Below, piece by piece: positions 1 to 32,474 of a stretch of DNA of 32,474 nt. The position numbers were made by a program, and so were the translations under genes. The notes below the pieces were generated by a model. That model made no database searches. It was not told the DNA's origin and saw only the letters and a program-made list of their open reading frames with translations. The stretch is taken from contig NZ_JAAXLT010000133.1 in NCBI RefSeq assembly GCF_013285555.1, positions 1 through 32,474 on the forward strand. The letters run 5' to 3'. The DNA is from Candidatus Cyanaurora vandensis (GTDB lineage Bacteria; Cyanobacteriota; Cyanobacteriia; Gloeobacterales; Anthocerotibacteraceae). How positions within the stretch are numbered: position 1 is the stretch's first letter; the number at the start of each line of letters is the position of its first letter.

Positions 1-1
1 A

Positions 2-706
2 GATGGGGTAGTGCATCTGGCGGGGGCTCCCGTGTTTGGGGAGCGGTGGAGTGAGGCGTACAAAAAAGAGATCCGGGTAAGTAGAGTGACCGGGACTCAG
101 CTATTGGTTCAGGCCATCAATCAAATGAAACCACCGCCAGTACTGGTCTCGGCTTCGGCGATTGGGTATTACGGGTTTCGAGATGGCACCGAGTTGATGG
201 AGGAGGCTCCGGCGGGGAATGATTTTTTAGCACGGGTTTGTGTGGACTGGGAAGGCGCGGCCCGTGGGAGTTCAGCACGTACCGTGATCCTGCGGCTGGG
301 GATTGTGCTGGCACAAGAAGAAGGCGCATTGGCAAAGATGTTGCCGCCTTTTCAGAATTTTGTGGGCGGACCCTTGGGATCAGGAGAGCAGTGGTTTTCC
401 TGGGTCCACCGGGCAGATGTAGTGGGGGCGATCTTATTCGCGCTAGACCAAGCAGGACTCCAGGGGACCTTTAACTGTACGGCTCCGCAGCCCTTGACGA
501 TGCGCGATTTCTCCCAGGCGTTGGGACAGGCGTTGGGCCGTCCCTCTTGGGCACCTGTCCCGCGCTTGGCCCTAGAAGTGCTGTTGGGCGAGGCGGCGGT
601 CATCTTGGTGGAGGGCCAGCGGGTAGTGCCGACCAAGTTGGAACAGGCTGGGTATCGCTTTCGCTACCCTTTGGCAGCCTTGGCTTTGAGGGACCTACTC
701 GGCTGA
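2..706 (+). CDS. TIGR01777 family NAD(P)-dependent epimerase, 5'-truncated by window edge
   Basis: This is the C-terminal part of an atypical short-chain dehydrogenase of the TIGR01777 (YfcH/SulA-like) family. The reading frame is already open at base 2 and reads DGVVHLAGAP, the family's internal motif after the Rossmann glycine loop, so the start codon and nucleotide-binding loop lie outside the window. The GTG at base 11 is an internal codon. Visible family landmarks are SASAIGYYG (Ser/Tyr active-site region), ILRLGIVL, and FSWVHRADVVGAI, followed by the C-terminal DUF1731-like segment with VVPTKLEQAGYRFRYP. The substrate is not known for most members. A terminator hairpin follows 14 bases after the stop, so this looks like the last gene of its transcript. 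Confidence 0.9.
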   Translation, partial: DGVVHLAGAPVFGERWSEAYKKEIRVSRVTGTQLLVQAINQMKPPPVLVSASAIGYYGFRDGTELMEEAPAGNDFLARVCVDWEGAARGSSARTVILRLGIVLAQEEGALAKMLPPFQNFVGGPLGSGEQWFSWVHRADVVGAILFALDQAGLQGTFNCTAPQPLTMRDFSQALGQALGRPSWAPVPRLALEVLLGEAAVILVEGQRVVPTKLEQAGYRFRYPLAALALRDLLG

Positions 707-718
707 GGGCTATACTTT

Positions 719-1030
719 TTGTCAAGTTTTCTTGCGAAGAAACTTGACGTTTTTAGCCAAACTACCCACGATAGAAATATAGAGAAAAGTGTACCCCGTC
801 CCCCCCAAAAACCTATATCCAGTCAGAGCCGTAAGCCCGTCACGGCGACTGTTGTTGTGCGTCGCGCTATTGAGGAAGGCGGTGAACACTATTGGCAAGT
901 ACAGGACTTCCCTGAGCTTTCAGCTTTAGCTGTCAGCCAAGCCCTTTCTCGACTAGCACATAGTGGTTTTATCAAGCGGGTAACGCCATTACCGAGAATT
1001 GAAGTCATCTCCCGTAAAGCTTTAGGATGA
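719..1030 (+). CDS. Short winged-helix protein, AbiEi antitoxin/DUF6088-like N-terminal domain, probably a remnant
   Basis: The maximal frame gives 103 residues from a TTG. Its second half (AIEEGGEHYWQVQDFPEL, then AVSQALSRLAHSGFIKRV) resembles the N-terminal winged-helix domain of AbiEi/DUF6088 antitoxins. In those proteins this domain is followed by a longer catalytic or antitoxin part, often beginning with a GxYYRP-type segment. Here the frame stops about 15 residues after the recognition helix, and I found no continuation in the other frames. The TTG lies inside a terminator hairpin, so a later start such as GTG at 857 (57 residues) is more credible if the gene is expressed. Its stop overlaps an ATG that could start lpxB (ATGA). 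No AbiEii nucleotidyltransferase toxin gene is nearby. It is probably a decayed antitoxin, or possibly a retained mini-regulator. Confidence 0.4.
   Translation: MSSFLAKKLDVFSQTTHDRNIEKSVPRPPQKPISSQSRKPVTATVVVRRAIEEGGEHYWQVQDFPELSALAVSQALSRLAHSGFIKRVTPLPRIEVISRKALG
721..755 (+). terminator. Rho-independent terminator after the epimerase gene
   Basis: The arms GTCAAGTTT (721-729) and AAACTTGAC (740-748) pair perfectly. The pairing can extend inward through CTT/AAG with one bulged T, and a GTTTTTA tract follows. It lies 14 bases after the epimerase stop on the same strand. It overlaps the TTG-initiated beginning of the next open frame, which argues against that upstream start. Confidence 0.7.
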
Positions 1031-1035
1031 TCCTA

Positions 1036-2199
1036 ATGGCGGGGTGTCTTGTGGCAAGGCGGATTTTTATCAGTACAGGGGAGGTCTCCGGCGATCTCCA
1101 GGGCAGTTACTTGGTGCAGGCGTTACTTCAGGCTGACCCGACCCTCGAAATCGCGGCCTTGGGCGGCGAGCGCATGGCCTTGGCGGGGGCAAAACTGATT
1201 GCCAATACCTCCGCGATTGGTTCGATTGGGGCCGTTGAAGCTCTGCCCCTAGTTTTACCCACTCTTCGTGTTCAGGACATCGCCAAGAAATATCTCCGCG
1301 CTCATCCTCCTGACCTCGTGGTCTACATTGATTACATGACCCCCAACACCGCTTTGGGGCAATACGTCCGCAAGCATTTCACTATCCCCACGGTCTATTA
1401 CATTGCTCCCCAGGAATGGGTCTGGCGGTCCGACCCCACCAACACCCGTCGGATCATTGCCATAAGTGACCTAATCCTGGCGGTCTTTCCGGGAGAGTGT
1501 GACTATTACGCGAGCTACGGGGCCAATATCCAGTGGGTCGGTCATCCCTTAGTAGATATCGTTAAGCCGACCCGTAGCCGCGCCGAGACCCGCGCCGCCC
1601 TCGGGGTGGCTGACACCCAACCCGTCGTCCTCTTGATGCCCGCCTCGCGGACCCAGGAGTTGAAATACATCCTGCCGGACCTCTTCACTGGGGCGAAGTT
1701 ACTCCAAGAGAAGCTCCCCGGCATTCAGTTTTGGCTCCCCGTCGCCAATGAGACATTTAAAGAGACGTTTATCCGTGAAGCCGGGGCGCGGGACCTGACC
1801 CTGACCTACCTACCCGCCTGTAACTATGATTTACTCAATGCCGCTGACTTGGTAATCGGGAAATCTGGCACCGTAAACCTAGAAAGTGCCCTCCTGGATA
1901 TTCCTCAACTGGTCGTCTACCGCATCAGCGCGGTGACGGCTTGGATTGCGCGGAATCTGTTGCGCTTCAGTATTCCTTTTGCCTCGCCTGTTAACTTGGT
2001 CACGATGGAACCGATTGTCCCGGAATACCTCCAAGAAGCTACCAATCCCGCCAATATTTTGCAGGCAAGCTATGACTTACTCACCAACCAGACCCGCCGG
2101 GAGCGGATGCATCAAGACTATGCCCGGATGCGCCAAGCCCTCGGCAGTCCTGGGGTTTTAGACCGCGCCGCTCAACATATTCTGAATTTACTAAAGTAA
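1036..2199 (+). CDS. lpxB: Lipid-A-disaccharide synthase
   Basis: LpxB (GT19) condenses UDP-2,3-diacylglucosamine with lipid X to make the lipid A disaccharide at the inner membrane, so the cell should carry lipopolysaccharide. The N-terminal RRIFISTGEVSGDLQG is the family signature. Further landmarks are YYIAPQEWVWR, the VGHPLVD region, LLMPASRTQELK and the C-terminal nucleotide-binding part with GKSGTVNLESALLDIPQLVVYR. About 387 residues is the usual length. Three starts compete: ATG 1027 (overlapping the previous stop), ATG 1036 (AGGA eight bases upstream, chosen here) and GTG 1051 (closest to the family's usual N terminus). There is no other lipid A gene in the window. Confidence 0.93.
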   Translation: MAGCLVARRIFISTGEVSGDLQGSYLVQALLQADPTLEIAALGGERMALAGAKLIANTSAIGSIGAVEALPLVLPTLRVQDIAKKYLRAHPPDLVVYIDYMTPNTALGQYVRKHFTIPTVYYIAPQEWVWRSDPTNTRRIIAISDLILAVFPGECDYYASYGANIQWVGHPLVDIVKPTRSRAETRAALGVADTQPVVLLMPASRTQELKYILPDLFTGAKLLQEKLPGIQFWLPVANETFKETFIREAGARDLTLTYLPACNYDLLNAADLVIGKSGTVNLESALLDIPQLVVYRISAVTAWIARNLLRFSIPFASPVNLVTMEPIVPEYLQEATNPANILQASYDLLTNQTRRERMHQDYARMRQALGSPGVLDRAAQHILNLLK

Positions 2200-2298
2200 T
2201 ATCGAACCAGCAAGGCGTGGACCCCCATGACTGGACTCCAGACTCAGGCCAACCGCATTCTAGACCGCATGGACCGCCGCGACCGAGGCGAATAGGGC

Positions 2299-3726
2299 CT
2301 AGCGTTGACAATTATCACAATGTCCACAGGTGAGTTGAGCGGTATGGCCCAGGCTTGCGAGCAAGAATTGCCACCGGCAGTGGCGGGTGTGGGGGTATTG
2401 CTGCATGGATTGTAGGGTGCTGGGGAGCAGGGGCGGGTCCGGGAAACGGGCGGGCAGGGTCAGACGGTATTGGAAGGGGGTTTCCCAATGTAGACAACCG
2501 CTCTGGTGCAGGAGGCTCAGGGCTTGGGCGAGTTCTGGCGTGGGCTTATCTAGGAGTGTAGGGGCGGTGGTTTGGGGCAGGGTTTTCGCGCGGGCGCGGG
2601 CGCGGCGTTGTTGTTCCTGGAGGTTTTGGGCGAAGTATTGGTGGAGGGTCTGGTCCGTGGGGTCGAGGCGGCCTGTGGGTTCGCTGGCAATCAAGAGGGC
2701 GTGGGCAAGCTGTCCATCCCGCCCCGCCCGTCCAATCTCCTGCAAATATTCCTCCGTACTCACCGGGGACTCAAAATGGGCCACCCAGCGTAAATCCGTA
2801 TGATTGATCCCCATGCCAAAAGCCGAGGTGCAGATAAGGAATAGCTTCTTGCGGTCCAACCACTGCCGCTCTAGGACCCGCCGTGCTGGACCGAGTAAAC
2901 CCGCATGGTAGTAGGCCGTGACGAACCCTTGGGCGGCCAATAGCTGGGTCAGTTGTTCGGCTGTGGTCCGCGAACGCACATAGACCAAACCCGCCTCCGC
3001 CCGGTGGACTTTTAAAAAATTGAGTAAACGTTCCCGGCGACCCCGGGGGGTGAAGACCCGTTGGACGGTCAAGATTAAATTGGCGCGGTAGGGATTGAGG
3101 TGGACTAAGTGGGGATTTTGGAGGTGCAGGACCTCAGTGATCGTCCGCTGGGTTTCGGGGCTAGCGGTGGCGGTGAAGGCGGCAACAGGGATGTTTAGAG
3201 TCCGCCGGACGGCCCCGAGGCGACGATAGGCGGGCCGGAAGCTCGCACCCCAAGTCGCTAGACAATGCGCTTCATCAATCACCAACCGCGCTAGTGCCAA
3301 GTTCCCCAAGCGCGACCAGATGTCTTTACTGAGTAGACCTTCGGGTGAGATGTAGAGGACTTGCCAGCGGCCTTCTTCTAGTCCCTGGAGGACTTCTTGG
3401 CGGACAAGATCGGGGAGTTCGCTGTGGTAGCCTGCTGCGGCTATTTGACGGCGGCGCAGGTCCTGGACTTGGTCTTCCATCAGGGCAATCAGAGGGGTAA
3501 CAACCAATGTGGTGCCGGACTGGAGCAGGGCAGGCAACTGGAAACACAGACTTTTCCCGCCTCCCGTCGGCAGGATCGCTAGGACATCTTGACCAGCGAG
3601 GAGGGCGGGAACGACTTCTTGCTGGGGACCCCGCAGGGCAGGATAGCCCCAAATTTTGTTTAAAACCTGAGCGGGACTATAGGTTTCGGCTAGCTCATCT
3701 AGGAATGGCATCTGAAACGGGGACAC
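2299..3726 (-). CDS. recQ: ATP-dependent DNA helicase RecQ, short form without HRDC
   Basis: This is a superfamily 2 DNA helicase (3'-5' in the family) for recombination and replication repair. Helicase motifs are in order: PTGGGKS (Walker A, residues 53-59), VTPLIALMEDQV, VIDEAHC (Walker B, DEAH 151-154), AFTATAS, and QEIGRAGRDGQ (motif VI). The C-terminal zinc site is C450, C467, C470 and C473, with the same 17-3-3 spacing as E. coli RecQ. At 475 residues the protein ends right after this site, so the winged-helix and HRDC domains of full-length RecQ are absent. The start used is GTG at 3726. An ATG five codons downstream (3711) is equally possible, since neither has a clear ribosome binding site. 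It is convergent with lpxB. Confidence 0.93.
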   Translation of the reverse strand: MSPFQMPFLDELAETYSPAQVLNKIWGYPALRGPQQEVVPALLAGQDVLAILPTGGGKSLCFQLPALLQSGTTLVVTPLIALMEDQVQDLRRRQIAAAGYHSELPDLVRQEVLQGLEEGRWQVLYISPEGLLSKDIWSRLGNLALARLVIDEAHCLATWGASFRPAYRRLGAVRRTLNIPVAAFTATASPETQRTITEVLHLQNPHLVHLNPYRANLILTVQRVFTPRGRRERLLNFLKVHRAEAGLVYVRSRTTAEQLTQLLAAQGFVTAYYHAGLLGPARRVLERQWLDRKKLFLICTSAFGMGINHTDLRWVAHFESPVSTEEYLQEIGRAGRDGQLAHALLIASEPTGRLDPTDQTLHQYFAQNLQEQQRRARARAKTLPQTTAPTLLDKPTPELAQALSLLHQSGCLHWETPFQYRLTLPARFPDPPLLPSTLQSMQQYPHTRHCRWQFLLASLGHTAQLTCGHCDNCQR

Positions 3727-3853
3727 TAGGCTTTAACTAAAGTACCCATACAGGTCCTATCCCCGTGAAACGGACTCGGTATTACTGCGCCCAGTCCAGT
3801 TGCCAGCGAAAAAAGCTACAAAAGATGCTGGCTTGAAAATAGCGTTAGGTGGG

Positions 3854-3945
3854 TAGTCCCTCCTTTTTCAAGGAGGGCTATGCGGATCTCTTTTGCCTTG
3901 GTCCCCCACCACGCCCGTGCCCGTCAGGGTATGGGGCGGAGGGGC
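3854..3945 (-). repeat. Dispersed structured repeat, copy A (after the E2 gene)
   Basis: Read on the minus strand, this begins with GCCCCTCCGCCCCATACCCT three bases after the E2 stop codon. It continues through CCCTGACGGG and GTGGTGGGGGA to an AAGAGATC box, then ends in a perfect hairpin, CCCTCCTT-GAAA-AAGGAGGG (plus-strand 3858-3877). The same order of blocks occurs at 21894-21977 on the plus strand, also directly after a stop codon. The copies differ by scattered substitutions and a 4-base gap. There is no poly-T tract after the hairpin, so it is not a standard terminator. It could be a non-autonomous mobile repeat or a 3' UTR RNA element. Confidence 0.75.
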
Positions 3946-3948
3946 TTT

Positions 3949-5187
3949 CTAGAGCGTCAACTGTTGGGGTTCCTTTTCGAGGAGCAGGGCTAGGTCCTTC
4001 AGGAATTGGGCTCCGTGGGCTCCGTAGAAAACACGGTGGTCGCCGGTGAGGTTGACTTCCATCTGTTTACGGATGCCAAAACTGGCCCCGTCTTCTAGGA
4101 CTACAACTCTCGAAATCCCGGCTCCGATAGCGAGGATCGCGCCCGTGCCGGGGGGGACGATGGCATCAAAGCGGTCTACCCCGAACATCCCCAAGTTAGA
4201 GATAGTGAAGGTACCCGTGGTGTATTCTTCGGGGACTAGTTTTTTGGTGCGGGCGCGTTCAACGAGGTCTTTCCATTCCCGTGACAGTTGGTACACGTCT
4301 TTTTGGTCGGCCTGTTGTAGTACCGGGGTGATGAGGCCCCCATCCTCCATGGCGACGGCAATGGCGATGTTGATCGCGCGGTTGTGCTTGATCCCGGCGG
4401 AGGTATAGCTGTTGTTGACCAAGGGATGTTTTTTGAGCGTATTGGCGACGGCTTTGGCAAGCAGGGTGGTCATGGTCACGCCCTTGGCCTTGATCTGTTT
4501 GTAGAGCGCGTCCAAATTATCAGTGGTGATGGTGTAACCAACCCGGAAACTGGGGATTTGGAGACTCGCTTCCATGTTGCGGACCACGGCCTGTTGCAGG
4601 GTGGTCAGGGGGACTATGCCTTCTTGGGCGACGAGGGGCGGTGTGACGGGAATAACGGGGATAGCCACAGGCAAAGCGGTCGGTTTGGGGAGGGCGGCAG
4701 CGCGGACATCGGCTTCTTCAATCCGTCCCCTGGCACTGGTAATGGCGAGGGTGCTGAGGTCTACGCCGAGTTCCTGGGCGACGACCCGGGCGCGGGGGGA
4801 GGCGAGGACCCGACTACCACCATTGGTTGTTGCGGCGGCGACAGGTGTAGGAGCGGCTGGGGTGGCGATGGGAGCCGGAGTGGGGGCAACGGCGGCAGTT
4901 TTGGTGGCGGTGGGCTGGATGGGGTTCTTCTGGGCTTCGGCGAACTCGGCCTCAGTCTCAGCAATCAGGGCAATCGGGGAGCCGACCGCAGAGGAGCCCC
5001 CGGCATTGACTAAAACTTGGGCGAGGAGGCCCTTATTAAAACACTCCACATCCATATCCGCTTTATCCGATTCAACCACGAGCAAAATATCGCCTTTCTC
5101 GACCCGGTCGCCGACGTTCTTCTTCCAGGAGACCACCTTCCCCTCGGTCATGGTGGAACTCAAGGCAGGCATGGTTACTTCGCGCAT
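3949..5187 (-). CDS. pdhC: Dihydrolipoamide acetyltransferase, E2 of pyruvate dehydrogenase
   Basis: E2 transfers the acetyl group from the E1-bound intermediate via lipoyl-lysine to CoA, forming the core of the pyruvate dehydrogenase complex. Domains in order: one lipoyl domain (residues 1-78, lipoylated lysine K42 in ESDKADMDVE), an Ala/Pro/Thr-rich linker (about 80-122), a peripheral subunit-binding domain (about 127-164, SRVLASPRARVVAQELGVDL), and the catalytic domain (about 190-412). The active-site motif reads DHRVFYGA where bacterial and mitochondrial E2 have DHRxxDG. The same replacement is known in cyanobacterial and plastid E2. ATG at 5187 fits the family start. No other PDH subunit is adjacent, as is usual in cyanobacteria, while lipA at 23.4-24.3 kb could supply the cofactor. 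Confidence 0.92.
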   Translation of the reverse strand: MREVTMPALSSTMTEGKVVSWKKNVGDRVEKGDILLVVESDKADMDVECFNKGLLAQVLVNAGGSSAVGSPIALIAETEAEFAEAQKNPIQPTATKTAAVAPTPAPIATPAAPTPVAAATTNGGSRVLASPRARVVAQELGVDLSTLAITSARGRIEEADVRAAALPKPTALPVAIPVIPVTPPLVAQEGIVPLTTLQQAVVRNMEASLQIPSFRVGYTITTDNLDALYKQIKAKGVTMTTLLAKAVANTLKKHPLVNNSYTSAGIKHNRAINIAIAVAMEDGGLITPVLQQADQKDVYQLSREWKDLVERARTKKLVPEEYTTGTFTISNLGMFGVDRFDAIVPPGTGAILAIGAGISRVVVLEDGASFGIRKQMEVNLTGDHRVFYGAHGAQFLKDLALLLEKEPQQLTL

Positions 5188-5281
5188 GATTCTTCATCCA
5201 AACAGCGTTCGATATTGTACTTCATAATCCCTCAGCAGCGAGCTTTACAACTAAAATAAAACTAGCTACCCTGAGTCCGCC

Positions 5282-5680
5282 ATGTTCATTGAGTCCATGC
5301 ACAGTCTTCCCTTTGCCATTGATGATATTTACGGCGGGCTAGCCCAAGTGCGCGGCCTGTTGAGCCTGGAGTCCGACTATCTGCTGTTGGAATATCAGGT
5401 CCGCGATGGCCTCGTCGGGATGGTCAAATCACGGGTGCGCGAACTCAAAGTGCCGTTAGCTGAACTAGAAATGGTCACGCTGGACAAACGTTGGCTCACC
5501 CTGGGCTTGATGCTCAAGTCCTACCGGATGCACACCCTCCAGGACCTCCCCACCAGTGAAGCCGGGCGCGTCATCTTGAAACTCACCCGCCGCGATGAAG
5601 TCATCGCCAACCAACTCATTCACCACCTCAAATTGAAAATCTCCGAGGCCCGGTTCGAGCGCGTTAATACCCCGCGCTAA
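5282..5680 (+). CDS. Conserved hypothetical, possibly PH-like domain
   Basis: This is a 132-residue soluble protein with no signal peptide or membrane segment. The pattern of alternating strands (LSLESDYLLLEYQV, VKSRVRELKVPLAELEMVTL, LTLGLMLKSYRM, AGRVILKLTRRDE) followed by a C-terminal helix (VIANQLIHHLKLKISEA) is what a small bacterial PH-like fold would look like. That is an inference from the pattern only. It is transcribed away from the E2 gene across 94 bases, and its stop lies two bases from the stop of the convergent glycosyltransferase gene. I cannot assign a function. Confidence 0.7.
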   Translation: MFIESMHSLPFAIDDIYGGLAQVRGLLSLESDYLLLEYQVRDGLVGMVKSRVRELKVPLAELEMVTLDKRWLTLGLMLKSYRMHTLQDLPTSEAGRVILKLTRRDEVIANQLIHHLKLKISEARFERVNTPR

Positions 5681-5682
5681 CC

Positions 5683-6801
5683 TCAATGTCGGTGGCTCAA
5701 CCGTGTCCACTGCTCCTGAATTAGAGCCTTCATTGCCGACTGGTACTCGGTCCGGGCGAACTGCTTACTGTGGGCACGAATTATGGCAGGGTCCCATTCC
5801 ACCTGTTCACTGGCTTTTAACGCTTTAATTAACGATTCCACCGTCTGATGGGCGAAATGTAGACCCGTTATGCCTGGTACCACCGTCTCCAAGGCCCCGC
5901 CACGACCGTAGGCCACCACCGGACGACCACAGGCCTGGGCTTCCACGGGCATAATCCCGAAATCTTCCTCTCCCGGAAAAATCAACGCCTTACAGTTCGC
6001 CATCAGGTCACGCAACTTTGCGCGGGGCTGGTGCGGTAAAAATTCAATGGTCGGACCCGCCATCTGCTTAAGTTTTTTCAGTTCCGGGCCATCCCCGACT
6101 ACGACTAAGCGCACCCCTAGTTGACGACAGGCGGCAATCGCTAGATCGCCCCGTTTGTAGGGCACCCAGCGACTAGCAATCAAGTAATAATCCGCCTGAG
6201 GATGGGCTACGGGCCGAAAATAGTCCACATCCACGGGAGGGTGGATCACCAAGGCGGGGCGGCGGTAGTAGCTCTGGATGCGCCGTGCTACGTGTTGACT
6301 ATTGGCAATCAGCGTATCGGGCCGCTGGGCCGCCTGGAAGTCCCACATCCGTAAGTAATGGAGGGCCAAGGGCATCAGGGCCTGTTTGAACCAGCCGCCC
6401 CGATAATCCCAGATGTATTCCTGATAGAGGTCCCACAGGTAACGGGTGGGGGTATGGATGTAGGACAGGTGCAAGGTATCGGCCCTAGTCAAGACCCCCT
6501 TGGCAAAGGCGTGGCTACTCGATAGGACTAAGTCAAACTCCCGCAGGTCCAAGCTCTCGTAGGCCATGGGCATCAGGGGTAAAACATACTGGAGCCGACT
6601 TTGGTAATTTTTAGTCCCGAGGGGCAACTTCTGCAGAAAGGAAGTACGGATATCGTGCCGTTGCCAACGCTCGGGCATGGTCTGGGCACTGAAGTAACTG
6701 GTGTAAACCGGGGCTTGGGGGAAAATTTCTAACAGAGCCTCGACACAGTTCTCAGACCCGCCCTGGTGAATAAGATAATCATGGATGAGGGCAACCCGCA
6801 T
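5683..6801 (-). CDS. Glycosyltransferase family 4 (GT-B fold)
   Basis: This is a retaining glycosyltransferase, probably acting on a lipid-linked or surface glycan. MRVALIHDYLIHQGGSE is a typical N-terminal GT4 start. The C-terminal donor-binding half contains IASRWVPYKRGDLAI, LVVVGDGPELKKL, and the E-x7-E segment FPGEEDFGIMPVEAQACGRPVVAYGRGG. The frame is open further upstream, but that part lies inside the HIT gene. The ATG at 6801 overlaps the HIT stop (TGATG), giving 372 residues and translational coupling. It is the last gene of the minus-strand cluster. Donor and acceptor cannot be read from sequence. Confidence 0.9.
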   Translation of the reverse strand: MRVALIHDYLIHQGGSENCVEALLEIFPQAPVYTSYFSAQTMPERWQRHDIRTSFLQKLPLGTKNYQSRLQYVLPLMPMAYESLDLREFDLVLSSSHAFAKGVLTRADTLHLSYIHTPTRYLWDLYQEYIWDYRGGWFKQALMPLALHYLRMWDFQAAQRPDTLIANSQHVARRIQSYYRRPALVIHPPVDVDYFRPVAHPQADYYLIASRWVPYKRGDLAIAACRQLGVRLVVVGDGPELKKLKQMAGPTIEFLPHQPRAKLRDLMANCKALIFPGEEDFGIMPVEAQACGRPVVAYGRGGALETVVPGITGLHFAHQTVESLIKALKASEQVEWDPAIIRAHSKQFARTEYQSAMKALIQEQWTRLSHRH

Positions 6802-7142
6802 CAACCGGGGGGCCAACCCAAGACACGACCCCCCAAGAGGTGGACGTGGAGATGATAAACCGTCTGACCAGCATCTACCCCATTGTTGATGACTAGGCGA
6901 TACCCCCCAGTCAAGCCCAACTGACGCGCAACCTCCGTTGCCACCCAAAAAAGATGACCGACGAGCGGGCTGTCCGTGGGGGTCATGTGTTCCACTTGGG
7001 CTAGGGGCTGCTTGGGGATAACTAGCACATGGACCGGGGCCTGGGGATTGATATCCCGAAAGGCAAGGACCCGCTCATCCTCGTAGAGAATATCAGCGGA
7101 GATTTCCCGGTCAATAATGCGCTCAAAAAGAGTCTTGGTCAT
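6801..7142 (-). CDS. HIT family protein (HINT-like nucleotide hydrolase)
   Basis: This is a histidine-triad protein of 113 residues. The catalytic motif HLHVHLLGG has His97, His99 and His101, and the C-terminal RxLGWPPG is typical of the Hint branch, which hydrolyses purine nucleoside phosphoramidates (AMP-lysine, AMP-NH2). The N-terminal half (TLFERIIDREISADILYEDE, then AFRDINPQAPVHVLVIPK) matches the family throughout and the length is normal. The start ATG shares four bases with the stop of the DUF3727 gene upstream, and the stop overlaps the GT4 start, so it sits in the middle of a coupled operon. Confidence 0.95.
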   Translation of the reverse strand: MTKTLFERIIDREISADILYEDERVLAFRDINPQAPVHVLVIPKQPLAQVEHMTPTDSPLVGHLFWVATEVARQLGLTGGYRLVINNGVDAGQTVYHLHVHLLGGRVLGWPPG

Positions 7143-7672
7143 CCGTTATCCGCATTCTCAAATAGCGCGTCCTCAAACATCGGCATCAAGGTCTTGGTCT
7201 CCTCCGGGCTCAGCATCCGGGGCGGGGCCTCCGTGAGGTCTACAAACAAGAATAAAGGGTCCACTGGGCTGAAGACGGCGTAGTGGCGTTCCTCGACAAA
7301 GAATTCGCTGACGAGTTGATAGTCTTCCTCTTCTTCCTCTTCATCTTCACTGATGGTATAGACTTCGCTGTCTTCATCGGCCTCGGGCACGTCCCCCGTC
7401 ACCACGAGGACAAAAGCCGAGTCCAGCAATTTGAGTTCTTGCTCTTCGAGGACGGCCCGGGCGGTGGGGAGGACCTTGGCGATCTCCTCATCATCGAGGT
7501 CTTCGAGGGTCGGTTCATCTTCATCTTCCGTATCAATCCAGGCCATCACCCGGACCGGGGTACCCTGGGGCAGGACGAGACCATAGATTTTATCGTCCAG
7601 AGGAATTTCCTGGAGCAATTCACAGGTGAGGGTACGGCCCACATCATCTTTTAGCGTTAAAACTTCACTCAT
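7139..7672 (-). CDS. DUF1292/DUF3727 family protein (cyanobacterial)
   Basis: This is a 177-residue, very acidic protein. The N-terminal part (MSEVLTLKDDVGRTLTCELLQEIPLDDKIYGLVLP) is DUF1292-like and the C-terminal part (FFVEERHYAVFSPVDPLFLFVDL) matches DUF3727. An Asp/Glu-rich stretch with eight acidic residues in nine (around EDEEEEEED) separates them. The frame is open upstream, but the ATG at 7672 gives the family N terminus and overlaps the end of ruvX by eight bases. Function is unknown. ruvX followed by this gene family is, as far as I recall, a recurring cyanobacterial arrangement, so a linked role is possible but unproven. Confidence 0.88.
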   Translation of the reverse strand: MSEVLTLKDDVGRTLTCELLQEIPLDDKIYGLVLPQGTPVRVMAWIDTEDEDEPTLEDLDDEEIAKVLPTARAVLEEQELKLLDSAFVLVVTGDVPEADEDSEVYTISEDEEEEEEDYQLVSEFFVEERHYAVFSPVDPLFLFVDLTEAPPRMLSPEETKTLMPMFEDALFENADNG

Positions 7673-8120
7673 GCACTTGCTCCTGTAGATACCCTTGGCG
7701 GCGGTTGAGCCACTGTTGAAGAATAAAACAAGCAGCCTGTTGGTCCACCAGGGCCCGCCGTTTGAGGGCCGGCAGGTTTTGGGCCAAAAGACTGCGCTTG
7801 GCCTGGACCGTGGTGAGGCGTTCGTCTTCGTAATGCACCGGCAACCCCAGGCGTTGACCAAGCAGGTCCCCGAAATGTTGAACTTTCTCGGCTTGGGGGC
7901 CGAGGGTACCATTCATATTGCGGGGTAGGCCGACCACGAGGGCTTCAGCCTGACGATGAGTCGCCAGGTCCCGGAGTTGGGCAAAGTCCACATCAAGCCG
8001 TCGGCGCTGGACCGTGGTTAAACCGGTGGCGATCAGCCCCGTCCCATCGCACCCAGCGACTCCAATTCGTTTTGAACCCACATCCAGGCCCAGGACAGAA
8101 ACCATGGCTTGTTCAGTCAC
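7665..8120 (-). CDS. ruvX: RuvX/YqgF family putative Holliday junction resolvase / pre-16S rRNA nuclease
   Basis: This RNase H-fold nuclease family is linked to 16S rRNA 5'-end maturation and proposed as an alternative Holliday junction resolvase. The motifs are LGLDVGSKRIGVA (catalytic Asp), VVGLPRNMNGT, YEDERLTT (catalytic Glu/Asp) and the C-terminal LVDQQAACFILQQWL. Three starts are possible: TTG 8138, GTG 8120 (AGGA seven bases upstream, chosen) and ATG 8105, which gives the classical N terminus MVSVLGLDVGSKR. The gene lies about 48 bases after the AEC transporter on the same strand and its 3' end overlaps the DUF3727 start. Confidence 0.93.
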   Translation of the reverse strand: MTEQAMVSVLGLDVGSKRIGVAGCDGTGLIATGLTTVQRRRLDVDFAQLRDLATHRQAEALVVGLPRNMNGTLGPQAEKVQHFGDLLGQRLGLPVHYEDERLTTVQAKRSLLAQNLPALKRRALVDQQAACFILQQWLNRRQGYLQEQVHE

Positions 8121-8167
8121 ATCTACATCCTGTGACAATCATACGGCTTTGCGGGAATCTATGGAAA

Positions 8168-9076
8168 TCACCCACCTAGACTTGTGGCAAGCCACACCCA
8201 GCCCGGTAAGGTAATCATCAATCCCAGGGTCCCGAGCACAATGGTCAGGGCGGTCAATTCGCGGTCTAAACCGTAGGCTTCACTCAAAATAAGACAGGCC
8301 ATCGCTGGGGGCATCGCCGCTTGAACGACCAGAGCTTCCAAGACCCGCCCGCCTAAGCCTAAGCCCAGCCCCAACCCCAAGACCCCGAGGGGCACAAGCA
8401 CCAGCTTGATTGCCAGGGCAGGCCAGACTTCCTGCGCTCGTCGCCAGGAGACCTGTTGTAGACGCATTCCCAAAAGCATCAAGACTAGGGGAATAACGGC
8501 TAGGGCGATCGTACTCACTACGGCCCAAAGTTCTGGGGGCACGGGCCAAGCACGGGTCCCCAGGGTCAGGCTAAAGGTCCACAGAATCGGGTTCAAGGCC
8601 ACATCGCGCCCTAGTTTGGCCCAGCGTACCTGTCCTTGTCCATAGCCACTCGCCAAGGCCGTCCCGCCCAAATTATTCCAGAGTGTTCCGAATACATCAT
8701 AAAAAACAGCCCAGCCAAAATAAGCGGGTCCGACTAAGCCTAGAACCAAGGGGTAGCCCAGATAGCCAGTATTACCCATGGTGGCACTCAGCAGGAAACT
8801 CCCCCGCGTTTGGGGGCTAAGCCGGCGACCTTGCAGCCACAACCAGCCCAGCCCTAGCCCCCAGAATGCTGCGGCAATGCCAACTACCCCACCCAACCAA
8901 ACCGGCCCGCTCAGGTCCGCCCGTCGCAAAGAGGTAAAGATAAGGAGAGGAATGCCGACCCAAAATAAACCCTGACCCAGGTAACGGGGAACTGACTTAG
9001 GGAGCCCGAAGCTAATCAGCCAACCGAGCAGACCCCAGCCCAGGAATGATAAATAAAGGGTAAGGAAACCTAACAC
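8168..9076 (-). CDS. AEC family (auxin efflux carrier-like) permease
   Basis: This is a 302-residue integral membrane protein with about eight to ten hydrophobic segments along its whole length. The N-terminal pattern (LGWGLLGWLISFGLPKSVP), the central GNTGYLGYPL motif and the C-terminal AAMPPAMACLILSEAYGLD are characteristic of the AEC/bile-acid-arsenite-riboflavin transporter superfamily. The GNTGYLGYP block corresponds to the conserved crossover region. Bacterial members move small organic acids or metabolites; the substrate here is unknown. The start is a GTG whose G is the last base of the upstream gene's TAG stop (TAGTG), so translation is probably coupled. Confidence 0.9.
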   Translation of the reverse strand: MLGFLTLYLSFLGWGLLGWLISFGLPKSVPRYLGQGLFWVGIPLLIFTSLRRADLSGPVWLGGVVGIAAAFWGLGLGWLWLQGRRLSPQTRGSFLLSATMGNTGYLGYPLVLGLVGPAYFGWAVFYDVFGTLWNNLGGTALASGYGQGQVRWAKLGRDVALNPILWTFSLTLGTRAWPVPPELWAVVSTIALAVIPLVLMLLGMRLQQVSWRRAQEVWPALAIKLVLVPLGVLGLGLGLGLGGRVLEALVVQAAMPPAMACLILSEAYGLDRELTALTIVLGTLGLMITLPGWVWLATSLGG

Positions 9077-9378
9077 TAGCGACGGAAGGGTACACTCGGC
9101 GGCGCAACGAATTCCGCCCGGTCCTCAGTGGCCTGTTCAGAGGTGGCCCGCACTTCAATATGGTTAAACAGGGTGGTGACAAAGGTGAAGAGCAGGAAGG
9201 GTAGGGACATGACCAAGATGAGACCCACCACAAAAAAGGCCATCTGGGGGTTCGCTGCGCCCATGCTTGCCAAGGCTGCCGCCACACTGATCAAGATAAT
9301 CCCAATCCAGGCCATAACTTGAGGATAAATATCCCCAAAAGTAAGGGTGCAGGCAAAGCGATACTTCTGATTGAGCAT
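9076..9378 (-). CDS. Small two-helix membrane protein, conserved hypothetical
   Basis: The protein has 100 residues. A soluble N terminus (MLNQKYRFACTLTFGDIYPQ) is followed by two hydrophobic segments (about 21-43 and 48-72) and a charged tail rich in Glu and Arg. The ATG at 9378 is preceded by GAGGTAG at good spacing, so an upstream GTG in the same frame (9396) was not used. It overlaps the AEC permease start by one base, which suggests a two-gene unit in the membrane. It resembles small cyanobacterial membrane proteins of unknown role; I cannot name it. Confidence 0.75.
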   Translation of the reverse strand: MLNQKYRFACTLTFGDIYPQVMAWIGIILISVAAALASMGAANPQMAFFVVGLILVMSLPFLLFTFVTTLFNHIEVRATSEQATEDRAEFVAPPSVPFRR

Positions 9379-9470
9379 GGTAACTACCTCGTTCACAGCG
9401 TCCCCACTGCGGGGGGATTACTTAAAATTGTAAAGATTAATCCCACCAATTGAGAATTCGTAGCATTACT

Positions 9471-9917
9471 TTATAATTCGCCGCAATTGGGCCGGGGCCG
9501 TTGTCCGTAATGGCGGTAGCGCGTGTAGTCCCGCAAGATCTGTTCATGGTCGAAACAGAGGGGCTGGGGTAAGTCCCATAGCTCGACGACTCGCGCACTC
9601 TTAGCATCGTCGCCGCCTTGGGGTTCTCCGGTGGCAGTCCCGACAAAAACAACGCTCAAAGTATGTTTACGACGGTCGCGGGCTGGGTCTGAGTAGACCG
9701 CCAATAAATCCACGAGGGTCACCGTCAACCCGGTTTCCTCTAGGGCCTCGCGGCAGGCAGCGGTCTCCACCCGTTCGCCGTAGTCCACAAACCCACCGGG
9801 CAAGGCCCACCCCAAGGGCTCATACCGCCGTTCAATGAGGACAATCGGACGGTGGGGACGGTCAATCAGTTCGATAATCACATCTACGGTCGGGGCCGGG
9901 TTGCGGTATTCGGGCAT
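9471..9917 (-). CDS. NUDIX hydrolase
   Basis: This 148-residue pyrophosphohydrolase has a complete Nudix box at residues 42-64: G42, E48, then REALEETGL, fitting G-x5-E-x7-REUxEE-x-GU with no substitutions. The preceding EPLGWALPGG and following VTLVDLLAVYSDPARDRR resemble the ADP-ribose pyrophosphatase/MutT-like branch, but substrate specificity (ADP-ribose, oxidised dNTP, NADH) cannot be fixed from this. The ATG at 9917 fits the family N terminus MPEYRNPAPTVDVIIE. It is separated by about 90 bases from the downstream membrane gene, so it may or may not be cotranscribed. Confidence 0.93.
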   Translation of the reverse strand: MPEYRNPAPTVDVIIELIDRPHRPIVLIERRYEPLGWALPGGFVDYGERVETAACREALEETGLTVTLVDLLAVYSDPARDRRKHTLSVVFVGTATGEPQGGDDAKSARVVELWDLPQPLCFDHEQILRDYTRYRHYGQRPRPNCGEL

Positions 9918-10311
9918 GGTTTAGTTCTGTTGGTAGTATCAGGTGATTTCCCATAAGCTTATAGAGAGAGGGTTCCAGAAGACAGTGATACTTCACTAGC
10001 GGGTACCCATCGTAGGCCCCTCTCCCCCAGAACTAAAATAGGCGTTCTAGATATCCAAGCGCGGGGTTGCGGTATAAAAGTCTGGGTTGGTAATCACTAA
10101 CGCGCTTGTCCAAGTCGCCAACGCACTATTACAAACCACCAACGTGCTTGACCAGACCGATAGGAGCCACAACAATCTAGGGGTTTTCCTACACGACAGG
10201 CGGTACTATGTCTACGACTCGGGCCTGTGTTGCAAGAGACATCCCCTAGTTTAGGGGTGTGGTAATGTCGCCTTGGTCTGACTAGTCCGTACCCCTACCT
10301 TAGGTCCCGCC
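9918..10311. other. 394-base intergenic gap
   Basis: This is the longest stretch without a convincing gene. It holds a TATAAA box (10073-10078), a 55-codon TTG-initiated frame with a heptad repeat (10087-10254), and a hairpin CCCCTA-GTT-TAGGGG (10243-10257) that can be lengthened by three pairs around a bulged T. No poly-T tract follows the hairpin. The upstream 120 bases show nothing I can assign. The gap separates divergently transcribed NUDIX and FG-GAP genes, so it must contain promoters for both, but no clear -35/-10 pair stands out. Confidence 0.5.
10087..10254 (+). CDS. Possible 55-residue small protein with a heptad repeat
   Basis: A TTG-initiated frame encodes three near-identical seven-residue units (TNALVQV, ANALLQT, TNVLDQT), that is, a 21-base direct repeat at about 10096-10158. 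It then continues NNLGVFLHDRRYYVYDSGLCCKRHPLV. The Leu/Val spacing could form a short amphipathic helix. There is no ATG, no clear ribosome binding site, and no family that I recognise. The stop codon lies inside a hairpin loop. It may be chance or a decayed coding piece. Confidence 0.18.
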   Translation: MVITNALVQVANALLQTTNVLDQTDRSHNNLGVFLHDRRYYVYDSGLCCKRHPLV

Positions 10312-11940
10312 ATGCCAAGCCCCGCTGTCAGTCGTCTCGCCTATCTCACCTCCGCTTGCGCCCTAGCCTTACTCCAGGGCTTGCCGCTACTGCTACTCAC
10401 GGCCCTCACCTCCCTCCCGGCACCGTCCGTCCGTGCCCAGTCCCTAGCCCCGGTTGCGGAGAACTTAGGTTTTACCATTGTCGGGATCGAGAGCTTTGAC
10501 TTTGCGGGCTACTCCATCAGTAATGCGGGCGATGTCAATGGGGATGGACTCGATGACATTATTGTCGGGGCTTTTGGTGCCAATCCCTTGGGACGCGCTT
10601 ACGCTGGCGAAGCCTACGTCATTTTTGGCAAGACCGATGCGATAACTGTGGACCTACGGGATATTCGAGCGGGTCTAGGTGGTTTTTCTGTTGCCGGTAG
10701 CGGCACCGTGGGCAGCTATGACCGCACCGGTGAAAGTGTCAGTGGGGCAGGTGATGTCAATGGCGATGGTCTCGCGGACCTAATTGTCGGTGCGAAGTTG
10801 TCGGATCTAGCGGGGCTCAATAACGCTGGGGAGAGCTATATTATTTTTGGCAAAACCGATACCACGACTGTAGACATCAGAAATATCGAGCAGGGCCTAG
10901 GGGGGTTTGTCATTCAAGGGGCTGACTCCGACGACCGCTCAGGCAATGCCGTCAGCTCCGCCGGGGATGTGAATGGAGACGGCCTCGCGGACCTCTTAGT
11001 CGGTGCCTACGCAGCCGAGGCAGCAAGTGTGGGGGACACTGGCCTCAGCTATGTGGTCTTTGGCAAGACCAACACCATCCCCGTAGACCTCAAGGCTGTG
11101 GAGCAGGGGCAAGGCGGCTTCGTCATTGTTGGTCAAGGCGGCGGCACTCGCTCCGGCACAGCCGTCAGTCATGCCGGCGACATCAATGGGGATGGACTCG
11201 ACGATGTGTTGGTGGGTACCTTCGACTTTGACCCGACGGCTGGGCAGACCTACGTCGTCCTAGGCAAAACTGACACTAACCCTGTGCAGTTTGCCGAGCT
11301 TAGGGCGGGGCAAGGCGGCTTTGTCGTGTATGGTATTTCAGCCAAAGACTACGCGGGGGTTGCCGTCAGTGGGGCGGGCGATGTCAATAATGATGGCTTA
11401 GCCGACTTCATCGTGGGCGCGCCGACTGCTGATGTCGGCGGTGTATTCAACGCTGGCGAGAGCTATGTGATTTTTGGTAAGACCGATACTCGCGCTGTAC
11501 AACTGGCTCTAGTCCGCGCGGGTAGCGGTGGCTTTGGCATCTTTGGGCAGCAAGAGCGCGCCCGCTGTGGGTACGCCGTTAGTGAGGCCGGTGACATCAA
11601 CCAAGATGGTTTCGACGATGTGATCATGCTCTGTGACCGCGCCGACCCCGAGGGCCGGGTGGATGCTGGTGAGGGCTATGTCATCTTTGGCAAAACTAAC
11701 ACCGCCCGTGTCGAAATCCAGGCCCTACGGCGGGGGCAGGGCGGCTATATCGTCAAGGGTGCTAGCACTGATAACCCCCTGGGCAAATCCCTAGGCGGTG
11801 GCGGCGATGTCAACGGCGATGGGCGGCCTGACACCTTGTTTGGTTCCCCCGATGCAGACCAAGGACCCCTAGGCAGTGTGGGTGTGAGCTACGTGCTGTT
11901 TGGTAAGAACAATACGCTACCCATTGATTTACAGGAGTAG
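10312..11940 (+). CDS. Secreted FG-GAP repeat protein, integrin-alpha-type seven-bladed propeller
   Basis: The protein has 542 residues with a Sec signal peptide (hydrophobic about 18-36, likely cleavage after VRA near residue 42). The rest consists of seven FG-GAP units of about 65-70 residues. Each has a calcium-binding loop of DxNxDGxxD type, as in AGDVNGDGLADLIVGA, followed by a SYVIFGKT strand. Six loops are close to consensus; the sixth (DINQDGFDD) and seventh (DVNGDGRPD) diverge slightly. Seven units fit one closed beta-propeller like the integrin alpha head. It has no other domain, transmembrane anchor or sorting signal. It is probably periplasmic, surface-bound or secreted, binding calcium and perhaps other proteins or glycans; the ligand is unknown. 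A second propeller protein lies about 6 kb away. Confidence 0.9.
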   Translation: MPSPAVSRLAYLTSACALALLQGLPLLLLTALTSLPAPSVRAQSLAPVAENLGFTIVGIESFDFAGYSISNAGDVNGDGLDDIIVGAFGANPLGRAYAGEAYVIFGKTDAITVDLRDIRAGLGGFSVAGSGTVGSYDRTGESVSGAGDVNGDGLADLIVGAKLSDLAGLNNAGESYIIFGKTDTTTVDIRNIEQGLGGFVIQGADSDDRSGNAVSSAGDVNGDGLADLLVGAYAAEAASVGDTGLSYVVFGKTNTIPVDLKAVEQGQGGFVIVGQGGGTRSGTAVSHAGDINGDGLDDVLVGTFDFDPTAGQTYVVLGKTDTNPVQFAELRAGQGGFVVYGISAKDYAGVAVSGAGDVNNDGLADFIVGAPTADVGGVFNAGESYVIFGKTDTRAVQLALVRAGSGGFGIFGQQERARCGYAVSEAGDINQDGFDDVIMLCDRADPEGRVDAGEGYVIFGKTNTARVEIQALRRGQGGYIVKGASTDNPLGKSLGGGGDVNGDGRPDTLFGSPDADQGPLGSVGVSYVLFGKNNTLPIDLQE

Positions 11941-11962
11941 TTAACGGATTAGCAACAGTGGG

Positions 11963-12505
11963 CTAGGGGGCGGCCTTGATCATGCCAGACTGACGGGCAA
12001 AGTCAAACAGGCCCCCCGCTGCAATCACCGGACCCGCCTCACCTAGGGGCTTGAGGGGATATTCTCGGCCCGTGGTGTGGTTAATAAAAAGATTGTGGTC
12101 AAAGTCAATCGTCACAGTCTGACCCGTGGTGCACTCAGCTACCAAACGGTCTACGGACTGCCAGGGGTACAACTCGCCGGTTGCCGTGCAATTGCGAAAG
12201 AAAATCCGGGCATAGGTGGGTGCCACCACCGCTTGGACCCCAGCAGCACCGAGGGCAATCGGGGCGTGTTCACGGGAGCTACCACAGCCAAAATTATGCC
12301 CGCCGACAATAATCGGGTAGCGGGTGGTTGTCTGACCCGGTTCCACAAAGGGCGGGTAGTCACCATCCAAGCCAATCAGAGCATAGGAACCAAGTTTGGT
12401 GTACTCCTCGGGTTTAGAGGGCACCAGCGTCAGGTACTCCGCCGGGATAATCTGGTCGGTATCAATGTTGTCGCCTACCACAAAAATCAAGCCAGTAATC
12501 TTCAC
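11963..12505 (-). CDS. leuD: 3-isopropylmalate dehydratase small subunit
   Basis: LeuD pairs with LeuC (not in this window) to isomerise 2-isopropylmalate to 3-isopropylmalate in leucine synthesis. It has the swivel-domain hallmarks: [14 protein letters not shown] near the N terminus and [15 protein letters not shown] at the centre. At about 180 residues it is the normal bacterial size. The start chosen is GTG 12505, preceded by GGAGG at six bases, rather than GTG 12520, which would lie upstream of that site. The GTG overlaps the ilvB stop (GTGA), so leuD is translationally coupled to ilvB and shares its transcript. Confidence 0.94.
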
Positions 12506-14295
12506 AGTTTCCCTCCGCACTCAGGACAGAAATGATTCGTGGACGGGTTCTTGACATTGCAACTAGGGCAGTAAATCAATTCAATCAAGTTGAGGTCAAT
12601 CGGGACGGGACGGGGTAGGCCGACCATCTGGGCGTTACTCGCCCCCGGAGCCACCATCGGGTAACAGTTAGCATCGCGCACCACTTGGAAATCACAGACC
12701 ACCGGGCCATCACTGGTCATCAGTTCTTCGAGGGCGGGTTTGAGTTGGTCGGGGTGGTCCACCCGCATCCCCTTCATCCCGTAGGCTTCCGCGAGTTTTA
12801 CAAAGTCCGGGGTGCCCTTCTCCATGCGCGAGTGAGCATAGCGTTCTTGATAAAAAGCCTCCTGCCACTGCCGGACCATCCCCTGCCAGCCATTGTTGAT
12901 AATCGCGCACTTGACCGGGAGGTTGTACTGGACCGCTGTCCCTAGTTCCTGGAGGTTCATCTGGAAACTGGCATCCCCGGCAATACAAACCACATCCTCC
13001 CCCGGTACCCCGACTTGGACCCCCAGGGCTGCGGGATAGCCATAACCCATCGTCCCCAACCCCCCCGAGGAAATCCACTGGCGCGGGCCGTTGGTGAGGT
13101 ACTGGGCCGCCCACATCTGGTGCTGGCCCACATCGGTGGTGTAGTAAGCATGGGGGGCGCGGTTACGAAAACCAATCAAGACCTCTTGGGGGTACAACCG
13201 CTGCCCGTCGTGGGGATCATCTAGGGGATAGTCCTCGCGCCAACGTTGGATACGCTCCAGCCAGACTCTAGTCCGGGGCTTGATTTCCTCAATCCGCTTG
13301 AGTAAGTCCGCCAAAACCTGCCGTACATCGCCGACAATCGGCACATCTGGGACACGGTTCTTGGCAACCTCAGCGGGGTCAATATCAATGTGGATCACCT
13401 GGGCACGAGCGGCAAAGGCATCCAGCCGGCCCGTTACCCGGTCATCGAACCGCGCTCCCACGGCAATTAACAGGTCACACTCGGTCACGGCAAAGTTAGC
13501 GTAGGCGGTGCCGTGCATCCCGAGCATCCCGAGGGCTAAGGGATGGGTCTCCGGGAAGGACCCTTTCCCCATCAAGGTCGTGGTGACGGGGATCAAGCAC
13601 TTTTCAGCTAGCAATAAAAGTTCCTGGTGGGCGGCACTGGCAATTGCCCCGCCGCCCACGTAGAGTAGGGGCCGCTCAGCTTCGAGGATGAGCTTAGCCG
13701 CCGCTGCAATCTGCCGGGGGTTCCCCTTGAGGGTAGGGCGGTAGCCGTTGATCTTGACTCGTTGCACCGGCTCATATTCAAAAGTTGCCTGTCCCACATC
13801 CTTGGGAATGTCCACCAGCACCGGACCCGGTCGCCCGCTGCCAGCAATATAAAAAGCCTCAGCAAAGACCCGGCTAATCTCCTCAGGGTGCTTAATTACG
13901 TAGGAGTGCTTGACAATCGGTAGGGTGATCCCAAAGATATCCGCCTCCTGGAAAGCATCGGAGCCAATCACCTGACTGGGGACCTGCCCGGTCAAAGCCA
14001 CCATCGGCACCGAGTCCATATGGGCCGTGGCAATCCCTGTCACTAGGTTGGTCGCCCCCGGCCCCGAAGTCGCCACACAGACCCCCACTCGGCCGGTGGC
14101 GCGGGCGTAGCCATCGGCGGCATGGACCGCACCCTGCTCGTGGCGGGTCAGGAAATGCTCCAACCGCCCCGCCTGCTCCGCTTGATAAATCTCGTCATAG
14201 ATGGGCAAGACCGCGCCCCCCGGATAGCCGAAAATATGGCGCACACCTTGACGACACAGGCTGTCCACAACCGCATAGGCCCCGGTGGTTTGCAT
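12502..14295 (-). CDS. ilvB: Acetolactate synthase large subunit with C-terminal zinc ribbon
   Basis: This TPP- and FAD-dependent enzyme makes acetolactate or acetohydroxybutyrate, the first common step to valine, leucine and isoleucine. The N-terminal domain has [13 protein letters not shown] and catalytic Glu53 ([14 protein letters not shown]). The C-terminal TPP motif is GDASFQMN followed by [12 protein letters not shown]. The body ends at MVGLPRP. It is then followed by a tail with C576, C579, C590 and C593 (CPSC-x10-CPEC), a classic zinc ribbon not present in textbook AHAS. The total is 597 residues. ATG at 14295 has GAGGAG eight bases upstream. leuD follows with a GTGA overlap. The regulatory small subunit IlvN is not in the window. 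Confidence 0.95.
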
Positions 14296-14328
14296 CCTGA
14301 CTTCTCCTCACGCTGGTTAGATGAAAAT

Positions 14329-14357
14329 AGTGTAGCGATATACACGAAATGAGTCCA
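14329..14357 (-). promoter_or_regulatory. Putative sigma-70-type promoter of ilvB-leuD
   Basis: On the minus strand, TGGACT (plus 14352-14357) is followed after 17 bases by TACACT (plus 14329-14334), about 35 bases before the ilvB start codon. The -10 matches four of six consensus bases and the -35 also four of six. The position in the only gap between folE and ilvB supports it. Confidence 0.4.
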
Positions 14358-14406
14358 GATTTCAAAAACTCAATTGCCCCCATCCATATAGCGGCAGGAC
14401 CGAGTT

Positions 14407-15039
14407 TTAGAAGCTGGACTTGTGGCGCACCAAGCTCAGGAACTCATCGCGGGTCGGGTGTTGTTTAAAAACGCCGACCATCGAACTCGTCACTGTCCAA
14501 GAGTTGGTCTTTTGGACCCCGCGCATGACCATACACATGTGGCTCGCTTCAATGACCACCGCCACGCCAGCGGGTTGCAAGATTTTGTCTACGGCCTCGG
14601 CAATCTCGCGGGTCAGGCGTTCCTGGACCTGGAGCCGACGGGAATACATCTCGACAATCCGGGCCAATTTCGAGAGTCCGAGGACCTTCTGTTTGGGGAT
14701 GTAGGCGACGTGGGCGCGACCAATGAAGGGCAATAGATGGTGTTCGCACAGGCTAAACAGGTCAATATCTTTGACTAGCACCATCTCGTCATGGCCCACA
14801 TCGAAGATGGCATCATTGACAATCGCCTCTAGGGACTGGTCATAACCCTGGGTCAAGAATTGCAGGGAGCGGGCAACCCGAGCCGGAGTCTTGACCAAGC
14901 CCTCCCGGTTGACATCCTCCCCAATCCCCTCAAGCAACACCTTGACGGCTGCCATCATCCCCGGCGTGGGGTCCTCCGCAATCTGATCGTCCATCGGGAG
15001 CTTAGGCGTGAGTAAGGAATCATTTTGCAGTAAAGACAT
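14407..15039 (-). CDS. folE: GTP cyclohydrolase I
   Basis: FolE converts GTP to 7,8-dihydroneopterin triphosphate, the first step to folate and, in cyanobacteria, to pterin glycosides. The catalytic domain is intact: zinc ligands C98 and H101 ([18 protein letters not shown]), C169 ([11 protein letters not shown]), and the substrate region [24 protein letters not shown]. At 210 residues it is of normal length. ATG at 15039 is preceded by TTGGAGG. The gene lies 15 bases downstream of an SDR gene on the same strand, so the two are very probably cotranscribed. Confidence 0.96.
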
Positions 15040-15054
15040 CTGGCCTCCAATAAA

Positions 15055-15771
15055 TTAAAGAGCCCCACCCGCTGGCATCAAGATGACTTCTTCAAGTACC
15101 GCATGGGCGGGTAGGGTGAAAGCTTGGACAACGACTTGGGCAACCGTCTGGGGATCGAGCATCTTGGCCCGGTTGAAATCCCCCGCCACCGTATCCCAGA
15201 GTGGGGTCGCCACCGCACCGGGACAGAGCGTACAGACGCGGATCTGGTCAGCCCGCAGTTCCTCCGCCAAGGTCCGCCCGAGGGCCACCAGACCAAATTT
15301 GGTGGCACAGTAGGCCCCCCAACCCGGAAAGGTCCTTAGCCCCGCAATCGAAGCGAGATTCACAATGACCCCGCCCCCATTGGCCCGTAAGCGGGGAATG
15401 ACCTGTTGGGTCAGGGCAAAAACAGCCGTGAGGTTGAGGGCCATCAGTCGTTCCCAATCGCCAATCGCCATCTGCTCTAGGGGCTGGACTTGGACCATCC
15501 CTGCACTGTTGACCAAACCCGTAATTGCACCGAGTTCAGTGTGGATACGTTCCACGAGTGCGCCGAGTCGGGCATACTCCGTCAGGTCCTGCACAAATAG
15601 CTGGGCTTGACCCCCGATGGCTTGAACCTGCTCTAGGGTAATCGTCAACTCCGCGACCGACCGACCCACCAAAGCTAAGGTAAACCCTAACTCCGCCAAA
15701 GCAACCGCCGTAGCCCGACCAATACCACCGCTGGCCCCCGTCAAAATGACAACACCAGAAAAATTGGTCAC
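15055..15771 (-). CDS. Short-chain dehydrogenase/reductase, first gene of an SDR-folE pair
   Basis: This is a classical SDR of 238 residues. The NAD(P)-binding TGASGGIG is at about 12-19, NSAG in the centre, and the catalytic Ser/Tyr/Lys set lies in NLASIAG and AYCATK. The C-terminal PGAVATPLWDT segment is also typical. The start is a GTG with no clear ribosome binding site. Its position directly before folE suggests a pterin-related role, for example a sepiapterin or other pteridine reductase, but the sequence alone does not show this and many SDRs of similar form act on other substrates. Confidence 0.88.
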   Translation of the reverse strand: MTNFSGVVILTGASGGIGRATAVALAELGFTLALVGRSVAELTITLEQVQAIGGQAQLFVQDLTEYARLGALVERIHTELGAITGLVNSAGMVQVQPLEQMAIGDWERLMALNLTAVFALTQQVIPRLRANGGGVIVNLASIAGLRTFPGWGAYCATKFGLVALGRTLAEELRADQIRVCTLCPGAVATPLWDTVAGDFNRAKMLDPQTVAQVVVQAFTLPAHAVLEEVILMPAGGAL

Positions 15772-15798
15772 GTGTGGATGTAAGACTTGCCAAAACCT

Positions 15799-15804
15799 AT
15801 TATA
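15799..15804 (-). promoter_or_regulatory. -10 box TATAAT upstream of the SDR-folE pair
   Basis: A perfect TATAAT on the minus strand lies 28 bases before the SDR start codon. No good -35 hexamer is found 16-18 bases upstream of it, so it may need an activator or be an unusual promoter. Confidence 0.4.
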
Positions 15805-15879
15805 GAACCGCTACTTAATAAAGGGACGTTCCCGTTCTGCCCTGCTCCTGGGACTACAATATTTGTAAATACCTAATGA

Positions 15880-16251
15880 ATGCACAACACCATGGAAAAC
15901 CTGGCCTGTACGCTCGCGGTGCTGTCTCTAGGTGGGATCGTCAAGTATTTTGATGGTCGGATTGTCCATGGGCTAGGGCTACTGCCCCAGGATGATTATT
16001 TTGCGGTGCTTGGGGCAATACTGATGATCCTCTACCTGAGCTTGGCCTGGAACTATTTTGGGCTGGCGGGGAACTTGGATGGTCCGACCGTGGGCCTGAC
16101 GGTGGGCTGGATTGGGCTGAGTTGGTACTTGATCCAACGCCATCTTAAACACCCAGACGCACCCGAACATATCCTCGACTGGACCGGGAACCATCTTCTG
16201 TTGACGGGGTGCTTTTATAGTCTGCTCAGCATCAAGACTCTACTGACTTGA
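15880..16251 (+). CDS. Small integral membrane protein, hypothetical
   Basis: This protein has 123 residues and about four hydrophobic segments: ACTLAVLSLGGIV, YFAVLGAILMILYLSLAWNYFGLA, VGLTVGWIGLSWYLI, and NHLLLTGCFYSLLSI. I do not recognise the family. ATG 15880 was used; ATG 15892 (MENLACTL) is an alternative and neither has a clear ribosome binding site. A TACAAT box lies at 15855-15860. The last 20 bases overlap the 3' end of the photolyase gene on the other strand, a tail-to-tail overlap that could give antisense interaction between the transcripts. Confidence 0.6.
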   Translation: MHNTMENLACTLAVLSLGGIVKYFDGRIVHGLGLLPQDDYFAVLGAILMILYLSLAWNYFGLAGNLDGPTVGLTVGWIGLSWYLIQRHLKHPDAPEHILDWTGNHLLLTGCFYSLLSIKTLLT

Positions 16252-17632
16252 CCTGACTCTGGGCCTGGAATCGGCGTTTGAAGAGTTCTTGCTGTTGTTT
16301 ATGGTCTACCATCGGGCGCGGGTAGTCGTAGCGGTGGAGGTTTTGGGTAGTCATGAGTTCTTTGGGTTCAGCTCTAGTGAGTCGGGGCAGCCAGCGGCGG
16401 ACGTAACTACCGTCAGGGTCGAAACGGGCCAGTTGGGTCTGGGGATTGAAGATTCGCAAGGGTTTGGGGTCGGTGCCCATGGACGCGCTCCACTGCCAAC
16501 CGCCGATGTTGGCGGCGAGGTCGCCATCTACGAGTTTTTGGGCAAAATATAACGCGCCCTTACGCCAATCAATCAAGAGGTCTTTGCACAAGAAACTCGC
16601 TACCACCATCCGACAGCGATTGTGCATCCAGCCGGAGTGGTTGAGTTGAGCCATTGCCGCGTCCACTAGCGGATAGCCGGTTTCGCCCCGGCACCACTGT
16701 TCAAAGTGTTCTTCGTTATCGTTAAAGGCAAAATCGCTGTACTTGCGCTGGTAGGGCTGGTCTACGGTCTCGGGATGGTAGGCCAGGGTGTACTTATAAA
16801 AATCCCGCCAGCACAATTCTTGCCGCCACGCAGTCAGGTTCTCTAGCCGTTCATCGCTGTAGGCATCCGCTTCTAGTTCAACCGTCGCTTGCCAGACCGT
16901 CCGTATGCCCACCGTCCCCATCCGTAGGTGTGGACTCAGGCGGGAGGTGCCGTCTTCGGCAGGGAGATTGCGTTGACTACTGTATTGGAAACAGTATTCG
17001 GGCTGACAGAATTCCTCTAACCGCGCCAGACCCACGTCTTCACCCGCATCCACTGGGGGTTGGTCGGTACTCATGCCCAGTTGGGCCAGAGTGGGTAGGG
17101 GTTGACTGGTTAATTCTACCGTTGTGAGTCGGTGGGGTTTGGGATAGGGCTTGGGTTTGGGGCGGCTGACCCAGTTGCGCCAGTAGGGACCGAACACGCC
17201 GTAGCTCTTGCCCTGTCCCGTCAGCACTTCATCGGGGCCATGGAGCATGATTTCACAGCAACGCTGTACCGCAATCCCTTGTTCTTGAAATGCTGTGTGC
17301 ACCCGTTGGTCGCGCACCTGAGCAAAAGGTTCGATATCTTCGTTGAAATACAGCGCGGTTGCCTGAGTTTCCCGCGCTAGGTCCAACAACACCGCTACCG
17401 GATCGCCCTGTCGCAAAACTAATTGCCCACCGATACGCCGATAATTCTCAGCCAGGACTCCCAGACTATCAAGGAGAAACTGGACGCGAATCGGGGCAAT
17501 ATCCGTCAGCGTCAAGATTGCCGAGTCGAAGATAAAAACAGAGACGACCGCCGCCCCTGTCTGTACTGCTTGGGCGAGTGCTGGATTGTCTTGGAGCCGG
17601 AGGTCCCGCCGATGCCATACAAGAATTGTCAT
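16232..17632 (-). CDS. phr: Class I deoxyribodipyrimidine photolyase (cryptochrome/photolyase family)
   Basis: This blue-light-driven, FAD-dependent enzyme splits cyclobutane pyrimidine dimers. The N-terminal antenna domain starts with ILVWHRRDLRLQDNPAL. The C-terminal FAD domain shows the class I signature from AWRQELCWRDFYKY through GYPLVDAAM and GWMHNRCRMVVASFL to DGDLAANIGGWQW. At 466 residues the length is that of microbial CPD photolyases such as the 8-HDF-type enzyme of Synechococcus. Whether it uses 8-HDF or folate as antenna cannot be settled by eye. ATG 17632 fits the family start. Confidence 0.95.
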   Translation of the reverse strand: MTILVWHRRDLRLQDNPALAQAVQTGAAVVSVFIFDSAILTLTDIAPIRVQFLLDSLGVLAENYRRIGGQLVLRQGDPVAVLLDLARETQATALYFNEDIEPFAQVRDQRVHTAFQEQGIAVQRCCEIMLHGPDEVLTGQGKSYGVFGPYWRNWVSRPKPKPYPKPHRLTTVELTSQPLPTLAQLGMSTDQPPVDAGEDVGLARLEEFCQPEYCFQYSSQRNLPAEDGTSRLSPHLRMGTVGIRTVWQATVELEADAYSDERLENLTAWRQELCWRDFYKYTLAYHPETVDQPYQRKYSDFAFNDNEEHFEQWCRGETGYPLVDAAMAQLNHSGWMHNRCRMVVASFLCKDLLIDWRKGALYFAQKLVDGDLAANIGGWQWSASMGTDPKPLRIFNPQTQLARFDPDGSYVRRWLPRLTRAEPKELMTTQNLHRYDYPRPMVDHKQQQELFKRRFQAQSQVKSVES

Positions 17633-17673
17633 GATTTAATTTTAGGGCACCAATCCGTCCTCTCTCCACGAGC

Positions 17674-17700
17674 CAAAAAAAGGGCGTACCGAGTACGCCC
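17674..17700 (-). terminator. Rho-independent terminator of the large propeller gene
   Basis: On the minus strand GGGCGTAC-TCG-GTACGCCC forms a perfect 8-bp stem followed directly by seven T residues. It lies 17 bases after the stop of the 950-residue protein gene and before the photolyase start, so it isolates the two transcription units. Confidence 0.9.
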
Positions 17701-17716
17701 CTACAGAATTCATGGG

Positions 17717-20569
17717 CTAGTTAGCCGGACGGTTGCCGAGGAAGAACGCATTCACATAGGTATAGCCGCTCATCTCCCAGACGTAGGTATTCCCATCCCC
17801 GCTGTAACGCCACAGCAGGTCTGCCTGTCCATCATTCGTCAGGTCGCCTGACCCGACCAACTGCCACAACGGGTCCGTTACATCGCCGATGAAGAAGGCA
17901 TTCACGTAGGTGTAGCCGTTCATCTGCCAAACGAAGGTCTCCCCAGTATCGTTCTTGCGCCAGAGCAGGTCTGACTGACCATCGTTGGTGAGGTCTCCAC
18001 CGCCGACTAACTGCCAAGCCGGGTCCGCCACATTGCCGATGAAGAAGGCATTCACGTAGGTGTAGCCGTTCATCTGCCAGACGTAGACATCCCCAGTCTG
18101 GATGTTGCGCCAGAGCAGGTCGGCCTGTCCATCCCCCGTCAAGTCCGCCGCCCCCGCCAACTGCCAGTAAAGGTCAGTTACGGCCCCGATCAGGAAGGCA
18201 TTGACGTAGGTTGTCCCGTTGAGCTCCCAAACTGCGTTATCGCCCGTCTGGTAGTTGCGCCAGAGCAGGTCCGGCTTACCATCCCCCGTGAAGTCAGCGG
18301 CCCCAGCTAGCTGCCAAGCTGGGTCGGTGTTACTGAGTAAGGGGAGGGTGGCGACGTAGGTGTAGCCGTCCATCTGCCAGACCTCATTGACCCCCGTGGT
18401 GTAGTTGCGCCAGAGCAGGTCCGCTTGACCATCGGTGGTGAAGTCTGCCGCGCCGACCAACTGCCATTGACTCCCGCGCACGGCGACAGCGGGGATCGCA
18501 AAAGGGTCCGTACTGTTGACCGTCCCCAAGCCCGGTACGGTCACCTCAATCCGACCCGTGATGGCTCCATAGGGAACCGTGGCGGTGATTTGGCTAGCGG
18601 AGACGACTGTAAACAGGGCAGGTAGCCCGTTGAAGGTAACGCTCGTCGCCCCAGTGAAATTGGTCCCATTGATCGTCACGACGGTCCCCGGTCCACCGCC
18701 ACTGGGGGTAAAGTCAGTGATCGTGAGTACGCTGGTCGTGACAAAGATGTTCTGTTGCTCGGTCCAACCGCTGCCATTGCGGATGAAGACCAACGCCGAA
18801 CCCTGGTCCGTGGCATTGATATCATCCCCCGGTGCGCCAGTCACGATGGTATTGCCGCTAATGGCAACGGCATAACCTAGTTGGTCTTGGGCCGACCCGT
18901 CGCCCGCCGTGAGTTTGCTCTGCTGTTGCGTCCAGACCGTACCGGCTCGCTCAAAGACAAAAGCCGAACCCCGGTTGGCATCCCCCTCAAAATCATCCCC
19001 CGGCATCCCGACGACGATGAGGTCACCCACAATCGCTACTGCAAAACCAAAGGCATCATCATCGGCTCCCGTGGCGGTACGAAGTAGGGCTTGCTCAGAC
19101 CAGACCGTACCGCTTCTCACAAAGACATAGGCAGCACCACGATTGTTGTTACCACTCAAGTCATTACTTGGTGCACTAACCACCACGGTTTCGCCACTGA
19201 TCGCCACAGCTACCCCGAAGGAATCGCCATTCACCCCATCGCTTGCGGTCAGGCGTTGTTGTTGGGTCCAGAGGGTCCCACTCCGCACAAAGACAAAGGC
19301 CGAACCCTTACTACCCACCCCTGGTTTACCGACTGCTAAGGTCTCACTACCCAAAGCGAGGGCGTAACCAAACTGTTCGTTGAGGGCCCCGGTGGTATTG
19401 GGAAACTCCTGCTGGAGTGTCCAAGTCGTCCCGCTCCTGATATAGACAAAGGCTGATCCCCGGTCATCATTGTTGCCCGTGTCATAGCCCGGTGCGCCGA
19501 CCGCCAGGGTCTCGCCCTGGATCGTCACAGACTGACCGAACTTGGCATTGTTGGCGACTGTCGGAGTTAATTTCTGCTGCTCATTCCAGTCCGTACCTGT
19601 TCTGACGAAGACGTAAGCTGCGTTGCTGACCCCGACTGCCGGGGCACCGACTACCACAGTCTCACCACTAATTGCCACGGCGGTCCCAAAATTAGCCCCC
19701 GCGCCGCCATCACTGGCGGTTAGCTGCGCCTGGGGAATCCAGACCCCGTTATTGCGGACCAAGACATAGGCCGAACCCTGGTCTACATTCAAGCCAATGT
19801 CATCCTGGGGCGCACCCACAACGAGGGTATCGCCCACCAGAGCCACCGCCGTCCCCAACCCGCCGAGGGTGCCGGGCGCGTTGGGCTGGCTGAGGAGCGG
19901 GTCAATCGTGATGGGATACTGGGCTGTCTGGTCGGCAACCGTCAACCAGAGACGGGTCCCGTCGGTGTCCATTTGGGCGGTGAGGACCTGCCCGGTCGCG
20001 TCTTTTACTAAAAGATGATCGTACCGCCAAGACTCTGTTCCCCGCGTCAACAGGATAGCTTGTCCGTCCGGGGTAAGCTCAGCTTGGACTCCGCCGGTGA
20101 TTGTCATTTCGAGCCGAATTCCGCGCTGTTCCGTAGGCGGAGCTTGCAGTGTAAATCCCTGCTCTAATCCCTGGGGCGTATTTAGGTACCACTCAGTCAT
20201 AGCCCCGCGCCGATACTCGACCCGGTTACCGATAGCCGTGCCTGGAACTGCTGGGAGTGACTTATCCCCAATTTTGCTCAGACCCAGGGTCCAAGGCCGG
20301 GTCGCCCCCTCACCTTGTAGAACTAAACCCTGGGGTTGGAACTGGACGGAGAAGCCCTGGGCCGGGTTGTTGGCATAGGGTGAGCCCTGATGAGTGTAAA
20401 CCCGGTAACGGGCCTGGGTCAGAGCTTGCTGCATAGCCGGGTCAGGCAGGACGGAAGAAGTCGCCAACAGGGAGAGGACCCCCTGCAAAAAACCCACCGT
20501 TATTAACAGTAGAGCTATCGCCCTAGAGTTAAATACGGTGTAACGGACTCTAGCCAGCGTGAGGGTCAT
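17717..20569 (-). CDS. Large secreted protein with FG-GAP propeller, IPT/TIG domain and VCBS-like repeats
   Basis: The protein has 950 residues. Residues 1-45 contain a hydrophobic signal (IALLLITVGFLQGVLSLLA). About 46-232 is a beta-rich N-terminal domain ending in ITIDPLL. About 236-605 holds seven FG-GAP_2-type units (pattern FGxAVAISGETVVVGAPxxD then GSAYVFVRSGTxW), enough for one seven-bladed propeller. About 611-692 is an IPT/TIG immunoglobulin-like domain (PSGGGPGTVVTINGTNF). About 700-950 contains five 50-residue units (WQLVGAADFTxDGQADLLWR...VWQMNGYTYVNAFFIG), a VCBS/FG-GAP-like array. It has no transmembrane anchor at the C terminus. The role is probably at the cell surface or in the matrix (adhesion or binding); no catalytic motif is seen. 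The ATG at 20569 is followed by the signal; a promoter-like pair lies just upstream. Confidence 0.9.
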   Translation of the reverse strand: MTLTLARVRYTVFNSRAIALLLITVGFLQGVLSLLATSSVLPDPAMQQALTQARYRVYTHQGSPYANNPAQGFSVQFQPQGLVLQGEGATRPWTLGLSKIGDKSLPAVPGTAIGNRVEYRRGAMTEWYLNTPQGLEQGFTLQAPPTEQRGIRLEMTITGGVQAELTPDGQAILLTRGTESWRYDHLLVKDATGQVLTAQMDTDGTRLWLTVADQTAQYPITIDPLLSQPNAPGTLGGLGTAVALVGDTLVVGAPQDDIGLNVDQGSAYVLVRNNGVWIPQAQLTASDGGAGANFGTAVAISGETVVVGAPAVGVSNAAYVFVRTGTDWNEQQKLTPTVANNAKFGQSVTIQGETLAVGAPGYDTGNNDDRGSAFVYIRSGTTWTLQQEFPNTTGALNEQFGYALALGSETLAVGKPGVGSKGSAFVFVRSGTLWTQQQRLTASDGVNGDSFGVAVAISGETVVVSAPSNDLSGNNNRGAAYVFVRSGTVWSEQALLRTATGADDDAFGFAVAIVGDLIVVGMPGDDFEGDANRGSAFVFERAGTVWTQQQSKLTAGDGSAQDQLGYAVAISGNTIVTGAPGDDINATDQGSALVFIRNGSGWTEQQNIFVTTSVLTITDFTPSGGGPGTVVTINGTNFTGATSVTFNGLPALFTVVSASQITATVPYGAITGRIEVTVPGLGTVNSTDPFAIPAVAVRGSQWQLVGAADFTTDGQADLLWRNYTTGVNEVWQMDGYTYVATLPLLSNTDPAWQLAGAADFTGDGKPDLLWRNYQTGDNAVWELNGTTYVNAFLIGAVTDLYWQLAGAADLTGDGQADLLWRNIQTGDVYVWQMNGYTYVNAFFIGNVADPAWQLVGGGDLTNDGQSDLLWRKNDTGETFVWQMNGYTYVNAFFIGDVTDPLWQLVGSGDLTNDGQADLLWRYSGDGNTYVWEMSGYTYVNAFFLGNRPAN
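17729..18470 (-). repeat. Five tandem 150-base units inside the propeller gene
   Basis: The block around GAAGAAGGCATTCACGTAGG recurs at 17741, 17891, 18041, 18191 and about 18341, an exact 150-base period. Units 2 and 3 (17891 and 18041) are nearly identical at DNA level, while the outer ones have diverged. The unit encodes 50 residues, so gain or loss by recombination keeps the frame. Confidence 0.9.
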
Positions 20570-20595
20570 GGCGGATCATCCAAAAATACGTGAAG

Positions 20596-20624
20596 ATGTT
20601 ATCAGAAATTTACTTTTTTACCAA
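20596..20624 (-). promoter_or_regulatory. Putative promoter of the large propeller gene
   Basis: On the minus strand TTGGTA (plus 20619-20624), a 17-base AT-rich spacer, and TAACAT (plus 20596-20601) lie about 27 bases before the start codon. Spacing is ideal and both hexamers match four of six consensus positions. Confidence 0.35.
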
Positions 20625-20725
20625 GCAAGACTATATCCGAGCCGGGAAGAATGAAGAATATCGTCTGCTCGCATCATTCTCAATTAGGGAACATGAAATA
20701 GTATAAGCATTCCAACTGCCTTTAG

Positions 20726-21118
20726 TTTTTAAAGAATCAAGATGAGGTTTGGGCCAATAGTGCCTATCGCACTGAGGACACGGCATGGGTATTGCCGAAA
20801 ATGCTATTTAAAAGTGAGATTCACTCACGCTCGTGTCGGAATCATGTGTTCACCCAAGAGCAAAGATCACATAACCGCGAGAAGTTGAAGTTCCGGGCAT
20901 GGGTGGAGCATGTTTTCGGTCATTGGGTCTTGATGGGCGGGAAGTTAATACGCGGCGTGGGTCAAGTAAGGATAGCCAAAGTGGGTTTGCTAAACTTGTC
21001 GTACAACTTGCGGCAGTATGTCTATTTACAAAAGCAGTCCGGTATCGAACTGCTAGCAGGTATGGTGTACCAAATGAGAAAAAAGAGAGCAATAAGAGGT
21101 AAAAAAGAGGAGAGATAA
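20726..21118 (+). pseudogene. IS5-type transposase, C-terminal fragment
   Basis: The frame opens after a TAG at 20723 and reads DEVWANSAYRTEDTAW, then SEIHSRSCRNHVFTQEQRSHN, then FRAWVEHVFGHWVL and VGLLNLSYNLRQYVYL. This is the last third of an IS5-family DDE transposase, including the final catalytic Glu region (RAWVEHVFG, normally RARVEHVFG). The N-terminal two thirds with the DDE aspartates are missing, and no ATG precedes the match. The surroundings are AT-rich (20580-20740 and 21119-21300). I could not find a clean pair of terminal inverted repeats. It is an immobile relic, inserted between the propeller gene and the hemerythrin gene. Confidence 0.85.
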
Positions 21119-21224
21119 GGAAACAAGTGAAAAAAATGATTATTTACTAACTACAATCACTTTTCTAATAATTCTGTAATTCAGCCTCTATTAATCGTAG
21201 TCCCCTGTAACTACAGAGGTTCGT

Positions 21225-21252
21225 TTGTCAGTTTTCTAGCCCACCGTAGAAA
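21225..21252 (+). promoter_or_regulatory. Putative promoter of the hemerythrin gene
   Basis: TTGTCA (21225-21230) and TAGAAA (21247-21252) are separated by 16 bases. The -35 matches five of six consensus positions, the -10 four. The leader to the ATG at 21343 would be about 85 bases. Confidence 0.3.
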
Positions 21253-21342
21253 TATTTTAGAGATTTCCCCTACCTATCTCTGGATAGATTCAGGCGGTTG
21301 TCCATTGCTAGATGATTGAGGGCAAATCCAGGAGCACTACCC

Positions 21343-21894
21343 ATGTTAAATGACAAGATGGCCCCCGACGAATTGCGGGCCGGGATTGGCACCAAACTTG
21401 ATGAACCTTCCCGCGCTGTCACGGGTCCCCTCAACGAGGGCGATGTTTTTGAGCTGTTGAAAGTAGACCATGACCGCCTAGCTGACTTATTTGTGACGAT
21501 TGAGACGGAGACCGACCCCGGAGCCCTGAGTACCCACGTTGAGTTACTCGCCCGGCAACTGTTGACCCACACCACCCTCGAAGAAGAAATCTTCTATCCC
21601 CAGGTCCGCAACTTTGCCGACACCGAGGGCCAAGTCGAGAAGAACTACGAGCAGCATCAAGAAGCCAAAGAAATCCTCCAACAAATCCAGCGACTCGACC
21701 CCAGCACCCAGGACTTCAAAGCCGCCGTCCAAGACCTGCAACGGGCCATCGAGAACCATGTCCACGAAGAAGAGAACTATCTCTTCCCCGCCGTCAAAGG
21801 CGACTTGAGCGACGAAGCCTTAGCCAACCTCACGACCCAAATTCGCGAAGGCAAAGCCCGCTACGCTACCCAGTACAACCTCCAGAGTCTCTAG
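21343..21894 (+). CDS. Hemerythrin HHE cation-binding domain protein
   Basis: This 183-residue protein has one hemerythrin-like four-helix bundle (about 33-160). Likely diiron ligands are H43 (VDHDRL), H76 and E80 (HTTLEEEIFYP), H105 (YEQHQEAKE), and H139 or H141 with E145 (ENHVHEEENYLFP). Such proteins sense or store O2, or respond to NO or peroxide, but roles differ between members. A frame extension to a TTG at 21316 exists, but the ATG at 21343 has AGGAG about nine bases upstream and was chosen. The stop codon is joined directly to a dispersed repeat. Confidence 0.93.
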   Translation: MLNDKMAPDELRAGIGTKLDEPSRAVTGPLNEGDVFELLKVDHDRLADLFVTIETETDPGALSTHVELLARQLLTHTTLEEEIFYPQVRNFADTEGQVEKNYEQHQEAKEILQQIQRLDPSTQDFKAAVQDLQRAIENHVHEEENYLFPAVKGDLSDEALANLTTQIREGKARYATQYNLQSL

Positions 21895-22041
21895 CCCCTC
21901 CGCCCCATACCCTGATGGGCACGTGGTGGGGGAGCAAGGTAGAAGAGATCTCCCTCAATCCTCCTTAAAAAGGGGGACTTGAAGAAGCTGGCACACTCAT
22001 CACTCTTTCCCCCCTTTTTAAGGACAAGGGGGGATTTTTTG
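21894..22041 (+). repeat. Dispersed structured repeat, copy B (after the hemerythrin gene)
   Basis: This begins with GCCCCTCCGCCCCATACCCT directly after the CTCTAG stop and carries the same blocks in order as the element at 3854-3945 (CCCTGATGGG, TGGTGGGGGAG, AGAAGAGATC, CCTCCTTAAAAAGG). Copy B also contains a perfect 15-bp inverted repeat, TCCTTAAAAAGGGGG (21962-21976) with CCCCCTTTTTAAGGA (22010-22024), and ends in GGGGGGATTTTTT. The latter half resembles the 'CCCCCTTTTTAAGG' repeats scattered in many cyanobacterial genomes. It may act as a terminator for the hemerythrin gene, given the T tract. Confidence 0.75.
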
Positions 22042-22083
22042 AGAACTTGGAAAGGCATAACTTAAAGCAGGTAGGCTAAGAAG

Positions 22084-22911
22084 ATGCTCCCCAATACAAC
22101 CTGGGAAATAGATATTTATCGCCGCCCCTGCTTCAAGGATGACCAACCCCTGTGGGAATTATTGGTCTGCACATCAGACGGGAAGATTTTATTAAACGTC
22201 TGGGTACCCCTAGCCCAAGTAAGTGCCGAGTGGGTGGCGCAACAACTCCAAGGACTCAGTCAGCAACCTGTGGGTATGCGGGTTTTTCGCAGGGCTAGCT
22301 ACCAACTCGCCCAGCTTGCTAGTGAACAGCGGCGAGTCCCCCTCACCCAGTCATTACGCACTATTGCCATTCAACGCTGGCTTTTAGCCCGCTATCAGAC
22401 CGTCTACCCCCGTCATCCCGGCTATCGTCTCCCTGCCCGTGCTCCTGTAGTGCGCCCGGTCCCCGCCCCCTTCCCGGCGGATATACTACCTGAGCAGTGG
22501 GGTTTCAGTGCGGTCCCGGCAAACGAACTAAGCCTGATTGCCCAACAACCCATTCCCTACCTTGCCGTGCCCTTGACTCAGGAGGACTGGAACGCACCGT
22601 TCTGGCTTGCCACCGTGCCCGGTGTCTTTCTCCACGCTCCCGACCCCGAACCTCTCGCCCGCTGGTTATTCCAAAAAGGCCCGGTCGCCCTCAGCTATAT
22701 CGAATCCGCCATTAGTGGCTTGATCCTAGAAACCGATACTAGTGAACGTTGGGTCCTCGCCACCTTTCAAGACCCCGAGATGAAAGCAGCAGGCCGTCAG
22801 TTCATTGAGCGACTCGAAAAAACCCAAGGCTTACATTTCGTCGCCCTCCAACCCACCGCTGCGGAAGACTTGACCGGGTTTTGGTTATTACAGACTCCAG
22901 TACCCCTCTAA
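22084..22911 (+). CDS. Tab2/Atab2 family RNA-binding protein (DUF1092)
   Basis: The 275-residue protein is of the cyanobacterial/plastid Tab2 family. The N-terminal WEIDIYRRP and PLWELLVC, the central RAPVVRPVPAPFPADILPEQW, and the C-terminal GLILETDTSERWVLATF and GLHFVALQP match the family layout. In Chlamydomonas Tab2 and Arabidopsis ATAB2, the protein binds psaB mRNA and is needed for its translation, so photosystem I synthesis depends on it. A role here in photosystem mRNA translation is inference from the family. The start at 22084 follows an AGGCTAAGAAG stretch. Its stop is immediately adjacent to the stop of the convergent downstream gene, with no spacer. Confidence 0.9.
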   Translation: MLPNTTWEIDIYRRPCFKDDQPLWELLVCTSDGKILLNVWVPLAQVSAEWVAQQLQGLSQQPVGMRVFRRASYQLAQLASEQRRVPLTQSLRTIAIQRWLLARYQTVYPRHPGYRLPARAPVVRPVPAPFPADILPEQWGFSAVPANELSLIAQQPIPYLAVPLTQEDWNAPFWLATVPGVFLHAPDPEPLARWLFQKGPVALSYIESAISGLILETDTSERWVLATFQDPEMKAAGRQFIERLEKTQGLHFVALQPTAAEDLTGFWLLQTPVPL

Positions 22912-23310
22912 CTACCAAGCATTCCAGTTAGTCCGGCCTTCATGCTGTTGGGCCATCTCGCGGTAGCGCGGCGAAAGCGTAACCTTGACTACCTCACGGG
23001 GCAACCAGAGTGGGTTCCCATTACCGAGGGCGACCCGGTACCGTTTTCCCGTTGCGAAATCTTGGACATCTAACACCGTAAAAGTTTTGCCAATCAAGTT
23101 GGGTAGGGAACAACGGGTGTAGGGCGTATCCAGAACTTCGACTTGCCAAGGTGTCGGTAGTACAGCTTGGGACGTCATCTGGTCCGCCGGAGGCCGCTCG
23201 TTGCGGGGATAGCTGCGGTCTGTATCTTTGGCGGCGGTATTTTCGAGCGGCGGGACCGGCGGCTTACGTCGGTCAGGGGTTTCGCGCATGAAGCGGTCAA
23301 GGTCAATCAT
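22912..23310 (-). CDS. Hypothetical protein
   Basis: This 132-residue protein has a disordered, Pro/Arg-rich N-terminal half (METPDRRKPPVPP-like) and a compact C-terminal beta-rich part (LIGKTFTVLDVQDFATGKRYRVALGNGNPLWLPREVVKVTL). The LW-LPREVV segment and the tail YREMAQQHEGRTNWNAW are distinctive, but I do not recognise the family. It has no signal peptide or membrane segment. The ATG at 23310 was preferred to a TTG at 23328. It is 51 bases downstream of lipA on the same strand and could be cotranscribed with it. Its stop is directly adjacent to the Tab2 stop. Confidence 0.65.
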   Translation of the reverse strand: MIDLDRFMRETPDRRKPPVPPLENTAAKDTDRSYPRNERPPADQMTSQAVLPTPWQVEVLDTPYTRCSLPNLIGKTFTVLDVQDFATGKRYRVALGNGNPLWLPREVVKVTLSPRYREMAQQHEGRTNWNAW

Positions 23311-23361
23311 TGGGGGTAGACCGAACAAACTTTAACCAAGCTTAGTCTCAGGTCCGTATTT

Positions 23362-24261
23362 TCACTGTGAAGACTCTGTAAGCTCCCTACCCACCAGCCG
23401 CTCAGGATAAGCTCTGATCAGTTTTTGGACCTCAGCAGCATGGTAGGAGCTACGCGTCAACGGGGAGGACACCACCTGGAGAAAGCCCATCGCCTCCCCT
23501 GCCTCCCGTAACGCCGTGAACTCTGCCGGAGGTACAAACCGACTCACCGCCAGATGTTTGGGGGTGGGCTGGAGGTATTGACCGAGGGTAACGATATCAC
23601 AACCCACCGCCCGCAGGTCCTGCATTACCGCCAAAATTTCCTCGTTAGTTTCGCCTAAACCCAACATCACCCCAGACTTGGTGAAAAGCGGGTGTTGACG
23701 GCTCAAGCGCAGGAGTTCGAGGGTGCGCTTGTATTCGCCTTGGGGCCGGACGTGACGGTAGAGCCGGGGGACGGTCTCAGTGTTGTGGTTGAGGACTTCA
23801 GGGCGAGCCGCCAGGATTTGGTCAAGAGCCTGCCAATTGGCGCACAGGTCGGGGATGAGCACTTCAATAGTGGTCTGGGGCGCGACTTTACGGATTTCCT
23901 CAATGCAGCGCACGAACTGACTCGCCCCGCCATCCTTGAGGTCGTCGCGGTTAACGGAGGTAATCACCACATGACTAAGGTTCATGCGCCGGACAGCTTC
24001 CGCCAAACGTGGCGGTTCGCTGGGGTCTAGGGGCTGGGTTGCTTTATTAAAATCAATATCGCAGTAGGGACAAGCCCGGGTACAGGCGGGTCCCATGATG
24101 AGGAAAGTCGCCGTCCCGGCCTTGAAGCACTCCCCGATATTGGGACAGGAGGCTTCTTCACAGACCGTATTGAGTTTGAGGTCCCGCAGGGTTTCACTCA
24201 CTGCTCCGATGCGCTCCCATTGGGGAGCTTTGACCCTCAGCCAGTCTGGTTTTACGCTCAT
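23362..24261 (-). CDS. lipA: Lipoyl synthase
   Basis: This radical SAM enzyme inserts two sulfurs into the octanoyl group on lipoyl domains. The auxiliary 4Fe-4S cluster ligands are C34, C39 and C45 ([12 protein letters not shown]). The SAM cluster ligands are C60, C64 and C67 (CTRACPYC). The C-terminal RSSYHA supplies the serine ligand. At 299 residues it is normal. ATG at 24261 fits the family start. A target protein, the PDH E2 lipoyl domain (K42), is encoded in the same window at 3.9-5.2 kb. The octanoyltransferase LipB is not here. Confidence 0.97.
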
Positions 24262-24301
24262 CCCCGGCCCTCTAAACGAGATAAATATAACACCCTAGTC
24301 T

Positions 24302-25162
24302 TCAGGCCAGGAATTTACGCAGTAAAGTACCCACTAGGGCCACCGCCAACCCATCAAAAATCAGTAGGGCTACCAAGCAGCTTTCTAGACTCAAGGTCGC
24401 CCAGGGAGCCACCAGCACGGTACTCGTCCAGGACCAGTCCGCCGCACTATAGAGGTAGCGCACGGGTTCGATGGCCCAGGTCAAAGGGTTGAGTGTCGCT
24501 ACCCACTGCAACCAAGGCGGCATGAAGGCGAGGGGAGCTAGGGCAGTACTGGCAAATAACAAGGGTAAATTCAATACCAACAATAGCCCCAACGCCTCAA
24601 TATGACCGGGTACCACAAAGGCCAAACCGATGCTGAGGGCGGTGAAGCCAATCACCAACAACATCACCACCAGTCCAATTACGAGCAATCCCCCCAGTCC
24701 CGCCGCCAACTTCGCCCCCAAGAGGGTACTCGCCGTCATGACCACGGCAGTTTGCAAGAGACTCTGGACCACAATATAAATGGCTGAGGCAAACACCACT
24801 GACAGCCGAGAGGTCAAAGGCGCGACTAAGATGCGGTTGAGGAAACCGAACTCCCGGTCAAACACAATCGGCAACCCCGCATTGAGAGCCGCCCCAAACG
24901 CCGTAAAGATAATCACTCCCGCCGCGAGAAACTGCGTATAGTCACTCGATCCGAAAATCCCCACCGGGGCATTGTGAAAAGCCGCACCAAATAGAACCAA
25001 GAACATCAGTGGTTGGGCAATCCCCAGAGCTAACGCGGTCGGGCGGCGTTTCAACTGGATAAACCAACGACGGGTTAGAGCCAGGGTCTCTTGCCAAAAA
25101 GCCGGCGAAAAAAGCCCAGGAACAGCAAGGGGCAACTCAAGGGGCCGGGTGGCATTGCCCAT
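24302..25162 (-). CDS. ABC-2 type transporter permease
   Basis: This is an integral membrane protein of about 286 residues with six hydrophobic segments. It begins with the amphipathic region ETLALTRRWFIQLKRRPTALALGIAQP and has the large hydrophobic blocks typical of ABC-2 exporters (DrrB/DevC-like) plus LTWAIEPVRYLY near the C terminus. The ATPase gene is not adjacent, which is common in cyanobacteria. Start choice is uncertain: ATG 25162 was used because ATG 25189 lies within a perfect inverted repeat, and TTG 25225 would include it entirely. None has a good ribosome binding site. Substrate is unknown. Confidence 0.88.
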   Translation of the reverse strand: MGNATRPLELPLAVPGLFSPAFWQETLALTRRWFIQLKRRPTALALGIAQPLMFLVLFGAAFHNAPVGIFGSSDYTQFLAAGVIIFTAFGAALNAGLPIVFDREFGFLNRILVAPLTSRLSVVFASAIYIVVQSLLQTAVVMTASTLLGAKLAAGLGGLLVIGLVVMLLVIGFTALSIGLAFVVPGHIEALGLLLVLNLPLLFASTALAPLAFMPPWLQWVATLNPLTWAIEPVRYLYSAADWSWTSTVLVAPWATLSLESCLVALLIFDGLAVALVGTLLRKFLA

Positions 25163-25185
25163 GGGCGGGTACCATTTACATCTCC

Positions 25186-25216
25186 CCATTGTGCCCGATC
25201 GCGCATGGCACAATGG
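25186..25216. promoter_or_regulatory. Perfect inverted repeat between two divergent genes
   Basis: CCATTGTGCC (25186-25195) and GGCACAATGG (25207-25216) are exact reverse complements, ten bases each, separated by 11 bases containing CGATCG. It lies between the permease start (25162) and the small membrane protein start (25238), the only sequence between divergent genes. The form fits a dimeric regulator operator. It could also form a hairpin. There is no T tract. Confidence 0.45.
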
Positions 25217-25237
25217 AAATAGCAATTAAGGCATGCC

Positions 25238-25417
25238 ATGAATCTGCTCTTACTGGTCCTGTTGGCGGGTTATCTCTACGGAGCTTGGCGGTTCATGAAG
25301 GGAGCCAATCGTTTCTATCAGTCCGATAAGGCCCTACCCTTGGCCCTGGCGTGGCCCGTGTTGTTGTTGGTCTCGCCAGACTTCCGGCGCAACTTTAACC
25401 GCGCCCTCAAACCCTAG
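25238..25417 (+). CDS. 59-residue membrane protein, conserved hypothetical
   Basis: The frame starts MNLLLLVLLAGYLYGAWRF, followed by KGANRFYQSD and a second hydrophobic stretch ALAWPVLLLV, ending in SPDFRRNFNRALKP. Two short membrane helices with a charged C terminus fit a small cyanobacterial inner or thylakoid membrane protein. Composition and codon use look like the neighbouring genes. It ends with a TAG that shares the bases CTAG with the stop of the convergent RibD-like gene, so the two genes overlap by four bases. I cannot name the family. Confidence 0.7.
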   Translation: MNLLLLVLLAGYLYGAWRFMKGANRFYQSDKALPLALAWPVLLLVSPDFRRNFNRALKP

Positions 25418-26082
25418 CCCCGCGCGAACCGATAGCACAAAAACAACTCATCCCCCAGGCGGCGCGTCTCCACCAGTTGACCACGGGGTAACGCGGGTAA
25501 ATCCAGGCCCTCTGCCGCCGAGGGTGCGTCCTTTCCAGCAATGACCACTGGGCAGAGGGTCAGCCACAGTTCATCCACCAGCCCCAGTGCAAAGAATTGG
25601 GCCACCAATTGCCCCCCGCCCAGCAGGGCCAATCGTTTGACGCCCCGTTCATGGAGTAGGTGGAGAGCTTGCCGAAAGTCCACGCCCGTACTGTCTCCAC
25701 AGACCAAAAATTCCACATGGGGCGCGAAGTATGCCCGTTGCTCGAGGCTGAGTTCTCCCGTCAAAAGCAGACGGTCCATGGGTTGACGAAACAGGGGCCA
25801 AGTTATGTCTAGGTCTAAGCTCCTTGAGGCAACCACCGTCAAAGGTTGGGGGGATTGGCCCCGCAGGGTCCGCGCCTGCAAAAGTTCTGGGTTGTGGATG
25901 AGGAAAGCTGTACTGTAGGCCCGGATGGTACCTGCTCCTAAGAGGACCGCATCGGCCCGACTGACCTGGGTTTCCAGGTGGACTTGGTCATTGACTGAGG
26001 GAAAACCGGGCCGTTGATGACGGGTTTGGCTGAGTTTCCCATCCAGACTGACAGCGAGAATAAGACTAACCCAGGGCTGCAC
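25414..26082 (-). CDS. RibD C-terminal domain / DHFR-like pyrimidine reductase
   Basis: This 222-residue single-domain protein has the RibD C-terminal reductase fold. The pattern is SLILAVSLDGKLS near the N terminus, SRADAVLLGAGTIRAY, and the nucleotide site RLALLGGGQLVAQFFALGLVDELWLTLCPVV. In bifunctional RibD the deaminase domain precedes this; here it is absent. It could be the stand-alone reductase of riboflavin synthesis (5-amino-6-ribosylamino-uracil phosphate reduction) or a family member with a different substrate. The ATG at 26082 fits the domain start. Confidence 0.85.
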   Translation of the reverse strand: MQPWVSLILAVSLDGKLSQTRHQRPGFPSVNDQVHLETQVSRADAVLLGAGTIRAYSTAFLIHNPELLQARTLRGQSPQPLTVVASRSLDLDITWPLFRQPMDRLLLTGELSLEQRAYFAPHVEFLVCGDSTGVDFRQALHLLHERGVKRLALLGGGQLVAQFFALGLVDELWLTLCPVVIAGKDAPSAAEGLDLPALPRGQLVETRRLGDELFLCYRFARG

Positions 26083-26145
26083 AGGGGTCCCTCACGACTT
26101 GCTCAGCATAGCAGGGTATAATCGGGCCATTCTCGGTGTCGTCCC

Positions 26146-26316
26146 ATGTGTACCCAATTCGTCGAACTAGAAATGGCCCGCAAGCCCCTTGCTGAACTGG
26201 TCCCCGCCATCGAAGCCGAACTCGCTACCCGGGGTGAGTCGTTACGTTGGGCCATCACCCAGGTGGAAGCCGACCGCATTACCGTCGAAGCTGCCGTCCT
26301 TGTCACCACGACGTAA
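26146..26316 (+). CDS. 56-residue hypothetical protein upstream of DUF3493
   Basis: The frame reads MCTQFVELEMARKPLAELVP, then a charged helix-like part AIEAELATRGESLRWAITQV, then EADRITVEAAVLVTTT. It ends two bases before the GTG of the next gene, and both are on the same strand, consistent with translational coupling. Helix then strand content suggests a small alpha/beta fold. The family is not recognised; there is no Shine-Dalgarno sequence of note. Confidence 0.55.
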   Translation: MCTQFVELEMARKPLAELVPAIEAELATRGESLRWAITQVEADRITVEAAVLVTTT

Positions 26317-26318
26317 AC

Positions 26319-26636
26319 GTGGAAGACTGGACCCCCGAACGTAAAGCCCGCAAACGTGCCCAAATGCGGGCACAGTTGGCCTCACCCTGGCGGGGTCTGC
26401 GTTTATTTTTTTATCTCTGCTTTACCGCTAGTGCCGCTGTCGGAACGATGGTCTTCCTCAGCCGGGTCCTCGGCGGGATGGCGCGGGGAGACCGAGAATT
26501 ATGGGTGAATAGTTTGTTTATGACCTTCTTACATATCGTCTTGGGCGTAACGATGGTGGTCCTCTTCCGGGCCGAACGCCAACGCGAAACTAGCCAAACC
26601 GAACGGTTCTTCCAGAAGCAACAGGCTAAACGTTAA
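26319..26636 (+). CDS. DUF3493 family protein (Low PSII accumulation 1/Rep27-type)
   Basis: The protein has 105 residues. After a charged N terminus (VEDWTPERKARKRAQMRAQL) come SPWRGLRLFFYLCFTASAAVGTMVFL and MTFLHIVLGVTMVVLFRAE, two membrane helices. The 'PxRGLRxFxYxxFxASxxVG' pattern is that of DUF3493, a cyanobacterial family whose plastid members (LPA1/Rep27) help photosystem II assembly or D1 repair. The start is the GTG at 26319, two bases after the preceding stop; an in-frame ATG at 26247 would overlap that gene. The family assignment is by pattern and moderately secure; the PSII role is inference. Confidence 0.65.
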   Translation: MEDWTPERKARKRAQMRAQLASPWRGLRLFFYLCFTASAAVGTMVFLSRVLGGMARGDRELWVNSLFMTFLHIVLGVTMVVLFRAERQRETSQTERFFQKQQAKR

Positions 26637-26763
26637 GTGGTCTCCCGACAAGCAGGTATGGTGGGGACTAAGATAGAGTGTTGGGCTGGGATTAACCTTG
26701 ATTGGCGTGGTATGAGTATTGTCCGATTGTTGTAAGGGGTGCAACTGTCTGAATCTAGAGCCC

Positions 26764-26786
26764 ATCCTCAACTAAGCATTGAGGAT
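26764..26786 (-). terminator. Possible hairpin downstream of the pentapeptide-repeat gene
   Basis: ATCCTCAA (26764-26771) and TTGAGGAT (26779-26786) form a perfect 8-bp stem with a 7-base loop, starting 18 bases after the pentapeptide gene stop on the minus strand. No T tract follows, so it may be a 3' stabilising hairpin or, with the T-poor side, a weak terminator. Confidence 0.35.
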
Positions 26787-26803
26787 AGGAAGCTAGGACA
26801 TAG

Positions 26804-27625
26804 TTACTGCTTGCCTAGGGCCCGCCGGGTCTCCTCATCTAACCTAGCCCCAGAGAGGACTGCCCCTTCTAATTTAGCCCCGGTGAGTTTGACCCCACGT
26901 AGGTTTGTACCACTGAAATTAATACCTGTTAGGTCCGCCCTGCTTAAGTCGGCATCATCAAGTGTAGACCCGCTCAGGTTGGCTTGACTCAAGTTAGCTC
27001 CCCGCAAGTTAGTCCCCGTCAAATTAATCCCACTCAGATTCATACCACTGAAATTAATTTCGCTTAGGTCCATATCTTCGAGGTCTAGACCACTCAGATT
27101 AAGACTTTTACGGTCAGCTTGGGCATAGGTGAGGATAGCACGGAGAGCATCTTCATCGAGATCAGCCCCCGACAGATTCGCACCCGCCCACTGACTCCCC
27201 TTAGCTTCAATAGCACTCAGGTCTGCCCCGCTCAAGTTTGCCCCGCTCAAGTTAGCGTCACGCAAATCGGTGTGGTTCAGGTCCGCCCCGGAGAAGTTGG
27301 CCCCTTGCAGATTGGCCCCCTGTAAGTTAGCTCCTTCAAAATCAGCCCCACTCAGGTTTTTACCACTCAGATCTACCTTTTTCAGGTCGGCATTGGCAAA
27401 GTCCACGCCGCTTAGATTGCTTCCCTTTAAGTCGGGGATCGTGGGGGGTTCAGGGGGTTTGGGAGCTACAGGAGGTTCCGATTCGATACTCAATTGCGGA
27501 GAGGGTTCCAATTGGGCCACGAAGTTTAATTTTCCGGTCCCCAAGGCCCACAGGCCCCAGAACAAAAGACCCACAGCAACACTGACGAGGCTAAATTTCA
27601 ACTCTTTCACGGGATGAAATGCCAA
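26804..27625 (-). CDS. Membrane-anchored pentapeptide-repeat protein
   Basis: The protein has 273 residues. A membrane anchor is at about 11-30 (FSLVSVAVGLLFWGLWALG), then a Pro-rich linker (about 41-63) and two blocks of A(D/N)LxG pentapeptides (about 64-150 and 173-263) that should fold as right-handed quadrilateral beta-helices. A non-repeat insert (DEDALRAILTYAQADRKS) separates the blocks. Such proteins are especially numerous in cyanobacteria; most have no known target. The start is a TTG with GAGG seven bases upstream; a GTG at 27610 is the alternative. The topology (anchor then helix) suggests a periplasmic or lumenal helix; that is inference. Confidence 0.88.
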   Translation of the reverse strand: MAFHPVKELKFSLVSVAVGLLFWGLWALGTGKLNFVAQLEPSPQLSIESEPPVAPKPPEPPTIPDLKGSNLSGVDFANADLKKVDLSGKNLSGADFEGANLQGANLQGANFSGADLNHTDLRDANLSGANLSGADLSAIEAKGSQWAGANLSGADLDEDALRAILTYAQADRKSLNLSGLDLEDMDLSEINFSGMNLSGINLTGTNLRGANLSQANLSGSTLDDADLSRADLTGINFSGTNLRGVKLTGAKLEGAVLSGARLDEETRRALGKQ

Positions 27626-27771
27626 TACATGGCCTCACTGTAACACTAGGAGTTGGGCAAGTTGTGAGTAGATAACTAAAGTTGTAATTTCCTGTGGGGG
27701 CCTGTAGATAGTGAAATAAAGCGGCCCACGAACAGCCACCATCCAGCATTCTGGGCCAGCGGTGATGGTTC

Positions 27772-28767
27772 TTAGCCCAGCCACTGCGGGTTCTTAGCAG
27801 TACCATCGAAACGGTTACTCGTCTTATAAAGTTCGGTCTGACCTTTGAGGGCGACCGTCCGGGTACGGTTGAGTAGAGCAGTCACCTGTTCATTGGTCAA
27901 TGGCTTGAAGGTCCGCACTGCTTCGATGGCTTGGTCGAGAATTGCCAGACTATCAATGCCCGTAATCACCGTTGAAATTGGCAGATTCAGGGTGTAATGC
28001 AAACACTCAATCGGTTTGACGGTATTGCTCTGCAAAATATAAGAGTCACCCATAGACTTCATCCCCAGGACCGCGATCTCCTCCTTAATCAAGACTGGAA
28101 GGACCGTGCGCTCGAAACTCCTAAAATGAGCATCCATGACATTTAAAGGCATTTGAACCGTATCGAATCGAAAGTTATTCGCCTTAGCAACTTCTAGCAT
28201 TCTGAGATGAACCATGGGGTCCTTGTGACCTGTGAAGCCAATAAAACGAAATTTACCCGCTTTTTGCGCTGCCATGACCGCTTCAATTGCTCCGCCCGGT
28301 GCGAAAATCCGGTCGGGGTCCTCAACACGGATAATCTCATGGAGTTGCAACAAATCTACCGACTCCACCCGCAGCCGTCGTAAGGATTCATCAATCTGTC
28401 GTGCAGCCGACTCTTTCGTTCTGCCATCAATCTTGGTCATCAAAAAAACCTTGTCACGGTAGCCATTCTGTAAAGCGTTACCCATCCGAACTTCACTAAC
28501 CCCGTCGTGATAATCCCAGCAGTTGTCCATAAAGTTAATGCCACGGTCAATCGCCGTGTGAATAATTTTGATACTCTCCTGCTCATCTTTTTGCCGCCCG
28601 ATGTGATGTCCTCCCAGTCCCACCACCGAAACCTGCTCTTTCGTCCGTCCCAAAGGCCGATAAATCATCTCGCGGGTTCCCGCTTGCATAGCTCCTACAT
28701 CCCCAGCCGCCATCATTCCCGCAATAACTGAAGTAGCTTTTAATACCTCTCGTCTCCGCACATCCAC
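27772..28767 (-). CDS. Aldo/keto reductase with Tat-type signal
   Basis: This 331-residue protein is an NADPH-dependent aldo/keto reductase. The catalytic tetrad is D81, Y86, K112 and H143 (NFMDNCWDYHDG, MTKIDGR, LLQLHEI). The N terminus MDVRRREVLKATSVIAGMMAAG has a twin-arginine motif followed by a hydrophobic stretch, as in Tat substrates that leave the cytosol folded with cofactor. Family members with this signal occur in bacteria, but substrates are unknown. An RloB/RloA pair lies 91 bases upstream on the same strand and may or may not share a transcript. Confidence 0.9.
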   Translation of the reverse strand: MDVRRREVLKATSVIAGMMAAGDVGAMQAGTREMIYRPLGRTKEQVSVVGLGGHHIGRQKDEQESIKIIHTAIDRGINFMDNCWDYHDGVSEVRMGNALQNGYRDKVFLMTKIDGRTKESAARQIDESLRRLRVESVDLLQLHEIIRVEDPDRIFAPGGAIEAVMAAQKAGKFRFIGFTGHKDPMVHLRMLEVAKANNFRFDTVQMPLNVMDAHFRSFERTVLPVLIKEEIAVLGMKSMGDSYILQSNTVKPIECLHYTLNLPISTVITGIDSLAILDQAIEAVRTFKPLTNEQVTALLNRTRTVALKGQTELYKTSNRFDGTAKNPQWLG

Positions 28768-28858
28768 GCTGAAACTCCCAGGAAAAAGTTTACTGACCTA
28801 AATGAATGTTAAATTGCTCAGCAATGCTTTTTCCTCTGTCTAAAGGGGTAGCAAATAG

Positions 28859-29533
28859 TCATAGATTAATGGGGTAAGGCTTACGAGCAGCATTATTGAG
28901 TTCTCGAACAAGTTTATCTACTTCTGTAGATGGATTACCTGAGCCATCACAATCTATATGGAGCTTACGACAACGCTCACTGTGCTCTATTGCAGTGGGA
29001 AAACTCTTAATACAATCTAGGGTGGGTACAAGACCCTTGATGTATTTGGGCAAATATTTTTTTAAATATTGACAGACATTGTTACAGTCTATAAATGGTG
29101 AAGTAGTATATTCCCAATGCAGAAGTAGCCAATACTCAAAACATGGGTCAGACTGAGCAAAAAAAGTTCCTCTAGCTTCTGGAAGGTTCATAGCAGCCTG
29201 AGCTAGTTTACGCCGTTCATCGTGGATTTTTTCAAGATCAAAGACTACCCAGACTTCATCGTAGGGAGTGAAGATGTTACTTTTTTTTGCCTTTTGAATA
29301 CGCTCTTTTCGACATTTATCAGCATATTTAGTCAAGGTTATCGGGTCAGTTCCTTCAGGATGAACAAGTTCTACTTCTACAGTCCTTAATCTTAGAAGTT
29401 CTCGGAGTTGTTTAAAGTAGTTCGGTTCAGTTTTCTCCCCCTCAGTGATAATAAGGAAAATCTTACCTGAAGGAGAATGTTCAGGAGGCCTTCGAGCTGA
29501 TGGTCTGCGGACATAAGAACTATTCTGAGTCAC
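28859..29533 (-). CDS. rloB: RloB family protein (Toprim-like), second gene of a RloA/RloB pair
   Basis: This 224-residue protein begins the RloB domain with KIFLIITEGEKTEPNYF (conserved Glu31, Glu33), followed by VWVVFDLEKIHDERR (Asp99 and Glu101, metal-binding positions of a Toprim-like fold) and SDPCFEYWLLLHWE, the family's most characteristic motif. RloB-type proteins occur with AAA ATPases in restriction-linked loci and in the AbiL abortive-infection system, where the Toprim part is thought to be the nuclease-like effector. The start is a GTG whose last bases overlap the TGA of the ATPase gene (GTGA). This region is distinctly AT-richer than the rest of the window, suggesting horizontal origin. 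Confidence 0.85.
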   Translation of the reverse strand: MTQNSSYVRRPSARRPPEHSPSGKIFLIITEGEKTEPNYFKQLRELLRLRTVEVELVHPEGTDPITLTKYADKCRKERIQKAKKSNIFTPYDEVWVVFDLEKIHDERRKLAQAAMNLPEARGTFFAQSDPCFEYWLLLHWEYTTSPFIDCNNVCQYLKKYLPKYIKGLVPTLDCIKSFPTAIEHSERCRKLHIDCDGSGNPSTEVDKLVRELNNAARKPYPINL

Positions 29534-30825
29534 AGTTTTAAACCTTCAGGGATAAAGGGAATGCCGCCGTAGCGTCCGGCGAGGTAACCTTTTGTCAAAG
29601 CTTCATCTTTACGAGGTTGATAATCAGTAAGCGGGTAGAGGTGGGTTGCACCCGCAGGAGATTTCTCAGTAAACCAAATTTGGTCTCGCCGCATTAGGGT
29701 GGTATCCAGGAGAATAGGATTGTGCGTTGTAAAAATAATCTGCGCCCCTTTTGGATTATTCTTACGACAGAATAAGAGTTTGAGTAATTCCCTAACGAGA
29801 AGAGGATGAAGACTAATTTCAATCTCATCCAAAAAAGCAGTGTTCCCGTGTTCCAAAATGTCAATCCAAGAGCTAGTCAATTCAAAAAATCTACGTGTGC
29901 CTTCTGACTCTTCGGAATTGTAATCAAAGAGAACATCTTGGTTATCGCTTGCTTTGTGTATAAACTGTATCTCTCCCTCTTCCGTTCTAATATTTTTTTC
30001 AAAAACGTGGGCTGATTCCTCTGAGTAAGAATTGGTTAGGGATGATGTCTTATTCTCATCCTTCGATTGTGTAATCTTTATGTCAGCAATACCAATATCT
30101 GCACTTCTTAAAAGATTTTGAACGCGTTCAAAATAACCGTATTCTCTAAGTTTTTTTATAGCCCAAGTTTTGTGAATCCCTTTACTAAGAGAAGAATTTG
30201 TTGGATTAAACTGAAGATTATGTTGAAACCAGCTAAAGATCGGCGTGAGTTGGGGATGATTGAACTGAGTAGCAACAGATATGAAAAGTGCATTCTCACG
30301 AGTCTTTATTTCAAGACTCTTATCCCTTTTAAATCCAGTTGCAGGTTTTTCCCAGGTATAAATATTCTGCCGCTCATCATAGGTTCGATGATACCAGCGT
30401 TGGGGCAGTCCCTTGGGATATGCTACTAAATACTCTTCCAGAACCCGCTGAGTGGTTAAGGACAGACCGAAAAGGTAACGTATCTCTTCAACAACAAAAG
30501 TGATTTCAAACTTTGATGGCTGGTGAATAGAAATCTGGTCCAGCTTGAAAGGCTCGGTTCCTGTGGGATCGCCGGGTTCAATTTTAGTTGCTGAGTGACG
30601 CACGAAATCAGCGAGAAATTGAACAGCTTTAAGGACGTTCGACTTACCAGACGCATTAGCTCCGTAAATTGCTGCTCCACGCAAAAACTTCACTCCTGCT
30701 AAGCCGGGTAGATTCCGCTCAATTACACAGTCAGGCAGGTCTTTTTCGTAGTTGCTGGCTACAAGGCTGAGGGCCTGCTCTTCACGAATAGACCGAAAAT
30801 TGGCGACCTTGAACTCAATCAGCAT
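29530..30825 (-). CDS. RloA-like AAA-type ATPase (AAA_15/AAA_21), partner of RloB
   Basis: This 431-residue ABC/SMC-type ATPase starts with the typical MLIEFKVANFRSIREEQ. Walker A is GANASGKS at 55-62, and the C-terminal Walker B reads NTAFLDEIEISLHPLL, followed by the switch histidine of IIFTTHNPILL. A long insertion separates the two halves. Such ATPases paired with Toprim or RloB proteins are found in phage-defence systems (AbiL, RloAB, and the analogous PARIS and OLD types). The start is ATG 30825; a GTG at 30837 was rejected as it adds nothing conserved. It overlaps rloB by GTGA, so the two are coupled. The downstream aldo/keto reductase is probably unrelated. Confidence 0.88.
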   Translation of the reverse strand: MLIEFKVANFRSIREEQALSLVASNYEKDLPDCVIERNLPGLAGVKFLRGAAIYGANASGKSNVLKAVQFLADFVRHSATKIEPGDPTGTEPFKLDQISIHQPSKFEITFVVEEIRYLFGLSLTTQRVLEEYLVAYPKGLPQRWYHRTYDERQNIYTWEKPATGFKRDKSLEIKTRENALFISVATQFNHPQLTPIFSWFQHNLQFNPTNSSLSKGIHKTWAIKKLREYGYFERVQNLLRSADIGIADIKITQSKDENKTSSLTNSYSEESAHVFEKNIRTEEGEIQFIHKASDNQDVLFDYNSEESEGTRRFFELTSSWIDILEHGNTAFLDEIEISLHPLLVRELLKLLFCRKNNPKGAQIIFTTHNPILLDTTLMRRDQIWFTEKSPAGATHLYPLTDYQPRKDEALTKGYLAGRYGGIPFIPEGLKL

Positions 30826-30975
30826 GGAGCTAACCACCCCTTAGAGGCAAAACTAGCCTTATATTCGCCAGTTTTACACAAAAAATGTCCTAGAAACGTA
30901 AATTTCCTTGAAATCTCTCTACAGGTCCACACCTAAACACTTAGACGGGTTTATTTGCCCTGTAAACTTGGAGTA

Positions 30976-30996
30976 ATGCCCCGGAGCGACCGATGA
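30976..30996 (+). promoter_or_regulatory. Six-codon upstream ORF overlapping the larC start
   Basis: An ATG at 30976, with GGAG just before it, starts MPRSDR. Its TGA (30994-30996) overlaps the larC ATG (30993-30995), so terminating ribosomes could reinitiate at larC. This may be chance; only conservation would tell. Confidence 0.2.
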
Positions 30997-32294
30997 AGAT
31001 TGCCTACTTTGATTGCCCGACCGGGATTGCCGGGGATATGTGTCTGGGGGCCTTGGTGGATGCGGGGGTGCCCTTAGCCTATCTAGAGCAACAATTGGGC
31101 CGTCTCGCCATGCATCAGGAATTCCACCTACAGGCCCAAACCGTTAAAAAAGTTGGTATTCAAGGCACTCAAGTTACGGTTCACCTTACGGAAACACCCG
31201 CTACTCGGCATTTACCCGAGATTGAAGCGATTATCCAGCAAGCGGGCCTCCCAGCCCAAGCGACCGCTTGGGCCTTAGCGAGCTTTCGGGCGTTGGCAGC
31301 GGCGGAGGGAGCGGTCCATGGTGTTCCGCCCAGCGCAGTCCACTTCCATGAAGTCGGGGCGGTGGATGCAATTGTGGATATTGTCGGGACCTGTCTGGGT
31401 CTGGATTGGTTGGGCATTGAACAGATCGTGTGTTCAGGGTTGCCCTTTGGGGGCGGGACCGTGATAGCAGCCCACGGTCGGATGCCCGTTCCCACGCCAG
31501 CGGTGGTCAAACTCTGGCAAAGCCGCCAAGTGCCTGTATTCAGCAATGGCATTCATAAAGAACTCGTCACGCCCACCGGAGCCGCTATCGTCTGTGCCTT
31601 GGCCCATCACTTCGGTGAGTGTCCTGCTCTAGTCGTGCAAACCGTAGGCATGGGGGCCGGAACACGAGACCTATCTATCCCTAACTTACTTAGGCTCTGG
31701 GTGGGTGAGTCTACGCCCAACTTCTCGGGTTCTGAGCGTAGTCATGCCCATGCCCACGAACATAGTCATAGCGGACCCACTCACTCCCATAGCCATAGCG
31801 AGAGTCATAGCGAATCCAGCCCTAGCCATAGCCCCAGTCATGCCCATCCTCATGAAGAAGTCGTTGCCCTGTTGGAGACCCAGCTTGATGACACCAGCCC
31901 CCAGGTCCTCGGTTATCTCTTTGATTGCCTCCCGGCGGCGGGAGCCTTAGATATGTACCTGACCCCGGTTGCCATGAAAAAGAATCGGCCCGGTGTCCTG
32001 CTCACCGTCCTCTGTCATCCGCCCCAAGCCCGCGCCTGTGAAGAAGTGCTTTTTCGAGAGACCATGACGCTTGGTATCCGCCGGGATTACCGGACCCGTG
32101 CGGTGTTGGGGCGCAGATTTGAGACCGTGCAGACCAATTTTGGTGCAGTGCCCGTTAAAGTAAGTCACCGCGCCGGAGCCGTTTATACCGTTCAGCCAGA
32201 ATATGAAGACTGCCGCCGTCTGGCCCAAGCTACCGGACAGCCCCTCAAAAATATCCATGCCGCCGCCCTCCAAGCCTACGAGGCCCAACGATGA
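30993..32294 (+). CDS. larC: Nickel pincer cofactor biosynthesis protein LarC
   Basis: LarC inserts nickel into the pyridinium-3,5-bisthiocarboxylic acid mononucleotide cofactor, first found in lactate racemase. The N-terminal [21 protein letters not shown], the central [16 protein letters not shown] and the C-terminal [18 protein letters not shown] match the family. Residues about 250-290 hold a His-rich stretch with at least a dozen histidines, a likely nickel store, in the variable linker. The frame is continuous, with no frameshift as described for some lactobacilli. ATG at 30993 has GGAG seven bases upstream. Its stop overlaps the smpB start (ATGA). No LarA, LarB or LarE is in view. Confidence 0.93.
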
Positions 32295-32474
32295 GTGCTG
32301 ATGAATTTCGCAAAGTCCTAGTTGAGAACCGTAAAGCCCGTTTTGAGTACGAAATCTTGGAAGTCTACCAAGCCGGGATTTCCCTCATGGGCAGTGAGGT
32401 CAAAGCCATCCGAGCAGGCCGCGCCAACCTCCAAGAAGCCTATGCCCGCATTGAGGGCGCGGAGGTTCTTCTAC
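32291..32474 (+). CDS. smpB: SsrA-binding protein SmpB, 3' end outside window
   Basis: Only the first 61 codons are in view. [16 protein letters not shown], then [20 protein letters not shown], then EAYARI are the classic SmpB signature. SmpB delivers tmRNA to stalled ribosomes for rescue and tagging. The start ATG overlaps the larC stop (ATGA), so the two are translationally coupled. The remaining two thirds lie beyond the right edge. Confidence 0.96.

Follow-up and report, generated by a model that had tools for sequence, protein, structure and literature searches.

The two copies of a structured repeat found in the window, by which we mean the whole 32,474-nucleotide stretch of DNA that was analyzed, are members of a dispersed repeat family with at least 96 good copies in the genome and are not a product of chance. 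The conserved unit of this family, module A, is probably a lineage-private, REP/BIME-like mobile repeat, for which any effect in a 3' UTR would be a by-product. The two window copies were predicted from the sequence of the window behind an E2 gene and a hemerythrin-domain gene, and both sequences bore out these places as well as the described order of the element, in which 23 consecutive identical bases are followed by CCCTGAYGGG, GTGGTGGGGG, AAGAGATC, and a CCTCCTT/AAGG hairpin (Table 1). The adjacency to the two stop codons also held, with corrected offsets. In copy 1, AGCCCCTCC starts at 3946 on the minus strand, two bases past the TAG at 3951-3949 rather than three; in copy 2, it starts at 21893 on the plus strand, and its first two bases, AG, overlap the end of the TAG instead of following directly after it. 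As a separate observation, the window holds tandem repeats within coding sequence at 17733-18475 (four 150-nt units) and 10514-11831 (seven units about 213 nt apart).

Table 1. Positions of repeat modules, neighboring genes and related features (window coordinates unless a contig is named).
Feature	Position	Strand	Remarks
Module A copy 1, long form	3890..3946	-	First base 2 nt past E2 stop; 84.8 bits (covariance model)
TAG stop codon, E2 gene	3949..3951	-	ORF 3949-5187
E2 gene (2-oxoacid dehydrogenase acyltransferase, PF00198)	3949..5187	-	Upstream of copy 1
Module B hairpin, copy 1	3854..3880	-	CCCTCCTT-GAAA-AAGGAGGG, behind module A after AAAAGAGATC
Module A copy 2, long form minus 4 nt (deletion)	21893..21945	+	68.4 bits (covariance model)
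TAG stop codon, hemerythrin-domain gene	21892..21894	+	AG common to stop and module A start
Hemerythrin HHE domain protein gene (PF01814)	21316..21894	+	Upstream of copy 2
Module B hairpin, copy 2	21959..21976	+	TCCTCCTTAAAAAGGGGG
Terminator-like hairpin with T-run	22010..22041	+	About 115 nt 3' of hemerythrin stop; a pattern match, not proof
Module C examples	C67:22208-22372, C174:5398-5562		And 27 others
TnpA fragments	C124:7-186, C70:17-142		Mutually overlapping sequence; one beside a TnpB-like frame (assigned by reading the sequence)

BLAST with copy 2 retrieved 45 places in the 3.07 Mb genome of 234 contigs. Counting with a covariance model, as had been proposed with the original prediction, was carried out with a model built from 29 copies and yielded at least 116 matches at E ≤ 0.1, a minimum given that scoring was confined to 150 candidates. 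The working set consisted of the 96 copies that scored at least 35 bits and were readable, 92 of which are extragenic in retrieved DNA that is about 18% intergenic. Beyond this genome, the covariance model detected module A in none of 38 genomes of relatives, including one from the same family, and a gapped pattern with 34 matches here had none in the 290 genomes searched from the rest of the class. No viral contig carried an exact 20-mer of the element, an exact 21-mer had no match in a wider collection of genome contigs (from which the genome itself was possibly left out), and no Rfam family scored above its gathering threshold for the element.

That the repeat entered the data from contaminating contigs, as an artefact of assembly or binning, is hardly credible. 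The assembly is a draft with about 94% completeness, and both its fragmentation into 234 contigs and the 23 of 96 copies found no more than 160 nt from a contig end would suit such an origin. The copies are, however, spread over many contigs, behind Gloeobacterales-type housekeeping orthologues that are up to 86% identical to those of the same-family genome G001, and the estimated contamination is only 1.69%. The retrieved DNA has a GC content of 55.7% versus 55.2% for the window; a Candidatus Aurora vandensis bin of 3.07 Mbp has been reported with 55.4% GC and 1.7% contamination (PMC7368068).

Module A is an imperfect GC-rich hairpin of REP size, an imperfect palindrome of 20-60 nt. The 57-nt long form consists of GGCCCCTCCGCCCCA, T or C, an inner hairpin, A or G, and TGGGGGACCAAGGCAGAAGAG, and a short form of about 38 nt is without the inner hairpin ACCCTGMCGGGCACAGG. 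Stem types among the 96 copies include CCCCAC/GTGGGG (28 copies), CCCCAT/GTGGGG (23), CCCCGT/ACGGGG (12) and CCCCAT/ATGGGG (10). Two adjacent pairs thus change together while pairing is kept, in a smaller copy set as well, and these are compensatory changes of the kind that the original prediction had suggested looking for. Stems of one type have the inner hairpin in some copies and lack it in others, which indicates more than one gain or loss of this hairpin. An alternative stem register taken from single-copy folds (CCCC...CCGC with GTGG.GGGG) was rejected, as 87% of its cells were paired with no excess over shuffles, compared with 98.8% in the chosen register. At one site (contig C156:17994-18050), a single module A copy makes up the entire spacer between convergent genes, and its 3' part (GGACTAAG) appears to include the opposite gene's stop codon as well.

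The element as first described is two joined modules, of which the conserved one is A. The CCTCCTT hairpin that had been counted as part of the conserved order is present in both window copies but is a separate repeat, module B. On the 3' side of module A, the motif AAGGCAGAAGAG marks the junction to B, to a further module, C, or to an inverted partner, A'; among the 96 copies, the downstream partner is A' in 35, C in 20, B in only 14, and none of these in 30, the categories being overlapping. Unlike module A, module B is represented by an exact 20-mer in 8 other cyanobacterial genomes out of 58 tested. Module C is a 165-nt repeat (AAGAGTCGGCTAGAGGACGGGGTG...GGAACCTAAGGTTCC) with 29 matches, most of which directly adjoin the 3' side of A and share its orientation. 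The A-A' composite forms a single long hairpin (DNA fold z = -8.1); A and A' are unlike in their 3' arms, and most A copies are without an A' partner. The joining of A with B, C or A' is a REPIN/BIME-like architecture, with palindromic units and other motifs combined in a mosaic as in BIMEs and, for the subset with A' only (35/96), two inverted REPs and a spacer forming one hairpin as in REPINs. A further, unclassified repeat (TCCCGGAAAGTTCCGCCGGGTCTGCTAAGTTTCCCG...) was seen behind some short module A copies, in the downstream flanks of C169:239-277 and C170:32805-32842.

The stop adjacency of same-strand copies is real. With gene calls from a simple purpose-made codon model, the 5' neighbor of the element was a same-strand gene for 46 copies and an opposite-strand gene for 40. 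Twenty-five of the 46 sense copies start between -2 and +3 nt from the stop codon, where a uniform distribution of copies over the spacers behind stops, taken without the elements, would give 2.5 (P = 4e-20), and a simulation within each copy's own gap gave 2.3 stop-adjacent copies compared with the 20 of 33 observed. No comparable pile-up at the gene edge was found for the 40 copies with opposite-strand 5' genes, 33 of which precede the gene start by at most 140 nt, typically by 20-130 nt. The contexts that could be defined on both sides (n = 66) comprised 16 tandem-sense, 16 tandem-antisense, 19 convergent and 15 divergent cases. Because same-strand and opposite-strand 5' genes number 46 and 40, and tandem contexts are evenly divided, there is no general sense orientation of the kind proposed from the two window copies. 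What survives of the original picture of a REP-like mobile repeat aimed at gene ends is a dispersed palindromic repeat with stop-adjacent same-strand copies, and not a family that generally sits downstream and in sense. In the same way, that picture was to fail if there were only two copies or if placement was random; for where the sense copies lie this outcome is excluded, and for the orientation of the family it partly holds. For the exact placement at the stop, site preference at insertion and later selection both remain as candidate causes.

The C-terminal parts of 22 stop-adjacent genes were searched in relatives, and 19 were compared with G001. In 17 of these 19, the protein ends within about three residues of the end of the G001 orthologue (the E2 orthologue has the same terminal residues, QQLTL), showing that the stops are native and that the genes were not truncated by the element; truncation with the gain of a new stop was ruled out on this ground. 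The G001 DNA behind those stops is unrelated and without the repeat. In the commonest arrangement, TAA-GA-GGCCCC (copies at +2), the stop codon was TAA in 9 of 10 copies versus 38% in the background (P = 0.001 in a small, post hoc test), and copies away from stops have AAGA before GGCCCC too. Together these suggest that positions two and three of the stop codon are often contributed by the start of the element itself. The 5' end of module A is purine-rich (AAGAGG...) and could complete a stop as T+AA, T+AG or T+GA.

The excess of TAA at +2, the sharp mode at -2 to +3 nt, and the fit of most stop types and phases to a T plus a purine run from the element would all suit a stop-targeted mobile element that recognizes and enters stop codons (or T^RR), brings along bases two and three of the stop, and is thereby harmless by design. 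We consider this unlikely, since the 40 copies that adjoin start codons or sit in divergent spacers have the same upstream AAGA with no preference for a preceding T, which argues that entry needs no stop, and since stop usage over all adjacent genes is little different from background (P = 0.24). It is quite unlikely that a palindromic mobile element targets stop codons specifically, entering between their T and the purine pair that follows and rebuilding the stop from its own start, and in this way spreads harmlessly behind genes.

A functional 3' UTR element, that is, a hairpin exapted many times and selected behind stops to protect the mRNA 3' end or to tune translation termination, is decidedly unlikely. 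In its favor are the stem covariation, the position of copies no more than 15 nt from the stop, a distance at which, according to PMC12306157, translation is affected by E. coli REPs, and the terminator-like hairpin farther downstream of copy 2, with which A would be transcribed. Against it, tandem copies show no orientation bias (16 versus 16), broken stem pairs amount to 2.8% in stop-adjacent versus 4.0% in antisense copies, which is the same integrity, and changes leaving a sense-strand G-U pair are not preferred (TG 9, CA 17). In orientation, stem integrity and G-U changes, no RNA-level selection was seen in the stop-adjacent copies. The 3' UTR regulatory RNA that had been offered as an alternative to a mobile repeat is therefore not favored, as neither orientation nor pair-preserving changes show a preference for the mRNA sense. 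An effect on mRNA decay or on the terminating ribosome is possible by analogy with E. coli REPs.

The position of a GC-rich hairpin directly 3' of genes would also fit an intrinsic transcription terminator common to many genes, but this is very improbable. Aligned copies have no T-run behind the hairpin, the stem being followed by ACCAAGGCAGAAGAG, close to half of the copies with a called 5' gene run antisense to it, and copy 2 is followed by a better terminator-like site. Given the missing T-run and this downstream site, module A of copy 2 is probably within the 3' UTR.

The expected mobilizer of REPs is a RAYT. No nearby RAYT-type transposase, as had been suggested for the window repeat, was found above cut-off: the best hit of the RAYT model NF047646 reached 17 bits versus a cut-off of 80 in a draft assembly that is about 94% complete and in which contigs often break off within repeats, and a PF01797 search returned no RAYT and only two TnpA pieces at contig ends, these Y1 pieces belonging to IS200/IS605-type elements only. 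The presence of the fragments at two contig ends likely reflects a multi-copy element collapsed in assembly. The visible end of the IS200/IS605-type element has no likeness to module A by eye. GTAG stands at a boundary in 6 and 8 of the 96 copies, and CGTC in none.

Under the preferred reading of module A as a REP/BIME-like mobile repeat, the copies would have spread as non-autonomous mobile DNA by means of a trans-acting transposase, for which an IS200/IS605-type enzyme is the only Y1 candidate seen. Insertions would survive only where coding sequence is spared, so that tolerance behind a gene would begin at the stop codon, which the purine-rich start of the element could itself complete. A hairpin at the stop would become part of the 3' UTR and, by analogy with what is reported for E. 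coli REPs, may hold back 3' exonucleases or act on the ribosome at termination; such an effect would be a by-product and not the reason for the family's existence. Mobility is inferred, since no empty site could be demonstrated at the DNA level in the nearest relative, whose intergenic DNA has diverged too far. Also against the preferred reading, the draft yielded neither a RAYT nor any other dedicated transposase, and mobile insertion and selection alone predict intergenic spread, not a pile-up at stops.

We file the module A family as a member of the descriptive REP/BIME class, and not of the GTAG/CGTC or RAYT-associated families. New here are the sequence family itself and its restriction to one deep-branching lineage, together with an inner hairpin that varies between copies, the absence of both tag and RAYT, and the sharp stop adjacency on one side only. 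A literature search returned no REP description for Gloeobacterales and, as far as the literature searched shows, this is the first REP/BIME-like family described in this order, the deepest-branching photosynthetic cyanobacteria. It provides a clean natural case in which to distinguish targeted insertion from selection as the route of REP-like repeats to stop codons.

Among known systems, PATEs are palindrome-associated elements derived from IS200/IS605 elements, with subterminal hairpins and no need for terminal inverted repeats. Module A resembles them in its hairpin and in the occurrence of an IS200/IS605-type TnpA fragment and TnpB in this genome, whereas the visible IS end differs from module A by eye. 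REP termini that give stop codons and REPs beside gene ends have been published, GTAG REPs providing TAG stops (PMC3733652), as have REP doublets, or REPINs (Bertels and Rainey 2011, PMC3116915). Like the REP/BIME elements of E. coli and Pseudomonas (GTAG and CGTC super-families, PMC3733652), module A is a short imperfect palindrome with about a hundred extragenic copies, occurring as singlets, as inverted pairs and in mosaics with other modules, near gene 3' ends; unlike them, it has no GTAG/CGTC end tag, no RAYT found and an unrelated sequence, its divergent contexts are not depleted (15/66), and its placement at stops is tighter. The inverted A-spacer-A' doublets fold as one hairpin as REPINs do (PMC3116915), but the 3' arms of A and A' differ, most A copies have no A', and no RAYT was identified. 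E. coli REPs no more than 15 nt from stops are reported to affect translation (reference 17 of PMC12306157), and module A shares with them a hairpin start near the stop and, potentially, an effect on the terminating ribosome; its mode lies at 0-3 nt, and its sequence and phylum are different. Finally, module A resembles the cyanobacterial GTAG-12/15/16 REPs (PMC3733652) and the small dispersed repeats named in PMC3116915 in being a small intergenic palindrome, and module B is likewise common to other cyanobacterial genera, whereas module A is private to this genome, being missing from 290 of 290 other genomes of the class.
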